A DNA stretch of 58,956 bases, taken from NCBI GenBank assembly GCA_028717345.1, contig JAQUNZ010000007.1, positions 1 to 58,956 of the forward strand, written 5' to 3'. Every line of letters begins with the position of its first letter. Positions within the stretch are counted from its first letter, which is position 1. Origin of the DNA: Candidatus Methanoperedens sp. (GTDB lineage Archaea > Halobacteriota > Methanosarcinia > Methanosarcinales > Methanoperedenaceae). The notes under the pieces are model-generated. The model was not told the origin of the DNA. It saw nothing but the letters and a program-made list of their open reading frames with translations, and searched no databases. Below are positions 1 through 58,956 of this stretch, in pieces. Both the position numbers and the translations under genes were made by a program.

Positions 1-127
1 CTTTCAGATTGTTGTCTCTTAACCAGGTTCGCGCCTGTTCCCTTGTGAATAATTTTGCCATTTTTTCTCGACTCCTATAATATTTGTTTTACATTATAGA
101 AGTTTCAGCAAAATTGATTACACTCCC
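1..127 (-). mobile_element. IS256-like element, terminal fragment (left copy)
   Basis: The first 127 bases are the reverse complement of positions 58762-58888, with one mismatch. The element's outer end begins GGGAGTGTAATCAATTTTGC on the minus strand, a GGG..TGTA terminus like those of IS256-type elements. A transposase reading frame starts just inside it and runs off the window. Homology stops sharply at 127/128, which marks the element boundary. Family assignment rests on this terminus and on about 43 transposase residues visible in the right copy, so it is probable rather than proven. Confidence 0.75.
2..61 (-). CDS. Transposase N-terminus, partial (mutator/IS256-like)
   Basis: Only the first 20 codons are present; the gene continues beyond the left edge. 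It starts with ATG at 61-59, shortly after an AGGAG ribosome binding site, and encodes MAKLFTREQARTWLRDNNLK. The right copy shows the following residues, including IKDVLQEALEE, which resembles the start of mutator-type transposases. Unlike the right copy, this one keeps its start codon. Confidence 0.65.
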   Translation of the reverse strand, partial: MAKLFTREQARTWLRDNNLK

Positions 128-347
128 GCGGTATTTAACTATATGTAGCATTTGATTCCCAAAAACTGTATTCTGTGTAACTCCACATTACACTTTTCTG
201 AATTAAATCACTAATGTATTAACAGTCAAAAACCCGAATTTTCAGTCCTGATAAGTGCTAAAGGAGAGTATCAACAAGAATTAATATCTTCATCAACATT
301 AATGAAATTACAATGAGATTAATGTTTTCCAAAAATAATTCCACAAA

Positions 348-377
348 TCTGCATTCATCTGCGTTCATCTGCGGTTC
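348..377 (+). repeat. Decameric TCTGCG(T/G)T repeat, three units
   Basis: Three 10-base units lie head to tail: TCTGCATTCA, TCTGCGTTCA and TCTGCGGTTC. They end nine bases before the truncated Rsm22 copy. The same type of repeat occurs at 50861-50890 inside the U32 peptidase gene, in the same orientation. The rest of 128-386 is AT-rich and shows no gene. Confidence 0.8.
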
Positions 378-386
378 GGCCTACAC

Positions 387-797
387 ATGACCCCCGAACT
401 CCTCTCCCTCGCCCGCTATCTCGCCTCCTCCCGCGCCGAGTTCAAGCTCTCCGAGATGAACCAGTATCTAAGTAAAAGTTACGAAGAAAAAGAACTCTAC
501 GAGTGCCTTAAACCCCATTTCTTCGAACTCGACCTCTTCTGCGATGCACACTATAATTGCACAAAGTTTACAAACAGCCCGCTCCCTGCGGACGAGCAAG
601 TCATCCATGAACTTGAAGAGATGCTAAAAGCGCCGTGGCTGCCATTGTATATCGAGAAATTGATCGACTCGTACATCGATCGCTCATGCGGCAAAGACTG
701 GAACACAGGCGAGACGGCGCGCAATTTACGCGAGAACATCGTAAAGCAGAAGGAAGAATACTCGATAGGAAGATACCCGAAGCTCAGCCCTCTTTAA
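387..797 (+). pseudogene. Truncated duplicate of the Rsm22-type methyltransferase gene (5' part)
   Basis: This 136-codon frame matches the first ~135 residues of the intact gene at 4029-5510, at high protein identity (for example LPADEQVIHELEEMLKAPWL is identical). The similarity begins exactly at the ATG and ends near position 787; then about three unrelated codons lead to a stop. The SAM-binding and cysteine regions are absent, so it cannot be a working methyltransferase. It lies upstream of the restriction-modification genes and looks like the left boundary of that insertion: either the old 5' end of the host gene or a copy brought in by the island. Confidence 0.85.
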
Positions 798-867
798 ACG
801 GATTTTTCGCAGACAGGGCATATAATGATTGATAATCTATTTATTTATAAAAACCAAACTACCATAT

Positions 868-1167
868 ATGTCCGAAATATCCATTACCGCGCCCGAAGAT
901 ATCGAGACCAAGATCAAAATGCTTGCAGCCGGGCTTCATATGGACAGGTCAGCAGTGATAAGAAGCATTATAGACGTCGGGGTGCGGCAAAAGCTGATCG
1001 AATACTCATTAAATCAGTTCATGGATAAGAAAGTCTCCCTGGCAAAAGCGGCAGATATCGCAGGTATCTCGATTCGTGAAATGCTGGATATCCTGAACGA
1101 GAAAGGCATACCGCTTCATATCTCTCAAAAAAGCATTATGAAAGATTTTGAGGCTGCCATGCAATGA
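868..1167 (+). CDS. UPF0175 family protein, probable orphan antitoxin
   Basis: The 99-residue protein resembles UPF0175, small helix-turn-helix proteins often encoded as antitoxins before PIN-type toxins. A ribbon-helix-helix-like N-terminus (ISITAPEDIETKIKMLAAGL) is followed by a DNA-binding-like stretch, LAKAADIAGISIREMLDILN, at about residues 53-72. I chose ATG 868 over an upstream start at 829 because a TATA-like sequence (TTTATTTATAAA, about 841-851) lies some 25 bases upstream, which suggests a leaderless transcript. No toxin gene follows: a 36-codon frame overlapping the stop (ATG 1164) does not look like a PIN domain. The antitoxin role is inferred from the family. Confidence 0.65.
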   Translation: MSEISITAPEDIETKIKMLAAGLHMDRSAVIRSIIDVGVRQKLIEYSLNQFMDKKVSLAKAADIAGISIREMLDILNEKGIPLHISQKSIMKDFEAAMQ

Positions 1168-1325
1168 TCTTTACGCAAATTTGTGATTACATATTTGGGG
1201 TTGTTAAGATTGTGACACTAAAACAGTTTACAATCCCGATAGATGAAAAACAGTATATAGGGTTAGGGGTATAATAGAAATATTGAAAGAAAGGCAAGAA
1301 TGAAAAGGCTGAGGGATATCCATAT

Positions 1326-2978
1326 ATGTGTGCATCTGTTCTGACAAGCTGGAATGAATCGAGTACGGATTTAAAAATTAAGAAGGATTATGCTTCAAAA
1401 TTATTCTCTATAAAAGAGGCAAGCGAATGGGCAAGTAAATACTTGAACAAAAAAGTTACTACCTCAAATATATCTTATCTTATTCAATATGGGAGAATTA
1501 AAAAAATTGGCAGCAATGGGGACACTTTTATCGTTAAAGAAGATTTAATTAAATATTATGATTCTTATCTGGGAAAAAGAGAAGTTGAATGGAAAGAGCA
1601 ATTGGGAGAGGACTTAAATTGGGCTTTATCTTTTGATAACCTGAAAGAAGCAGATACCACAAAGCATGTTCACAGGTTACACCCATACAAAGGTAAATTC
1701 ATCCCACAGTTAGTGGAATATTTCTTAGATGGGCACACAGATAAGTTCAAAAAAGAAGTCTATTTTAAAAAAGGCGATGTTGTGCTTGATCCTTTTTGTG
1801 GAAGTGGAACAACTTTAGTTCAAGCTAATGAACTTGGAATGCATGCCATTGGACTGGATGTTTCAGCTTTTAACGCACTGATCAGCAATGTAAAAGTTGG
1901 TAAATATGACTTTTTAGATCTGGATTTCGAGATTAAGAAAATTTCAAAAGCTTTGAAACAATTTATTGCAGATTCAAATACTATTAAGTTTGAAACTAAG
2001 CTTGCTCAAGAACTCGCAAAGTTCAATAACAAATATTTTCCTCCTGATTACAAATACAGAGTAGTGCTGAACGAAGTCAATGAAGACCAATACGGAGGTG
2101 AAAAAGAAAAAGAATTTTTACCTGTTTTCTTGAATTTAGTCAAAGAATATAATATCCAATTGAAACAAAACGAATGCAATAGCTTTTTGGATAAATGGTA
2201 TTTGCAGCATATCAGAACTGAGATAGATTTTGTCTGCAACCTCATCAAGCAAATCAAGAATCCATCTACCAAAAAAGTTTTAAGCATTATTTTAAGCCGG
2301 ACAATTCGTTCATGTCGCGCTACAACCCATGCCGATTTAGCCACATTAAAAGAGCCTGTGACTACTACTTATTATTGTTCCAAACATGGAAAAGTCTGTA
2401 AGCCTTTGTTTTCTATTTTAAGCTGGTGGGAACGTTATAGCAAAGACACGCTTGATCGTTTATGCCAGTTTAATAATTTGAGGACAGATACTTATCAGAT
2501 TTGTTTAACAGGCGACTCTAAAGAGATCGATATTTTTGAAGAATTGGAGAATAAAAATCAAGCGTTGTCTGGAGTGGTAAAAAACCAGAAAATAAAAGGT
2601 ATCTTTTCAAGTCCTCCATATGTTGGTTTGATCGACTATCACGACCAGCATGCCTATGCCTATGATCTGTTTGGTTTTGAAAGACATGATGAATTAGAGA
2701 TAGGGCATCTTCTCAAAGGACAAGGCAAAGAAGCCAGAAATCTATATGTTGAAGGAATCTCAGAAGTTTTAAAAAATTGCAAAAGATTTTTGGCTGATGA
2801 TTATGACATATTCTTAGTTGCAAATGACAAATATAATTTATATCCAACCATTGCAGAAAAGGCAGACATGCAGATCGTAAATCAATATAAACGACCTGTT
2901 TTGAATAGAACGGAAAGAGACAAAGGGGCGTATTCGGAGATTATTTTCCATTTAAAATCAAGAGCGCATAATGATTGA
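1326..2978 (+). CDS. Type II DNA methyltransferase of the R-M pair
   Basis: A 550-residue SAM-dependent DNA methyltransferase. The SAM-binding motif DPFCGSGTT is near residue 155 and the catalytic SPPY motif (SSPPYVGLIDYHDQHAYAYD) is near residue 430. SPPY suggests an N4-cytosine (or N6-adenine) amino-methylase. About 270 residues separate the two motifs, so the target-recognition region probably lies between them. The first ~75 residues look like an excisionase-type helix-turn-helix (FSIKEASEWASKYL), which could bind DNA or regulate the operon. The stop overlaps the start of the endonuclease gene by eight bases, which implies translational coupling. AT-rich codon use differs from the flanking host genes. 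Confidence 0.88.
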   Translation: MCASVLTSWNESSTDLKIKKDYASKLFSIKEASEWASKYLNKKVTTSNISYLIQYGRIKKIGSNGDTFIVKEDLIKYYDSYLGKREVEWKEQLGEDLNWALSFDNLKEADTTKHVHRLHPYKGKFIPQLVEYFLDGHTDKFKKEVYFKKGDVVLDPFCGSGTTLVQANELGMHAIGLDVSAFNALISNVKVGKYDFLDLDFEIKKISKALKQFIADSNTIKFETKLAQELAKFNNKYFPPDYKYRVVLNEVNEDQYGGEKEKEFLPVFLNLVKEYNIQLKQNECNSFLDKWYLQHIRTEIDFVCNLIKQIKNPSTKKVLSIILSRTIRSCRATTHADLATLKEPVTTTYYCSKHGKVCKPLFSILSWWERYSKDTLDRLCQFNNLRTDTYQICLTGDSKEIDIFEELENKNQALSGVVKNQKIKGIFSSPPYVGLIDYHDQHAYAYDLFGFERHDELEIGHLLKGQGKEARNLYVEGISEVLKNCKRFLADDYDIFLVANDKYNLYPTIAEKADMQIVNQYKRPVLNRTERDKGAYSEIIFHLKSRAHND

Positions 2979-4017
2979 AAACTCAAAAAAAGAAAGAATT
3001 GCTATTGAAGTAATAAAAACTCTATTTTCAAGATTCGAAAACTTCCCAGAAGATGCATCAAATAATAGAAATGCCCCTTTTCATGAAGCATTCTTAAGAG
3101 CTTTTTCTGATAAATTAAATAATCGAGTTTCGGATATACCATTTTTTATTAGTTTAAGCAGTTGGTTGCATGGATTAAATACAACATTAGGTCAATCATT
3201 TTTTGAAAGCGTTGCCCATATACTTTCAGATGGATATAAAAAAGAATTTACAAGGAATAGAAACACTCTTTTGAAAGTATCGCAAATTCAAAAAAGGGCT
3301 ATTTCAGACATCATGACTGACCTAAAAAATGGTACTGAAAATCCAAATCTTAATCGTGAAAATGGTTTGATATTTAATGCCACGACACAAGCAGATTTTG
3401 AAGCAAATAGCTTCACAGTTGATGTATATGTAGAATCTGACACAGAAATAATTGCTATCGAACTAAAATCAGTTAGACCTAATTCCGGTGAAATGGGTGG
3501 AGAAAAGCAAAAAATTCTACAGGCAAAAGCTACACTTTATATTGAATTTCCAGGAAAAGAAATACATTATTATATCGGATTCCCATTTGATCCAACAAGC
3601 GACACCCCCACAGGTCATGATAAAGCAAGATTTTTAGATTACTTAGTTGATGGTAGCAAGTATTTCGCATTAGATGAAGTTTTATTGGCTAAAGAACTCT
3701 GGGATTTTCTTTCAGGTGATAATAATACAATGGAGCAAATTCTTGAAATCATTAATGCAATTGCTACTCCGGAATTTATGAATAAATATAACTATTTGAA
3801 TGAAAATCAAAATCGCCTAAATGATACTGAGAATTATATAAATTTACTTCAGAAGTGGTTTTTATTCCGAGAAATTGATTTGCTTAGCAATAATTCAATG
3901 ATTCAGCAAAAGATCAGAGGTATATCAAAAGCCGAAAGAGTTTTCAAACAACCTATTCTAAAAAAAGGAGAGTATAATTTTACTCGATATGATTCTCTGA
4001 AAGGTTTAATAGAATGA
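2971..4017 (+). CDS. TdeIII-like type II restriction endonuclease
   Basis: A 348-residue protein resembling the TdeIII restriction endonuclease family. A PD-(D/E)xK-type site is visible near residues 150-167: D in FTVDVYVESD, then the ELK of IAIELKS. Its start lies inside the last codons of the methyltransferase gene, as expected for a coupled R-M pair in which modification is made first. Known TdeIII-type enzymes cut GGNCC; whether this one shares that target cannot be read from the sequence. The gene ends 11 bases before the intact Rsm22-type gene and is AT-rich like its partner. Confidence 0.78.
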   Translation: MIENSKKERIAIEVIKTLFSRFENFPEDASNNRNAPFHEAFLRAFSDKLNNRVSDIPFFISLSSWLHGLNTTLGQSFFESVAHILSDGYKKEFTRNRNTLLKVSQIQKRAISDIMTDLKNGTENPNLNRENGLIFNATTQADFEANSFTVDVYVESDTEIIAIELKSVRPNSGEMGGEKQKILQAKATLYIEFPGKEIHYYIGFPFDPTSDTPTGHDKARFLDYLVDGSKYFALDEVLLAKELWDFLSGDNNTMEQILEIINAIATPEFMNKYNYLNENQNRLNDTENYINLLQKWFLFREIDLLSNNSMIQQKIRGISKAERVFKQPILKKGEYNFTRYDSLKGLIE

Positions 4018-4028
4018 TATAACTAAAA

Positions 4029-5510
4029 ATGACCCCCGAACTCCTCTCCCTCGCTAAATTCCTGGTCTCCTCCCGCGCCGAGTTCGCGCTATCCGAGATG
4101 AACCAGTATCTCAGCCGCAGATACGAGGAAAAAGACCTCTACGAGACCCTGAAACCCCATTTCTTCGACCTCGAACTCTTCTGCGACACACGCTATAACT
4201 GCAGAAAGCTCATAAACCGCCAGCTTCCTGCCGATGAGCAGGTCATCCATGAACTTGAAGAGATGCTAAAAGCGCCGTGGCTGCCATTGTATATCGAGAA
4301 ACTGATCGACTCGTACATCGAGCGCTCATGCGGAAAAGACTGGCACACAGGCGAAACGGCGCGAATCTTACGCGAGAACATCGTAAAGCAGAAGGAAGAA
4401 TACTGGAGAGGAAGCTCGAAGTACCCGAAGCTAAGGGTCATCACATACCTGCTCTATCATTTCCCGGTCTATTTCTGCCAGTTCCAGTACCTCCTCCTTG
4501 ACCTTTTAAAAGGCGGACTGCTCACCACCAAAATGAGCATCGTTGATGTCGGGTCAGGTCCCGGGACGATAACGCTTAGCACGATTGATTTCCTTCATAA
4601 ACTGCTTTCAGTCTATTCAAAAAAAGGCATTGATATAAAGTTGAATATTAAGATCGATTCAATCGAGAAAGTTCAGGAGAATATCGACTGCTATAAAGAA
4701 CTTACATCTCTTTACCTCTCAAAGCATCAGCATGAGAACGCCAGCATAATCGTTAACAAGCCAGTCAATTCACCTCTTGAAAAAGCGCAACCTGTTGTGG
4801 GCGCAGACCTCATAATATTCTCGAACGTCCTTGCCGAGATGAGTTCCCCGCATGCAGAACGCGCCCGAGCCGTGGAAAAACTCTCATCAGGAAGCTTAAA
4901 CCCCACGGTATTGCTCGTGGAACCTGCAGACCTTGTCAATTCAAAAGCGCTGCGTATCACGCAGCAGGCACTCATGAACAGGGGATTTACGGTTTACAGC
5001 CCATGCACATTCCTATGGGGTGCAGTATGCACAGGCGGTGACTGCTGGAGCTTCAGGGAAGAGGGCAACATCAGGGTACCTGATTTCATGAGAAAAATAG
5101 CAGGAAATGAGGAAGCTTACAGGTACCTGAACACTGATATGAAATTCACCTATGCGATACTTCGAAAAGACGGCGCTGTAAAACAAAAATACCGCGCAAA
5201 GGGAAAGTTCGCAAGGCTCTCGACCCTTAAGAAACATCTCAAAAAGCGCATCAATGTAGCGGTTTCTGTCATGTCCGGGAACCTGGGAGATGAAAAAACC
5301 TTTGTCTTTAAGATATGCGATGGTACAACATCTGTTCCCTGCTATGCTGTTATCCCCGCATACCACAAGAACGATAATAATAAGGCGCTACTTGAAGCGA
5401 ATTACGGCAGCATCGTTGAGATATTCGGCGCGCTCGTCAGGGAGAACGAAGAATTTTCTTCATACAACCTGCTGATAAATAGAAATACAATAGTTGAACC
5501 TGTAAAATGA
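4029..5510 (+). CDS. Rsm22-family SAM-dependent methyltransferase with C-terminal OB-like domain
   Basis: A 493-residue protein of the Rsm22 type, related to mitochondrial ribosomal small-subunit assembly factors and predicted rRNA methyltransferases. The SAM motif VDVGSGPGT is near residue 174. A cysteine-rich stretch, CTFLWGAVCTGGDCW, near residues 326-340 may hold an Fe-S or zinc site as in the family. The last ~100 residues look like an OB-fold nucleic-acid-binding extension. The ATG is in the same position as in the truncated copy at 387. The sequence upstream of the start is island DNA, so the native promoter has been replaced; transcription may come from the R-M genes, whose last stop is only 11 bases away. 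Confidence 0.75.
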   Translation: MTPELLSLAKFLVSSRAEFALSEMNQYLSRRYEEKDLYETLKPHFFDLELFCDTRYNCRKLINRQLPADEQVIHELEEMLKAPWLPLYIEKLIDSYIERSCGKDWHTGETARILRENIVKQKEEYWRGSSKYPKLRVITYLLYHFPVYFCQFQYLLLDLLKGGLLTTKMSIVDVGSGPGTITLSTIDFLHKLLSVYSKKGIDIKLNIKIDSIEKVQENIDCYKELTSLYLSKHQHENASIIVNKPVNSPLEKAQPVVGADLIIFSNVLAEMSSPHAERARAVEKLSSGSLNPTVLLVEPADLVNSKALRITQQALMNRGFTVYSPCTFLWGAVCTGGDCWSFREEGNIRVPDFMRKIAGNEEAYRYLNTDMKFTYAILRKDGAVKQKYRAKGKFARLSTLKKHLKKRINVAVSVMSGNLGDEKTFVFKICDGTTSVPCYAVIPAYHKNDNNKALLEANYGSIVEIFGALVRENEEFSSYNLLINRNTIVEPVK

Positions 5511-5600
5511 CTTTTTTACAATGTTGCTGTTTTATATAACCTGAGATAAAAGTATGATTGAGGGATATTTATTAAACCCGAATCAGACAGGTACAAATAC

Positions 5601-5792
5601 ATGTCCATAACCCAGCTTCAGGATATCACGCGAGACCTGAAAGAAGAAGTAAATGTTGATCCTGAGCGCGATCGAGAATATCAAGAAGCGTGTAAAGCTC
5701 TGGAAAAAAAGATACGGGAGCGAGAGGGTAAACGACCCCGTTGCATACCCACCCGATTTGAGCATGAACTTGATCTGATGGAAGAGTTCTGA
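5601..5792 (+). CDS. Small charged protein, function unknown
   Basis: A 63-residue protein rich in Glu, Lys and Arg, probably helical (KALEKKIREREGKR near residues 33-46). I recognise no family. The stop codon overlaps the start of the next gene (TGATG), so the two are almost certainly co-translated. Upstream, a TATA-like stretch in GATATTTATTAAACCC (about 5563-5578) could be the promoter. That the gene is real rests on the overlap and on a consistent reading frame. Confidence 0.55.
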   Translation: MSITQLQDITRDLKEEVNVDPERDREYQEACKALEKKIREREGKRPRCIPTRFEHELDLMEEF

Positions 5793-6151
5793 TGCTGTCT
5801 GGGAGTATCGACCCTGAGATCATTAAACTTTTCCCGTCCATAAAAAGTGGCGTTGTTGAGCGGGGATTATGGAGGATCCCGCTGTATTTTGATAAGAGCT
5901 TTGAAAGGAACAGGGGCTGCATCCGCCTGAGGCGCTACATCATACACATGGCAGAAATAGGCGAGACAAAGGAAGCTATGATGGACAAGACCTGTGAGAT
6001 ATATAAGGAATTCCTGGAACTAATTGAAAGATATCCCGCGGATAAGGAAATCGTAGAGAAGCGGAAAGCGCAACTCGACAAATACATGCAGGAGTTCGTA
6101 AATGAGATATCTGAGCTTATTGCAAAAGGTGATTCAACTCAATTTTTTTAA
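5792..6151 (+). CDS. Conserved-looking protein, function unknown
   Basis: A 119-residue, mostly helical protein without membrane segments or cysteine motifs other than single Cys residues. It contains a basic stretch (NRGCIRLRRYIIHMAEIG near residues 39-56) and a long charged helix toward the C-terminus. It starts within the stop of the upstream 63-residue gene, forming a two-gene unit that could be a small complex such as a toxin-antitoxin-like pair. No known toxin or antitoxin motif is visible, so that is only a possibility. Confidence 0.55.
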   Translation: MLSGSIDPEIIKLFPSIKSGVVERGLWRIPLYFDKSFERNRGCIRLRRYIIHMAEIGETKEAMMDKTCEIYKEFLELIERYPADKEIVEKRKAQLDKYMQEFVNEISELIAKGDSTQFF

Positions 6152-6222
6152 GTATGGCATTTGATAAATAAATCCAATATAAGTCAGAAATATTTATAGT
6201 ATAGTATAACATAATTATCTCT

Positions 6223-6711
6223 ATGGAACTTTCATCGCAATTACAGGCAACTCTTTTAGAGCTGCAAAAGAGAACAGATGCAAGGGCTGTTGTCCTTCTT
6301 GACCCTGTGTATAAGACCGGAGATGCATCGTCTGTTGCAGGAATGAAAACACCTGAGGTAAAAATATCGCTCGAATCTCTTACAGAGTATGTTAATGACT
6401 TTGCTGCAAACACCAAGAAATTCTTAAGCGGCATTAATGCGGATGATATCAGTGCTCCAAGAACTGTTTATATATCAACTGAAGAGAGAAGAATATACAT
6501 ATTCCGATTTTTCGCAACAGGTCAGAATAATAGAGAATTTCCATTGTATCTGGGATTGACAGTCAAAAAAGACCTTGATTCAATAAAGGAAGGAAAAGAA
6601 AGACCCTGGCAAATCCCTCAATTCGTATTTGATGAGGCATGGAAGACCATTAAAGATATTCAGAAAATATATCGCATTTTCTTTAATATTAAGACAATGT
6701 TATCGAATTAA
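6223..6711 (+). CDS. Unknown protein, possibly Roadblock/LC7-like at the N-terminus
   Basis: A 162-residue soluble protein of unknown function. The N-terminal part (LQKRTDARAVVLLDPVY, near residues 14-30) vaguely resembles the first strand and helix of Roadblock/LC7 domains, but this is weak. It is preceded by an AT-rich promoter-like region (TATTTATAGTATAGTATAAC, about 6190-6210) and so appears to be transcribed alone. It ends five bases before the convergent DUF473 gene. Confidence 0.55.
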   Translation: MELSSQLQATLLELQKRTDARAVVLLDPVYKTGDASSVAGMKTPEVKISLESLTEYVNDFAANTKKFLSGINADDISAPRTVYISTEERRIYIFRFFATGQNNREFPLYLGLTVKKDLDSIKEGKERPWQIPQFVFDEAWKTIKDIQKIYRIFFNIKTMLSN

Positions 6712-6715
6712 GTTT

Positions 6716-7105
6716 TTATCTTCCTTCGAAGAACTGCACTTCATCGGCATCCACCACTATGGCTTCGCCCATTGTGCAGCAGATCGAACGGCGCACTCTT
6801 GCATGCCCTTTCATTTCTAATTTAAGACGTGCCATCTGGACCTCGGCTTCTTCGAATAACTCGTCGGTTTGATGAACGATCCTGTGCATGGAAACCTGTT
6901 TCTCAAGTATTTTCGCAATATAACCTTTTGTTCCCACCCCTACATCCTCCATGCTGGTCGTCGTCAGAAAGATAACATCCCCCACATGTGTCTCAATAGC
7001 AGAGAGAAAATTATGTGGGCTTCTGATCTCGATAGTCTTTACTTTGTTTTGTTCAAGACTTCTTAAAGCCATCAGGGATATTCCACTTAAAACAATATAT
7101 CTCAT
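6716..7105 (-). CDS. DUF473 family protein
   Basis: A 129-residue protein resembling DUF473, a family conserved in methanogens and relatives with no assigned function. Recognisable stretches are MRYIVLSGISLMALRSLEQN at the start, VKTIEIRSPHNFLSAIETHV, and QVSMHRIVHQTDELFEEAE. I chose the ATG at 7105; a longer frame back to 7192 would overlap the upstream PAC2 gene by more than 80 bases. It sits four bases after that gene, so the two form an operon. Confidence 0.75.
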   Translation of the reverse strand: MRYIVLSGISLMALRSLEQNKVKTIEIRSPHNFLSAIETHVGDVIFLTTTSMEDVGVGTKGYIAKILEKQVSMHRIVHQTDELFEEAEVQMARLKLEMKGHARVRRSICCTMGEAIVVDADEVQFFEGR

Positions 7106-7109
7106 AGCA

Positions 7110-7853
7110 TCACCCGTACATCGGGAACTCTTTCTTTGGGAGCATAGGCGCTTCAGTTGTTTTGACCTGCTCTGCAAGCTTTGAAAGTTCAAGCTCTATC
7201 TGTTCAGCCTGGTTCATCAACTTCTCAGTATTTATTGATAGACCAAAGATATTATTGAGAACTGTTAAAACCTCGACAGCTGCTCTCGGGTCAGGATTGG
7301 GACCTGGCGTTTCACCAAGTAAACTTATGGCAGGGATGTTCCGGATAAAGCAGTCTGTCATTATGCTCCCGGAAATGCCTGATATCGTACCCACCTGGAA
7401 TATCTCGGTTTTGTCCTTTATCTTCTCCAGCATTTCATTATTCGTGGCTCCTCCAAATACCCTTCTCATGCCTGTGGTCGTAGCAATCCCTGCTATCGAG
7501 ACAATGTTTTTAGCTTGAATGGATACCATCCAGTCCACCAGGACCTTGCTAAGATCGTATGATGCAGTGGGATGTATGGGTATGTCTGAGATCACTACGA
7601 TAATATCTTTTTTTGGAGCCTCGTATATGCGAACAGGCATATAGACTATGCCGTTAAAGAGCACAGCTAGAGGAGGAAAGTACTTCGAATCTATCGAGCC
7701 TACATATTTCATACCCATCTCTTCAATGAGATGCTGGCATGCTATGTTCCCCACCAGACCGATGCCGGGAAATCCTTCTATGATAATAGGGTTCTTTGAT
7801 CTTAAAGGTTCACTGATGATTTTTACAAAAGTTTCCGGGGATTCTTGTACCAT
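7110..7853 (-). CDS. PAC2 / proteasome assembly chaperone family protein
   Basis: A 247-residue PAC2-family protein, the family of eukaryotic proteasome assembly chaperone 2. The typical N-terminal motif IIIEGFPGIGLVGNIACQHL lies near residues 23-42, and GETPGPNPDPRAAVEVL is near residues 179-195. The C-terminus has a short coiled-coil-like helix (MNQAEQIELELSKLAEQ). Archaeal members are thought to act in proteasome or ATP-grasp-related assembly, without firm proof. A second, divergent PAC2 gene lies at 25793-26542. The start ATG is preceded by the GGTGG box of the intergenic region. Confidence 0.8.
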   Translation of the reverse strand: MVQESPETFVKIISEPLRSKNPIIIEGFPGIGLVGNIACQHLIEEMGMKYVGSIDSKYFPPLAVLFNGIVYMPVRIYEAPKKDIIVVISDIPIHPTASYDLSKVLVDWMVSIQAKNIVSIAGIATTTGMRRVFGGATNNEMLEKIKDKTEIFQVGTISGISGSIMTDCFIRNIPAISLLGETPGPNPDPRAAVEVLTVLNNIFGLSINTEKLMNQAEQIELELSKLAEQVKTTEAPMLPKKEFPMYG

Positions 7854-7942
7854 GCTTCCACCTTATTATTAATTATGCCAAGAGTAAATAAAAGCATCGA
7901 TGCAAAATAATATCCGTGCTGGATTATTACGCTACCCCTGTT

Positions 7943-8737
7943 TCATTCTATAACTATCCCTGCATACCCCACAACTGCGGATATATCCCCGGTTGTATCG
8001 CCGCTCGTACTGTATTTTAGCAGTGTTGCTTGCTTTGCCCCAAGGTTCTTTGAAGCATAAAGCATTGCTGCAATAGGTCCGTATCCGCAAACGCTTGCTG
8101 CCCTCTCATACAAACGGCGGTAGAATTTCCCTATATCAAATGCAAGTATCGGTTCAATAAAATAAGCGTCATCTTCCCGCGCTATTTTTTCGGGTTTATA
8201 ATGGGAAAAGTCACTTGATGCAATTATCACGACTTTCTTTTTCACCCTGCTTGCAGCTTCACTTATCTCCATTCCAACTTCAAGCGCAGTCTCTTCATCC
8301 TGCATACCCATGCAAATATTCACGATTTTAAAATCCCGGAATCTGTACTGAAGGAAAGGTAGCTGTACTTCGAGGGAATGCTCATACCTGTGAGCACTCT
8401 CATCAGTATCTATTATTTTTTTAGGTAACGCTTTTATGAAGTCATAGTCCGAACCAACTTCGCCAAAAGGAGTGCTCCAGGTCTCGGACGAAACAGATAC
8501 TGGTGAACCTAAACCCGTATGGTTAGGACCTATCAGGATAAAAGTATCTGCATTTGGCATGGCAGAATACACATGGGCTGCGGTCTGCCCTGAATACATA
8601 TATCCGGCATGGGGTACAACAGCGCCTATAACAGGTCTTTCTTGTAAAGGAATATTTGCGAAGCACCGGCTTATCTCCGTCCTCAGGTCGTTTTTACCGC
8701 TCGGATAAAATTGTCCCGATACTGCCGGTGCTCTCAT
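7943..8737 (-). CDS. MEMO1 family protein (AmmeMemoRadiSam system B)
   Basis: A 264-residue MEMO1-type protein, related to non-haem-iron dioxygenases such as LigB. It begins MRAPAVSGQFYPS, a family signature. Conserved residues include His in VVPHAGYMYSGQTA, ILIGPNHTGLGSPV, HSLEVQLPF and IASSDFSHY. It follows the S2 gene by four bases and belongs to the rpoK-rps2 operon, a placement also seen in other euryarchaea. The biochemical role in archaea is not settled. Confidence 0.88.
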   Translation of the reverse strand: MRAPAVSGQFYPSGKNDLRTEISRCFANIPLQERPVIGAVVPHAGYMYSGQTAAHVYSAMPNADTFILIGPNHTGLGSPVSVSSETWSTPFGEVGSDYDFIKALPKKIIDTDESAHRYEHSLEVQLPFLQYRFRDFKIVNICMGMQDEETALEVGMEISEAASRVKKKVVIIASSDFSHYKPEKIAREDDAYFIEPILAFDIGKFYRRLYERAASVCGYGPIAAMLYASKNLGAKQATLLKYSTSGDTTGDISAVVGYAGIVIE

Positions 8738-8741
8738 TCTC

Positions 8742-9377
8742 TTATAATTCTGCCTCGAAATCTGCTACTGTGTAATTGATCGTGTCGCCCCGTTCCTCAA
8801 GCGTCTTCTTGGCAAGAAGCCAGTATATCAGAGCAAGTGCTTTTCTTCCCTTGTTGTTTGTTGGAATAACAAGGTCGACGTTGGATGTCGCATTATTGGT
8901 ATCGCAAAGACCGATGACCGGTATACCCACGTTAATCGCTTCATTTACTGCCTGGACATCACCTGACGGGTCTGTTACTATGAGAACGTCTGGTTCAATG
9001 TAAATGTGAAGTTTCGGGTTGGTTAGTGTGCCTGGAATGAACCTGCCAGTTATAGCTCTTCCACCTATCGCTTTTGCGAACATCGAAGAGGGATAGTGCC
9101 CGTACTGCCTGGCTGAAACTATCAATATTCTCTGCGGGTCGTATTTTGCAAGCATCTTTGCTGCAAGCCGTATTCTCTGGTCTGTTGCCTGTATATCAAG
9201 AACGTACAATCCATCGGTTCTCACGCGGTATACAAAGCGCATCATTTCTTTTGTTTTTTGCTGAGTACCGATATGAATACCTGCTGTGAGATATTCGTCC
9301 TGTGGAATAATAGATTCATAACCTGTATCCTGTTTCACGTCCTGTTTAAAATCAATCATTTCTTCCATTGTAATCAC
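8742..9377 (-). CDS. rps2: 30S ribosomal protein S2 (uS2)
   Basis: A 211-residue archaeal S2 protein of the small ribosomal subunit. Family stretches include [40 protein letters not shown] and [19 protein letters not shown]. The start ATG at 9377 follows a GGTGAT ribosome binding site six bases after the rpoK stop; internal ATGs shortly after are alternatives. In many euryarchaea an enolase gene lies between rpoK and rps2; here the two are adjacent. Confidence 0.95.
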
Positions 9378-9383
9378 CTTTGA

Positions 9384-9587
9384 TCATGCTGCTGATTTCC
9401 GTTGTTTTTCAAGTGCTGTTCGTTTTACCGTAATCGGAATAACTCCTTTTTCCAATTCCGCATATGCTATATCTATTGGCTCTTTTTTATCGACTTCTAT
9501 CAGTACAGGAGCTCCCATAGATATCTGGAGCGCCCTTGCGCCAATAATACGAGCACGCTCATATCGCGTAAACTTTGTTATTGTCAC
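9384..9587 (-). CDS. rpoK: DNA-directed RNA polymerase subunit K (Rpo6)
   Basis: A 67-residue Rpo6/RpoK protein, the archaeal homologue of RPB6 and bacterial omega, which helps assemble the polymerase. The family core [20 protein letters not shown] is at residues 7-26, with the characteristic [20 protein letters not shown] after it. It heads the rpoK-rps2-MEMO1 operon; the palindromic element at 9648-9693 lies about 60 bases upstream and may contain its promoter. Confidence 0.95.
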
Positions 9588-9647
9588 CTAATCACCTCAA
9601 AAAAAACCGACATATATCCATTGAATAAATCCAATTTTTACTATATT

Positions 9648-9693
9648 CCCCGTATTTAAATACGGGGTCTTTTTTTCCCGGAGTCCCTCCGGG
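9648..9693. repeat. Double palindrome between tRNA-Pro and rpoK
   Basis: CCCCGTATTTAAATACGGGG (9648-9667) is a perfect 20-base palindrome; nine bases on lies CCCGGAGTCCCTCCGGG (9677-9693), a 7-bp stem with a 3-base loop. The centre TATTTAAATA is also a plausible archaeal TATA box for rpoK on the minus strand. Alternatives are a processing or termination structure after the tRNA, or the hairpins of a decayed IS200/IS605-type element. Confidence 0.65.
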
Positions 9694-9727
9694 AGTGGTT
9701 CATGTTCGTTTCCATAGCCCCAGTAAA

Positions 9728-9802
9728 TGGGGTTGCTGAGATTTGAACTCAGGTCACAGCGTCCCGAACGCTATAGGATGGACCAGGCTACCCTACAACC
9801 CC
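9728..9802 (-). tRNA. tRNA-Pro (anticodon CGG)
   Basis: A 75-base cloverleaf with acceptor GGGGTTG/CAACCCC and discriminator A. The anticodon loop is TTCGGGA within the stem AGCG/CGCT, giving CGG, and the T arm contains GTTCAAATC. CCA is not encoded. It lies three bases after rpoN, the usual place for a tRNA-Pro in this archaeal ribosomal cluster. Confidence 0.93.
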
Positions 9803-9805
9803 TCC

Positions 9806-9991
9806 TCACTGGTACGGCGCAAGCAGGTCAACCAGTTCAACATGAGCCAGCAGCATCCGCCTGCAGCAGTATCGGTCGATTCCGAGATCTGTGAGTACTT
9901 TACCCGGGTCTTCTGTCTGGATTCGTTTTTTATACTCATCCCAAACGCTTGATATAGCTTTTCCGCATGTAAAGCATCGTACCGGAATCAT
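9806..9991 (-). CDS. rpoN: DNA-directed RNA polymerase subunit N (Rpo10)
   Basis: A 61-residue zinc-binding polymerase subunit homologous to RPB10. The zinc site is CFTCG at residues 6-10 and the pair CC in RYCCRRMLL near residues 41-49. The start [11 protein letters not shown] is typical. The gene sits three bases after rps9 and just before tRNA-Pro, as in other archaea. Confidence 0.95.
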
Positions 9992-9994
9992 TTT

Positions 9995-10393
9995 TCACCT
10001 GTATGATTTCTGTCTTCTCTTCCTGGCGCCTGTTCCTCCGAATTTCTTGGGGAGTTTATAGCGTGTGTCATTAACGAGCAAACTTCTATCATACTGTGCC
10101 AATGCGTCTCTGAGCGCAGTATCGTTCGTCCAGTCTACAAGACCTCTTGCAATAGCGGTACGGACAGCGCCTGCCTGACCGAATATGCCGCCGCCATGGA
10201 CGTTGACGTCAATGTCCACGTTCGGGAGCACATTTGCTGCAAATTCAAGGGGCTCCGTCATCTTGAGCCGCACAAATTCAGGCTCGATGATCTCAATGGG
10301 TTTCCTGTTTACCCTGATGCGCCCTTTGCCTTCACTGATGGTCGCGCGGGCGATCGCTGTCTTTCTTTTTCCTGATGAATTAACGATTTTCAT
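9995..10393 (-). CDS. rps9: 30S ribosomal protein S9 (uS9)
   Basis: A 132-residue S9 protein. The conserved start [19 protein letters not shown] and the basic C-terminal tail ending [11 protein letters not shown], which reaches the decoding centre, are both present. I chose ATG 10393 over the in-frame GTG at 10402, because AGGTG at the end of the L13 gene is well placed as ribosome binding site for the ATG. The gene follows L13 directly. Confidence 0.95.
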
Positions 10394-10402
10394 ATATAAC
10401 AC

Positions 10403-10822
10403 CTAAAATTTTGAACCTAACTTCTTGCTGAGTTCTCCAAGCACTGTATAGTTGGCTGTGGAAAGGCGTTTTATGCTTGCATCTTCCAGCGTCCCTGCCT
10501 GTTCTTTGCTTAATTCCGGCGGGACTCCAATATGAACTTTGAGCCGGCTATACGCTTCCCTTCCTGTAGTCGTTGTGTGAGGTATCATTCCCCGTATCGT
10601 TCTTGCGACTATCTGCTCAGGTCGTCTCGGGAAATTAGGTCCAAATTCGCGCGAGCCTCTCTGGACATATTGCTTGTACCGCTCGAACGTGGTATCTTTC
10701 CTTCCTGAGATGATGGTTTTCTCTGCATTGATGATATTGATCTCTTCGCCTTTCAATAACCTCTGGGCGACCAGGCTTGCCATTCTTCCAAGAATCAGAT
10801 TACTTGCGTCTATTACTGCCAT
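10403..10822 (-). CDS. rpl13: 50S ribosomal protein L13 (uL13)
   Basis: A 139-residue archaeal L13. Typical stretches are VIDASNLILGRMASLVAQRL at the start, INIINAEKTIISGRKDT, and RTIRGMIPHTTTTGREAYSR. It lies between L18e and S9 with gaps of four and nine bases, so it is translated from the same transcript. Confidence 0.96.
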   Translation of the reverse strand: MAVIDASNLILGRMASLVAQRLLKGEEINIINAEKTIISGRKDTTFERYKQYVQRGSREFGPNFPRRPEQIVARTIRGMIPHTTTTGREAYSRLKVHIGVPPELSKEQAGTLEDASIKRLSTANYTVLGELSKKLGSKF

Positions 10823-10826
10823 GATC

Positions 10827-11189
10827 TTACCCCATTATTTTTACTCTTGCACCGTCGGGGTTCTTGCTCATGAGTTCCTCGATGGTAAGGCAGGAGCCCC
10901 CTGCCGCGGTTATCTTGTCCTTTGCGCCTGTTGAAAAGCCCAGTGCAGCCACAGTCAATGTGTGGTTGATTTCGCCTGCTCCCAGGACTTTTCCGGGTAC
11001 AAGTACAAGGTCTTTGTCCTTGGTGTACCTGTTGAGCCTGCTCAGGTTGATTTCTGTGTACTGCCGCGTTGGGCGGGTAAGTCTGTGCGCAATGTCACGC
11101 CAGAGAGGTGCTTCACTCTCGCGGGACTGTTTTTTCAGACCTGTAATAAGGTCTAATATATGTGGGTTTGTTTTGTAATTGTGTTTCAT
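10827..11189 (-). CDS. rpl18e: 50S ribosomal protein L18e (eL18)
   Basis: A 120-residue L18e, present only in archaea and eukaryotes. Typical regions are WRDIAHRLTRPTRQYTEINL and KVLGAGEINHTLTVAALGFS. It is the first gene of the L18e-L13-S9-RpoN-tRNA-Pro unit and has a strong GGAGG binding site seven bases before the ATG. In many euryarchaea the rpoD gene lies just upstream; here its place is taken by a structured leader and a divergent radical SAM gene. Confidence 0.95.
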   Translation of the reverse strand: MKHNYKTNPHILDLITGLKKQSRESEAPLWRDIAHRLTRPTRQYTEINLSRLNRYTKDKDLVLVPGKVLGAGEINHTLTVAALGFSTGAKDKITAAGGSCLTIEELMSKNPDGARVKIMG

Positions 11190-11204
11190 TCTGTGCCTCC
11201 GTAA

Positions 11205-11305
11205 GACCCTTCCGGGTCCGACTCACGCAATTATGCGTTCGGTCGTTAAACCATGCGCCGCAGGCGATGCCTGCTACGGTATTAAGAATCATAAAAAGAT
11301 GATTC
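11205..11305 (-). promoter_or_regulatory. Structured leader of the L18e ribosomal operon
   Basis: Four short inverted repeats lie in the 100 bases before L18e: GACCC/GGGTC with a 4-base loop (11205-11218, loop GGAA on the minus strand), ACGCA/TGCGT (11225-11238), GCAGGC/GCCTGC (11260-11274) and GAATCAT/ATGATTC (11286-11305). Together they could form a folded leader that controls ribosomal protein synthesis by feedback. I do not recognise a known leader family, and the transcript start is uncertain, so the outermost repeat may belong to the promoter instead. Confidence 0.5.
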
Positions 11306-11370
11306 AGTTGTGACCCTTAATTCATCTAATATTACATAAAGGTAACGCAGGTAGAATCCATGTTGGGTTA

Positions 11371-11380
11371 TCTCTTTATA
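11371..11380 (+). promoter_or_regulatory. TATA box of the radical SAM gene
   Basis: TCTCTTTATA is centred about 28 bases before the ATG at 11405, with no ribosome binding site in between. This geometry suggests a leaderless transcript starting at or next to the ATG. Confidence 0.5.
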
Positions 11381-11404
11381 CCCCAAAACCACTAATGCAA
11401 AATT

Positions 11405-12355
11405 ATGCTTTTTGACATGCACCGCGCCAGAAGCCTTATAGATGCGCTGGAAATCGAGACAAACACGAAGGCGTCTATGTTTAAAGCCTTTTCGTGCAGG
11501 GTGGAACTCTCAGGTGATAATATCCATTTTTTCAACGAGCCTTTCACCCCGGTTTCCCTGACAGGAACACACTGCTCACTTCGATGCAAACACTGCGATT
11601 CCTATTATCTCAGGCACATGCTGGACGGCTCACCCGGCAAATTATACCCCCAGGCAACCCATCTGGCAAAGAACGGCGCAAGCGGAATACTTCTCAGCGG
11701 CGGAAGCGCACCTGATGGAAGCGTGCCTACGTATGAGCAGGCTGACGTTATCCGAAAGCTCAAGAAAGATACTGGGCTTAAAATAAGCGCGCATACAGGC
11801 ATCGTGAACAGTAAGCAGGCACAGATACTTTCGAGTTACCTTGATATGGCGCTCGTGGACATTCTTGGTGATGACGACACTATACATGACATCCTTGGCA
11901 TTGATGCCTGCGTAGCAAATTATGAAAACTCGCTGGAAGAGCTATCGTCTGCCGGTATTCCCCTTGCCCCCCATATTATTGTTGGGCTGCATGATGGAAA
12001 ATTAAATGGGGAATTCAGGGCTCTTGAAATGGTAAGGAAATTTTTTCCTGAAGTAGTTGTAATAGTGGTTTTCATCCCAACAAAAGGAACTTCTATGGAG
12101 GGGACCCCGCCTCCCAGGTTCGAAGATGTAGTAAAAGTAATAACAAAGGCTCGTGAAATGTTCGATGTGCCCCTGTCCTTAAGCTGCGTGCGCCCCGGGG
12201 GCAGGTACCGCTCCATGCTTGACAGGTATGCCATCCTTAGCGGAATTGACAGGATCGCTGTGCCTTCAAAAAGCGCGTACTCAACTGCAAAGGAACTGGG
12301 ATTGAACGTGGTTGAGATCCCGAAAATGTGCTGCTCGTATGGTGTATCGTTATGA
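11405..12355 (+). CDS. Radical SAM protein, possible LipS-like sulfur-inserting enzyme
   Basis: A 316-residue radical SAM protein. The [4Fe-4S] motif is C57-x3-C61-x2-C64 (THCSLRCKHCDSYY). A TIM-barrel follows, with LLSGGSAPDGSVPTYEQAD, KISAHTGIVNS and PHIIVGLHDG. The C-terminus carries a pair of cysteines (C309, C310, in KMCCSYG) that could bind an auxiliary cluster. The next gene overlaps it (ATGA), and two lipoyl-type H-protein homologues follow within 2.3 kb, which suggests a role in making or loading a cofactor on them. Archaeal lipoyl synthases LipS1/LipS2 are radical SAM proteins of this general size; identity with either is not established here. Confidence 0.7.
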   Translation: MLFDMHRARSLIDALEIETNTKASMFKAFSCRVELSGDNIHFFNEPFTPVSLTGTHCSLRCKHCDSYYLRHMLDGSPGKLYPQATHLAKNGASGILLSGGSAPDGSVPTYEQADVIRKLKKDTGLKISAHTGIVNSKQAQILSSYLDMALVDILGDDDTIHDILGIDACVANYENSLEELSSAGIPLAPHIIVGLHDGKLNGEFRALEMVRKFFPEVVVIVVFIPTKGTSMEGTPPPRFEDVVKVITKAREMFDVPLSLSCVRPGGRYRSMLDRYAILSGIDRIAVPSKSAYSTAKELGLNVVEIPKMCCSYGVSL

Positions 12356-13167
12356 AAAAGATAGCAAGCCATGATGAAATTGATATTTTCGCACCCGATG
12401 ACTCGCGTTTCTCCTTTCTCAAAAGCCCGTATGCAGCCCACAAAACCCATAGCGCCGTGGATATCTATTACGGGGATTTCGGAAGCGAAGCTCTCTCTCC
12501 TGTTGACGGGGAAGTGATCGACGTTCAAAGCTTTGACACGCCAACTCCTTTCAAAGAATGGAATTCGAAGGAATACGTCATAGCCATAAGACAAAATGAG
12601 AAGGTCATTAAGATCCTTCATGTAAAACCTGATGTCACGCCAGGCGATGCGGTTTCAAAAGGCGATAGTATTGGGACATTCATACACAATGGCTATTTCA
12701 TTTTCTGGAACGACCCGGTGATGCATGTCGAAGTAAGGACGCGGGGGGATTACCTTCGCGCCTCGAATAACATGCGGCTAACCCCCAGCATTGAATGGAA
12801 CGAACTACCATGCAGTAAAAATATCGAGCTTGAATGCCGGGTTGAAGAAACGAATAAGAGATATTCTCTACTCAATTCCCCCTGCCATACATGCGGTGAT
12901 GTCAGGGGATTTGCTCTGGACGGCGGATTCCTTGATGGATATATTTCCTCCATGGAAAACGGTTTTTTTGGTATTGTCAAACCTCATGGATTCTTCCACC
13001 CCGGAGTGTCGCTTGAAGTAACGAAAGATAATTCAGTAATAAAATGCAATGGCATTGCTTTTTGCCTCTCGTTCAGAGAACCGGGAATAAAAGTAATACC
13101 TCTGAAATACGGCGATGGACAACTTTGTGTTGGTGATAAAGTCCGCATCAGGATCGAAGTTCTATAA
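12352..13167 (+). CDS. M23-peptidase-like / hybrid-motif protein of unknown function
   Basis: A 271-residue protein whose first ~130 residues resemble the beta-barrel of M23 peptidases and biotin/lipoyl-like domains: HSAVDIYYG (H-x3-D), ALSPVDGEVIDVQS, VSKGDSIGTFI and VMHVEVR. The M23 HxH motif is degraded, so peptidase activity is doubtful. The second half contains CHTCGD, a possible metal site. There is no signal peptide, so it should be cytosolic, which is unusual for M23 proteins. It overlaps the radical SAM stop by four bases (ATGA), so the two are translationally coupled. The barrel could bind a lipoylated or biotin-like carrier; this is inference. Confidence 0.55.
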   Translation: MKKIASHDEIDIFAPDDSRFSFLKSPYAAHKTHSAVDIYYGDFGSEALSPVDGEVIDVQSFDTPTPFKEWNSKEYVIAIRQNEKVIKILHVKPDVTPGDAVSKGDSIGTFIHNGYFIFWNDPVMHVEVRTRGDYLRASNNMRLTPSIEWNELPCSKNIELECRVEETNKRYSLLNSPCHTCGDVRGFALDGGFLDGYISSMENGFFGIVKPHGFFHPGVSLEVTKDNSVIKCNGIAFCLSFREPGIKVIPLKYGDGQLCVGDKVRIRIEVL

Positions 13168-13636
13168 CCTTTCGCAGCCGTTCCCTGAGCACTTCTGCAG
13201 CGCTGCTAAGGTCTGTGTCGTACAGGTCTTTCATCTTCGAATTGTATAGAAAAGTGTAGATCTTCTTCAGTTTAGCCTCTTTCCTGTCCTTCATCACAGT
13301 GTTTTCAGGCGCGAGGAGGATACTGAAATCATGCGGGTGGTTAAGTATAAAGTCCCTGATATCTTGTGCGGTCTTCATTTCAGGCAAAACTTTGAGCATC
13401 CAGATTATGGGGGGACCCCTTGTTTTTCGCTGCTTCGGACCGTCGTGGATATATAAGCCGAACCTGAAATCCTCTTTTTTCTTAAGGAGAGCAGAAAGCG
13501 TCATCGCTCCAGCGCCGCTGCATACTTCCACCTTCTCGCTCAGTACGGTGTAGCCCATCTCAGACAGTTCTTTTTTTGCGAATTGCAGCAGCGAAAGTTC
13601 GTATTCCTGCTCAGGGACGCCCCAGTAATCGCTCAT
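13148..13636 (-). CDS. Protein of unknown function in the H-protein-like cluster
   Basis: A 162-residue protein of no family I recognise. It begins MSDYWGVPEQEYELSLLQFA and contains a Gly-rich turn (VCSGAGAMTLSALL) and a Lys/Arg-rich C-terminal half with a helical end. I chose the ATG at 13636 over one at 13678 because the longer form runs almost to the divergent gene start at 13691. Its 3' end overlaps the convergent M23-like gene by 20 bases. It lies between the M23-like and H-protein-like genes on the opposite strand, so it may be functionally unrelated. Confidence 0.55.
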   Translation of the reverse strand: MSDYWGVPEQEYELSLLQFAKKELSEMGYTVLSEKVEVCSGAGAMTLSALLKKKEDFRFGLYIHDGPKQRKTRGPPIIWMLKVLPEMKTAQDIRDFILNHPHDFSILLAPENTVMKDRKEAKLKKIYTFLYNSKMKDLYDTDLSSAAEVLRERLRKVIELRS

Positions 13637-13690
13637 GTTATCAAGCAGGTATCGATGGCTATTTATAGGTATCTTCAAATCTTACGCATC

Positions 13691-14113
13691 ATGAAAGCCT
13701 TTGAATTTGATTTCCCTGAAGACAGGTATTACCTGAAAAACCACATCTGGTTAAAGCCAGAGAATGGACACATACTTATTGGCATCACAGAACTCGGGCA
13801 GTCGCTTTCCAAAGGGATAGTTCACATAGACCTGCCTGAAGTCGGTGAATCGGTCAGTAAAGGCGACATGCTGATAGCATACGAGACCATAAAAGCAGTC
13901 TCCCAGATAACTCTCCCTTTTGACGCAAAGGTCATGGAAGTGAATGAAAAACTCTGGGATGACCCTAACATTATCAATTCTGACCCGTACGGTGAATGGC
14001 TTGTGAAAATCGAAGGAAAGTGGAACGAAAGGTCGTTATTGAATGTAAGGGATGCTGCGGAATATTATAAAAAACTGATAGCTAAAGAGCGGGAACGGTA
14101 CGCAGGTAATTAA
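13691..14113 (+). CDS. Glycine cleavage H-protein-like lipoyl carrier (first copy)
   Basis: A 140-residue protein with the fold signature of the glycine-cleavage H-protein: YYLKNHIWLKPENGHILIGI at the start, IDLPEVGESVSKGDML, and the lipoyl site YETIKAVSQI with Lys68 in the position that carries lipoate. NSDPYGEWLVKIE follows as in true H-proteins. No glycine cleavage P or T protein is encoded nearby, so it may serve another pathway, as lipoate-binding proteins of the sHdr sulfur pathway do. I chose ATG 13691 because the longer frame to 13583 would cover the divergent gene start. A second homologue begins 44 bases downstream. Confidence 0.82.
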   Translation: MKAFEFDFPEDRYYLKNHIWLKPENGHILIGITELGQSLSKGIVHIDLPEVGESVSKGDMLIAYETIKAVSQITLPFDAKVMEVNEKLWDDPNIINSDPYGEWLVKIEGKWNERSLLNVRDAAEYYKKLIAKERERYAGN

Positions 14114-14157
14114 GTTTATATATTACAATGTAATAAGCAAGAAATTGAGGAAAAACT

Positions 14158-14586
14158 ATGGTAGAGATAGAGGGATATAATCTTCCTGATGAATTGTATT
14201 ATACCAAGGATCACACATGGGCAAGAGTAGAGGATAATGGAACTATCACTGTGGGAATGGATGCCTTTGGCGCGAAAGCTGCTGGCAACATAGAGTTTAT
14301 AGATCTTCCGATGGACGATGATGAATTTGAGACAGGTGAGGCTTTTGGATCGCTTGAATCTGCAAAATGGGTCGGAGGACTTCTCATGCCTGTAGGGGGA
14401 AGTGTGATAGCTGTGCATGAAGACATTGAAGATGACCTGAACCTGCTGTCAGAAGACCCCTATGGAGAGGGCTGGTTGATAAAAATAAAACCGTCTAACC
14501 CGAAAGACGATCTAAAATTACTCATTCATGGTAACGATGTTGGTCCGTGGCTTAAGAAAGAGATACAGAACAGGAAGAAAAAGTAA
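14158..14586 (+). CDS. Glycine cleavage H-protein-like lipoyl carrier (second copy)
   Basis: A 142-residue H-protein homologue. Typical stretches are YYTKDHTWARVEDNGTITVG, IEFIDLPMDDDEFETGEAFG and the lipoyl site SLESAKWVGGLL, with Lys70 in the modified position. The AKWVG form of the site differs from the IKAVS of the first copy, so the two carriers probably have different partners. GEGWLIKIKPSNP follows. It has its own possible promoter (AAGTTTATATATTAC, about 14113-14127) and a GAGG binding site. It ends one base before the convergent JAMM gene. Confidence 0.82.
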   Translation: MVEIEGYNLPDELYYTKDHTWARVEDNGTITVGMDAFGAKAAGNIEFIDLPMDDDEFETGEAFGSLESAKWVGGLLMPVGGSVIAVHEDIEDDLNLLSEDPYGEGWLIKIKPSNPKDDLKLLIHGNDVGPWLKKEIQNRKKK

Positions 14587-14976
14587 CTACCAGTTTTCGT
14601 TTTCTTCATTGAACTCATAATCTACGACTTCAATCCTGACCTCTTCCCCTTTGTTATTATAGCATGTCCAGGAGGACTCATTAAACGGCGAGCCCACTAT
14701 GATATGGTAACTGCCTTTCCTGTCAAAGAGTTCAAGGTCATCAGTAGAAGGTTTCCTGTTCCCTGAAGGATGGCTATGCACAGTCCCGACAGTAGATATG
14801 TTAGGAAGCATGAACAACTGCATCACAGCACTCACTTCACCCGACTCCGTGCCAGGGACGAGCACAACGTCCGTGATGACATCCCCTGTTGCAGAGAGCA
14901 TACCTGCAAATTCATTCGGTGCGGACGATTTGCTGGCTTCAAGTATGAACTTTAATGTGTCTTTCGCGATCCTCAT
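14587..14976 (-). CDS. JAMM/MPN metalloprotease
   Basis: A 129-residue single-domain JAMM (Mov34/MPN/PAD-1) protein. The full zinc motif is present: Glu22 (PNEFAGML), then His67-x-His69-x7-Ser77-x2-Asp80 in TVHSHPSGNRKPSTDD. Archaeal JAMM proteins can remove ubiquitin-like SAMP modifiers or process their C-termini. No SAMP gene is seen nearby, but an E1-like gene lies at 27935-28744. The enzyme is complete and probably active. It converges on the second H-protein-like gene with no gap. Confidence 0.85.
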   Translation of the reverse strand: MRIAKDTLKFILEASKSSAPNEFAGMLSATGDVITDVVLVPGTESGEVSAVMQLFMLPNISTVGTVHSHPSGNRKPSTDDLELFDRKGSYHIIVGSPFNESSWTCYNNKGEEVRIEVVDYEFNEENENW

Positions 14977-15102
14977 CTATAATCCACATCTGTATAAATC
15001 TTTTATGAATATTAAACATAATAAGCTTTCGGCATAATACCAGTGTGATCTGAAAATCTAGGATAGTAATTATATACAATTAACTAATAATATATCAACA
15101 GA

Positions 15103-15279
15103 ATGACTGAGGGCATAATACAATCCACCTTTCCAATTTTAGTGTTTATGACAGGTGCTGCAATAGAAAGTATGATCATATTATTTCAATACGATACGAA
15201 CTCAATAGAGGTTGGATTGGTCTGGATAATTGCCTTAGCCAGCCTGATTTTCGGATTTCGTTTTCTTTACTTGAAATAA
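15103..15279 (+). CDS. Small two-helix membrane protein
   Basis: A 58-residue frame starting MTEGIIQSTFPILVFMTGAA, with two hydrophobic segments (about residues 8-27 and 37-56) joined by a short polar loop (QYDTNSIEVG). It is preceded by an AT-rich TATA-like stretch. No family is recognised. The two clean membrane segments and isolated position make it a plausible small membrane protein, but similarity searches are needed to confirm it. Confidence 0.45.
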   Translation: MTEGIIQSTFPILVFMTGAAIESMIILFQYDTNSIEVGLVWIIALASLIFGFRFLYLK

Positions 15280-15322
15280 ATCCACTTTTCTTCATACGAA
15301 TATTTTTAAAATCATAAACCCT

Positions 15323-17422
15323 ATGAGTATCCAGGAACTTAAAAAGGTTTTAATGATAAAGAGCTTAAAGGAAATACCCAGGATCGGAGAAAAAACCGCA
15401 ACGCGATTAATTGAACATTTCGGCTCGGAAAATAAGGCGATAGAGGCTATTATAAAGGGAGACATCGCAGGCATAGCCGAAATAGAAGGGATGACAGAAA
15501 AATCCGCGATATCTCTTGTACTGGAAGCGGTTGCTGCAAATGAAGGCTTTAACATCAGGGATTTTCTTAAGACCGGGGAAACCTACGAAATATATAAAAA
15601 GATCATGGCACGGATATCTGACTGTGCACACACGGATCATGCCAGGAGTAAATTACAGTTATACTTTCCATACCCCTCAGGAAAAAAAGACCGGATACTC
15701 AAACTGCAAAAAGAGCTTGAAAGCATTATAGAAACTGCTGGCAGGCTGGACGAGGAGGAACTTTCCGGTCTTTTATCAAAAGTAACGCCAGTAAAAACAG
15801 AGCTCAACATCCCTGTGATAAGGGACAGGGTCATGATCGCGACAACGCCGCAGGAATTCGAAGCTGCCAGGAATTTTCCCATCTCCGTCCACCTGGTTTC
15901 AGATGCAAGAGAAGCTGTGGACACTGCACGCGGATATTCTTATGTTTTCATAAGCAGTGGTCTAGCTGGTATGGATTTCCCTGAGGACATCGATGTTGAG
16001 GTCGTGGATATAGGGAAAGCGCAGATGTGGCAGGTAGCTCCTGAGAAAGAACTGGCTTTCTTTGTAAAAAACCTTGAATCGATAAGCTGCGCTATTTCGG
16101 TTTTCAGGATCATCAGGAAGCAAGCACCTGATTTTTGCAGTAAAATAACACAGTTTGAGATCGAACGCCTGTCCTCAGAGCTGTCCAAGCTATCAAAAGA
16201 TGCAGATTTAATTAAAGGTATAGATAATGAGATAGACCGTTGCAGCCTTATATATGAGCATTTGAACGAAGCTGTCGCTGTGGCAGAAAACCAGGCAGTC
16301 CTGGAATTTGGCTCTCTGATTGAAAAAAGCTCAGTTACGGTCAGGGGTTTTGACCTTCTGACCGCAATGGATGGAAGCGCAAGAGGGCTTTTTGAAAAGG
16401 AGATAAGGGAGAAATATAATACGGTCACAGGTAATGCCATTCGATCGCTTGCTGCTGAACTTGGATTGAATCCTGCTGAGTCACAATTCGTAAATAATTT
16501 CTTCGGTGATGAGGTATCGCATCCTGTAAAGGTTAACAGGCGCGCAGTTGATGAGCTGAAAAACCACCTGCTTCGAAATATTAATTCCAGAAAGCTCGTC
16601 CTTCTAAGAAACAGCGCGCGCGAGCTTTCAAAAATGAAAGAGACAGCATCCCTCGTCGTTCGCGAAGTGCTTGACTTTGATGTTGGTTACACAATAGCAT
16701 GTTTTTCCCGGAGGTTCAACCTGGGCATGCCTGTCATACAGAACAATAGCGGTATAGGGATCGCGGGCGGAAGAAATCTATTTCTTGATGCTGTGGTGCC
16801 GATAAATTACACTGTTGGGGCGACAAGTTTTAATGGCAGTATAAAGAAACTCAAAGACGCCAGGGTTGTACTGTTAAGCGGCGTGAATTCGGGAGGGAAG
16901 ACTTCCACGCTCGAACTGCTGGCGCAGGCTGTTATACTGGCTCATATGGGTTTTCCTGTTCCTTCAGAGCATTGTGAGATAGGGCTGGTGGAGGAATTCT
17001 ATTATTTCGGGAAGTCCAGAGGTACTATGGACGCCGGGGCTTTTGAGAGCACTATCAGGAATTTCTCATCTATCGCGAACAGAAAAAGCAAGATAGTCCT
17101 TGCTGACGAGATGGAATCGATAACAGAGCCTGGCGCATCTGCAAAGATAATTTCCGGGATACTTGAGGAGCTTGACGACAATAATGGAATCGGTGTTTTC
17201 GTGAGCCATCTTGCAGAGGCAATACTTAAGAATACTGACCATGATATTCGCGTTGACGGCATCGAGGCAAAGGGACTGGATGAGAACTTCAATCTTATCG
17301 TGGACAGGAACCCGCGCTACAATTATCTTGCCCGCAGCACTCCAGAGCTTATCGTTGAGAGGCTTGCAAGGAAGGAAAAGGGGACTGAGTTCTACAACAG
17401 GTTGTTAAGAAAATTCAAGTAG
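15323..17422 (+). CDS. MutS-related ATPase with N-terminal helix-hairpin-helix domain
   Basis: A 699-residue MutS-family protein. Residues ~10-70 form tandem helix-hairpin-helix motifs (LKEIPRIGEKTATRLIEHFG; IAEIEGMTEKSAISLVLEA). A MutS-like core and coiled regions follow. The C-terminal ATPase has Walker A GVNSGGKTST near residue 520 and Walker B IVLADEMESITEPGA near 590, with SHL further on. The mismatch-reading domain of bacterial MutS1 and the nuclease Smr domain of MutS2 are both missing, so it is not a classical mismatch repair MutS. Such archaeal proteins may act on branched DNA or recombination intermediates. Confidence 0.85.
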   Translation: MSIQELKKVLMIKSLKEIPRIGEKTATRLIEHFGSENKAIEAIIKGDIAGIAEIEGMTEKSAISLVLEAVAANEGFNIRDFLKTGETYEIYKKIMARISDCAHTDHARSKLQLYFPYPSGKKDRILKLQKELESIIETAGRLDEEELSGLLSKVTPVKTELNIPVIRDRVMIATTPQEFEAARNFPISVHLVSDAREAVDTARGYSYVFISSGLAGMDFPEDIDVEVVDIGKAQMWQVAPEKELAFFVKNLESISCAISVFRIIRKQAPDFCSKITQFEIERLSSELSKLSKDADLIKGIDNEIDRCSLIYEHLNEAVAVAENQAVLEFGSLIEKSSVTVRGFDLLTAMDGSARGLFEKEIREKYNTVTGNAIRSLAAELGLNPAESQFVNNFFGDEVSHPVKVNRRAVDELKNHLLRNINSRKLVLLRNSARELSKMKETASLVVREVLDFDVGYTIACFSRRFNLGMPVIQNNSGIGIAGGRNLFLDAVVPINYTVGATSFNGSIKKLKDARVVLLSGVNSGGKTSTLELLAQAVILAHMGFPVPSEHCEIGLVEEFYYFGKSRGTMDAGAFESTIRNFSSIANRKSKIVLADEMESITEPGASAKIISGILEELDDNNGIGVFVSHLAEAILKNTDHDIRVDGIEAKGLDENFNLIVDRNPRYNYLARSTPELIVERLARKEKGTEFYNRLLRKFK

Positions 17423-17496
17423 TTCAGAAAATAGGTTTCAGGAATGATAAAGTATAATACGCTTAGTGACTAACCTATATCATAGGGGTTTTAAAT

Positions 17497-18078
17497 ATGC
17501 CATACGAACAAAAAAATTTTGACGCTCTGCTGGGCACAAAAGGTCTGAGCGACACTCTGCTTAAGAACCACTTCACCCTTTACCAGGGCTATGTAACGAA
17601 CACGAACAAAGTCAGTGACACCCTCAGCGCGCTTGCAAAGGAAGGAAAGACGACTGCTCCTGAGTACGCCGAGCTAAAACGCAGGTTCGGCTGGGAATGG
17701 AATGGTATGAGGCTGCACGAATTATATTTTGGGAATATGGTCAAAGGCGGCAAACCGATCGATAAAAACAGTAATTTATCCAGGAAGATCGCTGCGGATT
17801 TTGGCTCTTACGAGAACTGGGAGAAGGATTTCAAAGCCACAGGGACAATGCGCGGCATCGGATGGGTCATACTGTATCATGATGCAGCAACGGGACGGCT
17901 CTTTAATACGTGGATAAATGAGCACGATGTGGGACATCTCTCCGGGGCGACACCACTTCTTATAATGGATGTCTTTGAACATGCCTATATGGTAGATTAC
18001 GGGCTCAAGAAAGCGGATTATATCGAGGCTTTCTTCAATGCTATCAACTGGACTGCGGCTGGAGCAAGGTTAAAATAA
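17497..18078 (+). CDS. sod: Superoxide dismutase (Fe/Mn family)
   Basis: A 193-residue cytosolic Fe/Mn-type superoxide dismutase converting superoxide to peroxide and oxygen. The metal ligands are visible: His in LLKNHFTLYQGYV, His in RLHELYFGNM, and Asp and His in MDVFEHAYMVDY. Metal choice (Fe, Mn or cambialistic) cannot be read with certainty. It has its own TATA-like promoter (AAGTATAATAC, about 17450) and a downstream stem-loop terminator, so it is monocistronic. In an anaerobe this is an oxygen-defence gene. Confidence 0.93.
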   Translation: MPYEQKNFDALLGTKGLSDTLLKNHFTLYQGYVTNTNKVSDTLSALAKEGKTTAPEYAELKRRFGWEWNGMRLHELYFGNMVKGGKPIDKNSNLSRKIAADFGSYENWEKDFKATGTMRGIGWVILYHDAATGRLFNTWINEHDVGHLSGATPLLIMDVFEHAYMVDYGLKKADYIEAFFNAINWTAAGARLK

Positions 18079-18088
18079 GAAAAATATG

Positions 18089-18120
18089 AAAATGAATCCG
18101 TTGAAAATTCATTTTTTTTT
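18089..18120 (+). terminator. Stem-loop terminator after sod
   Basis: AAAATGAAT (18089-18097) pairs with ATTCATTTT, with an 8-9 base loop, followed by a run of T. It lies 11 bases after the sod stop and also just beyond the 3' end of the convergent vapC gene. Confidence 0.6.
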
Positions 18121-18136
18121 CTGAGATAAACTTACG

Positions 18137-18514
18137 CTAGAACAATTCCAGTTCTTCAAAACCATCAAAGTGGTCTTTATTAAAAGTGAATAATTTGTAA
18201 CCTCGATTTATCGCAACTGCTGCTATCATTGCATCAAACCTGGGAATCTTATTCCCTTTTTTCTCTGCTTTCACTTCAAGTAGGGCAGAGAGAGCTGCAT
18301 CTTCTTTCGTGAAGTCCACAACCTCAAGCAGCATTATTCTCTCGGATTTTTGCTTATCAGCATATTTGAACATACCATACAGGATTTCATGAAGATTCAA
18401 TGATGTGAGGGATATATCTTCCCCGGCGTCCTCAATTCTCTGCAAAGCGACTGCCCCTTTATTTGAGTTCTTATCGAAAATTTCAATAAGAACATCAGTA
18501 TCAGCAAGAATCAA
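18137..18514 (-). CDS. vapC: PIN-domain ribonuclease toxin (VapC family)
   Basis: A 125-residue PIN-domain protein, a predicted Mg-dependent RNase. Acidic residues are in place: Asp in MILADTDVLIEIF at the start, Glu in SLNLHEILYGMF, and Asp in IPRFDAMIAAVAINRG. It starts at TTG 18514, overlapping the vapB stop (TTGA) and preceded by the good binding site GGAGCTAAGG, so its synthesis is coupled to the antitoxin. Confidence 0.88.
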   Translation of the reverse strand: MILADTDVLIEIFDKNSNKGAVALQRIEDAGEDISLTSLNLHEILYGMFKYADKQKSERIMLLEVVDFTKEDAALSALLEVKAEKKGNKIPRFDAMIAAVAINRGYKLFTFNKDHFDGFEELELF

Positions 18515-18726
18515 TACCTTAGCTCCTTTCTTTTATCAGATAACTCTTTCAAAAGAGCTTCTTTATTTCTGAATTCAATCGAGCTTCTCAATTCTTTAAG
18601 TTTATCAATATTTCTTCGGGATTTCACAATCCTTTCAAAAAAATTGCTGAAGCTCTCGTTTGCTCCCTTTATCGAAAGGAGCATTCTGTAAATATCTTCG
18701 CGTATGGTTATGGTCTTGGTTGTCAT
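18511..18726 (-). CDS. vapB: VapB-type antitoxin
   Basis: A 71-residue antitoxin starting MTTKTITIREDIYRMLLSIK, a ribbon-helix-helix-like DNA-binding N-terminus, followed by a charged helix (IEFRNKEALLKELSDKRKEL) that would wrap the toxin. I chose ATG 18726 rather than the in-frame TTG at 18732. The palindrome at 18731-18754 directly upstream is the likely autoregulation site. Confidence 0.82.
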   Translation of the reverse strand: MTTKTITIREDIYRMLLSIKGANESFSNFFERIVKSRRNIDKLKELRSSIEFRNKEALLKELSDKRKELRY

Positions 18727-18730
18727 AAGC

Positions 18731-18754
18731 AAACATATGTTTAAACATATATTT
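18731..18754. promoter_or_regulatory. Candidate vapBC operator, tandem AAACATAT boxes
   Basis: AAACATATGTTT (18731-18742) is a perfect 12-base palindrome and is followed directly by the near-copy AAACATATATTT (18743-18754). It lies five bases from the vapB start and overlaps the TATA region, the usual place for VapB-VapC autorepression. Confidence 0.6.
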
Positions 18755-18894
18755 AAATTTAATTCAAATTAACCAACTCCATATTTTTACCTCCAAATCA
18801 TATTGATGTCAGATAATATATATATTCTATCACCCATTATATCTTTAAAAAAGGAGAGTTATCCCCATACGCCTTAAGGATATCAAGAGCAGCT

Positions 18895-19488
18895 ATGAAT
18901 GAAATTACAACCTTTGTGTTCTATTTTCTTGCGTTCGCATTAATACACAGCGTTCTTGCCACGGATAATTTCAAGAAAAAGGCTGAAAAAATACTGAAAA
19001 ACAATTTCAGATTTTACAGGATCATCTATAACATCATCAGTTTTCTCACAGCAGCGCCTGCCTTTCTTGTCTGGTGGATATCATCATCTTCGACATCTAT
19101 TATCTACAGCCTTCCTGAATATTTGTCTCCTTTTTTGACATTATTACGCCTCCTCGCCATCGGGCTTTTCGGATACGCTTTGTTTCAGATAGATATGCTT
19201 GAATTTGCAGGGCTAAGAAAGAAGAAGATCGATAGCGAGCTCATTACAGACGGAGTATACAGGATAATGCGCCACCCTCTTTACGCTGCTATAATAATCC
19301 TGTTATTCACAAAAAATAAAATGACTGTTCTCGACCTGGCAGCGGCAGTGCTTGTTTCTTTGTACCTTATTATTGGAGCGTTCATCGAAGAGAGACGGCT
19401 TGTTTCTTCCTTTGGGGACAGATACAGGAAATATCAGGAACAGGTCTCAATGTTCGTTCCTGTAAAGTGGATTATTAAGAGGATATAA
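18895..19488 (+). CDS. Isoprenylcysteine methyltransferase-like membrane protein
   Basis: A 197-residue integral membrane protein with four to five hydrophobic segments. The C-terminal half has the ICMT/PEMT-type SAM-binding signature: DGVYRIMRHPLYAAIIILL near residues 121-139 and EERRLVSSFGDRYRKYQEQV near 166-185. Family members methylate prenylcysteines or phospholipids; NnrU-like proteins are relatives. The substrate here is unknown. It is followed closely by the EamA transporter gene. Confidence 0.8.
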   Translation: MNEITTFVFYFLAFALIHSVLATDNFKKKAEKILKNNFRFYRIIYNIISFLTAAPAFLVWWISSSSTSIIYSLPEYLSPFLTLLRLLAIGLFGYALFQIDMLEFAGLRKKKIDSELITDGVYRIMRHPLYAAIIILLFTKNKMTVLDLAAAVLVSLYLIIGAFIEERRLVSSFGDRYRKYQEQVSMFVPVKWIIKRI

Positions 19489-19512
19489 GGCGCTGCCTGT
19501 TGAAATTTTGAG

Positions 19513-20379
19513 GTGTATTTGTCTTATTTCAAAGGTTACTCCCAGGTGATCGCAGCAAGCATCCTTTACGGGCTGATAGGGATTTTCATAAAGCTCATCA
19601 CAGATATGCCGATCGGCTCAATAATTTTCTTCAGGCTTCTTTTCGCGCTCGGTGCAATAACCCTGTATCTTGCTCTCTCAGGCAGGTTTTTTGAGTTAAA
19701 ACTCACGGAAAAAAAGAGCTACCTGCTTATGCTGGGGTTATTCGAGGCTGCTGCTGTGATGGCTAATTTTTATTCCATCAGGTACACCACGGTATCTGTC
19801 GCAGTCTTACTGCTTTATACCACGCCTATATATGTCACACTCCTTTCACCTATTGTGCTGAAAGAGAATATCACGCGCCGCAGTATTATTGCGCTTATGA
19901 TTTCAATAACCGGAGTGGTTCTGGTGGTCCAGCCCCAGACCCTGAATGGAATAAATATTATCGGTGTGGCGCTGGGACTTGCCTCTGGCATATTATTCGC
20001 TTTGATGATACTGACTTCAAGGAAGATCAGGGATATTTATTCTGGCACAGCCCAGGCGACATGGTCTATGATCGTATCATTGATAGTATTTTCACCTTTT
20101 GCGTTTGCTGTAAGCATGGATGTGCTGAATAATCACATGCAGCTACTCATATTGTTCGGATTGATACCTACTGCGATCGGAGGGATACTTTATTTCAGCG
20201 GACTCAGGCTCATAAAAGCCCAGAGCGCAAGCATAATAAGCCTGATTGAGCCAGTCAGCGCTGTGGTCTTTGCGTTCATCATCCTGAGTGAACCGATCGC
20301 TATTGCCACTGTCATTGGAGGAGTGTTCATATTACTTGGAGCCGGTCTGATAAGCAGGGAGAACACATCGAATCAGTAA
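19513..20379 (+). CDS. EamA-family (DMT superfamily) transporter
   Basis: A 288-residue membrane protein with ten predicted helices in two repeated EamA halves (each with a conserved Gly/Pro pattern: LYGLIGIFIKLITDMP; LGLASGILFALMILTSRKI). Members export amino acids or metabolites; the substrate cannot be assigned. The start is GTG at 19513, after TTGAGGT. The stop is four bases before the convergent HtrA gene. Confidence 0.88.
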   Translation: MYLSYFKGYSQVIAASILYGLIGIFIKLITDMPIGSIIFFRLLFALGAITLYLALSGRFFELKLTEKKSYLLMLGLFEAAAVMANFYSIRYTTVSVAVLLLYTTPIYVTLLSPIVLKENITRRSIIALMISITGVVLVVQPQTLNGINIIGVALGLASGILFALMILTSRKIRDIYSGTAQATWSMIVSLIVFSPFAFAVSMDVLNNHMQLLILFGLIPTAIGGILYFSGLRLIKAQSASIISLIEPVSAVVFAFIILSEPIAIATVIGGVFILLGAGLISRENTSNQ

Positions 20380-20382
20380 TGA

Positions 20383-21363
20383 TCAGTGAGTTTGCGGTCT
20401 CATTGAAGGTGACTTCTCAAGAACGGTCTTAAGCTTCATATTGCCCTGTCCCCTCCACAATTCCACCGTGACACGGTCACCGACTTTATGCTTATTCATA
20501 ACTTTTATCAGGTCGCGCACGCTGTTTATCTGCACGTCATCCATGCGTACAAGGACATCTCCTGCCTCTATGCCAGACCTTTCTGCCTCGCTTCCAGGCA
20601 CTATCATTGTCACCATAACTCCTTTTTCGACCTTCAGGTTGTAATAACCCACCATCTTAGGATTTACATCAACTGCATTCATGCTTATCCAGGGTCTCAC
20701 GATCTCACCATGCTCCCTGAGCTGTTCAGCTACCCACATGGCAGGCTGGATTGGTATGGCAAAGCCGATGCCCTGGGCAAAAGGTATAATGGCGCTGTTG
20801 ATCCCTATCACCACGCCTTTACTGTTGATGAGCGGTCCTCCGCTGTTTCCAGGATTGATAGCAGCATCGGTCTGTATCAGTCCTTCCATGAAGGTAGCCT
20901 CTGTCTGGATCGAGCGGTTAAGTGCGCTAACAACGCCTGCAGTTACAGTGGGTCCACCAACGAGACCAAGGGGGCTGCCGATCGCTATTGCCATCTGACC
21001 TATCCTGAGAGCGTTATTTTTTGCCATCTCCGGTACCGGCAGGTCGGTTGCATCTATGTGGATGACCGCAAGGTCCATCATCACATCGATGCCACGAAGT
21101 TCTCCCGGGAACGTCCTGCCATCTTCCAGAGACACTTTTATCTCTTGTGAACCAAGTACCACATGCGCATTGGTGAGGATGCAGCCCTCTTTATCGATTA
21201 TAAAGCCTGAGCCCACGCCTGGTACAGGATGAACATGCAGGTATGCATCCTTCATCAGTTTTACTTCGCTAATGTTCACAACGCTCGGTATTACCTTTTC
21301 CACAGCCGAGGTAACGATATCGTCAAAATCCATGATATTCATCTCCCATAACTCTATAGCCAC
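20383..21363 (-). CDS. HtrA/DegP-like serine protease with PDZ domain
   Basis: A 326-residue trypsin-fold protease. The catalytic triad is visible: His67 (LTNAHVVLG), Asp97 (MMDLAVIHI) and Ser174 (NPGNSGGPL). A single PDZ domain occupies about residues 225-315 ([20 protein letters not shown]). No signal peptide or membrane anchor is seen, so it appears cytosolic, unlike most bacterial DegP proteins. It probably handles protein quality control. ATGs at codons 8 and 11 are alternative starts. It diverges from the GMP synthase gene. Confidence 0.9.
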
Positions 21364-21458
21364 TTATCATATTTGAAATCATTTATTGCTGGAAGATTTT
21401 TAAAAGATATGTGATCCATGTAAAACCATTTAAAGCAGGAAAAATATGTAGGAGTGGA

Positions 21459-22373
21459 ATGGTAAAAGTTGATAAATTCATCCATGACAGCATCGGGAAG
21501 ATAAAAAAAGACGTGAAAGGCAGGGCAATTATCGCACTCTCAGGGGGTGTGGATAGCTCGGTCTGCGCAGTGCTGGCTCACAGGGCGATCGGAGACCAGC
21601 TTACGCCTATATACATCGACACAGGACTTATGCGCAAAGGGGAAACTGAAAGGATAAAGAAAATATTCGCGAGCATGAACCTAACGGTGGTAGATGGTAA
21701 AGAGAATTTCCTTCGCGCGTTGAAAGGTCAGACAGACCCCGAAAAAAAAAGAAAGGCAGTGGGCGAGGCTTTTATCAGGGAATTTGAGAAAGAAGCCCGA
21801 AAACTGGGCGCGAGATACCTTATCCAGGGGACGATCTATCCGGACAGGATTGAATCGGAAGGCGGTATCAAGAGCCACCACAACGTGGGCGGTCTTCCAT
21901 CTGTTATTGATTTTGAAGGTATTGTCGAGCCTATCACAGACCTGTACAAGGATGAGGTGCGTGAAGTGGCAAGGGCGCTTGGGCTTCCAAAGGAGATATC
22001 TGACAGGATGCCGTTCCCCGGACCAGGACTATCGGTCAGGATTATCGGAGAAGTGACTGAGGAAAAGCTTGAGGTTGTGAGAGCTGCAAACGCGATCGTG
22101 GAAGAGGAACTGGTGGAGCAGTTCGCACCATGGCAGACCTTTGCTGCACTTATCGAAAAAGGGACAGGCGTGAAGGGCGATAACCGCGTTCACGGCTGGA
22201 TAATCGCAGTGCGTGCCGTGAGTTCAAGGGACGGGATGACAGCAGAGGCGATGGAGCTTCCGTGGGATGTGCTGAGGAAGATAGAGTCGCGCATTACTTC
22301 TGAGATACCAAGCGTAGCAAGGGTGCTTTATGATATCACGCCGAAGCCGCCGGCGACGATAGAGTTTGAATGA
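21459..22373 (+). CDS. guaAB: GMP synthase subunit B (ATP pyrophosphatase)
   Basis: A 304-residue PP-loop enzyme that adenylates XMP and aminates it to GMP, using ammonia from a separate glutaminase subunit. The PP-loop is [10 protein letters not shown] near residues 26-35. The GMP synthase dimerisation region is [20 protein letters not shown], and the C-terminus [12 protein letters not shown] is typical. I chose ATG 21459 because GGAG lies six bases upstream; a frame from 21411 adds residues with no family match. The A subunit is not in the window. Confidence 0.94.
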
Positions 22374-22438
22374 TGGAATTTATGTAATATATTGCTCCGA
22401 TGGTTGTTGTCATAACCAGGGGTAAAAGTTGGGCAATC

Positions 22439-23185
22439 TCACACCCCTATCCTCTCCCCGCACTCATTCCTCCTGTAAACCCCGAACTCGGTCTTCTTCA
22501 AAACATCCCCTGAGAACACAGGTCCGTCCTTGCATACCCTCAGCCCGTCCACACAGCACGCCCCGCATATCCCCAGACCGCATTTGACGTAGCGGTGGAG
22601 GCTGAACTGCGCCTTTTTTGGCGTGACTTTATCGAGTACCTTTTTCATCATTATTTCAGGTCCGCAGCAGTATATCTGATCATATTTTTTTCCATCTTCG
22701 AGCAGTTGTGTCACATACCCGTGCTTTCCTTCAGTGCCGTCGTCAGTGGCGATCCGCACTTCCCCGACTGCTTCAAAGCGTTTTCTGAACAGCAGTTCCT
22801 CTTTCGTCTTTGCGCCAAGAAGCGTGGTAATTTTAGCGCCTTCTGCTCCGGCTTTTTCAGCAAGCGGCGCAAGGGGAGCGGCGCCGACCCCCCCTGAGAC
22901 TAACAGGATTCGCCCTTTCCTGACATCGAACCCGTTGCCAAAAGGTCCCCTTATTCCAACAGAGTCGCATTCGTTTAGTTCGAACAGCGCCGAAGTCGCA
23001 TGTCCGACCTTCTGCACTGTTATCGCATTCTCATATGAGAGCGCCATTGGTATCTCATCCACACCCCGTATCCACAACATCACGAATTGTCCCGGGATAA
23101 CTTCGAAAGACGTATCAAAGAAAAACGTCCTTATAGTCGGGGTCTCCTCCACAACTTTTGTAATTATCGCATTAACAGGTCTCAT
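22439..23185 (-). CDS. pyrK: Dihydroorotate dehydrogenase electron transfer subunit
   Basis: A 248-residue flavin/2Fe-2S protein. The FAD region has VGIRGPFGNGFDV, the NAD-binding region LLVSGGVGAAPLAPL, and the 2Fe-2S cluster CGLGICGACCVDGLRVC near residues 205-222. It passes electrons from PyrD-bound FMN to NAD in pyrimidine synthesis. Its start overlaps the end of pyrD by four bases, forming a two-gene operon. Confidence 0.93.
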   Translation of the reverse strand: MRPVNAIITKVVEETPTIRTFFFDTSFEVIPGQFVMLWIRGVDEIPMALSYENAITVQKVGHATSALFELNECDSVGIRGPFGNGFDVRKGRILLVSGGVGAAPLAPLAEKAGAEGAKITTLLGAKTKEELLFRKRFEAVGEVRIATDDGTEGKHGYVTQLLEDGKKYDQIYCCGPEIMMKKVLDKVTPKKAQFSLHRYVKCGLGICGACCVDGLRVCKDGPVFSGDVLKKTEFGVYRRNECGERIGV

Positions 23186-24072
23186 TTTTTATGCGCCATC
23201 CCGTATATGTCTTTCATAGTCCATTGTTTTTCTTTCAGGAACGCTTGCATGCATGATGAAATATCATTGAAGATGTTGATATTGTTCCCCACTGCTGACC
23301 CTATCTGCACCGCCTTTGCGCCAGCCATAATGAACTCCACAGCATCCTTCCAGTCAGATATCCCGCCAACGCCGATCACCGGGATATCAAGCGTTTCGTA
23401 GAGGTCATAGACGCATTTTATCGCCACCGGCTTAATGGCTCTCCCTGAGAGCCCGCCGAACTTGTTTCCCAGTATGGGATAACCACTTTCGATATCTATT
23501 GCCATTGCCCTTACTGTGTTGATCGCAACAACAGCATCAGCCCCGCCACGCTGCGCTGCAAGCCCGATGCTCTTGATATCTGTGACATTTGGAGTGAGCT
23601 TTACCCAGACTGGGGTGTTTGTGGCGCTTTTTACAGCTTTTGTGATCTCCTCAACAAGATTAGGGTCTGAACCCACCTGGGCGCCGTAGCCACAGGCATG
23701 GGGGCAGCTCACATTGAGCTCAAAAGCATCGGCGCGGAGCGATCCTGCTATTTCTGAAAACTCATCAGCGCCTGCTCCGAATATGCTTGCGATAACCGGT
23801 ACTCTGCCCTCCTTTGCCATGTCTATCTCACCCTGGAAATTCTTATAAGATGGATTCGGAAGACCCATTGCGTTCAGATAGCCGCAGTCCACTTCCACCA
23901 TGCTCGGATTGCTGTGCCCGCTCTTTGGTCCTACCCCTATGGATTTTGTAACAACGGCGCCAGCGCCGCCTTCTGCCATCCTCTTTAATGAGCCTCCGGT
24001 CGTACCCATGATGCCGGCGGCGAGCATCAGGGGATTTTTAAGCTTTAATCCTGTTAATGAAAGTGAGAGCAT
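23182..24072 (-). CDS. pyrD: Dihydroorotate dehydrogenase, catalytic subunit (class 1B)
   Basis: A 296-residue FMN enzyme oxidising dihydroorotate to orotate. Cys123 (ELNVSCPHACGYG) is the class 1 catalytic base. FMN-binding stretches include NPLMLAAGIMGTTG and VIGVGGISDWKDAVEFIMAG. The partner pyrK overlaps its end, which marks it as the NAD-linked class 1B. It lies downstream of tRNA-Met on the same strand. Confidence 0.94.
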   Translation of the reverse strand: MLSLSLTGLKLKNPLMLAAGIMGTTGGSLKRMAEGGAGAVVTKSIGVGPKSGHSNPSMVEVDCGYLNAMGLPNPSYKNFQGEIDMAKEGRVPVIASIFGAGADEFSEIAGSLRADAFELNVSCPHACGYGAQVGSDPNLVEEITKAVKSATNTPVWVKLTPNVTDIKSIGLAAQRGGADAVVAINTVRAMAIDIESGYPILGNKFGGLSGRAIKPVAIKCVYDLYETLDIPVIGVGGISDWKDAVEFIMAGAKAVQIGSAVGNNINIFNDISSCMQAFLKEKQWTMKDIYGMAHKK

Positions 24073-24126
24073 TCTGTCAAATTACGCTTGATAAATACAT
24101 AGTTCTTTTTATTAAAAATAGATTGA

Positions 24127-24201
24127 TGGGCCCGACCGGAGTTGAACCGGTGACCTCCCGGTTATGAGCCGGGCGCTCTAACCTGACTAAGCTACGGGCC
24201 C
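24127..24201 (-). tRNA. tRNA-Met (anticodon CAT, probably elongator)
   Basis: A 75-base cloverleaf with acceptor GGGCCCG/CGGGCCC. The anticodon loop CTCATAA lies in stem CCCGG/CCGGG, giving CAT. The D arm TAGCTTAGTCAGGTTAGAGC and a T arm with GGTTCAACTCC are visible. It lacks initiator features such as the three G-C pairs placed for fMet. A lysidine/agmatidine-type tRNA-Ile(CAT) is the alternative. Confidence 0.88.
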
Positions 24202-24217
24202 CTGAATTTCTTTTGAA

Positions 24218-24290
24218 CGCCGCCAACAGGGCTCGAACCTGTGACATCCTGGTTAACAGCCAGGCACTCTACCAGCTGAGTTATGGCGGC
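24218..24290 (-). tRNA. tRNA-Asn (anticodon GTT)
   Basis: A 73-base cloverleaf with acceptor GCCGCCA/TGGCGGC and discriminator G. The anticodon loop CTGTTAA gives GTT. It lies 16 bases upstream of tRNA-Met on the same strand, so the two are probably co-transcribed. Confidence 0.93.
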
Positions 24291-24374
24291 TCATACCATA
24301 TCAGAGCCTCTTAAAAGGCATACTTTGATTTAAGCCTTTTTGTTATCATCCTGAATTTCTGGATATTGATCATG

Positions 24375-24953
24375 TCATCTCCATATCTTCCCGTTATAGC
24401 TGCCTGTCACAGGACAGCCCAGACATCTGCTGGATATGTGATGCGCACAATCCTTACAGTTGCAGCCGTTCCCACACGGCGGCATGCTGCTGAAATCAAA
24501 GTTCATCTTGATCGGGAGTATCAGGTCTTTCATAGGAGCGATCACGATGCTTACTTCTGCGCCTTTTACAAGCGGATTGCTCCGCAAGTGCCCGTCAACG
24601 ATCGCCTCGAGAGTGGCAATGTCCTCACCTACAAAAAAGAGGCACAGGTTATGCTTCCCGGACACGATGAGACCATTCAGGAAATACGGGCAGTCCTTAA
24701 AGATATCAAGCACAGAAGAGGTATTGTTAGCTATCACGTCCACCTTTGCCATGTAGAGGTCAACTTGTTTCAGGTTCATGCCCACAACATGCGCCAGCGC
24801 TCCTTTCTGTTTGAGCTTATGCATTCGCGCGCTAACAGAGGGCTGGGATATCTTCAGTTTTTCTGCTATATCGCTCTGGGGCATCTCAGGGTTTTTCTCA
24901 AGCAGGGATAATATCTGCCTGTCCCTTTTATCAATGTCGAGGAATTCTCGCAT
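24375..24953 (-). CDS. Lrp/AsnC-family regulator with C-terminal cysteine cluster
   Basis: A 192-residue Lrp/AsnC-type transcription factor. The N-terminal winged helix is clear (RQILSLLEKNPEMPQSDIAE, then SQPSVSARMHKLKQKGAL). A RAM-like effector domain follows. The last ~35 residues add an unusual cysteine-rich tail with CGNGCNCKDC and CLGC, seven cysteines that could bind Fe-S or zinc and sense redox state or metal. It is divergent from the ferredoxin gene at 25078, a likely target. Confidence 0.85.
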   Translation of the reverse strand: MREFLDIDKRDRQILSLLEKNPEMPQSDIAEKLKISQPSVSARMHKLKQKGALAHVVGMNLKQVDLYMAKVDVIANNTSSVLDIFKDCPYFLNGLIVSGKHNLCLFFVGEDIATLEAIVDGHLRSNPLVKGAEVSIVIAPMKDLILPIKMNFDFSSMPPCGNGCNCKDCAHHISSRCLGCPVTGSYNGKIWR

Positions 24954-25077
24954 GCACTTACATTTGCATAATCATATATATAAATTACCTATATCTTAAA
25001 ATCAAATTTAAAACCCAGGCTATTTTTTACAATGATTAAGTTTATTAATTATAACATCAATCTTTACATGAGATAAT

Positions 25078-25788
25078 ATGAAGAGAAATATCGTATTCAT
25101 AGATGAAGATAAATGTAACGGATGTGGATTGTGTATCCCCAACTGCGCAGAAGGAGCGATCAAGATCATCGACGGTAAGGCAAAACTCGTGGACGACAGG
25201 TTCTGTGACGGTCTTGGTGCGTGCCTCGGGCACTGCCCGCAGGATGCTATCACTATCGTCGAACGGGATGCGCCTGAGTTCAATGAACATGAAGTTAAAA
25301 AACACCTTGTTGCGGAAAAGAAAACCGCGCCAAGACATGAAATTCCATGCGGTTGCCCTGGAAGCCAGGCAGTGGACTTCAGGAGCGAGAAGAAAACCAC
25401 AGCAGGAGTTTCGAAGCGTCAGAATCCAGAACTTCGACAGTGGCCAGTGCAGCTCACGCTTGTTTCCCCGCAGGCTTCATATTTCAAGGACTCGGACTTG
25501 CTAGTTGCGGCTGACTGCGTACCTTTTGCATACCCGAACTTCCATTCTGACTTCCTTGCAGGAAAATCGCTTATCATAGGCTGTCCGAAGCTTGATGACG
25601 CAGAATTTTATGTGGATAAGCTCACCGAGATACTGAAGAACAACAATATCAAAACCATCACGCTTGTCAATATGGAAGTACCATGCTGCTTCGGGCTGCA
25701 GCATATTGTTGAAGAGGCGGTCAAGAAAGCAGGGACGGTTATTCCCATACGGCAGACAGTTATATCAATAAGAGGGGAAAAGAAGTAA
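25078..25788 (+). CDS. Ferredoxin-domain iron-sulfur protein
   Basis: A 236-residue protein. The N-terminus holds a full [4Fe-4S] motif, C13-x2-C16-x2-C19-x3-C23, and a second motif CDGLGACLGHCP in which the second cysteine is replaced. Further cysteines lie in IPCGCPGSQ, VIIGCPKLDD and VEVPCCFGL-like stretches (here NMEVPCCFGLQ), so the C-terminal domain probably binds another cluster. Family members are found in anaerobes with unknown partners. The PAC2 gene follows by four bases. The divergent Lrp gene may regulate both. Confidence 0.82.
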   Translation: MKRNIVFIDEDKCNGCGLCIPNCAEGAIKIIDGKAKLVDDRFCDGLGACLGHCPQDAITIVERDAPEFNEHEVKKHLVAEKKTAPRHEIPCGCPGSQAVDFRSEKKTTAGVSKRQNPELRQWPVQLTLVSPQASYFKDSDLLVAADCVPFAYPNFHSDFLAGKSLIIGCPKLDDAEFYVDKLTEILKNNNIKTITLVNMEVPCCFGLQHIVEEAVKKAGTVIPIRQTVISIRGEKK

Positions 25789-25792
25789 AAAT

Positions 25793-26542
25793 ATGGAACT
25801 AAGATTTATTAAGGAACCTGCAATGTCAAACCCACGCATGTTAGTGGGTCTTCCTGGAATGGGAATGGTCGCAAAGACAACTGTCAATTATTTTATCGAA
25901 TCCCTGAAACCTGAATTGTTCGCAGACATCCCGATGCCCTATCTATCGCCGTCGATAGCGTTTTTTGAAAAAGGTCTGGTTATGCCGATCGACAGGGGGA
26001 TCAGTCCTTTCAAGTTCTATTACTGTGAAAAAGAAAATCTGATATTGTTCCACGGTGATATTCAGTTTGGTTATTCTGCAAAGGATAATGAGCTTTCTGA
26101 AAAAATAGTCGAAATGGCAAAGCTGTGTGGCGTTGAAACAATATATACTGTGATCGCAACGCAGGTTAAAGGATACGTTGAGGAGCCGGCAGTGTTCGGT
26201 GTTGCGACTTCATCCGACCTTCTACAATTTTTAGAGAACAATGGTGTGAAAATAGCTGACAACAGCCTTCAAATTAGCGGGGTAAATGGTCTTGTTATCG
26301 AATATGCGGCAAGAAATGGAATAAAAGGAATGGCTTTGCTCAGTGAAACTGCCTTTCCCGACGCACTTGACATAAAATCATGTTATGCCGGAATAAAAAA
26401 AGTGTCCGAGCTTCTTGGCATTGACATTGATCTGGGCAGAATAGAAATTGAAGCCAAGAAATTTGATGAAGGTTTTAATAAGTATTTGAAGGACATGCAG
26501 GAAAAGAAGAGAAAAGAAGAGGATCTGGGGTATATAGGCTAA
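25793..26542 (+). CDS. PAC2 family protein (second copy)
   Basis: A 249-residue PAC2-type protein with the N-terminal motif MLVGLPGMGMVAKTTVNYFI and ISGVNGLVIEYAARNGIKGM. The C-terminus is a charged coiled-coil-like tail (YLKDMQEKKRKEEDLG). It differs strongly from the PAC2 protein at 7110-7853 and is in an operon with an iron-sulfur protein rather than DUF473. Function is unknown beyond the family. Confidence 0.78.
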   Translation: MELRFIKEPAMSNPRMLVGLPGMGMVAKTTVNYFIESLKPELFADIPMPYLSPSIAFFEKGLVMPIDRGISPFKFYYCEKENLILFHGDIQFGYSAKDNELSEKIVEMAKLCGVETIYTVIATQVKGYVEEPAVFGVATSSDLLQFLENNGVKIADNSLQISGVNGLVIEYAARNGIKGMALLSETAFPDALDIKSCYAGIKKVSELLGIDIDLGRIEIEAKKFDEGFNKYLKDMQEKKRKEEDLGYIG

Positions 26543-26584
26543 AAGCGCAGCCGTGTTTATCCTTTTTAACAGACCCCTATTCTG

Positions 26585-26731
26585 CTATTCATGCTTTTTT
26601 ATTAGTATCCCCTGGCTGCAATGAGTTTCTGCAATTTCCACCAGGTCTTTAAGCTCGAATTTTTCCATCAGCTCTCTGGGAATAGTTATTTTGCCATCTG
26701 AAGTAATTGGTATTATGATATTATCTGCCAT
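26585..26731 (-). CDS. AbrB/MazE/SpoVT-like swapped-hairpin DNA-binding protein
   Basis: A 48-residue frame: MADNIIIPITSDGKITIPRE begins it, with the GKITIPREL signature of AbrB-type swapped-hairpin domains, followed by LMEKFELKDLVEIAE. Such proteins are transition regulators or antitoxins. No toxin partner is adjacent: the next gene on this strand upstream is dsrH at 26812-27063. It was identified by reading the minus strand directly. Confidence 0.65.
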   Translation of the reverse strand: MADNIIIPITSDGKITIPRELMEKFELKDLVEIAETHCSQGILIKKHE

Positions 26732-26811
26732 GATGCCAATATTTAATTCTAAAAGTAGATAGTATTTTGGGTAAGCAGTAACCAGTTTATAGCATTACAG
26801 ATGCACAATTC

Positions 26812-27063
26812 CTACCACGACACGACTCTGTCATACTCAAACAGCATTTGAACTATCCTGTCATAACCAACACATTCATGCGCAGTAACCCCCCTTGCCT
26901 CCGCATCATCTCTGCACGCATAGGTTTTCAACCCTGGTTTCATATACACCGCATCATGCAACAGGAGCAGCGCCACATCATGTTCCTTGCTCTGCACCTT
27001 CGCTATTTCGATGGGCGTCGTATCATTCGGGTTCCGGATAATATGAAGTAATCTCATAATCAA
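26812..27063 (-). CDS. DsrH/TusB-like sulfur relay protein
   Basis: An 83-residue protein resembling DsrH/TusB, the smallest subunit of the DsrEFH (TusBCD) sulfur-transfer complex. Cys50 (LKTYACRDDAEARGV) is in the region of the family's conserved cysteine. It begins inside the last codons of the DsrF-like gene (four-base overlap). It is the last gene of the sulfur-relay operon. Confidence 0.75.
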   Translation of the reverse strand: MIMRLLHIIRNPNDTTPIEIAKVQSKEHDVALLLLHDAVYMKPGLKTYACRDDAEARGVTAHECVGYDRIVQMLFEYDRVVSW

Positions 27064-27404
27064 AACGGTATCACGATATCAGAGCCAGTTATTGTTCTCA
27101 CGATCTCATCCCGCCCTGCCTGCTTAACGTTCGGAACCAGGTTCTTAATCCCCCGTTCTTCAAGCGAGGGTTTGTCAGCAAGCAGCGTGCATTTGAGCAT
27201 TGAAAGCGCCTCAAATTCCCTTTTTGATGGCTGGACATTTATCAGTTCTGGCTTTGCCTGAGTTGCCGAATAAACGCCGTCGTCAATGAAAATTACTGTG
27301 ACCTTATCCTCACGAAGCGTCAATCCCACGCTCATGCGAAGCGCCTCAGAGTTCCTTCGTGTGTTAAAAGGAAGGTTTCTAACCATCACTGCGATATTTT
27401 TCAT
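27060..27404 (-). CDS. DsrF/TusC-like sulfur relay protein
   Basis: A 114-residue DsrE-superfamily protein resembling DsrF/TusC: IAVMVRNLPFNTRRNSEALR at the start, VTVIFIDDGVYSA near residue 36, and Cys72 (SMLKCTLLADKPSLEERG) as the possible sulfur-carrying residue. It lies between DsrE-like and DsrH-like genes in the operon. Confidence 0.75.
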   Translation of the reverse strand: MKNIAVMVRNLPFNTRRNSEALRMSVGLTLREDKVTVIFIDDGVYSATQAKPELINVQPSKREFEALSMLKCTLLADKPSLEERGIKNLVPNVKQAGRDEIVRTITGSDIVIPF

Positions 27405-27408
27405 TCTA

Positions 27409-27711
27409 TCACCCGAACGAGATCAGTCTATCCACACCCTGCGCGATGCAGGCATGGTCATACTGGCTGCCGAACAAAATCCCATCAACTTTTCCGATCT
27501 TTCGCTGTTCTGCATTCAGCGCGCAAACCGCGATACTCACTCCATTACCAGCAAGCTGTGCGAACTCTTTTTTATGGACATTATACACGCCGTCGTACAT
27601 CAAGAAAATCGACACTGCATGCCCCTGCTCGCGCGCAGCCCTGCTTATTTCAATAACAGTATTCGTATTCTCATTCTCAGGGCTTGAGGTCAGGAGTATC
27701 CCCAGTTTCAT
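27409..27711 (-). CDS. DsrE/TusD-like sulfurtransferase
   Basis: A 100-residue DsrE-type protein: KLGILLTSSPENENTNTVIE, SIFLMYDGVYNVHKKEF and Cys63 (VSIAVCALNAEQR), the position of the persulfide-carrying cysteine in DsrE/TusD. Its start overlaps the TusA gene stop by four bases. It would accept sulfur from TusA and pass it on. Confidence 0.78.
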   Translation of the reverse strand: MKLGILLTSSPENENTNTVIEISRAAREQGHAVSIFLMYDGVYNVHKKEFAQLAGNGVSIAVCALNAEQRKIGKVDGILFGSQYDHACIAQGVDRLISFG

Positions 27712-27950
27712 GCCTTGCGGATCCTCACTTTCCAGAGATGGTCGCCTTTCTTCTCTATACCCATGATCTTATGTCCCTCATTTTTCAGGCTTCGCGGCAC
27801 GTTCTCCACAGCCGGGGCATGGTCGAAGGTGACAATAAGCTCCTCGCCGCTTTCGATATCTTCAAGTTTGAGTTTTGTCTTAACGAAAGTATAAGGGCAT
27901 ACCTCGCCCCTCAGATCAAGTTCTGTTGTCATGTTCACCATATCCTGCAT
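27708..27950 (-). CDS. tusA: TusA family sulfurtransferase
   Basis: An 80-residue TusA-like protein. The sulfur-carrying Cys18 is in the family motif RGEVCPYTFVKTKLKLED. It follows, with a 16-base overlap, the E1-like gene; starting at the later ATG (MTTELDLRG, 27932) would remove the overlap. TusA passes sulfane sulfur to DsrE-type proteins in tRNA thiolation, cofactor synthesis or sulfur metabolism. Confidence 0.88.
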   Translation of the reverse strand: MQDMVNMTTELDLRGEVCPYTFVKTKLKLEDIESGEELIVTFDHAPAVENVPRSLKNEGHKIMGIEKKGDHLWKVRIRKA

Positions 27951-28744
27951 GATTCTGCGTATATCTCTTCCTGTATAGATGTTATCTTTGGCTTTTCACC
28001 GCATACAGGGCATTCCTTGTTCCAGCGCATCTTGATCTCTTCAAAGCTCATGTTGAGCGCATCATAATAAACAAGCCTGCCAACGAGCAGTTCGCCTATA
28101 CCGAGCAGGTATTTAACGACCTCGGTCGCCTGTATCACTCCGATTATCCCGGGCAAAACACCAAGCACGCCAGCCTCCTGGCAGCTCGGCACCATTCCGG
28201 GCGGAGGCGCATGTTCGAACAGGCAGCGGTAGCACGGTCCTTTGTGCGGTATTATCGTGGTGACCTGCCCCTCGAACCTGTAGATGCTGCCGTGAGAAAG
28301 CGGTTTGTCAAGGAGCACGCACGCATCGTTCACGAGATATCTCGTAGCGAAGTTGTCAGAGCCATCAACAATAATATCGTATTCCCTGAAAATATCCTCA
28401 ACATTATTGGCATTCAACCGCTCGATGTATGTATTTACCTGTGTGTCCGGGTTGAGATTGTTAACGAACTGCTTTGCAGATTCGACTTTGTGCTTTCCAA
28501 CGTTGCCGCCATGGATGACCTGCCTCTGAAGGTTGCTCAGGTCAACAGTATCGTCATCAATGATGCCCAGCGTTCCTATGCCTGCCGCTGCAAGGTATTC
28601 GATTATTGGCGCACCAAGACCGCCTGCGCCTATACATAAAACCTTTGATGAAAGGAGTTTTTTCTGGCCTTTTCCGCCTACCTCTGGCAGTATGATATGA
28701 CGCGAGTATCGCTTTATTTGTTCTTCGCTGAATCCGCCTAACAT
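27935..28744 (-). CDS. E1-like adenylyltransferase (MoeB/ThiF/UbaA family)
   Basis: A 269-residue E1-like enzyme that adenylates the C-terminus of ubiquitin-like sulfur carriers. Seen: nucleotide loop CIGAGGLGAPIIEYL (residues 37-51), zinc pairs C171-x2-C174 and C245-x2-C248, and Cys188 in PSCQEAGVLGVLPG, the site of the thioester or persulfide in this family. It leads the operon with tusA and DsrE/F/H-like genes, so it probably feeds activated carrier into that relay. No carrier (MoaD/ThiS/SAMP) gene is in the operon. An 8-bp inverted repeat lies upstream of the start. Confidence 0.9.
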   Translation of the reverse strand: MLGGFSEEQIKRYSRHIILPEVGGKGQKKLLSSKVLCIGAGGLGAPIIEYLAAAGIGTLGIIDDDTVDLSNLQRQVIHGGNVGKHKVESAKQFVNNLNPDTQVNTYIERLNANNVEDIFREYDIIVDGSDNFATRYLVNDACVLLDKPLSHGSIYRFEGQVTTIIPHKGPCYRCLFEHAPPPGMVPSCQEAGVLGVLPGIIGVIQATEVVKYLLGIGELLVGRLVYYDALNMSFEEIKMRWNKECPVCGEKPKITSIQEEIYAESCRIW

Positions 28745-28763
28745 TTTTTCACCTGATTATTAC

Positions 28764-28800
28764 TGGTAGTATTATTTACATCACTAAAGTATTACTACCA
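28764..28800 (-). promoter_or_regulatory. Inverted repeat upstream of the sulfur-relay operon
   Basis: TGGTAGTA (28764-28771) and TACTACCA (28793-28800) are perfect inverted 8-mers separated by 21 bases. They start 20 bases upstream of the E1-like gene start. The spacing of about three helical turns between half-site centres suits a dimeric or tetrameric repressor. Confidence 0.5.
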
Positions 28801-28836
28801 TAAATAATTTGTGGTTTTTCTATGCATTATATTGTA

Positions 28837-29916
28837 TTACAACATCTGGAATGGCACAGGAGTCAGGCACAGGAGTCCGAGGGCGAATGTGAGAACCCCA
28901 AGTAACATTCTCTTCCTGTCAATGGGTATATCATCGTTGAGCGGTCTGGGGTGACCTCCAGCTGAAAAAAAAATCAGAAGTGCGCTCCAGAATATCCACA
29001 TAAAGCCATCTGTTTTCATCACTATTATAAGGTACGCGCCTGCAACGAACAGAACAGCAGGCAGAACGGTTGAAACGCGTGATGCTTTCTCACCAATCAT
29101 GGCGCGAAGCACATGACCTCCGTCCAGCTGCCCTGCTGGGATCAGGTTAAGGGCTGTCACAAGCATCCCTGCCCATCCTGCAAAAGCGATCGGATTCATG
29201 ACAGACGAATCCGGGATAGAAAAAAAACTCATTATGAACCCGAAAAGAGGCGGTATGCCAAGGGCAATAGCGCCGCCTTCAGGAGTTAACTGAAGCGGCG
29301 GCTGAAGAAGACCTATGACAGTAACGATCACGGATGCAAAAAGTCCAATCAGAGGACCTGACACCCCGACATCGAACAGGGCTTTTCTGCCGGGTATGGG
29401 ACCCTTGTGCTTAATGACAGCCCCCATTGTCCCGATAAGGCTGGGGAATGGAATGAAATAGGGCAGAGAGGTTTGCATCCCATGCTTTTTCGCAACAAAA
29501 TAGTGTCCTGCTTCATGTGCGCCAAGTATGGTCATAATGGCTATTGAGAACGGGATCCCTTTAAGGACATCAGAAGGGTTGCTTTCAGGTTTTGCTCCGT
29601 AAAGCAGCGACCCCACAAGCATTGTGGTAAAAAATGTAGCGATCAACAGAACGACATTTATCCATCTGCGCTCTTTGGCAGGAACGAATGGCGAAGCTAT
29701 AAGCACGTGCTCACCCAGTTCATACCTGACCGAAAATTCAAAACCCTTTTCAGCAAAAACATTCCACAGTTCCTCATATATTAATTTGAAATCCTTTTTC
29801 GGAAGCCCGAAGAAGTATATCTTGCCCTCATGTTGCTGTATTTCATATATAGAGAATAATGGGCTTATCTTTTGCGCCAGTTCATCTACGGCATTAGTTT
29901 CTTGATGTTCATTCAT
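28837..29916 (-). CDS. Site-2 protease family (M50) membrane metalloprotease
   Basis: A 359-residue intramembrane zinc protease with a soluble N-terminus of about 110 residues and several membrane helices. The zinc motif HEAGHYFVAKKHG is near residue 134 and the second motif LNLIPAGQLDGGHVL, with the third zinc ligand Asp, near residue 258. Substrate is unknown; related enzymes release membrane-bound regulators. It is the last gene of the unit that begins with the HMG-CoA synthase regulator and lies five bases after the ABC permease. Confidence 0.9.
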   Translation of the reverse strand: MNEHQETNAVDELAQKISPLFSIYEIQQHEGKIYFFGLPKKDFKLIYEELWNVFAEKGFEFSVRYELGEHVLIASPFVPAKERRWINVVLLIATFFTTMLVGSLLYGAKPESNPSDVLKGIPFSIAIMTILGAHEAGHYFVAKKHGMQTSLPYFIPFPSLIGTMGAVIKHKGPIPGRKALFDVGVSGPLIGLFASVIVTVIGLLQPPLQLTPEGGAIALGIPPLFGFIMSFFSIPDSSVMNPIAFAGWAGMLVTALNLIPAGQLDGGHVLRAMIGEKASRVSTVLPAVLFVAGAYLIIVMKTDGFMWIFWSALLIFFSAGGHPRPLNDDIPIDRKRMLLGVLTFALGLLCLTPVPFQML

Positions 29917-29921
29917 TTATC

Positions 29922-30860
29922 TTAATATTCTAAATCTTTCCTAATGAATATACCCATCCCAAGTAAAAACAATATCATAGAAGCAGATACCAGTACATAG
30001 AGATAGCCAATAAAGACAGAAGGTTGATAAACCGACATCAACCCGGCAGTAAAAGGAGATAGCCAGGACAGTTTTTCAAGATAAAACAGGATATCCGTAT
30101 TGCTGTTCGTAAGGTTCAACATGAATTCAAGGAATGGTATCAAGATCCAGAGAGACGTCAGCAACGAACATATCGTAACTACCTTATTTCCTGTCCATGA
30201 GGCTTTCTTCTCGTTCCTGAACAATGCAGAAAATAACATTCCTGCTGATATGAATAACACAGCATTTATCAACAGTATCTGAAGTACCAATGTTCCTGCG
30301 TTATATGTTGAATATGCTGAAAGGAACAGCGACGAAAATATCCATTCAGTTATCAAATAAAAGAAAATGATCATAGGAAGCGTCATCAGCAGAAGCCCCA
30401 TGAACTTACCAATATATATCGAAATTCTTGTTTGCGGACTTGACACCATTATATATAGCGTCTTTTTCTCATCTTCTCCTGTGATGGTCGCGCTTGCTTT
30501 TTTGATGACCTGGCTGCTCATGTAGGTGAGGCTGAGCATAAAAGGGAACAATATGAAAAATATTACACCGATAGAGACTGGAAAAACCATTGAAGGGATC
30601 TTACCTGACATGACCTCGGATAACGACGTTATTGCAAAGGAGACCGTATATAACAGTACGTCTGTCATGGGATTATTTGCATATTTCAAAGTCATGAGCG
30701 ACCGATCGATGCTGATGTCCACATATTTTTCTGCAAAAACAAAGTAAGTTGAAATACTGACAAGCAGGGCGAACCAGAAATACGCTGGCAAAAAGCCTTT
30801 TATCAGGCGTCTTGTTTCAGTGTACACGATGGATAAAAAACCGGAAATGTGAGATAACAT
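29922..30860 (-). CDS. ABC-2 type transporter permease
   Basis: A 312-residue permease with about six hydrophobic segments, typical of ABC-2 exporters. It lies two bases after the ATPase gene and five before the site-2 protease gene. The N-terminus is cytosolic, followed by a long first loop (residues ~45-90) that may be extracytoplasmic. Substrate is unknown. Confidence 0.82.
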   Translation of the reverse strand: MLSHISGFLSIVYTETRRLIKGFLPAYFWFALLVSISTYFVFAEKYVDISIDRSLMTLKYANNPMTDVLLYTVSFAITSLSEVMSGKIPSMVFPVSIGVIFFILFPFMLSLTYMSSQVIKKASATITGEDEKKTLYIMVSSPQTRISIYIGKFMGLLLMTLPMIIFFYLITEWIFSSLFLSAYSTYNAGTLVLQILLINAVLFISAGMLFSALFRNEKKASWTGNKVVTICSLLTSLWILIPFLEFMLNLTNSNTDILFYLEKLSWLSPFTAGLMSVYQPSVFIGYLYVLVSASMILFLLGMGIFIRKDLEY

Positions 30861-30862
30861 AT

Positions 30863-31756
30863 TTATTTCTCCGCCGGATGGAACTTTGCAAAAATATCAT
30901 CTATCGAGAGCTTCACAGGTCTTACATCTGTGATGTCAGCGGCATTGGCAGCTATCCTGATAATCCCAGGTATCTCTGAATTGTTCTCATAATGCACATA
31001 AATAGATTCCCCGCTGACATTTGCTTTTGCCCCGTTCTTTTCAAGTTCAAAAAGCAATTTCTGGGTCTGCCCCACATCAAGGAGCTTTATCTCAACAGCG
31101 CCTTTACCTGTCTGGTGCCTCAGAAATGCCATTTCACCATCCATTATAACAGAGCCGCTTCTCATCACCGTCACACTGTTGCACAACCCATCCACAGCAT
31201 CAAGGTCATGACCTGTGATAAGGACAGTTTTGTCCGAGGCAAGAAGGAACTCTCTAATCCTTTTTTGCGATACCGGGTCAAGACCTGCCAGAGGTTCATC
31301 AAGCAGTAAAATAAGAGGATTATGAACGAAAGCCATCGCAAACGCAACATTTTTCTCCATTACCTGTGAGAAGCGGTCAAGTCTCTGGTCGGCAACAGCT
31401 TCAAGCCCTGTTTGCTTCATAACGCTGTCAATAATGAACTTGTCATGTATCCCATGAAGCGAGGCTGCAAAACTGACAAGCTCCCTGGCTGTACGATCGT
31501 TCGGAAGATTAGGTGCCTTTGGAACGAAGCCGATCATTTTCCTGATCTGCATACCCTTTGACAACGGGATATCGTTAATAGTGACCTCGCCTGAATCAGG
31601 TCTGACAAGTGTCGAAAGTATCATGAGCACGGTGGTCTTTCCACAAGCTTCATGACCTATGAGCCCGTGGATCGTCCCTTTTTTTACATGAATGTCAAGG
31701 TCTTTTAATGCTCTTGTTTTTCCATAATTCTTGTTAAGCTTGCGTGCGACTATCAT
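30863..31756 (-). CDS. ABC transporter ATP-binding protein
   Basis: A 297-residue ABC ATPase. Walker A is GHEACGKTT at residues 34-42, where the usual G-x2-G-x-GK form has Ala-Cys, and Walker B is ILLLDEPLAGLD near residue 154. The signature motif is changed to RFSQVMEKN in place of LSGGQ. It overlaps the DUF35 gene end by four bases (TAA/ATG), so it is coupled to the mevalonate genes. Together with the next gene it forms a complete exporter of the ABC-2 type. Confidence 0.85.
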   Translation of the reverse strand: MIVARKLNKNYGKTRALKDLDIHVKKGTIHGLIGHEACGKTTVLMILSTLVRPDSGEVTINDIPLSKGMQIRKMIGFVPKAPNLPNDRTARELVSFAASLHGIHDKFIIDSVMKQTGLEAVADQRLDRFSQVMEKNVAFAMAFVHNPLILLLDEPLAGLDPVSQKRIREFLLASDKTVLITGHDLDAVDGLCNSVTVMRSGSVIMDGEMAFLRHQTGKGAVEIKLLDVGQTQKLLFELEKNGAKANVSGESIYVHYENNSEIPGIIRIAANAADITDVRPVKLSIDDIFAKFHPAEK

Positions 31757-32157
31757 TTATCCCTTGACCCCATAGGAACGAATTTCGTGCCGTAATACAG
31801 CATTCCTTTATCACTTTCCTCACCCAGCTTTCTGAAAGCGGATTTTACCTTCATGCCTATATGGATATCGTTATGGTCGCATATCACCTGCGAGGTAAGG
31901 TGGGGACCTTCATTCAGTTTGATTATCGCCAGTATGTAAGGGGTCTGCTTCTCAAAATCTTTTGTAGAGCTATGTATTATTGTGTAGGTTACGACTTCGC
32001 CTAATCCCTTGAACTTAAACGGTACTGACCTGCTGCTACGCCTGCATTTAGGGCACAGGTTCCTTGGCGGATAGTAATATCCACCGCATTTTTCACAGTG
32101 CGTCCCGATGAGGTTGTACAGGTTTTTGAGCCTTCTCCAGAATCTTGCAACAGTCAT
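31753..32157 (-). CDS. DUF35 / OB-fold acyl-CoA-handling protein
   Basis: A 134-residue protein with a zinc ribbon, C21-x2-C24...C35-x2-C38 (HCEKCGG; LCPKCRR), and an OB-fold (GLGEVVTYTIIHSS; MKVKSAFRKLG). In archaea such proteins bridge thiolase and HMG-CoA synthase to channel acetoacetyl-CoA in mevalonate synthesis. Here it directly follows both, as expected. It lies two bases after the thiolase stop. Confidence 0.9.
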   Translation of the reverse strand: MTVARFWRRLKNLYNLIGTHCEKCGGYYYPPRNLCPKCRRSSRSVPFKFKGLGEVVTYTIIHSSTKDFEKQTPYILAIIKLNEGPHLTSQVICDHNDIHIGMKVKSAFRKLGEESDKGMLYYGTKFVPMGSRDK

Positions 32158-32159
32158 GT

Positions 32160-33323
32160 TTACCTCCCGAATATATGGATAACTGCAGTGCCGCCTGAGC
32201 CTCCCACGTTATGGGTAAGACCTATCTCGGCGCCGTCGATCTGGCGTTTGCCAGCCTCACCGCGAAGCTGCAATACCATCTCGACCGCCTGCTTGACGCC
32301 AGTTGCGCCGACAGGATGACCGCACGCCTTGAGTCCTCCGGACGTATTAATGGGAATCTTTCCTCCGATAGCGGTCATACCATCAATGGTAGCTTTTCCG
32401 CCTTCTCCTTTTTTCACGAAACCCAGATCTTCGATCGCACATATCTCAGCAATAGTGAAGCAGTCATGCACCTCTGCAAAATCGATATCTTTCGAGGTCA
32501 CATTTGCCATCTTATATGCTCTTTTTGCGGCAGCGACCGTGGCATCAAGCGTTGTTATATCAGGTCTATCGTGAAGCGAAAGTGTTCCGCTTGCCTGGGC
32601 TGAAGCTTTCACATATATGGGGGTGTCAGTGAACTTTTTTGCGATCTCGGCAGGAGCAAGGACAACTGCTGATGCGCCATCTGTTATGGGTGAGCAGTCA
32701 AAGACATGCAGCGGGTCTGCCACCATGACAGAATTTAGAACTGCATCTATGGATATCTCGTTCTGGAACTGGGCTTTCGGGTTCATTGTGCCGTTATGAT
32801 GGTTCTTGACAGCCACGGAAGCAAGCTGTTCTGAAGTAGTCCCGTATTTATGCATGTGAAGCCGCGCTATCATAGCATAAAGCCCCGGGAATGTGGCGCC
32901 CATTACGCCTTCCCATTCCCTGTCCGCGGCTGCCGCAAGGGCATCAGTTGTCGTCTCGACATCAACATCAGTCATTTTTTCAGCTCCGCCAGCTATCACG
33001 ATATCGTGATAACCTGATGCGACTGCAATGATGCCCTGCCGCAGGGCAAGACCGCCAGAGGCGCATGCCGCCTCAACACGCGTTGAGGGGATATGAAAGC
33101 CAGCAAGACCCGAATAATCCGCTATCAGCGAGCCTATATGCTCCTGTTCGATGAACCGCCCCCCGCTCATGTTGCCAACATAGAGCGCATCTATCTTTCC
33201 GCCCTGGACGTTCGCATCCTGTATTGCAGAAACTCCAGCCTCCACAAAAATATCCCTGAATGATCTATCCCATAATTCGCCGAATTCTGTACATCCGACT
33301 CCGATAATTGCTACGTCACGCAT
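32160..33323 (-). CDS. Acetyl-CoA C-acetyltransferase (thiolase)
   Basis: A 387-residue thiolase of the archaeal SCP2-like type that condenses two acetyl-CoA into acetoacetyl-CoA. The catalytic Cys87 is in VEAACASGG; His in [11 protein letters not shown] and the C-terminal [14 protein letters not shown] belong to the active site. The second, usual C-terminal Cys of bacterial thiolases is replaced, as in archaeal enzymes of this complex. It forms an operon with HMG-CoA synthase upstream (9-base gap) and DUF35 downstream. Confidence 0.92.
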
Positions 33324-33332
33324 TTTTTCACC

Positions 33333-34373
33333 TCACAACTTGATCTTCCCTTTATGTTTCGCATAGGTCGCATAATTAATATAAGTAGGGTTCGCCAGCA
33401 GCTCTTCCACGCTTGGCGCCCCATTCCTTATCTCATCTATCCTGTCAGTCACGCTGAAGCTGAACGCATCGCTGCCAGCGCCTGAGCCGAACGCAGTCAT
33501 GAATATCCTGTCACCGGCTTTTGCGATATCAAGGATGGCAGCCAGTCCCATCATACATGAACCCGAGTATGTGTTCCCCAGGCGCGATACCACGAGTCCG
33601 GGTTTTATCTGTTCGCCTGAGAATCCCAGCATCTTTGCCACACGGGTCGGGAACTTACCGTTTGGCTGGTGGAACACCGCATACTTATAGTCCGAGGGCT
33701 TTGTACCTAGCCGTTCCATAAGACCTGATGCCGCAGAGGTCACGTGTTTGAAATAACCTGGTTCGCCAGTGAACCGCCCGCCATGTTCAGGATATGGCTT
33801 TCCCTCCCTTCTCCAGAAATCTGGTGTATCAGTGGTGAATGAATACGTTGATTCTATTTTTGCCAGGATGTTCTCTTTTCCTATTATGTATGCCACACCC
33901 CCTGCTGCGGCTGTGTATTCAAGAGCGTCACCTGGTGCGCCCTGCGAGACATCCGAGCCAATTGCCAGTCCCAGTTCGATCATGTCTGATTCAACCATCC
34001 CGGCACATGCCTGGATGGCAGCAGTGCCTGCTTTGCATGCGAACTCAAAATCCGCGGCTGTCAGGTTCGGCGTGGCGCCTATCGCTTCCGCAACGATCGT
34101 ACTTGTGGGTTTTACAGCATAAGGGTGGCTTTCTGAACCTGTAAATACAGCCCCTATTTTTTCAGGGTTCACGTTTGCACGGTTTACTGCATTTCTCGCT
34201 GCTTCCACTGCGATCGTAATGGTATCTTCGTCCATGTCAGGAACGGATTTTTCGTAAACCATCAATCCGTCAATGATACTGTTCGGATTGTCGCCCCATA
34301 CTTTAGCGATCTCTTCTATCTTGATTCTATAGCGCGGTATGTAAGCGCCATATGACACTATTCCGGATTTCAT
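33333..34373 (-). CDS. hmgS: Hydroxymethylglutaryl-CoA synthase
   Basis: A 346-residue archaeal HMG-CoA synthase, the committed condensation of the mevalonate pathway that supplies isoprenoid lipids. The catalytic Cys113 is in [14 protein letters not shown], and His in [11 protein letters not shown] and Glu in [11 protein letters not shown] are visible. It starts about 36 bases after the regulator gene, which suggests common transcription. HMG-CoA reductase is not in the window. Confidence 0.94.
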
Positions 34374-34409
34374 TTTTTAACCTCAATCTCATTTGAAATT
34401 TTAAAAAAA

Positions 34410-35195
34410 CTAATGTTTGATATCGTAGGATTGCAGAGCCTGGATCAGCTCATTTAATGGCATTACTGTAGCGATAAGTGGCACCCTTTCAATTTCTGCG
34501 ATCTTGACTGCTATCGGGTCGATCTCTGCAGCGGGAAGCCCGTGAAGCACTATCAAACCTGGCTTCAGGTTTGTAACCCGCAGCGCTACCATAGGGGATC
34601 TGCCTGTTGATATCCTGGTATATACCATAGCCCTTTCAGAACTCCACCCGTACAGCTTCTGGAACTCATTATAGGAAAGTTGCAGGATGGCTTTTAAGCT
34701 GTCTATCACCGTGTATCCGTACAATGGTTTGATATGTTCGACAGGAGGACTGTAAACCACCTCTCCCTTTAGCAGTTTTGTCATTTCTTCCACCGAAATC
34801 GGAGAAAGATATTCATGAATATCATAGATGGCATTTGTAGTGACATCGCCTCGCAGTATGCCCTCGTAAGAGCGGATCTTAGCTCCGCCCCGTGCCACGT
34901 CCATGTCAAGTATCGCATCAACTATCTTGCTCACGATAAAGATGCCCGGGGATTTTCTTCTGCCGCTCTCGTAGTCGCTGATCACAGAAGGTGACACTTT
35001 CAGGAACGATGCAAGGTCGGATTGTGATATCTCAAAAGCAGTTCGCCACTTTTTTAATGTCTCCCCGGGATTATCGGATAATGTTATTTCCCCCGCCATT
35101 TTCTCGGCAAGCTTGTGCCTTATATCTTCATAAGTAGCATTTATGCCAGATGCCAACGGGGCAGGCACAGAAGCAATGGCTGTGTTTTCAGTCAT
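34410..35195 (-). CDS. XRE-type transcription regulator, COG1709-like
   Basis: A 261-residue protein with a central XRE helix-turn-helix (SQSDLASFLKVSPSVISDYE) near residues 65-84 and a large C-terminal effector domain. I chose ATG 35195: a TATA box (TTTTATAT) overlaps the in-frame ATG at 35225 and lies about 30 bases upstream, so transcription would begin near the second ATG. It leads the HMG-CoA synthase unit and probably controls it and itself. Three ACGAAG-type boxes lie just upstream. Confidence 0.8.
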   Translation of the reverse strand: MTENTAIASVPAPLASGINATYEDIRHKLAEKMAGEITLSDNPGETLKKWRTAFEISQSDLASFLKVSPSVISDYESGRRKSPGIFIVSKIVDAILDMDVARGGAKIRSYEGILRGDVTTNAIYDIHEYLSPISVEEMTKLLKGEVVYSPPVEHIKPLYGYTVIDSLKAILQLSYNEFQKLYGWSSERAMVYTRISTGRSPMVALRVTNLKPGLIVLHGLPAAEIDPIAVKIAEIERVPLIATVMPLNELIQALQSYDIKH

Positions 35196-35223
35196 ATAAG
35201 TTAATGGGTAACGATGTAGGAGC

Positions 35224-35262
35224 ATATAAAACTAACGAAGGGCACTTCGTCAAATAACGAAG
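35224..35262 (-). promoter_or_regulatory. Promoter and triple ACGAAG-box of the mevalonate regulator
   Basis: On the minus strand TTTTATAT (35224-35231) is a TATA box for the regulator gene. Directly upstream lie three half-sites, ACGAAG (35235-35240), CTTCGT (35245-35250) and ACGAAG (35257-35262), as alternating inverted repeats 10-12 bases apart. This is an operator-like layout next to the promoter. Confidence 0.6.
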
Positions 35263-35353
35263 TTCAGAAAAGGTCAAATACTGACAGGATATTTAAGGGA
35301 TGCACCCGTTGATGAACCTGATAAAAAAAGGAGCGTCGGGTTCAGCAAAATGA

Positions 35354-35428
35354 GGGGCCGTAGGGTAGCCTGGTCCATCCTTCATGCTTGGGGTGCATGA
35401 GACCTGAGTTCAAATCTCAGCGGCCCCA
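35354..35428 (+). tRNA. tRNA-Pro (anticodon GGG)
   Basis: A 75-base cloverleaf with acceptor GGGGCCG/CGGCCCC and discriminator A. The anticodon loop TTGGGGT lies in stem CATGC/GCATG, giving GGG. T arm and D arm match the tRNA-Pro(CGG) at 9728-9802 closely, so the two are isoacceptors. A small winged-helix gene converges on it from 35443. Confidence 0.93.
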
Positions 35429-35442
35429 TATTTTTAAGAAAA

Positions 35443-35685
35443 TTAAACTCCCCTCAGCCTGTGCGATGCCTGTTTTCCCAGTTCGGTCAGCTCATATTTA
35501 TTGCCGGCACTTGTTATCAATTTTTTTACTACAAGTTCTTCTATGGTCTTTTCTGCACCGATGATGCGTGTGGTCTTTCCAATTGTGGCGCTGTCCATCG
35601 GTCCCTTGGAATCCAGTACTGCAAGAATCTTACTTGCCTTATGATTGCTTGCAACATATCCTATTATTTCTTCCATTTGAATCAC
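35443..35685 (-). CDS. Small winged-helix protein, probable regulator
   Basis: An 80-residue protein with the pattern of archaeal winged-helix regulators: SKILAVLDSKGPMDSATIGK, a recognition-like helix (AEKTIEELVVKKLIT), and a wing with NKYELTELGKQASHRLRG. Starts at codon 1 or 4 (MIQMEEIIG) are both possible; the ATG at 35676 is closer to GGATGTGAT. It lies between a tRNA gene and the SRP RNA gene. Confidence 0.75.
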   Translation of the reverse strand: MIQMEEIIGYVASNHKASKILAVLDSKGPMDSATIGKTTRIIGAEKTIEELVVKKLITSAGNKYELTELGKQASHRLRGV

Positions 35686-35738
35686 ATCCTAAAATTAACC
35701 CGCGTTGAGATAACTTTATTGCATGCAAGAACAAATTT

Positions 35739-36057
35739 AGCGCGGCGGGCTAGCCCGGGTAACTCGGCGTCACCTGTAACCTGAAACCGTCGTTAGCGGG
35801 GGGCGAAGCCAGGCAGAAGACGTTTTGACTGCTGCCCAACCCGCAGGTTCTACTGTGAAACCCCGTCCTATGGGGCTGGTGTAGATACATTGGTTTTCCT
35901 GAAGGAAGGTCGCTGTATCTTAATCGCGGAAAAAGGTCTAGGCCCGGAAGGGAGCAAACCAGCCGTGAACAACTATCGCTCATGGGGTCGCGGGGCGGAG
36001 GCGAATCTACGGACCACTGGACAGTGGAAGGAGCGACGACCGCCGGCGTGCCCGCTA
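35739..36057 (+). ncRNA. Signal recognition particle RNA (archaeal 7S RNA)
   Basis: About 319 bases of GC-rich, highly paired sequence without a credible gene. The SRP helix 8 signature GGCCCGGAAGGGAGCAAACC is at 35941-35960, with the GGAA loop bound by SRP54. The 5' end GCGCGGCGGGCTAGCCCGGG and the 3' end CGCCGGCGTGCCCGC can pair, as archaeal helix 1 does. An upstream AT-rich stretch (AACTTTATT) may be its promoter. Ends are estimated within a few bases. Confidence 0.92.
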
Positions 36058-36152
36058 CTTACATTGTTAAAGTAAAAAGTGTTATATAGCAAACAGTAAA
36101 TTAGACACACCAAAAGCTGTTTTCTAATGAGATCATGCTTCATCTCAAATCT

Positions 36153-36240
36153 GACGAGATAGCCAAGCCCGGTATGGCGCAGGGTTGCTAACCCTGTGTT
36201 CCTTAATCGGAACTCGGGGGTTCAAGTCCCCCTCTCGTCG
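36153..36240 (+). tRNA. tRNA-Ser (anticodon GCT)
   Basis: An 88-base class II tRNA with acceptor GACGAGA/TCTCGTC and discriminator G. The anticodon loop TTGCTAA lies in stem CAGGG/CCCTG, giving GCT. The long variable arm GTTCCTTAATCGGAAC forms a stem-loop, as expected for serine. The T arm contains GGTTCAAGTCC. Confidence 0.93.
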
Positions 36241-36319
36241 CCTTTTACTAATGTTCAAATCATCCCATGCAAAAGCATTAATACCTTGAGTAATCCTACT
36301 ATCATAATTCGAGGGACGC

Positions 36320-37441
36320 ATGACTGAGGAAGCAGCCGCATTAAAGCCAGCAACTGAAGAGAAAAAAGAACCTGCCAGTAATGCTCAGGCACAGCCGGAT
36401 GCAAAGCGAGCCTTCTGTGTATCACTTCAGGTTGCAGGCGGTAAACCATTAAAAATGACCGGGGATAATCCTCATGAGTTCATTACATTCCTGAAAGATT
36501 CATCTGTTGCATGGATCAACTTCCCCGTAAAAGACATTAAAAAAGATGCCGAAGACATCGCGATTTCTCTTGGATTCAGTTCCACACTTGTGCCAACCCT
36601 TCACTCGAGTTACCTGTCTGCTTATGAAGACCGCGATACTGAACTTGGATTAATGCTTCCTGCAGTAGCTGTTAAAAAATTCGATGTGCTCATCAGCCCC
36701 ATATTGATACTGATAAGAAAAGACCTTATTCTTACCATACACGAAGATAACGTCAATCGTCTGATACGACTTTCGCGCTACGCTGACGCCTTCATGAGAA
36801 AGATCAAACCAACCCTCATCCAGGAGGACAAGATAACCATCATCCTGACAAGAATAATAGATGAGAACATCAACCGGAATTTTGACCACCTGCGCGAGAT
36901 AGAGGCGCAAGGGGATGAATTAAGCAAGATCCTTACAGATACAACCACACCGAGAGGATTGATCGGTCCTGAGATATATAACATGAAACATGCCCTCATC
37001 AGCTACATGGACACGCTGTGGGCAACCCTTGATGTAGTGAATTCACTGCGCCATGGCGATGCAGAATTGATTAGCGACAGCCCGAAATTACTTGCGCGCG
37101 TGGGCATACTCTCTGATGATGTCAACAGGCATATCGCGCTTTCCGAGCACATGTCAGATGTTCTTGCTTCTGGTCTTGAAGTGCTCCAGAGCATTTACAA
37201 CAACCAGCTCCAGATACTGAACAACAGGCTGGCTTTTGTCATGACCTGGCTAACCATACTTGGCACAGCCGTACTTGTGCCGAATACACTTGCAACAATA
37301 TTCAGCAACCCGGCTTTTAATATGGGACCTGATGATAAATGGTGGTATTCAATTCTTCTTATCGTATCAACCGTGTTCTCCACCTGGCTTGCATACTGGT
37401 GGATAAAAAGAAAAGGTTTGTTCCCATTAAAAGTGGACTGA
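36320..37441 (+). CDS. CorA-like divalent cation transporter without GMN motif
   Basis: A 373-residue protein with a large cytosolic N-terminal domain and two C-terminal membrane helices (about residues 302-330 and 340-362), the layout of CorA Mg2+/Co2+ channels. The usual Gly-Met-Asn at the pore mouth is missing: the stretch reads VPNTLATIFSNPAFNMG. This may alter selectivity or give a different function. The first ~25 residues are Ala/Glu/Lys-rich and likely disordered. It is transcribed alone, downstream of tRNA-Ser. Confidence 0.82.
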   Translation: MTEEAAALKPATEEKKEPASNAQAQPDAKRAFCVSLQVAGGKPLKMTGDNPHEFITFLKDSSVAWINFPVKDIKKDAEDIAISLGFSSTLVPTLHSSYLSAYEDRDTELGLMLPAVAVKKFDVLISPILILIRKDLILTIHEDNVNRLIRLSRYADAFMRKIKPTLIQEDKITIILTRIIDENINRNFDHLREIEAQGDELSKILTDTTTPRGLIGPEIYNMKHALISYMDTLWATLDVVNSLRHGDAELISDSPKLLARVGILSDDVNRHIALSEHMSDVLASGLEVLQSIYNNQLQILNNRLAFVMTWLTILGTAVLVPNTLATIFSNPAFNMGPDDKWWYSILLIVSTVFSTWLAYWWIKRKGLFPLKVD

Positions 37442-37474
37442 TATTTTATTAATCAACATTTTTGACAGGATTTA

Positions 37475-38578
37475 CTATTTCTTGAAGTAATCTTTTAATG
37501 CAATCGCAACAAGAAACAACATAACTGCAGCAGCAAGAATCATAATGAGCCAGATGCCATTACCTTCTTTTTCCTGTTTTTGTGCTGTTGCTGCAGGTGT
37601 GACAGCAGTTTTCGCGATCGTTGGTGCTGCTGTGGTAATAGTTGTGGTTGTTGTTACAGCTTTTATTCCAGTAACGTCTCCCACTGCTATTTTGATATTC
37701 CCGCCAGCATCGATCGCTGCATATGCGAATTTCCTGCCGTCGCGGCTGAATGATTGGTATCGCTGTTTAAAATCTTCGTTGATGAACAATCTTCTGTTCT
37801 TTCCATCCTGATCAATAGCAAACAGCTTTTCACCTGAAGATGTGACGCTTTCGTATGAAACAAATACTATCGTTCCATCAGGTCCCCATACAGGATAGTT
37901 CTTTTTAATTTCATCAAAAGTGAGCTGCTTTCCTGCATTTCCATCAAAGATAAAAAGTTCTTCCTTATTTTTTTCTGGAGGATATGAAACGAATACAATA
38001 TTTTTTCCATCAGGGCTGAATGCAGGACTCCACTGTCTGGATATCTCATCAAGGACCGCGGTCTTTCCTGAGCCATCCGCATTGACTTTATACATCTTCT
38101 GCATTTCTATTTCGTCAAGGGATGTGTACACAAGTGATTTCCCGTCAGGGCTCCATGATGGTGAACCCCATGCAACCATATATCTTTCAAAATTCCCCTG
38201 CCTGGTATTATCGGAAATAAGCTGTTTATTCCCTGTTCCATCAGGGTTTATTACAAATATCTTCTCCAATCCGCCAGTTCCATAAGAAACATAAGCGATC
38301 TTATCTTTTCCCCATGCAAGCCCCCATTTCTTATTTGCATCATCGGTGATCTTTTTTTCGCCTGAACCATCAGTATTTATCACAAATATCTGCTGGGAAT
38401 TCTTTTCATCGATGGCAACAAAAGCCAGTTTTGTGCCTTCAGGATTTAATACGACATCCCACAGGTCTGTCGTTGATACATCAATTTTCTTAATGTTCTC
38501 TACTGCAATCGCGTTTGCGCCATTGATCAATATCAGTAATATAAGAATGCTGATACCAGCTGAAGATATTTTACTCAT
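37475..38578 (-). CDS. Secreted or membrane-anchored TolB/WD40-like beta-propeller protein
   Basis: A 367-residue protein with an N-terminal signal-like segment (ISILILLILINGANA), a series of TolB/PD40-type repeats (for example PEGTKLAFVAIDEKN, PDGKSLVYTSLDE, PDGKNIVFVSYPPE), a Thr/Ala-rich linker near residue 310, and a C-terminal membrane helix (IWLIMILAAAVMLFLVAIAL). It is probably displayed outside the membrane on a stalk. Binding partner is unknown. It is convergent with the CorA-like gene, about 33 bases away. Confidence 0.85.
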   Translation of the reverse strand: MSKISSAGISILILLILINGANAIAVENIKKIDVSTTDLWDVVLNPEGTKLAFVAIDEKNSQQIFVINTDGSGEKKITDDANKKWGLAWGKDKIAYVSYGTGGLEKIFVINPDGTGNKQLISDNTRQGNFERYMVAWGSPSWSPDGKSLVYTSLDEIEMQKMYKVNADGSGKTAVLDEISRQWSPAFSPDGKNIVFVSYPPEKNKEELFIFDGNAGKQLTFDEIKKNYPVWGPDGTIVFVSYESVTSSGEKLFAIDQDGKNRRLFINEDFKQRYQSFSRDGRKFAYAAIDAGGNIKIAVGDVTGIKAVTTTTTITTAAPTIAKTAVTPAATAQKQEKEGNGIWLIMILAAAVMLFLVAIALKDYFKK

Positions 38579-38611
38579 CTGACAAGAGTTGTAAGCGAAC
38601 CTTGATAAATG

Positions 38612-39646
38612 TTACGCAGTGTCTTTTGGCACGGGTATCCCGATAGCTTTATTTGTTTTCTTTATTGAGCGCATACCGTCTTTTTCAATACCTGTCAATG
38701 CGCGAATGGCATCCACGTTCTCAGGGACAACGTCTGATTCCTGGTGTATCGCCTGGAAGAAATACAGTTCTCCTTTGCTGATTGCAATAGAGTCCTTCCA
38801 CACCACGTTCTCCCACATATCACCCCTGGGTCTTCCCATGTCCTTTGCAAGTTCCATGGCTTCTGCTGTGGATTTTATCCTGTCTTTGCTGCTCACAAGC
38901 CTGATGCGCGGTCTTGCTGAAAAGACTTTTATGATATCATCTTCGCTGCATGTCTTTTTCAACTCAATGTTCAGCCCATGAAGGTGCATTAAAGTGGTAG
39001 ATGTCTTCACAGCCATAGTGGTGATGTCGATGTCAGGAAGAATAGAGTTAACATCAGGTCCGTGGTGGGATGGAAGTTTTATCGGATCAGGAACAAGCGC
39101 ATTGATGGGTCCGGTCTTAATATCGCCCGGATCTGCAGCCCTTCTCATAAGAGTTATGCGGGCTTTTTTGACGCCATATGCAGAATCAAGAGCATACAGA
39201 ACTCTTACAAGCCCTGTGGTATTGCATGAGACCACCCGTGCGAACTGTCTTCCGAGAGCATCACTGTAATTTGCTTCAGAATTGAATGAAAATCCTGTCA
39301 GTTCATGATCTTCCCCGCCCTGCCAGATGGCTTTTACGCCGTGTTTTTCATACAGCTTCTTGTATTCTTCTCCAGTATCCCCTGGAGTTGCGTCTATCAC
39401 GATATCAGCTTTATCCAGCAGGTCACCAAGTGTCCCACTGACCTCGATCTTTGATTTTTTAAAATCATCGGTGTTCTCTTTTGCTGCAGCATATAGCGCA
39501 AAACCCTTCTCAAGCGCCATTCGCGCTTCAAAACCAGGGCGGGTCTTCACAACACCAACTACTTCCATGTCATCCTGTGCTGCTACTGCATCTGCCACGC
39601 GTTTTCCTATCGTTCCATAACCGTTTATTGCAACTTTCACCGTCAT
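38612..39646 (-). CDS. gap: Type II glyceraldehyde-3-phosphate dehydrogenase (phosphorylating)
   Basis: A 344-residue archaeal type II GAPDH. The NAD(P)-binding start VKVAINGYGTIGKRVADAVA and the catalytic Cys141 in VVSCNTTGLVRVL are visible. It interconverts glyceraldehyde-3-phosphate and 1,3-bisphosphoglycerate, mostly for gluconeogenesis in such organisms. The CooT-like gene lies upstream on the same strand, with 22 bases between. Confidence 0.93.
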   Translation of the reverse strand: MTVKVAINGYGTIGKRVADAVAAQDDMEVVGVVKTRPGFEARMALEKGFALYAAAKENTDDFKKSKIEVSGTLGDLLDKADIVIDATPGDTGEEYKKLYEKHGVKAIWQGGEDHELTGFSFNSEANYSDALGRQFARVVSCNTTGLVRVLYALDSAYGVKKARITLMRRAADPGDIKTGPINALVPDPIKLPSHHGPDVNSILPDIDITTMAVKTSTTLMHLHGLNIELKKTCSEDDIIKVFSARPRIRLVSSKDRIKSTAEAMELAKDMGRPRGDMWENVVWKDSIAISKGELYFFQAIHQESDVVPENVDAIRALTGIEKDGMRSIKKTNKAIGIPVPKDTA

Positions 39647-39668
39647 TATTATCCTTCCGCCAGATTAT

Positions 39669-39842
39669 TCAACCGTCTATTATAGCTTCCTGTTTTGTAA
39701 TATTGACGTCTTTTATCCTGCCTGAAACTGTTTTTTCCTCTCCAAGCATTCCATAGAGTTTGATCGAATTTCCTTCAGCTTTTATTCGCACAACATCTTC
39801 CATTATTGTGTTTCCCTTGAAGATTATTTTTAACTCGCACAT
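39669..39842 (-). CDS. CooT-like nickel-binding protein
   Basis: A 57-residue protein resembling CooT, the small nickel-binding chaperone linked to CO dehydrogenase. It starts MCELKIIFKG, and Cys2 is the family's nickel ligand; IMEDVVRIKAEGNSIKLYG and VSGRIKDVNI follow the family pattern. I chose ATG 39842 because it puts Cys at position 2; a longer frame to 39890 has no match. Two CODH/ACS subunit genes lie 6 kb away. Confidence 0.78.
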   Translation of the reverse strand: MCELKIIFKGNTIMEDVVRIKAEGNSIKLYGMLGEEKTVSGRIKDVNITKQEAIIDG

Positions 39843-39972
39843 GCCCGGTACAATGCCCTGGATGATATTAAGATTTATGATACCCTGCAACTATAATGAC
39901 AGGCAATCATAATGAAGAGGAGACATTGATATTACTGAACTGAAGGGACTGATAATACCAGATTATACAGTA

Positions 39973-40818
39973 ATGGAAGAACATTCGATCATAGTTGACG
40001 GTGACTTTCTTGTAGGTAACTATGCTGAACTGGGCTTCGGACTGATAGGAAACAGTGTTGTTGCGGGGGAGCATGTTAAGATAAACGGGAATATAATATG
40101 TGAGAACGATGTGAGGATAGATCTCTGGTCAGAGATCTCGGGTGATGTCAGGACAAAGACAGACGCGTATCTGGGAGAGTTTGTAAATATCAAAGGAAAG
40201 CTCCATGCTGCAGGCAGTCTTGATGTGGGGAACAATGTTAAAATTGACGGCGGTTACGATGTAAAAGGCTGGATCACTGTACGAAATCCTCTCCCCGTGA
40301 TAATGTTCATTTTCTTTTATCTGATGGCACTATTGCAAATGGGGAATGAAGAGGAGGTCGAAAAAGCGCTTGAAGATCTTTTCTCAGAGGATGAGCCTGC
40401 CAACAGGGTGATGTCTATCCCAAACAGGACAAGGATGGACCTTGATATGATAAAGACCACTTCGCGCGCAAGTGTAGGTAACCACTGCCGCCTGCTCGGG
40501 AACATCCGCTCACGTTCCATGTCTATGGGGAATCACGTCACGCTGTTCGGAAGTGTCCGCACAACAGGAGGTATTTCCATAGGTTCAGGATGCACGATAC
40601 ATGGAAACCTTGATTCGAGGGAAACAATACGGGTTGGAAGGAACTGCAGGATACTTGGCAAAATAACTTCAGGGTCCATAATATTGCATGAATCTGCAAA
40701 AGCGGATGGAAATTTGACAGCGGCGAATGGAGTAACAATAGAACGGGACGACCTTGAAGGTATGAATGGTGTTGAAAAGAATCTTTTTTATGGATTTACG
40801 ATGCTTGAGGAGATGTAA
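39973..40818 (+). CDS. Bactofilin-like polymer-forming protein with internal membrane segment
   Basis: A 281-residue protein with two right-handed beta-helix regions resembling polymer-forming cytoskeletal proteins (residues ~5-95 and ~165-255; for example NSVVAGEHVKINGNI and GGISIGSGCTIHGNL). Between them is a hydrophobic segment, LPVIMFIFFYLMALLQMG, near residues 107-124, and an acidic helix. The reading frame is open upstream; no ribosome binding site precedes ATG 39973, while GAGGAG precedes an in-frame ATT at 39925, so the real start may be longer and non-AUG. Confidence 0.72.
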   Translation: MEEHSIIVDGDFLVGNYAELGFGLIGNSVVAGEHVKINGNIICENDVRIDLWSEISGDVRTKTDAYLGEFVNIKGKLHAAGSLDVGNNVKIDGGYDVKGWITVRNPLPVIMFIFFYLMALLQMGNEEEVEKALEDLFSEDEPANRVMSIPNRTRMDLDMIKTTSRASVGNHCRLLGNIRSRSMSMGNHVTLFGSVRTTGGISIGSGCTIHGNLDSRETIRVGRNCRILGKITSGSIILHESAKADGNLTAANGVTIERDDLEGMNGVEKNLFYGFTMLEEM

Positions 40819-40854
40819 ACTAATCGATGCATCCGCATTACATCAAAATTGAAA

Positions 40855-40885
40855 AACCACAGAGTTCATAGCCGACTCTCTGGTT
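40855..40885. repeat. Imperfect inverted repeat between genes
   Basis: AACCACAGAGT (40855-40865) and ACTCTCTGGTT (40875-40885) form a hairpin with one mismatch and a 9-base loop. It lies between the bactofilin-like and DUF167 genes; the first half resembles AACCACAGAGTTCA repeats that are common in intergenic DNA. Confidence 0.45.
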
Positions 40886-40936
40886 AACAAGATGGAGACA
40901 ATAGTATTATTATTTATCCAGACCTATTGGTCTGTC

Positions 40937-41236
40937 ATGAAAGATGCAGTCAGGCAGACGAGTGAAGGTGTCGTGCTTGACCTTGATATTTCACCAGGAG
41001 CAAAGGTTACCTGCATACACGGGTATAATCCATGGCGCAAACGCATCGAAGTGCGGCTGTCTGAAAGGGCGCAGAAGGGAAAAGCCAATGAACAGCTTAT
41101 ATCGTTCTTATCTGACCTTTTTCATGTTAATTCCAGGGATATCAGGATCATCACAGGTCTTGCTAACAGTAAGAAATCGCTATTGATAACAGGCGCGAAG
41201 ATGCCTGAGATTCTTAAAATCCTGATGGAAATATGA
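40937..41236 (+). CDS. DUF167 (YggU-like) family protein
   Basis: A 99-residue DUF167 protein: LDLDISPGAKVTCIHGYNPW, RIEVRLSERAQKGKANEQLI and IRIITGLANSKKSLLITG are typical. I chose ATG 40937 because a TATA-like stretch (TATTATTATTTATCC, near 40904-40918) lies about 25 bases upstream, so the transcript would be nearly leaderless. It overlaps the Toprim gene start by four bases. Confidence 0.85.
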   Translation: MKDAVRQTSEGVVLDLDISPGAKVTCIHGYNPWRKRIEVRLSERAQKGKANEQLISFLSDLFHVNSRDIRIITGLANSKKSLLITGAKMPEILKILMEI

Positions 41237-41652
41237 ACATCAGAACTCTTGAGGATATGGAACGGCTTGAAAAGCTGGAAGAGCTTATTCTGGAACTTCA
41301 GGTCATGTCAGATATGGGGGCGATAATCATTGTTGAAGGTCGCAAGGATGTGGAATCTCTGCGGTCGCTGGGTATTAATGGAGAGATCAAATTGTCATCC
41401 CAGCAGCCCCTGATCGATATAACTGAGCAGTTATCAAGGTGCGGGAAGGACATAGTTATTTTAACGGACTGGGATAGAAAAGGTGGAATGGTCGCTCGAA
41501 AGATTATAGACTACCTCCAGGCTTACGGCATCATTCCAAATACAGATATCCGGGGCAGGATAAGGTTTCTTGTAAAAAAGAGGATCAAGGACATAGAAAG
41601 CCTCAGCAAGTATATGGGGAAACTCAGATACGAAATGCACGGTACGGTATAA
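41233..41652 (+). CDS. Small Toprim-domain protein
   Basis: A 139-residue protein consisting mainly of a Toprim domain: Glu in IIIVEGRKDVESLRSLG near residues 34-50 and the acidic motif VILTDWDRKGGMVARKI near 74-90. Such single-domain proteins resemble RNase M5 or DnaG cores; the function in archaea is unknown. It begins within the DUF167 stop (ATGA). The larger dnaG gene follows after a 324-base gap. Confidence 0.8.
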   Translation: MNIRTLEDMERLEKLEELILELQVMSDMGAIIIVEGRKDVESLRSLGINGEIKLSSQQPLIDITEQLSRCGKDIVILTDWDRKGGMVARKIIDYLQAYGIIPNTDIRGRIRFLVKKRIKDIESLSKYMGKLRYEMHGTV

Positions 41653-41976
41653 TAAATTCAAAAACCCCATAAAAATTTTGAAACCACAACGTTTTTAAAG
41701 GATTCGCACTATTATAGAAACTATGCATAGATGAAGATAGAAATATCATTTATGCAATAATCATCCATAGAAAAGTAGTTAGATATTCACAATCACTCTG
41801 GATTTGCGGCTAATACCGTGAACCGATACATAAATGTTAATAATTTCCTGTTTGGGATCAAAAGAATGAAGCAAATACTAATGCATAACTGTTAGTATAG
41901 GCAAAAAACGCCAGACTTAGTCTTACCCAAAACTGGAACTATTTTCTAACTGCTAATCTGAGGGAGGGTACTATAT
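41653..41976. other. Intergenic region before dnaG, no gene seen
   Basis: This 324-base stretch is AT-rich. I see no open frame of conviction, no tRNA and no strong inverted repeat. It probably contains the dnaG promoter; the GAGGGAGG ribosome binding site lies about 10 bases before ATG 41977. Confidence 0.5.
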
Positions 41977-43284
41977 ATGCAAAATTCAGATACAACAAAA
42001 TATATTATTCATGCTAAAATAAAAGCAGACGGAGTTATTGAGCGCCCCGATGTTATCGGAGCGATATTCGGACAGACAGAAGGCTTGATAGGTGCTGACC
42101 TGGACCTTCGTGAGCTGCAAAAAAGCGGCAGGATCGGAAGGCTTGAGGTAAATATTAAATCCAACATGGGAAAATCCCAGGGAACCATAGATATTCCTTC
42201 AAGCCTGGACAAGGTTGAGACCGCAGTTCTTGCGGCAAGCCTTGAGACCATAGACCGGATAGGTCCATGCATAGCGAACATTGGCATTGCAAAAATAGAA
42301 GATGTCAGGTCATCAAAACGAAAGAAAGTGATAGAGCGTGCAAAGCAGATCATGTCAGAGATGTTCGATGAGATGCTGCCTGAGAGCCAGGAGATCACGG
42401 ATGAAGTAAGGCAATCGTTGAGGATCGAAGAGATCATGAACTACGGGAAGGACAATATCCCCATGGGTCCTAATGTAGTTGATTCTGATGCCATCATCGT
42501 TGTGGAAGGCAGGGCTGATGTCCTAAACCTCCTGAGGTACGGCATTAAGAACGCAATTGCAGTAGGCGGTACTAATGTCCCTCAACCAGTCGCAGATTTG
42601 TGCAAGAAAAAGACAGTCACAGCTTTCACAGATGGCGACAGGGGCGGAGAACTGATAATCAAAGAGCTTCTTCAGGTAGCTGACGTAGATTTTATTGCCC
42701 GTGCACCTGATGGAAAGGGTGTTGAAGAACTCGTTCAGAAGGAAATCCTGAAATCACTCAGGCAGAAGATACCTGTGGAACAGGCGTTCGATTACTACCA
42801 GGTGAGCAAAAAGAGAAGATTTGCCATTATGGACGCAACACGGAAAAAGATGGGGGGAAAGAGTGAACCCGCAGTTTCCCGTGAAGATGATATAGAACAG
42901 GTAAATGAAGAGCCGGAAAAATTGCCTGAGCAGAACGCTGAACCTGAAAAGCAAAAACCCATAAGACAGGTCGTGGAAGAGGCGCCTAAAGAGGTAAAGC
43001 AGAATGTTTTCCAGGAACATATATCCCAGTTAAGCGGCAGCCTCAGCGCGCGCATGCTGGATGATAGTAATAATATCATCCAGGAAGTGCCTGTACGTGA
43101 CCTTGCTACAGCCTTAAAGGATGTTAATGGAAATATCACAAGCGTTGTGTTCGATGGCGTGATAACCCAGAGAATAGTGGATATAGCATCTGAAAAAGGG
43201 ATAGCTAATCTGATCGGCGCCAAGGTAGGGAACCTTGTTAAGACCCCTACATCCGTACATATTGAAGCTTCAACTGCATTGTAG
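41977..43284 (+). CDS. dnaG: Archaeal DnaG primase-like protein
   Basis: A 435-residue archaeal DnaG. The Toprim core is at residues ~165-250: [20 protein letters not shown] and [19 protein letters not shown]. The C-terminal region after ~290 is a charged linker (about 60 Glu/Lys/Pro-rich residues) and a second conserved domain ending HIEASTAL. Archaeal DnaG is a subunit of the RNA-degrading exosome and has limited primase activity. It is followed four bases later by cobT. Confidence 0.93.
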
Positions 43285-43287
43285 AGT

Positions 43288-44316
43288 ATGTGGGTAGAGC
43301 CGTATCCGGATTTCAGTCCGGAAAAACCCCTGTTCGTATGCATCCTTGCGAACACGGGTACGGCAAAAATACCTGGGATATCTGCAGCAGGAAAGTCCCC
43401 GGAAATGACTGATTACACACCTGCTGCGGATGCAGAACTCGTTGAGACAGGCAGTGTTTTCAGTATTTCAGAACCGGCGATGTGTCCTTCAGGAGCGCCA
43501 ACTCCTGCGGTTCTTACGAGGGCATCTATGCTGCTGACAGGGATCCCGTGTCTTTTTATCAATGCAGGCTTAAATATCAGACCAAAAATACCATTCATTG
43601 ATCTTAACTCAAACCCTGGCAATGATATCAGGAATGAACGCGCAGTGCCTGATGCCGCAGATATTTACAGGGCATCAGCAGACCTTGGAAGAAAACTTTC
43701 TAAACTATCTGACTTTGTCATGATCGGAGAAAGCGTTCCCGGCGGCACAACAACAGCAATGGGAGTATTGAGGGCCCTGGGTCATAAAGGACGTGTATCT
43801 TCGAGTTTTCCGGATAATCCCTCAGACATCAAGGAACGGGTCGTTGAAGAGGGCATGAAAGCCTCGGGTCTCTCTTTTGGCAGCCTGAAAAAAAAGCCGC
43901 TTCATGCGGTTGAATGCATGGGCGATCCCATGATAGCAGCAGCATCAGGGCTTGTTGATGGATTAAATGTCAGAACAATACTTGCAGGAGGGACTCAGAT
44001 GGTATCGGTGCTGTCTGTTATCAAAGCTATGGGGCTTAAAAGGGATGTTTCGATAGCTACCACATGTTTTGTGGCAAATGATAAAAGCGCCAATTTCAGG
44101 GAAATGGCAGAATTACTGGGCTGCCAATCATATATTTCAGATCCGGGTTTTAGCCAGTCGGCGATCGCGGGACTTCGCATGTACGAGAAAGGGGAAGTTA
44201 AGGAAGGAGTGGGTGCAGGCGGAGCAATGTTGGCAGCAGCCATGCAGGGTTATTCCCAGAAAGAATTCAGGGGAAAAACCGAAGAAGTGTACCGAAGTGT
44301 ATTTTCTATTTCATAA
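43288..44316 (+). CDS. cobT: Archaeal CobT (nicotinate-nucleotide-dependent phosphoribosyltransferase)
   Basis: A 342-residue protein of the archaeal CobT family, which makes alpha-ribazole phosphate or equivalent for the lower ligand of corrinoid cofactors. Recognised regions: FVCILANTGTAKIPGISAAG, GESVPGGTTTAMGVLRALG and VGAGGAMLAAAMQGYS. Corrinoid is needed by the CdhDE protein encoded 1.6 kb away. It follows dnaG by three bases and its end overlaps the convergent regulator by 11 bases. Confidence 0.88.
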   Translation: MWVEPYPDFSPEKPLFVCILANTGTAKIPGISAAGKSPEMTDYTPAADAELVETGSVFSISEPAMCPSGAPTPAVLTRASMLLTGIPCLFINAGLNIRPKIPFIDLNSNPGNDIRNERAVPDAADIYRASADLGRKLSKLSDFVMIGESVPGGTTTAMGVLRALGHKGRVSSSFPDNPSDIKERVVEEGMKASGLSFGSLKKKPLHAVECMGDPMIAAASGLVDGLNVRTILAGGTQMVSVLSVIKAMGLKRDVSIATTCFVANDKSANFREMAELLGCQSYISDPGFSQSAIAGLRMYEKGEVKEGVGAGGAMLAAAMQGYSQKEFRGKTEEVYRSVFSIS

Positions 44317-44677
44317 TCTCTTTATCGATGTTAGAGACCAGAGTATTCATTTTATTATACCACTGATCAATATTTGCCTGAACCATGTCTTTCATCCTTG
44401 ATGGTTCAAGTGCGATATACTCATAGAAATAGCCGCCTGAACTGATAATCCTGGTTTCACGACGGACAAGACCGCACCCCATCAAATTCTGCAGCGATCG
44501 GTATGCTGTGCTTCTTTCCCTCTTGAGTATAACCCCCAGACTTTCCGCGGTCATAGGTCCTTTTGCGACAAGTGTTTTATATGTTTCAATATCGATGTTC
44601 TTAAGTCCAAGGATACATTTTGCGATGTCATCGCATTTAAAGTCCCCCCGGATCATTTCTGGGATTGATCTTGGCAT
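44306..44677 (-). CDS. TrmB-like helix-turn-helix regulator
   Basis: A 123-residue protein with a winged helix (ALKE-type core here MTAESLGVILKRERSTAYRS near residues 42-61) and a C-terminal helical region, similar to short TrmB-type regulators. I chose ATG 44677 because GTGAT lies a few bases before it; longer frames reach into the divergent ferredoxin gene. Target is unknown; the ferredoxin and DUF350 genes upstream in the other direction are candidates. Confidence 0.72.
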   Translation of the reverse strand: MPRSIPEMIRGDFKCDDIAKCILGLKNIDIETYKTLVAKGPMTAESLGVILKRERSTAYRSLQNLMGCGLVRRETRIISSGGYFYEYIALEPSRMKDMVQANIDQWYNKMNTLVSNIDKEIMK

Positions 44678-44744
44678 ATTAATCACGTGTTTTGCATATT
44701 TTGTCCAAAACCTATCTATACCTGTAAACATAAATACCTTATGA

Positions 44745-44927
44745 ATGGTAGAAAGAGGTTTTATTACTGTAATTGGTTGTAATAAATGCGGTAAATGCGA
44801 CAACGTATGCCCAAAAAGAGCTATTGAGCGCATCGATGGGATTACCAGGATAAGTCATGAAAAGTGCGATTTATGTATGGGTTGTGTGGAGATATTTCCG
44901 AACAAAGCCCTGAAGCTTCTTGAGTGA
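44745..44927 (+). CDS. Small ferredoxin, second cluster altered
   Basis: A 60-residue two-cluster ferredoxin. The first motif is complete (CNKCGKCDNVCP); the second reads CDLCMGCVEIFP, with Phe in place of the last Cys. It may therefore carry one [4Fe-4S] and one [3Fe-4S] cluster, or only one. ATG 44745 is preceded by an AT-rich TATA-like region (ATAAATACC). It lies in front of the DUF350 gene. Confidence 0.75.
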   Translation: MVERGFITVIGCNKCGKCDNVCPKRAIERIDGITRISHEKCDLCMGCVEIFPNKALKLLE

Positions 44928-45000
44928 AGGAATCACAATAATTTTATATTACCCTGCTACCATTAATAGCATCTACGCTTTAAGCGTTAGGAGGAAAATT

Positions 45001-45480
45001 ATGTCTTTAGAAACGGCAGTAATTGGGATAATTCAATTAGTCATTGCCATCATACTTGCAGTTGTGGCATTGTATATTGGTTTCTCAGTACTGGGAAAGA
45101 TTACAAAAGGAATAGATGAAGAAAAGGAAATTGCCAAAGGTAACGTAGCTGTAGGCATTCTTGTGGCATCAGTATTTATCGCCATAGCCATAGTTGTTCA
45201 GTCAGGCGTAGCCGGTGTTTCTGCAGGAATATCAAAAGCACTGGCTGGAGACCTCTTTGCATTGGTGGCAAGTTTAGTACAGTTAATACTTGGAATAGTA
45301 CTGGCGATAGCTGCTATATATATCGCGCTGAATATACTCGATAAGCTCACCAAGGGGATCGATGAGTTCGAAGAACTCAAAAAGGGAAATGTCGCCGTGG
45401 CGCTTGAGATGGCTGGTGTAATAATCACAGTCGCGATCATCATTCAATCAGGTGTTCTTGGTATAACTGCTGGATTATAA
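45001..45480 (+). CDS. DUF350 membrane protein, two repeats
   Basis: A 159-residue membrane protein made of two similar halves, each with two membrane helices and the motif LGKITKGIDEEKEIAKGNVA / LDKLTKGIDEFEELKKGNVA. This is the DUF350 pattern duplicated. Start ATG 45001 has a clear GGAGG site eight bases upstream. Function is unknown; an ion or small-molecule channel role has been suggested for relatives only by topology. Confidence 0.82.
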   Translation: MSLETAVIGIIQLVIAIILAVVALYIGFSVLGKITKGIDEEKEIAKGNVAVGILVASVFIAIAIVVQSGVAGVSAGISKALAGDLFALVASLVQLILGIVLAIAAIYIALNILDKLTKGIDEFEELKKGNVAVALEMAGVIITVAIIIQSGVLGITAGL

Positions 45481-45561
45481 TCCGGATTATACCAATTTAT
45501 TATTTTTTTCAATAGCATTTTATTTCTACTATTTTATTTCCACCTTAAAATGATTTGATGT

Positions 45562-45774
45562 TCAATCAGAAAATCTGCGTACAAGTACCTGATGAACGAA
45601 GAAAATAACAATCCAGAAAATAATAGTCCCAAATATTAGATTTGGCAATTCTTCTTTTATATTAATACCTGCGCTCATACTGGAAGAAGGCAGGAAATAT
45701 TTTAACATTACGAGAATAATAATATATAGAACCGATGCAACTGAGGCCGTGAAGTAGGGGCTTTTTTTATTCAT
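45562..45774 (-). CDS. Small membrane protein, function unknown
   Basis: A 70-residue protein with two hydrophobic segments (SVLYIIILVMLKYFL near residue 14 and LIFGTIIFWIVIFFVHQVLV near 46) and a basic C-terminus (RRFSD). It lies between the DUF350 and cdhD genes on the opposite strand. No family is recognised. Confidence 0.55.
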   Translation of the reverse strand: MNKKSPYFTASVASVLYIIILVMLKYFLPSSSMSAGINIKEELPNLIFGTIIFWIVIFFVHQVLVRRFSD

Positions 45775-45851
45775 TTTTCTGATTCCTTAATGGATGTTAT
45801 TAAGCTAATATCGGAAATATTTATCCATGAGCATATCTTTAAAGTTTATCT

Positions 45852-45863
45852 AAAAATATATAT
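45852..45863 (+). promoter_or_regulatory. TATA box of the cdhD-cdhE operon
   Basis: AAAATATATATG lies about 50 bases before the cdhD ATG, leaving a short leader with a GGGATGT site. It is the best TATA candidate in the 138-base gap between the small membrane protein gene and cdhD. Confidence 0.5.
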
Positions 45864-45912
45864 GTAGCAACTCCTATCTGGGACGATTAATAATGCTAAA
45901 TGGGATGTAATA

Positions 45913-47205
45913 ATGACAAAAAAGATCAAACTTTCCGAGCTTGGAAGCCTGTTCGGGGGCCTTGATATCGAGGCTCTTGAGGGGGTAAGGATAGAAGGCG
46001 ATGTGGAACTTGACCTTGGACAGACGGGTCTTAATCCCCAGATGGCTTATGCGCTGGGACACGAGACCGCACAGATGGCTTTTCACCTGATGAATATTTC
46101 AAGGATCCTTGGTTATCCTGTTGACCAGATGCTCGGGGGTACTGCATCACAGAAACCTGCAAGGTTAAGCAAGCTGGTAGAATCAAAGTTCAGCGTGTCA
46201 CGGAACGAGGAATGGAAAACCCCTATCCAGGAAGTCGTCCTTGGCGCCACATCCTCAGACGGAGGCTCGCGAAAGAACACTGTGACCCTCGGTGGAGAGA
46301 ATGCGCTGCCTTATTATTTTGATAAACCCATGCCTCACAGGAACCACATAACAATGGATGTTTTCGATATGCCAATAAACATGGCAAAAGCTGTAAAGTC
46401 AAACTATGAGGACGTTATAAACAGCCCTGCAGAATGGGCAAAAAAGGTGGTGCGGGATTTCGGGGCAGATATGGTCACGATACATCTTATCAGTACAGAC
46501 CCGAACATCAAGGACACCTCGCCAAAAGAAGCGGCAAAGACCGTGGAAGAAGTCCTTCAGGCAGTAGATGTGCCAATAGTTATCGGCGGGTCAGGGAATC
46601 CTGAGAAAGACCCGGAAGTTCTTGAAAAAGCAGCAGAAGCCGCTGAAGGCGAACGATGTCTTCTTGCATCAGCCAGCCTGAACCTTGATTATGCAAGGAT
46701 CGCGGAAGCAGCCAAGAAGTACAACCATGTCGTTCTTTCATGGACGCAGCTTGAGATAAATGCGCAGAAGGAATTAAACCGCAAACTCATGAAACAGTGC
46801 GGAGTGGCGCGGGAGAACATAATTATGGATCCCACAACTGCGGCGCTCGGATACGGGCTGGATTATGCTTACACCAACATGGAAAGGATCAGGCTTGCTG
46901 GCATTACCGGAGATGCAGAGCTTAATTTCCCCATGTCAAGCGGCACCACTAACGCATGGGGCGCGCGCGAATCCTGGATGGTATCCTCGCCCCTTAAGGA
47001 AGATTCAGACTGGGGACCGCGAGAATACAGGGGACCAATATGGGAAATAATAACCGGGCTGACATTATCGCTTGCAGGGAATGACCTTTTCATGATGATG
47101 CATCCGACAGCGGTTCAGGTACTGAAGGAAATAACCCAGACGCTGTATGGTTCTAAGGAAACAGAACCAATTAACATTGAGAACTGGATATCGGCGGTGA
47201 TCTAA
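45913..47205 (+). CDS. cdhD: Acetyl-CoA decarbonylase/synthase complex subunit delta
   Basis: A 430-residue CdhD protein, the small subunit of the corrinoid iron-sulfur protein of CODH/ACS, passing a methyl group between tetrahydromethanopterin and acetyl-CoA synthase. Typical parts: [31 protein letters not shown]-like stretch (here [16 protein letters not shown]), [19 protein letters not shown]-like region ([15 protein letters not shown]). The stop overlaps the cdhE start by one base. The other CODH/ACS genes (cdhA, B, C) are not in the window. Confidence 0.95.
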
Positions 47206-48614
47206 TGAAACTTAACAGCCCGCTCCAGGTTTACAAGTACCTGCCCCAGATAAACTGCGCAGAATGCGGCGATGCCACATGCATGGCTTTTGCGGCTCAT
47301 CTTATTGACAGGTCAAAGAAACTTGATGACTGCTCTCCTTTGCTGAAAGACGAATACAAGAAAAAATACCTGGAACTCCAGACGCTGCTTGCTCCTGAGA
47401 TACGGGAAGTCACGATAGGCGTTGGAGAACATGCAAAGAGGATCGGGGGGGACGATGTCATGTATCGCCATCAATTGACTTTCTTTAACCCGACAGCGTT
47501 TGCTTATGATGTATGGGATACGATGCCTGAACAGGAACTTGTTGACAGGGTTAATAAGATCTCAAACTTCAGGAAATTCTATGTCGGAAAGTTCCTGAAA
47601 GTAGAAATGGTGGCAGTACGTTGTGTTTCAGGCGACACCCTGAAGTTCGCAGGAGCCGTAAAAAAGGTTGCAGAGCTAACTAAACTTCCAATAGTCCTGT
47701 GTTCATTTGATCCGGCTGCTCTTCGTGCAGCACTTGAGATTGTAAAGGACAGAAGACCGCTTATCTATGCTGCAACAGAGAAGAACTGGGCGGAAGTGGC
47801 TGAACTTGCTCTAAATTACAAAGTCCCGGTCGTCCTCTTCTCACCTGACCTTGATAAGTTAAAATCGCTTGCACTGACTTTCCAGGAGATCGGTATAAAA
47901 GATCTGGTGCTTGATCCTGGCACATACCCGCAGGGAAAGCAGTTGAAAGAGAGCTTCGAGCGTTTCGTCAAGCTTCGCCGCGCAGGGATAAAGGAAGGGC
48001 AGAAAGATATTGCATATCCCATCATGTCAGTTCCCCTGAATGCCTGGCTTGTGTATAAGGACGCTGTTACAGCATCGTACTGGGAAACAGTGCTTGCTTC
48101 TGTGTTCATAGTAAGATACGCCGACATAATGATACTCCACAGCCTTGAGCCTTACGCAATGCTTCCAGAGGTACACCTTCGTGATACTATTTACACAGAC
48201 CCCAGGACGCCTGTTAAAGTAGCGCCAGGCGTGAATGAAGTAGGTTCTCCCACAAAGGATTCTCCAGTTATCGTCACGACCAATTTTGCCCTGACATATT
48301 ATACTGTGGAGAGCGACCTTTCTTCCAACAAGATAAACTGTTATCTTGCAGCTGTGGATACTGACGGTATCGGAGTCGAGGCAGCAGTGGCAGGAGGGCA
48401 GCTCACAGCAGCCAAGATAAATGATACCTTCCAGAAGGCAGGTTTTGATCTAAAGGAAAAAACAACGCACAGTACATTGATATTACCCGGTCTTGCAGCG
48501 CGGCTTCAGGGAGATGTGGAGGATGTTACCGGACTTCGCGTAATGATAGGTCCTCCTGACTCTGGCAGAATCCCTGGCTGGATGGAAAAGAACTGGCCTC
48601 CAAAACAGAAATAA
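47205..48614 (+). CDS. cdhE: Acetyl-CoA decarbonylase/synthase complex subunit gamma
   Basis: A 469-residue CdhE, the corrinoid and [4Fe-4S]-carrying large subunit of the corrinoid iron-sulfur protein. The cluster ligands are C18, C21, C26 and C43 (INCAECGDATCMAFA; LDDCSPLL). A TIM-barrel and C-terminal corrinoid-binding domain follow (NKINCYLAAVDTDGIGVEAA). It overlaps cdhD by one base; a stem-loop directly follows the stop. Confidence 0.95.
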   Translation: MKLNSPLQVYKYLPQINCAECGDATCMAFAAHLIDRSKKLDDCSPLLKDEYKKKYLELQTLLAPEIREVTIGVGEHAKRIGGDDVMYRHQLTFFNPTAFAYDVWDTMPEQELVDRVNKISNFRKFYVGKFLKVEMVAVRCVSGDTLKFAGAVKKVAELTKLPIVLCSFDPAALRAALEIVKDRRPLIYAATEKNWAEVAELALNYKVPVVLFSPDLDKLKSLALTFQEIGIKDLVLDPGTYPQGKQLKESFERFVKLRRAGIKEGQKDIAYPIMSVPLNAWLVYKDAVTASYWETVLASVFIVRYADIMILHSLEPYAMLPEVHLRDTIYTDPRTPVKVAPGVNEVGSPTKDSPVIVTTNFALTYYTVESDLSSNKINCYLAAVDTDGIGVEAAVAGGQLTAAKINDTFQKAGFDLKEKTTHSTLILPGLAARLQGDVEDVTGLRVMIGPPDSGRIPGWMEKNWPPKQK

Positions 48615-48635
48615 ACCGTGATTACAGCACGGTTC
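48615..48635 (+). terminator. Stem-loop after cdhE
   Basis: AACCGTG (48615-48621) and CACGGTT (48629-48635) form a perfect 7-bp stem with a 7-base loop directly after the cdhE stop. There is no T-run, so it may stabilise the 3' end rather than terminate. Confidence 0.45.
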
Positions 48636-48647
48636 ATCAATAATACT

Positions 48648-48658
48648 ATATACTTAAA
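48648..48658 (+). promoter_or_regulatory. TATA box of ftsZ
   Basis: CTATATACTTA lies about 55 bases before the ftsZ ATG; an AAGGAGG ribosome binding site is 11-17 bases before the start. ftsZ thus has its own promoter after the cdhDE operon. Confidence 0.55.
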
Positions 48659-48706
48659 AGATGTAAATATAGTAGCCACAAATTTTAGTCAAGGAGGCTA
48701 ATAAAT

Positions 48707-49687
48707 ATGGTCAATGAAAAGTTAGCAGAGCTTGTAAAAACATCAAAACCATCTGTAGCCGTAGTCGGGCTCGGTGGCGCAGGATGTAATATTACGACTT
48801 GGATTGCGGAAAAAGGAATGGCCGGCGGCAGGATAATTGCAGCTAATACTGATGTTAATCATCTTAGTACAATGACAAAAGCTGATAAATTGATTTTGCT
48901 CGGAGAGAAGTTATGCAAGGGTCATGGGTGCGGCGGATACCCAGAAATGGGTGCCCAGGCAACAAAAGAGAACCTTTCAGAACTTAAGACAGAATTAGAG
49001 GGAACAAATCTTGTTTTCCTTGTAGCCGGATTGGGTGGAGGAACTGGTACTGGAGCAATACCTGTAGTTTCTGAGATCACAAGAGAGATCGGAGCACTTA
49101 CAATTGCGTGTGTCACAATTCCATTCAAGATCGAACAGTTCAGAAGAGAGAAAGCAAGAGAAGCAATTCAGGCGCTCTCAGAGAGCTGCGACTCAACTAT
49201 AGTTATCGATAACTCAAAGTTGAGAGAAGTAGCAGGGAATCTCCCGCTGAAAGAAGCACTTGCTGTTGCGAACGCACTGGTCGGCGCATTCGTTAAGAAC
49301 ATTACTGAAACGATCACTCAGCCATCGCTCATCAACCTTGACTACGCAGATCTTCGCGCGGTCATGGAAAGAGGCGGCGTGTCTTCGATCGGTATAGGCG
49401 AAGGCGACGGAGAGGACAGAGTAGTAAAAGCTGTTTCCCAGGCGCTTGCAGTGCCGCTGCTTGATATCTCGGACATGTCAGCCACATACGGTGTGCTTAT
49501 TCATATCGTGGGCGGTGAAGACATGACACTCGAAGAGGTCGCAGTAACTGGAGAATTGATCATGGACAAAGTCCCGAATACCAAGAGAGTTATCTGGGGC
49601 GCAAAGGTCGATGACCAGCTCACAGGCAGAGTACGTGTAATGGCAGTATTGACAGGTGTCAAGAGCCCATTCATGGACGGTCAGTAA
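48707..49687 (+). CDS. ftsZ: Cell division protein FtsZ
   Basis: A 326-residue FtsZ tubulin homologue. The GTP-binding regions are VVGLGGAGCNITTW (residues 19-32) and the tubulin signature GGGTGTGAIP near residue 110; INLDYADLRAVMERGG is the T7-loop region. The C-terminal tail with a conserved peptide of bacterial FtsZ is absent, as in some archaeal FtsZ. It has its own promoter and a strong terminator. Confidence 0.94.
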   Translation: MVNEKLAELVKTSKPSVAVVGLGGAGCNITTWIAEKGMAGGRIIAANTDVNHLSTMTKADKLILLGEKLCKGHGCGGYPEMGAQATKENLSELKTELEGTNLVFLVAGLGGGTGTGAIPVVSEITREIGALTIACVTIPFKIEQFRREKAREAIQALSESCDSTIVIDNSKLREVAGNLPLKEALAVANALVGAFVKNITETITQPSLINLDYADLRAVMERGGVSSIGIGEGDGEDRVVKAVSQALAVPLLDISDMSATYGVLIHIVGGEDMTLEEVAVTGELIMDKVPNTKRVIWGAKVDDQLTGRVRVMAVLTGVKSPFMDGQ

Positions 49688-49695
49688 AATATAAC

Positions 49696-49735
49696 GTGAT
49701 GTGATTTTCACATCACATATTCTTTCTTTTTTTTA
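49696..49735 (+). terminator. ftsZ terminator
   Basis: GTGATGTGA (49696-49704), loop TTT, and TCACATCAC (49708-49716) form a perfect 9-bp stem, followed by a T-rich run (TTCTTTCTTTTTTTT). The stem overlaps the stop codon of the convergent gene at 49713. Confidence 0.75.
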
Positions 49736-50138
49736 AAAAATCCAGGATTATTTCTTCAAGCTGTTTTTTATCAGAATACGACTTTGCGGTTACATACCCT
49801 GTGCTATTCCCAAGCACCATTGCAGATGCCCTTGCTCCAGCTTCATACAGGCAAAGCACAGGTTTTTTATGCTTGGCAGCATGGCAAATCTCGTATCCCA
49901 CGCCAATAGATGGGACTGTGATCTCAGCTATAACCCAATCGCTTTCTTCTATCCAGTTCGCGTCTTTTTCATATATCTCCTGCTCCGTCATTCTAGCCTC
50001 AACTTTTTCAAGACCTTCAGCAGCCACATGCTCGCTGATGACGGTGTAATTCCTGGATTTCAGGAAGCGGATGATGTACTGGTACGTGGGCATCAACTGG
50101 CGCCCGCCTCGAATCGAACCTGCAAAGAATATTTTCAT
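49713..50138 (-). CDS. Nucleoside 2-deoxyribosyltransferase/DNPH1-like protein
   Basis: A 141-residue protein starting MKIFFAGSIRGGRQLMPTYQ, which resembles 2'-deoxynucleoside 5'-phosphate N-hydrolases. Asp in ANWIEESDWVIAEITVPSIG and Glu in GVGYEICHAAKHKKP fit the active-site region of the family. It would split the N-glycosidic bond of nucleotides. It overlaps the U32 peptidase stop by four bases and is likely co-transcribed with it. Confidence 0.8.
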   Translation of the reverse strand: MKIFFAGSIRGGRQLMPTYQYIIRFLKSRNYTVISEHVAAEGLEKVEARMTEQEIYEKDANWIEESDWVIAEITVPSIGVGYEICHAAKHKKPVLCLYEAGARASAMVLGNSTGYVTAKSYSDKKQLEEIILDFLKKRKNM

Positions 50139-52552
50139 AACACACCTCTGAAATAATGACCTGTTGTGTATTCACCAAGATCACTGCATTTTTTCTTGCA
50201 ACAATTATCTATTGCATCCCTGTATGCCCTGGTTATTCGTTCTGTTGTTTCCCTGTCATACGTTTTTGCTTCTATCCTCAGGCAATCAACTCCTGCTTTT
50301 ATAAGGTCTGGCACGTGTTCAATCATGCAAAGCTCGCGCGAGTTCATGATATATGTTCGTCCATGCACATCGGTTTTCGCTGGAAAGGCAAAACCTTTTT
50401 CATCTTTAAGGCAGACTTCGCCAGCACCTTTTGGAAATAGCCCTCTGGCAAGATCGTGCTCCGAGACCATGAGTGGGAAATTTCCGTGCGCGATACACTC
50501 TGTTGATCCATATGAAGTCATATTTTTTATTTCTTTCAGCGTGAGCTCAGGCGAAAGAGTTATCCTGTTGCTGTAGTTTGAAAGATATTCCAGTGAAAGT
50601 CTGTTGATGACATTGAAGGAATAATCGAGGACTACAGGCACTGTAGAGTTATGGTTCTTCAGATGAAATAAGACACCAGGATTTGCAACAAGGAAACCAT
50701 CAGGAGCTAAATCACTTTGCGACCATTGCGTTCTTTGCTGTGAAAAAAAATCAGATAACTCATTGATATTTTTTACAATCCTCGGCGTACTTAAAAATAC
50801 TTTAACACCTTTTTTTCTTCCATATTCAATTTCATCACGAAAAAACAAATCTTCAACGTATCTGCGTTTATCTGCGTTTATCTGCGGTTTATTATTTTTT
50901 TTGCTATCGATATATTCTTCACCACCTGTATAAACCACATCTGCACCACCGTCAACCGCAGCCTTAAAAGACTCGATGGAGCCCGTATTTACAGATAAAA
51001 TGGGATTTCCTGGTTTAACGAGCTTCTGCCCGACTGAAATCATGGGTCTGTGACATTGTCTTTTCCACTTTTGAGTGCGTAATTGAAAAAGTCTATCAAT
51101 CCCTTCCCTGCGAAGAGAGTTGATCTCTGAAACAGGTATGAAGATGTTCTCATCTATTTCAAACATAATATCCCGCGCTTCAAAAATAGTGTTACCGAGC
51201 TTTTTTAACTGATCTGATATCGCACTTTTTGAAACAGGACTTCTATCTGCAATACATACGCTCCTGCCCTGTATCTTGATTTCATTATCTCCATCGCTAA
51301 TCCATAGTTCAACAGGTTCATCAATATGCGCTCTGAATGACATTCTTACCGGGATCTTTCTAATATTTTTCACTTCAAGCGAAGTCATAAGCTGGGAATC
51401 GTAAGTCTTGAAAACCACATCATCTGATTCAATTTCATAGTCCATTGGCACCATTACAGTTGAACCGGGATATGCCGACCTCACACTTCTATTATTAGTG
51501 AACATACTCCCTACTGTAACTCCAGCCTCTCTAGCCCCGAAACCAATACCATCCCCGGTTCTTAGCGCAGCGTTGAGGTATATCAACACCATCTTTTTCC
51601 TGGGTTCGTAATCAACCACAATGCCAAGTTCAGTTCCTCGGTTATGTGGATATTGTCGGCTCATCAACTCGCTGTCAGGATTCCCGAAAAAGTACCCGGT
51701 AGTGAATCCCCTGTTGAACAACTGCCGCAACGTGTGTTTTTCCTCATCTGTTACCCGGAACCTGGAAGGTGTTTCAATATACCTGTCGATAAGCCTGCGG
51801 TAAACCCGTACAACGCCAGCAACGTATTCGGGGCGCTTCATCCTTCCTTCTATCTTGAATGAATCGATACCCGCTTCGATCAGAGCCGGCATGTGTTCGC
51901 TCAGGTTAAGGTCTTTCGGGCTGAGAAGATAGCCTTCAACTTCGCCTGCCCGATATTTCTTCCTGCACGGCTGGGCGCAGTATCCCCTGTTCCCGCTCCT
52001 GCCGCCTATCATGCTGCTCAAGAGGCACTGTCCAGAATATGAGAAACACAGGGCACCATGGATAAAAGTCTCGATTTCCATACCGGTTTCGGATTTTATC
52101 CGTTTTATTTCATCAAGTGACATCTCACGCGCCAGAACCACACGCTTTACACCAATTTCCTGAAGGAACTTTACGCCTTCTGCATTGTGGATCGTCATCT
52201 GGGTGCTGGCGTGAACCGGAAGCTCTGGAAGCTGTTCCCGCAATAATTGAAGGATGCCGATATCCTGCACAATGACCGCATCGGCGCCGCAATTGCAGAG
52301 GTAGTGGAGGTAGCTGGCTGCCTCTTCAAGCTCGGAATCCTTGATGAGCGTGTTTACGGTAACATACGCCCTGACGCCTCTTGCATGCGCGTAATCGATA
52401 GCCCATTCAAGCTCCTCACGATCGAAGTTCGAAGCGTACTGGCGAGCGGAGAAAAGCGTGCCGCCGAAATACACGGCGTCTGCGCCGTTCTCGACTGCTG
52501 CGATGAGGGATTCCTTGCTGCCGACAGGGGCAAGGAGTTCAGGGATGTGCAT
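50135..52552 (-). CDS. U32 family peptidase, long form
   Basis: An 805-residue U32 protein. The family signature ETFIHGALCFSYSGQCLLSS is near residue 160 and the cysteines of SGNRGYCAQPCRKKYR near 186, likely ligands of an Fe-S cluster used by RlhA/TrhP-type RNA hydroxylases. A second U32-like half begins near residue 510 and ends with LCMIEHVPDLIKAGVDCLRI. A ten-base repeat inserted in frame at 50861-50890 adds the stretch NKPQINADKRRYVED near residues 553-567. Bacterial relatives modify rRNA or tRNA; peptidase activity is uncertain. Confidence 0.85.
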   Translation of the reverse strand: MHIPELLAPVGSKESLIAAVENGADAVYFGGTLFSARQYASNFDREELEWAIDYAHARGVRAYVTVNTLIKDSELEEAASYLHYLCNCGADAVIVQDIGILQLLREQLPELPVHASTQMTIHNAEGVKFLQEIGVKRVVLAREMSLDEIKRIKSETGMEIETFIHGALCFSYSGQCLLSSMIGGRSGNRGYCAQPCRKKYRAGEVEGYLLSPKDLNLSEHMPALIEAGIDSFKIEGRMKRPEYVAGVVRVYRRLIDRYIETPSRFRVTDEEKHTLRQLFNRGFTTGYFFGNPDSELMSRQYPHNRGTELGIVVDYEPRKKMVLIYLNAALRTGDGIGFGAREAGVTVGSMFTNNRSVRSAYPGSTVMVPMDYEIESDDVVFKTYDSQLMTSLEVKNIRKIPVRMSFRAHIDEPVELWISDGDNEIKIQGRSVCIADRSPVSKSAISDQLKKLGNTIFEARDIMFEIDENIFIPVSEINSLRREGIDRLFQLRTQKWKRQCHRPMISVGQKLVKPGNPILSVNTGSIESFKAAVDGGADVVYTGGEEYIDSKKNNKPQINADKRRYVEDLFFRDEIEYGRKKGVKVFLSTPRIVKNINELSDFFSQQRTQWSQSDLAPDGFLVANPGVLFHLKNHNSTVPVVLDYSFNVINRLSLEYLSNYSNRITLSPELTLKEIKNMTSYGSTECIAHGNFPLMVSEHDLARGLFPKGAGEVCLKDEKGFAFPAKTDVHGRTYIMNSRELCMIEHVPDLIKAGVDCLRIEAKTYDRETTERITRAYRDAIDNCCKKKCSDLGEYTTGHYFRGVL
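50861..50890 (+). repeat. Decameric TCTGCG repeat inside the U32 gene
   Basis: TCTGCGTTTA, TCTGCGTTTA and TCTGCGGTTT lie head to tail within the minus-strand U32 coding sequence. Being 30 bases long, the repeat preserves the reading frame. It is closely related to the repeat at 348-377. Confidence 0.85.
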
Positions 52553-52608
52553 GGGGGATATTATTATGGGAGGGGTTTAAAAAGGTACGTGCGTATTTTT
52601 AGAAAAAT

Positions 52609-52752
52609 ATGTCCTCAAAGGATGTAACCAGAAGATCGCATTTTGACCCAAAAGAGGTTAATTTTGATGACCCTGCGGCGCGCCTGAAAATGGCTTCGCA
52701 TAATTTATTATACTTTGAAAAAAATAGGAGTGGCAGCATCCAGCGCCGCTGA
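52609..52752 (+). CDS. Possible small protein upstream of the aminotransferase
   Basis: A 47-residue frame starting MSSKDVTRRSHFDPKEVNFD, polar and basic, without membrane segment or known motif. It lies between the divergent U32 gene and the aminotransferase gene and could be the first gene of that unit. Evidence is only the open frame and a nearby TATA-like stretch (TTTAAAAAGG). Confidence 0.35.
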   Translation: MSSKDVTRRSHFDPKEVNFDDPAARLKMASHNLLYFEKNRSGSIQRR

Positions 52753-52781
52753 GTGGGCTGATATATAAGGGATTGATAAAA

Positions 52782-53969
52782 ATGAACACATTGTTTGCAG
52801 ACAGGATACTCACTACCCAGAAATCATTTATCAGGGAGATACTCAAGGTCACAGAGAACCCCCTGGTCATATCCTTCGCAGGCGGGCTCCCCAATTCCAG
52901 GTTCTTCCCTGTAAAAGAAATAAAAGATGCGGCTTCAAAAGTCCTGGAGGAAGACGGAAAGAACGTCCTCCAGTACAGCACCACTGAAGGCTATCTGCCT
53001 CTGAGGGAGTTTATCTCGAAGAGATATCTTGAGAAAAAAGGGCTGAAAATAAGCCCGGATGAAATACTTATCACGAATGGGTCGCAGCAGTGCCTTGACC
53101 TGATAGGCAAAACCTTCCTGAACAAAGGAGATCATGTTGCCATTGAGCGCCCTGGTTATCTGGGAACCATCCAGGCGTTTTCCATGTTTGAACCTGCATT
53201 CCATTCCGTACCCCTGTTTGATGACGGAATAGATACTGCTTCCCTTGAGAGAACGTTCGAAGAGCACAATATAAAGATGTTTTCTGCCGTGATCAATTTT
53301 CAGAATCCATCAGGGATAACATATTCGAAACAGAATAGAATAGAGCTTGCAGGGATCCTCAGGGATCATAACTCCATCTTTGTTGAGGACGACCCGTATG
53401 GCGAATTGCGATTCATGGGAGAGGATTTGCCTTCTGTCAGGAATTACCTTGAAGAGAACACTATTCTACTCGGCTCATTCTCTAAGACAGTCTCGCCAGG
53501 TCTCAGGCTGGGCTGGATATGCGCCCGGAAAGAGATACTTGATAAGATGATCGTTGCAAAGCAGGCTGCTGACCTGCATTCGAATTACCTTTCGCAGAGG
53601 ATCCTTTACAGGTATCTTGTTGATAACGACCTTGATGAACATATCAAGAAGATAAGAAAAGCCTATAAAAAGCAGAGAGACCTGATGGTATCGTTGATAG
53701 AAGAACAATTCCCCGGGGAAATAAAATGTACAAAACCTGAGGGAGGGATGTTCCTGTGGATAACGCTTCCTGAAAATATCTCCTCAATGGAACTATTTAA
53801 CCGCGCAATAAAAGAGAATGTAGCGTTCGTGCCCGGAAGCCCGTTCTACGTAGGCGGGGGAGGGGAGAACACACTGAGATTGAATTTTTCAAACTCGGAT
53901 GAGGAAAAGATAGAGGAAGGAATAAAAAGGCTGGCAGTGATTATTAAAAAGATCATTGCGGAAAAGTAA
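52782..53969 (+). CDS. PLP-dependent aminotransferase (MocR/2-aminoadipate type)
   Basis: A 395-residue class I/II aminotransferase of the type related to LysN and MocR domains. The PLP-lysine is in LLGSFSKTVSPGLRLGW near residue 230, with NFQNPSGITY near 170 and Asp in VEDDPYGELRF near 198. The C-terminus GGGGENTLRLNFSNSDE is typical. Substrate cannot be named with certainty. I chose ATG 52782; an in-frame TTG three codons earlier is possible. The methyltransferase gene follows by 11 bases. Confidence 0.88.
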   Translation: MNTLFADRILTTQKSFIREILKVTENPLVISFAGGLPNSRFFPVKEIKDAASKVLEEDGKNVLQYSTTEGYLPLREFISKRYLEKKGLKISPDEILITNGSQQCLDLIGKTFLNKGDHVAIERPGYLGTIQAFSMFEPAFHSVPLFDDGIDTASLERTFEEHNIKMFSAVINFQNPSGITYSKQNRIELAGILRDHNSIFVEDDPYGELRFMGEDLPSVRNYLEENTILLGSFSKTVSPGLRLGWICARKEILDKMIVAKQAADLHSNYLSQRILYRYLVDNDLDEHIKKIRKAYKKQRDLMVSLIEEQFPGEIKCTKPEGGMFLWITLPENISSMELFNRAIKENVAFVPGSPFYVGGGGENTLRLNFSNSDEEKIEEGIKRLAVIIKKIIAEK

Positions 53970-53980
53970 GGGAACTGAGA

Positions 53981-54682
53981 ATGAATCAACGATGGCATTA
54001 CGATGAAATGAAGCAGGTCGGTACGGACTATGCAGACGCAAAGGAAGTAGAAGCATACGATGCACGCATGCGGAAAATCAGGGATATCAGGTCAGAAACC
54101 GAAAAGATCCTTGACTCCTTACATATTACAAAAGACCGGACACTCCTTGAGATAGGATGCGGGACAGGTGAGTTTACGATCGCGGCTGCGGGACGATGCA
54201 AAAACATCATAGCGGCAGACGTTTCCCTGCCTATGCTGGAGTTTGCACGGCAAAAAGCGAAAAAGAAGAATGTAAAGAACATCGAGTTCCATAACGCCGG
54301 CTTCCTGACCTATGAACATTCAGGAGAGCCGGTTGATGCAGTGGTATCGCAGCTGGCGCTTCACCACCTTCCGGATTTCTGGAAATTGATTGCATTGCGG
54401 CGGATATGCGCCCTGCTGAAACAGGGTGGGAGATTTTACCTAAAGGATACTGTGTATACTTTCGATATTAATAATTATGAGGATTTTTTCAACAGATTTA
54501 TCGAGTTCTTCAGGGAGACTGCGGGTAATGAGATGGCAGTTGATGCCGAAACCGCGGTCAGGGAGGAATATTCAACACTGGGATGGATAATGGAAGGATT
54601 GCTTGAAAGAGCGGGATTCAATATCGATAAAAAAGAATATTTTGAAGGCTTCATGGCTGTATATGAATGCACAAAGTGTTGA
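53981..54682 (+). CDS. Class I SAM-dependent methyltransferase
   Basis: A 233-residue methyltransferase. Motif I LLEIGCGTGEFTIAAAG is near residues 46-62, and VDAVVSQLALHHLPDFWKL near 113-131 is motif IV-like. Substrate is unknown. The pairing with the aminotransferase gene 11 bases upstream suggests a shared small-molecule pathway. It converges on the DUF1284 gene. Confidence 0.85.
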   Translation: MNQRWHYDEMKQVGTDYADAKEVEAYDARMRKIRDIRSETEKILDSLHITKDRTLLEIGCGTGEFTIAAAGRCKNIIAADVSLPMLEFARQKAKKKNVKNIEFHNAGFLTYEHSGEPVDAVVSQLALHHLPDFWKLIALRRICALLKQGGRFYLKDTVYTFDINNYEDFFNRFIEFFRETAGNEMAVDAETAVREEYSTLGWIMEGLLERAGFNIDKKEYFEGFMAVYECTKC

Positions 54683-54688
54683 TAGGAA

Positions 54689-55051
54689 TCACCCAAAACA
54701 TACCTTCCTGTATCCGCATCCGCCACAAAATTGAGCCTTCCACACCTCTATAATCCCTGGAAGTTTATCGGCTATCATCTTCCAATCAACCCTCATTCCA
54801 GGCTTGAATCCAAGCAGTCTCAGTGCTTCCCTGTCCTGAAATTGTATCATATCGTCCGAATAATCCGGATTATTACACCAGTCATCCTTTAAAAATGGGC
54901 ACGTGGCACAGACATCATCCGGTCCTGTGACGATTTCTATGCTCTCCTTTCCGATAACAGAATAAATATTCCTGATAAATTCCTCTGAATAGCCCTCGCC
55001 CCTGAAAAAATTAAGGCAGATGAGATGATGTCCTCTGAGTTTTGCTTTCAT
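54689..55051 (-). CDS. DUF1284 family iron-sulfur-type protein
   Basis: A 120-residue DUF1284 protein, beginning with the family signature LRGHHLICLNFFRGEGYSEE. Cysteines in DDVCATCPFLKDDWC and QFCGGCGYRKVC suggest a bound Fe-S cluster. Function is unknown; many anaerobes carry it. Confidence 0.85.
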   Translation of the reverse strand: MKAKLRGHHLICLNFFRGEGYSEEFIRNIYSVIGKESIEIVTGPDDVCATCPFLKDDWCNNPDYSDDMIQFQDREALRLLGFKPGMRVDWKMIADKLPGIIEVWKAQFCGGCGYRKVCFG

Positions 55052-55109
55052 GAACCCCTGATAAAGGATTTCAGATACTTTTAATTATCTATCCCCCATA
55101 ATTAATTAC

Positions 55110-56462
55110 ATGAGCGAGGCGCTTCGGACCGACCTTTACCAGCTCACAATGATGCAGGCTTACTGGAAGTCAGGGCACGATCCTGAAGCCACCTTCGATT
55201 ATTTTGTAAGGAAAATCCCATCTGGCTCATACCTTGTAACAGCAGGGCTATCTTATGTCCTTGATTACATCGAAAACCTGCGGTTTGAGGACGATGATAT
55301 TGAATATTTGAGAACTCAGGGATTTGACGCAGAATTTCTCAAGCATTTGCGGAATTTCAGGTTTACAGGAGATATCCTCGCAATGCCAGAAGGCAGCATC
55401 GCGTTTCCGCTTGAGCCAATAATCAGGGTGACTGCACCAATAATGGAAGCGCAGCTCATTGAGACATTTCTTCTCAATAAAATGAACTTCTCCACCCTTA
55501 TCGCCACGAAAGCATCAAGGGTAGTATATGCAGCCCGGGGGCGTTCGATAGCTGAATTCGGTCTGCGGCGGGCGCAGGGGGACGGGCATCTTGAAGCCAC
55601 GCGCGCGACGTATATAGGCGGATGTGCCTCCACGTCAAACGTGCTGGCAGGGAAAAAACTGGGCATCCCTGTTTCTGGCACCATGGCGCATTCATTTGTC
55701 ACAAGCTTCGATCATGAGATCGAGTCATACCGCGCCTATGCAGAAGCATTCCCCAAAAAGTGTTTTCTTCTTATTGACACATACAACAGTATTGAAGGCG
55801 CTAAAAAAGCTGTTATCGTGGGGAAAGAACTTGAAAAAAGGGGAGAAAAGCTCATGGGCGTCAGGCTTGACAGCGGGGATCTGGCAGAACTCTCCAAACA
55901 TGTTCGCAGGATACTTGATGATGCAGGTCTTGGATATGTGAAAATAGTTGCAAGCGGCGACCTTAATGAATGGAAAATCGATGAACTGGTGAACAAAGGA
56001 GCCAGGATTGACCTTTTTGGCGTTGGGACTGAACTTGTAACAGGACGACCCACACCCGCGCTTGATGGTATCTATAAGCTTTCTGATGTAGTGCAGCACA
56101 GCAGGCACATGCCAAAGATGAAGCTCTCGGATGATACGATAAAAGCAACACTGCCTGGAAAAAAACGCGTGTGGCGGATCGTTGAAAAAGGAAAGTTCAT
56201 TAAGGATGTTATCTCCCTGGACGAAGAGCATATATATGATGCCTTACCTTTGCTGGAAAAAATCGTTGAAAAAGGAAAGGTCATATGCAATATGCCTTCA
56301 CTTGAAGAAATAAGAAATAATGCCGGGAAAAATCTTTCGAATTTGCCAGACATATACAAGAAACTTGACGGCGCACCGGTATATCCAGTTGAGTTCAGCA
56401 GGGAACTTGTTGAGCTAAGGGAGCGCATAATTGAAAAAATACGAATGGAAGAATTGAGTTAA
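55110..56462 (+). CDS. pncB: Nicotinate phosphoribosyltransferase
   Basis: A 450-residue nicotinate phosphoribosyltransferase making nicotinate mononucleotide for NAD salvage. Seen: ALRTDLYQLTMMQAYWKSGH at the start, FGLRRAQGDGHLEATRATYI near residue 150, the catalytic His in GTMAHSFVTSF near 196, and LDSGDLAELSKHVR. It is followed by the DUF475 gene with a gap of one base. A nicotinate-nucleotide product is also the substrate used by CobT. Confidence 0.92.
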   Translation: MSEALRTDLYQLTMMQAYWKSGHDPEATFDYFVRKIPSGSYLVTAGLSYVLDYIENLRFEDDDIEYLRTQGFDAEFLKHLRNFRFTGDILAMPEGSIAFPLEPIIRVTAPIMEAQLIETFLLNKMNFSTLIATKASRVVYAARGRSIAEFGLRRAQGDGHLEATRATYIGGCASTSNVLAGKKLGIPVSGTMAHSFVTSFDHEIESYRAYAEAFPKKCFLLIDTYNSIEGAKKAVIVGKELEKRGEKLMGVRLDSGDLAELSKHVRRILDDAGLGYVKIVASGDLNEWKIDELVNKGARIDLFGVGTELVTGRPTPALDGIYKLSDVVQHSRHMPKMKLSDDTIKATLPGKKRVWRIVEKGKFIKDVISLDEEHIYDALPLLEKIVEKGKVICNMPSLEEIRNNAGKNLSNLPDIYKKLDGAPVYPVEFSRELVELRERIIEKIRMEELS

Positions 56463-56463
56463 A

Positions 56464-57372
56464 ATGGAAATCATATCAATCATTCTCGTCATTGTCGGTC
56501 TTATCCTGTTTGAGACCATAAGCAGCATCGATAACGCTGTTATCAATGCAGAAGTGCTCTCAACTATGTCAAAGAGAGCAAGGCGGTGGTTCCTGATATA
56601 TGGTCTGTTTTTTGCGGTATTTGTGGTGAGGGGGATGCTGCCCTGGATGATCGTATGGATGAACACCCCGGATATCGGACCTGTCCAGGCTCTTATCGCA
56701 ACTCTTGGTGAGAATGAGGAAATAAAGAATAAAATAGAAGAAGCTTCACCTTTCCTGCTTGTTGGGGGCGGAGTTTTCCTTATTTTCCTGTTTTTCCACT
56801 GGCTGTTCATTGAAGCGAAGAATTACGGTCTTCGCGGAGAGAGGTTTTTCCATAAACATGGAGTATGGTTCTATGCGATAGTTTCCGTAATTCTGACAGT
56901 AATCGTCTGGTTATCTTTACAGCGGCATCCATCAATGGCGCTTGGAGCGGTCATCGGATCTACAGCTTTCTTTATTACCCATGGTTTCAAACAGAATGCA
57001 GAAATGCATGAAAAACAGCTCATGGGGGGTTCGAGCATGAGCGACTGGAGTAAGATACTTTATCTTGAGGTGATCGACGCTACTTTCTCCATAGATGGAG
57101 TCGTCGGAGCGTTCGCGTTCACGCTTTCTGTTCCGCTGATACTGATCGGTAATGGCATAGGGGCTTTTGTTGTTAGAGAATTAACGTTAAGCAACATTGA
57201 CAGGATAAAGAGGTATATTTATTTAAAGAATGGAGCCATGTACTCAATATTCTTCCTGGGGGTCATAATGGTGCTTAACAGCTTCGGGGTTGAGATCCCT
57301 GAATTTATTTCGCCGATAATTACGATCGGAATTATTGGTTATTTCTTCTACAGGTCAAGACAGTGTTTATAG
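56464..57372 (+). CDS. DUF475 (TerC-related) integral membrane protein
   Basis: A 302-residue membrane protein with about eight hydrophobic segments. The DUF475/TerC pattern is visible: FETISSIDNAVINAEVLSTM near residue 18 with a buried Asp, and YLEVIDATFSIDGVVGAFAF near 200 with another. Relatives are tied to metal (Mn) export or tellurite resistance. It starts one base after pncB and is likely co-transcribed. Confidence 0.87.
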   Translation: MEIISIILVIVGLILFETISSIDNAVINAEVLSTMSKRARRWFLIYGLFFAVFVVRGMLPWMIVWMNTPDIGPVQALIATLGENEEIKNKIEEASPFLLVGGGVFLIFLFFHWLFIEAKNYGLRGERFFHKHGVWFYAIVSVILTVIVWLSLQRHPSMALGAVIGSTAFFITHGFKQNAEMHEKQLMGGSSMSDWSKILYLEVIDATFSIDGVVGAFAFTLSVPLILIGNGIGAFVVRELTLSNIDRIKRYIYLKNGAMYSIFFLGVIMVLNSFGVEIPEFISPIITIGIIGYFFYRSRQCL

Positions 57373-57525
57373 GTCAGGCGCCTGAAGCCCATTGTCTTTG
57401 CTATCTAATTATGCTAATAGTAATAATGATGAAGTAAAAATCCTGCATACAGCAAAAAAAAAACAGAATTAATGATGCAAAAAGATAAATTGATTTCAAC
57501 CTGATGCATATTAGATAAGATAAAT

Positions 57526-58716
57526 ATGAAAACAATTCTGTTCGATCCCTTTTCCGGCGCTTCAGGCGACATGATGATAGCATGTCTTATCGACCTTGGA
57601 GCTGATGCGGATAAGGTCAGGGAAGCTATGGAAAGCGCGGCAGACGTTGAAGTAGAGGTTACAAGAACAAACAAAAAAGGCATAGCTGCAACCGCGGTCA
57701 ATGTTTCCACAAAAAAAGATGGAACCCTGAAACTTTCTGAAATAATCAGGCGCATCAATGGACTATCACTTCCCGATGATGTAATTTCGGATGCAGTCTC
57801 GGTCTTTAACATCCTTGGCAAAGCCGAGTCCAGGATACACGGCGTGCCGCTTGAAAAACTCCACTTCCATGAACTTGGGCAGGAAGATGCGATCGCTGAC
57901 ATCACAGGAGCATGTACTGCATTTCATGACCTCGATCTCAAGGATCACCGGATATATTGCACCCCAGTATCTGTGGGTGAAGGATTCATTGAGTTCTCGC
58001 ACGGGAAATTCCCTGTGCCTGCACCTGCCGCGCTTGAGATATTAAAGGAATATTCTTTGCCCTGGCGGCTCGGTCCTGTTGAAGGTGAACTTCTCACCCC
58101 GACTGGCGCGGCGCTACTTGCTCATTTCGTGAATGAGAAGGGCGCATGCCCGGGGATGACAGCACAAAGGATCGGCTACGGGGCAGGAAGCATGGAGAGC
58201 GCTGTTCCCAATGTCCTGCGGGTGATCGAAGGGGAAATTGACGAGGCGCTTATCTCAGACAGCATAGAGATGCTTGAGACTAACGTGGATGATGTCACGG
58301 GTCAGGTGCTGGGGAATTTGATAGATGAGCTTCTCGCAGCAGGAGCCAAGGACGTATGCATAATACCTGCCACCATGAAAAAAGGGCGAAGCGGCAGCAT
58401 CATTCAGGTGATAGCAAAGCCTGAGGATTCAGATGCTCTTGCAAGGAAAATGATAGAGGAGACAGGTTCGCTCGGGATAAGGATAATACCTGTGAAGCAC
58501 AGGCTGATAGCAGAGAGGGAGATGGATAAGGTGGAAATTAAGATAAACGGCAGGGTATTCACGATAGCGGTAAAGATCGCAAGGGACTTGCGCGGTGTGC
58601 TTTTGAACATATCTGCGGAATTTGAGGACTGCAAAAAGGCTGCCGGTTTGTCAGGTGTTCCGGTAAAGGATGTTATAAGGAAAGCGGAGGAAGAGGCGAG
58701 GAATAGCTTTTTTTGA
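57526..58716 (+). CDS. larC: LarC nickel insertion protein
   Basis: A 396-residue LarC-type protein that inserts nickel into the pyridinium pincer cofactor of lactate racemase-like enzymes. The family start ILFDPFSGASGDMMIACLID, KLHFHELGQEDAIADI with metal-binding histidines, and ETNVDDVTGQVLGNLIDELL are visible. LarA, LarB and LarE are not in the window. Together with CooT it shows nickel handling by this organism. Confidence 0.93.
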   Translation: MKTILFDPFSGASGDMMIACLIDLGADADKVREAMESAADVEVEVTRTNKKGIAATAVNVSTKKDGTLKLSEIIRRINGLSLPDDVISDAVSVFNILGKAESRIHGVPLEKLHFHELGQEDAIADITGACTAFHDLDLKDHRIYCTPVSVGEGFIEFSHGKFPVPAPAALEILKEYSLPWRLGPVEGELLTPTGAALLAHFVNEKGACPGMTAQRIGYGAGSMESAVPNVLRVIEGEIDEALISDSIEMLETNVDDVTGQVLGNLIDELLAAGAKDVCIIPATMKKGRSGSIIQVIAKPEDSDALARKMIEETGSLGIRIIPVKHRLIAEREMDKVEIKINGRVFTIAVKIARDLRGVLLNISAEFEDCKKAAGLSGVPVKDVIRKAEEEARNSFF

Positions 58717-58761
58717 ATGATGAGAACGGTTGAATTTCGTGTTGATGAATAAGTGTTATAT

Positions 58762-58956
58762 GGGAGTGTAATCAATTTTGCTGAAACTTCTATAATGTAA
58801 AACAAATATTATAGGAGTCGAGAAAAAAAGGCAAAATTATTCACAAGGGAACAGGCGCGAACCTGGTTAAGAGACAACAATCTGAAAGATGGAAGAAGTA
58901 TCGAGAATGCTTTTATTGCTGAGATCAAAGACGTCCTCCAAGAAGCATTAGAAGAG
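58762..58956 (+). mobile_element. IS256-like element, terminal fragment (right copy)
   Basis: The element begins at 58762 with GGGAGTGTAATCAATTTTGC and runs off the window; it is the inverse of the left copy at 1-127 (126 of 127 bases identical). The transposase frame (58828-58956) encodes 43 residues including IENAFIAEIKDVLQEALEE, but its start codon is AAG (58828-58830) in place of the ATG in the left copy. No other start codon lies in frame before an upstream TAA, so this copy may be silent. Confidence 0.8.

Follow-up and report, generated by a model that had tools for sequence, protein, structure and literature searches.

A 58,956-nucleotide stretch of a Candidatus Methanoperedens sp. genome (contig JAQUNZ010000007.1, positions 1 to 58,956), here called the window, very probably encodes part of an archaeal LplAB-LipS2-LipS1 lipoate assembly system, together with two dedicated H-type carriers, H1 and H2, that have no part in glycine cleavage here. 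The lipoate assembly step, taken by itself, is almost certain from the predicted genes. Overall, the pathway is a known one, newly arranged and joined by a new accessory protein, a degenerate LytM/M23-fold protein (the M23-like protein). The four genes that an earlier sequence-only reading had picked out, encoding a radical SAM protein, an M23-like barrel, and two H proteins, were found at the positions listed in Table 1 and are conserved in relatives. That reading was also right that each carrier has a lipoyl-lysine in place, with distinct surrounding residues. The lipS1 stop overlaps the start codon of the M23-like gene in the sequence ATGA (ATG at 12352). An alternative GTG start at 12328 was rejected because the extended query runs into a stop in its frame in several relatives and because relatives align from the ATG at 12352.

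Table 1 Genes of the carrier and lipoate assembly region of the window, with their neighbors
Feature	Coordinates	Strand	Evidence or remark
lipS1 (LipS1a), radical SAM lipoyl synthase component	11405..12355	+	NF053742 251 bits; ligands Cys57/61/64, Cys261, Cys309, Cys310, His190
Degenerate LytM/M23-fold protein with C-terminal beta domain	12352..13167	+	PF01551 26.6 bits, AlphaFold2, Foldseek
Protein without family match, convergent with the M23-like gene, between that gene and H1	13148..13636	-	Own-genus neighbor, outside core module
H1, GcvH-family carrier, predicted lipoyl-Lys68 (ETIKAVS)	13691..14113	+	PF01597 98.1 bits; motif 28/28, monophyletic
H2, GcvH-family carrier, predicted lipoyl-Lys70 (ESAKWVG)	14158..14586	+	PF01597 112.5 bits; motif 37/37, monophyletic
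Prok-JAB (JAMM) protein, convergent with H2	14587..14976	-	PF14464 42.2 bits; neighbor only

The window radical SAM protein was identified as LipS1 by a curated equivalog model (NCBIfam NF053742, cut-off 230 bits). In the Thermococcus kodakarensis LipS1, the radical SAM cluster is bound by Cys27/31/34 and the auxiliary cluster by Cys230, Cys276, and Cys277 with His159 (Neti 2022, PMC9585515). The equivalents of all these ligands map onto the window protein (Table 1) and are invariant in 39/39 LipS1a proteins; the C-terminal cysteine pair noticed earlier, in the gene that overlaps the barrel gene, is therefore, as judged from this mapping, the auxiliary-cluster pair of LipS1. A phmmer search of LipS1 against the PDB gave no match. 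The same genome encodes LipS2 on contig C35 (295.7 bits, cut-off 270) and LplB on contig C66 (79.5 bits, cut-off 65), the latter adjoining LplA, and its remaining PF03099 protein is BirA. LipS1, LipS2, and LplAB thus lie on separate contigs, and the LplAB-LipS2-LipS1 pathway is complete in this genome by gene prediction. The proposal of a lipoate maturation and carrier system is supported. In contrast, the idea of something like the LipS1/LipS2 route but built from different parts did not survive the comparison, which returned LipS1 proper and not merely a LipS1-like protein. What does set the system apart is the M23-like protein, a LipS1 paralog, and the second H protein. By the established biochemistry, LplA and LplB would load octanoate or lipoate onto the carrier lysine, LipS2 would insert sulfur at C8, and LipS1 would insert sulfur at C6 of the mercaptooctanoyl chain. 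The system shares with the pathway described in T. kodakarensis (Neti 2022, PMC9585515) and in bacteria and archaea more widely (Tanabe 2023, PMC10332631) LipS1 and LipS2 proteins above curated cut-offs, a bipartite LplA/LplB, and the cluster ligands, but differs in having two LipS1 paralogs, a coupled LytM-fold protein, two dedicated H carriers, and genes that are scattered in the window genome.

The arrangement is clearest in relatives, whose families are labeled f1-f35 and whose lineage names were inferred, partly from McrA content. ANME-2 genomes of family f3 carry a nine-gene operon, LplA'-LplB-LplA-LipS1b-LipS2-LipS1a-M23-H1-H2, and two Methanosarcinaceae MAGs of family f5 have a near-identical gene order. 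Judging from gene content and order, the window is a scattered form of the operon that is found whole in ANME-2 relatives. As the co-occurrence check proposed with the earlier reading revealed, the order LipS1a-M23-H1-H2 is repeated across the class, in several of its families, so this grouping is far beyond chance. A substantial match to the M23-like protein was found in 40 of the 238 genomes of the class, and its gene directly follows LipS1a wherever one contig holds both. The second LipS1, LipS1b, occurs in nearly every well-covered genome with M23-like loci; it carries the same cluster ligands, scores 208-233 bits, mostly just below the cut-off, and forms a clade separate from LipS1a. LplA' was considered as a LipL-type amidotransferase, an idea set aside because its sequence, on visual inspection, retains the RKISG lysine motif of the ligases. 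Two neighbors show their own patterns: most loci from the genus of the window have the gene at 13148-13636 next to LipS1a or M23, while the ANME-2a/3-like operons lack it, and the H2-JAB pair is recurrent in own-genus loci.

Across 85,000 species genomes, a pattern-based scan for conserved M23-like stretches, which distant relatives may escape, returned 34 loci, all from Methanoperedens, ANME-2, or unspecified Methanosarcinales/Euryarchaeota/archaeon MAGs, with no named methanogen among them. Likewise, GcvH-family genes in the class are confined to M23-bearing lineages and f2, methanogen-like families having only trivial partial matches. Elsewhere in the phylum, strong H2 matches were limited to f35 and G277. 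The two f35 genomes each encode a pair of divergent McrA-like proteins, as alkyl-CoM reductase archaea do, and G277 is a Methanoliparia-like genome with one McrA and one divergent copy; the remaining matches were at most 105 bits and mostly in haloarchaeal-looking families. Within the class, the module is thus confined, as far as lineages can be assigned from sequence, to methane/alkane-oxidizer-like lineages. H2 does not mark anaerobic alkane oxidation universally, as it is absent from all ~55 genomes of family f10, which is probably ANME-1. A search of the ANME literature on lipoate, lipoyl, or glycine cleavage did not turn up this module, and lipoate is not mentioned in an ANME comparative genomics paper (PMC9012536) or an HdrA survey (PMC12054007). 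The coupling of a degenerate LytM/M23-fold protein to LipS1, the second LipS1 paralog, the two ancient separate H-type carriers, and the confinement to these lineages within the class are all undescribed in searchable papers.

H1 and H2 fall into two clades, each with its invariant lysine motif; each carrier is 61-82% identical to its orthologs, and the two are ~30% identical to each other. They belong to the same family as the glycine cleavage H protein and share its lipoyl-lysine position, but both fall under the TIGR00527 cut-off, and they are the sole GcvH-family genes of a genome in which no GcvP or GcvT was matched (2.54 Mb, 95.9% complete). The earlier reading had seen no P or T genes in the window, and the whole assembly agrees. 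Full-length GcvP is present in 5 of the 238 genomes of the class, each time beside a separate, higher-scoring canonical GcvH, which argues that H1 and H2 are not glycine cleavage carriers. That they are ordinary GcvH proteins for glycine cleavage or reductive glycine synthesis, with P and T genes that fell into the missing part of the assembly, fits their family membership and the incompleteness of the genome, but GcvP is also absent from ~50 further H1/H2 genomes, and this explanation is extremely improbable. From gene content, we are thus highly confident that glycine cleavage is not what the carriers are used for in this organism. The earlier reading had named a full glycine cleavage system and canonical LipA/LplA elsewhere in the genome, explaining both carriers, as what would speak against it. 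No such cleavage system was found; an LplAB ligase is indeed present, but it makes the pathway whole rather than accounting for the two carriers.

The PF01551 match of the M23-like protein lies under the gathering threshold of 28.7 bits, and a search of its profile against PDB sequences gave no match. An AlphaFold2 model (pLDDT 90.8) has a LytM fold: Foldseek aligned its M23 domain with lysostaphin, LytM, and EnvC at probability 1.00, with low query-length TM-scores (0.2-0.3) that denote only a partial match. His30, Asp37, His90, and His125 are invariant and, with the LytM/lysostaphin fold, would agree with an active cell-wall or protein metallopeptidase that is adjacent by chance. The HxxxD and HxH zinc/catalytic motifs of M23 metallopeptidases are not conserved, however, as the first histidine of HxxxD (position 33) is kept in only 8/32 sequences and that of HxH (position 123) in only 9/32. 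Its gene always lies directly 3' of LipS1a on a common contig, with its start overlapping the lipS1 stop here, and is absent where LipS1 is lost. An active peptidase is therefore very improbable, and the protein is probably not a standard peptidase. It resembles EnvC and NlpD, degenerate LytM-fold activators with an M23 fold and an incomplete catalytic site, but differs from them in being coupled to a lipoyl synthase and in its extra C-terminal beta domain. The sandwich-barrel hybrid fold is common to LytM and lipoyl domains, which makes it plausible, by analogy, that the M23-like protein docks or scaffolds beside an H protein. Its most likely role would be that of a scaffold or specificity factor, acting between LipS1a and H1 and devoid of peptidase activity. 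It is missing or truncated in nine LipS1a genomes and absent from several Methanoperedens with LipS1a and H1, and so would be helpful but not essential.

The pattern of gene loss points to different roles for the two carriers. Nine genomes, from f2, two genera of f3, and f4, have H2 without LipS1, and H1 and the M23-like protein are absent from all nine; a tenth case, G068, was left out because of a contig edge. The association (Fisher p = 1e-6 among H2 genomes, with kinship ignored) reflects about four independent losses. The four f4 genomes retain, upstream of H2, a remnant of the M23 C terminus, indicating that LipS1-M23-H1 was deleted from them, and in two of the LipS1-less genomes an LplAB fusion lies in the cluster of H2, which presumably outlives biosynthesis by lipoate salvage. 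As H2 is retained when biosynthesis is lost, it is the likelier working (end-use) carrier, a reading that we favor with some reserve. The loss of H1 and the M23-like protein together with LipS1 suggests that these two serve assembly, but the loss of H1 may also be plain operon truncation. A different division of labor would make H1 and H2 independent end-use carriers, each with its own LipS1 (LipS1a-M23 for H1 and LipS1b for H2), with H1 being no scaffold. Indeed, LipS1a-M23-H1 is contiguous in f4, LipS1b lies near H2 in G043 and G045, and the two LipS1 proteins are separate clades. Nevertheless, H2 persists without either LipS1, and in f3 a single operon combines both LipS1 genes with H1 and H2, so that this division seems doubtful.

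If H2 is the working carrier, its gene neighbors may indicate its partner. In two ANME-2c-like loci (L127 and L128, from two species of one genus), genes for three glutamate synthase subunits are followed by an LplAB fusion, HdrC, HdrB, HdrA, and H2, the run in L127 opening with an HdrB-C fusion ahead of the glutamate synthase subunits. HdrB and HdrC score above the CoB-CoM heterodisulfide reductase cut-offs (TIGR03288 and TIGR03290). As LplAB lies within the Hdr run, the link between lipoate and Hdr does not rest on the H2 adjacency alone; in f4, the deletion behind the M23 remnant may itself have brought H2 next to HdrA. In the distant G277 (L163), GlcD-like and HdrD/TfrB-like genes precede H, Lpd, LipS1, LipS2, and LplA, and this Lpd is a genuine dihydrolipoyl dehydrogenase (561.8 bits, cut-off 408.8). 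In addition, in f3, f4, and f5, a CoA-disulfide-reductase-like FAD gene is found repeatedly in the vicinity of LplA/H2. HdrA genes near H/LipS1 in three further loci (L059, L099, and L123) were not counted, because these genomes hold several hdrA genes and such neighbors are, by rough estimate, at about chance frequency. Gene-neighbor support for Hdr coupling is moderate and comes from few lineages, one genus and one distant genome, and the coupling of lipoyl-H2 to Hdr is a tentative possibility. By analogy with LbpA in the sHdr system, the dithiol/disulfide of H2 would probably be a shuttle that exchanges electrons or sulfur with Hdr-type (CCG-domain) enzymes and with a pyridine-nucleotide disulfide reductase.

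The likeness to sHdr that had been raised from the window proved suggestive only. As in the LbpA system (Cao 2018, PMC6067878), there are GcvH-like carriers of two types without glycine cleavage and a lipoate ligase with LipS1/S2, and the cluster of some relatives includes Hdr genes. In contrast, no sHdr-type hdr genes lie beside the carriers within the window, the Hdr proteins of relatives are of the HdrABC or HdrD type, and neither H1 nor H2 has a conserved cysteine column corresponding to the N- and C-terminal cysteines of LbpA, which some archaeal LbpA proteins also lack. Despite these differences, sHdr/LbpA is a close working analogy. LbpA itself has been proposed to carry sulfur (Cao 2018, PMC6067878), and lipoyl-H1 and lipoyl-H2 might similarly hold sulfane sulfur, rather than electrons, for sHdr-like oxidation or for assimilation through TusA and sulfite reductase. 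In M. nitroreducens (L076), a sulfite-reductase-like gene and TusA are oriented divergently to LipS1a-M23, and LipS2 is close by. However, the TusA link is seen in this genome only, the carriers have no conserved cysteine, and the neighboring Hdr is of the HdrABC type, which leaves a sulfur-carrier role improbable.

Finally, these results narrow the users of lipoate to two named carriers in methane-oxidizer-related lineages, with glycine cleavage excluded in nearly all of them, and name Hdr-type enzymes as a specific candidate partner. A bolder reading, which we regard as speculative and rather unlikely, is that lipoyl-H2 would be a dedicated, protein-bound dithiol partner of heterodisulfide-reductase-type enzymes in methane/alkane-oxidizing archaea, giving them a lipoate-dependent step of electron (or sulfur) transfer that their methanogen relatives lack, and that the LytM-fold protein would be a new lipoate assembly factor. 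If the link to Hdr is true, it would add an unrecognized redox carrier to reverse methanogenesis.

The pairing of H2, one of the two GcvH-family carriers, with a convergent JAMM/Prok-JAB gene recurs at many loci of the window's own genus, and it persists there even where H1 and H2 have been relocated away from LipS1. At L116-L118 and L090, loci in genomes of one family (f2), an H-protein gene follows apparent ribosomal protein L10e and aIF2-beta genes. In the genome G055 (locus L130, contig C13), only about 40 residues of the M23-like gene are left after LipS1a; this genome has neither H1 nor H2, and its canonical GcvH is linked to GcvP.

In M. nitroreducens (L076:9720-13707), LipS1a-M23 is divergently oriented to a gene group that encodes TusA, a protein resembling sulfite/nitrite reductases and a member of the ornithine-cyclodeaminase family; LipS2 comes next. 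The ANME-2c-like loci L127 (303-9562) and L128 carry, clustered on a single strand, an HdrB-C fusion (in L127), a split three-subunit glutamate synthase, an LplAB fusion and HdrCBA, and this glutamate synthase is possibly Hdr-linked.

Elsewhere in the window, 387-5510 looks as if an R-M-like module had inserted with partial duplication. A small antitoxin-like ORF, assigned by eye, lies upstream of the PIN-domain-like toxin.

Features of the window outside the carrier cluster
Feature	Position	Strand	Remark
ORF	387-797		81% identity to first 135 residues of ORF 4029-5510
DNA-methyltransferase-like gene and second unidentified gene	1326-4017		between the two ORFs
ORF	4029-5510		first 135 residues matched by ORF 387-797
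JAMM/Prok-JAB protein	14587-14976	-	convergent with H2
PIN-domain-like toxin	18137-18732	-	assigned by eye

McrA (PF02249) gave one or two matches in most relatives tested and none in the window's own genome, which is 95.9% complete; this may reflect an assembly gap or a Methanoperedens relative without MCR.
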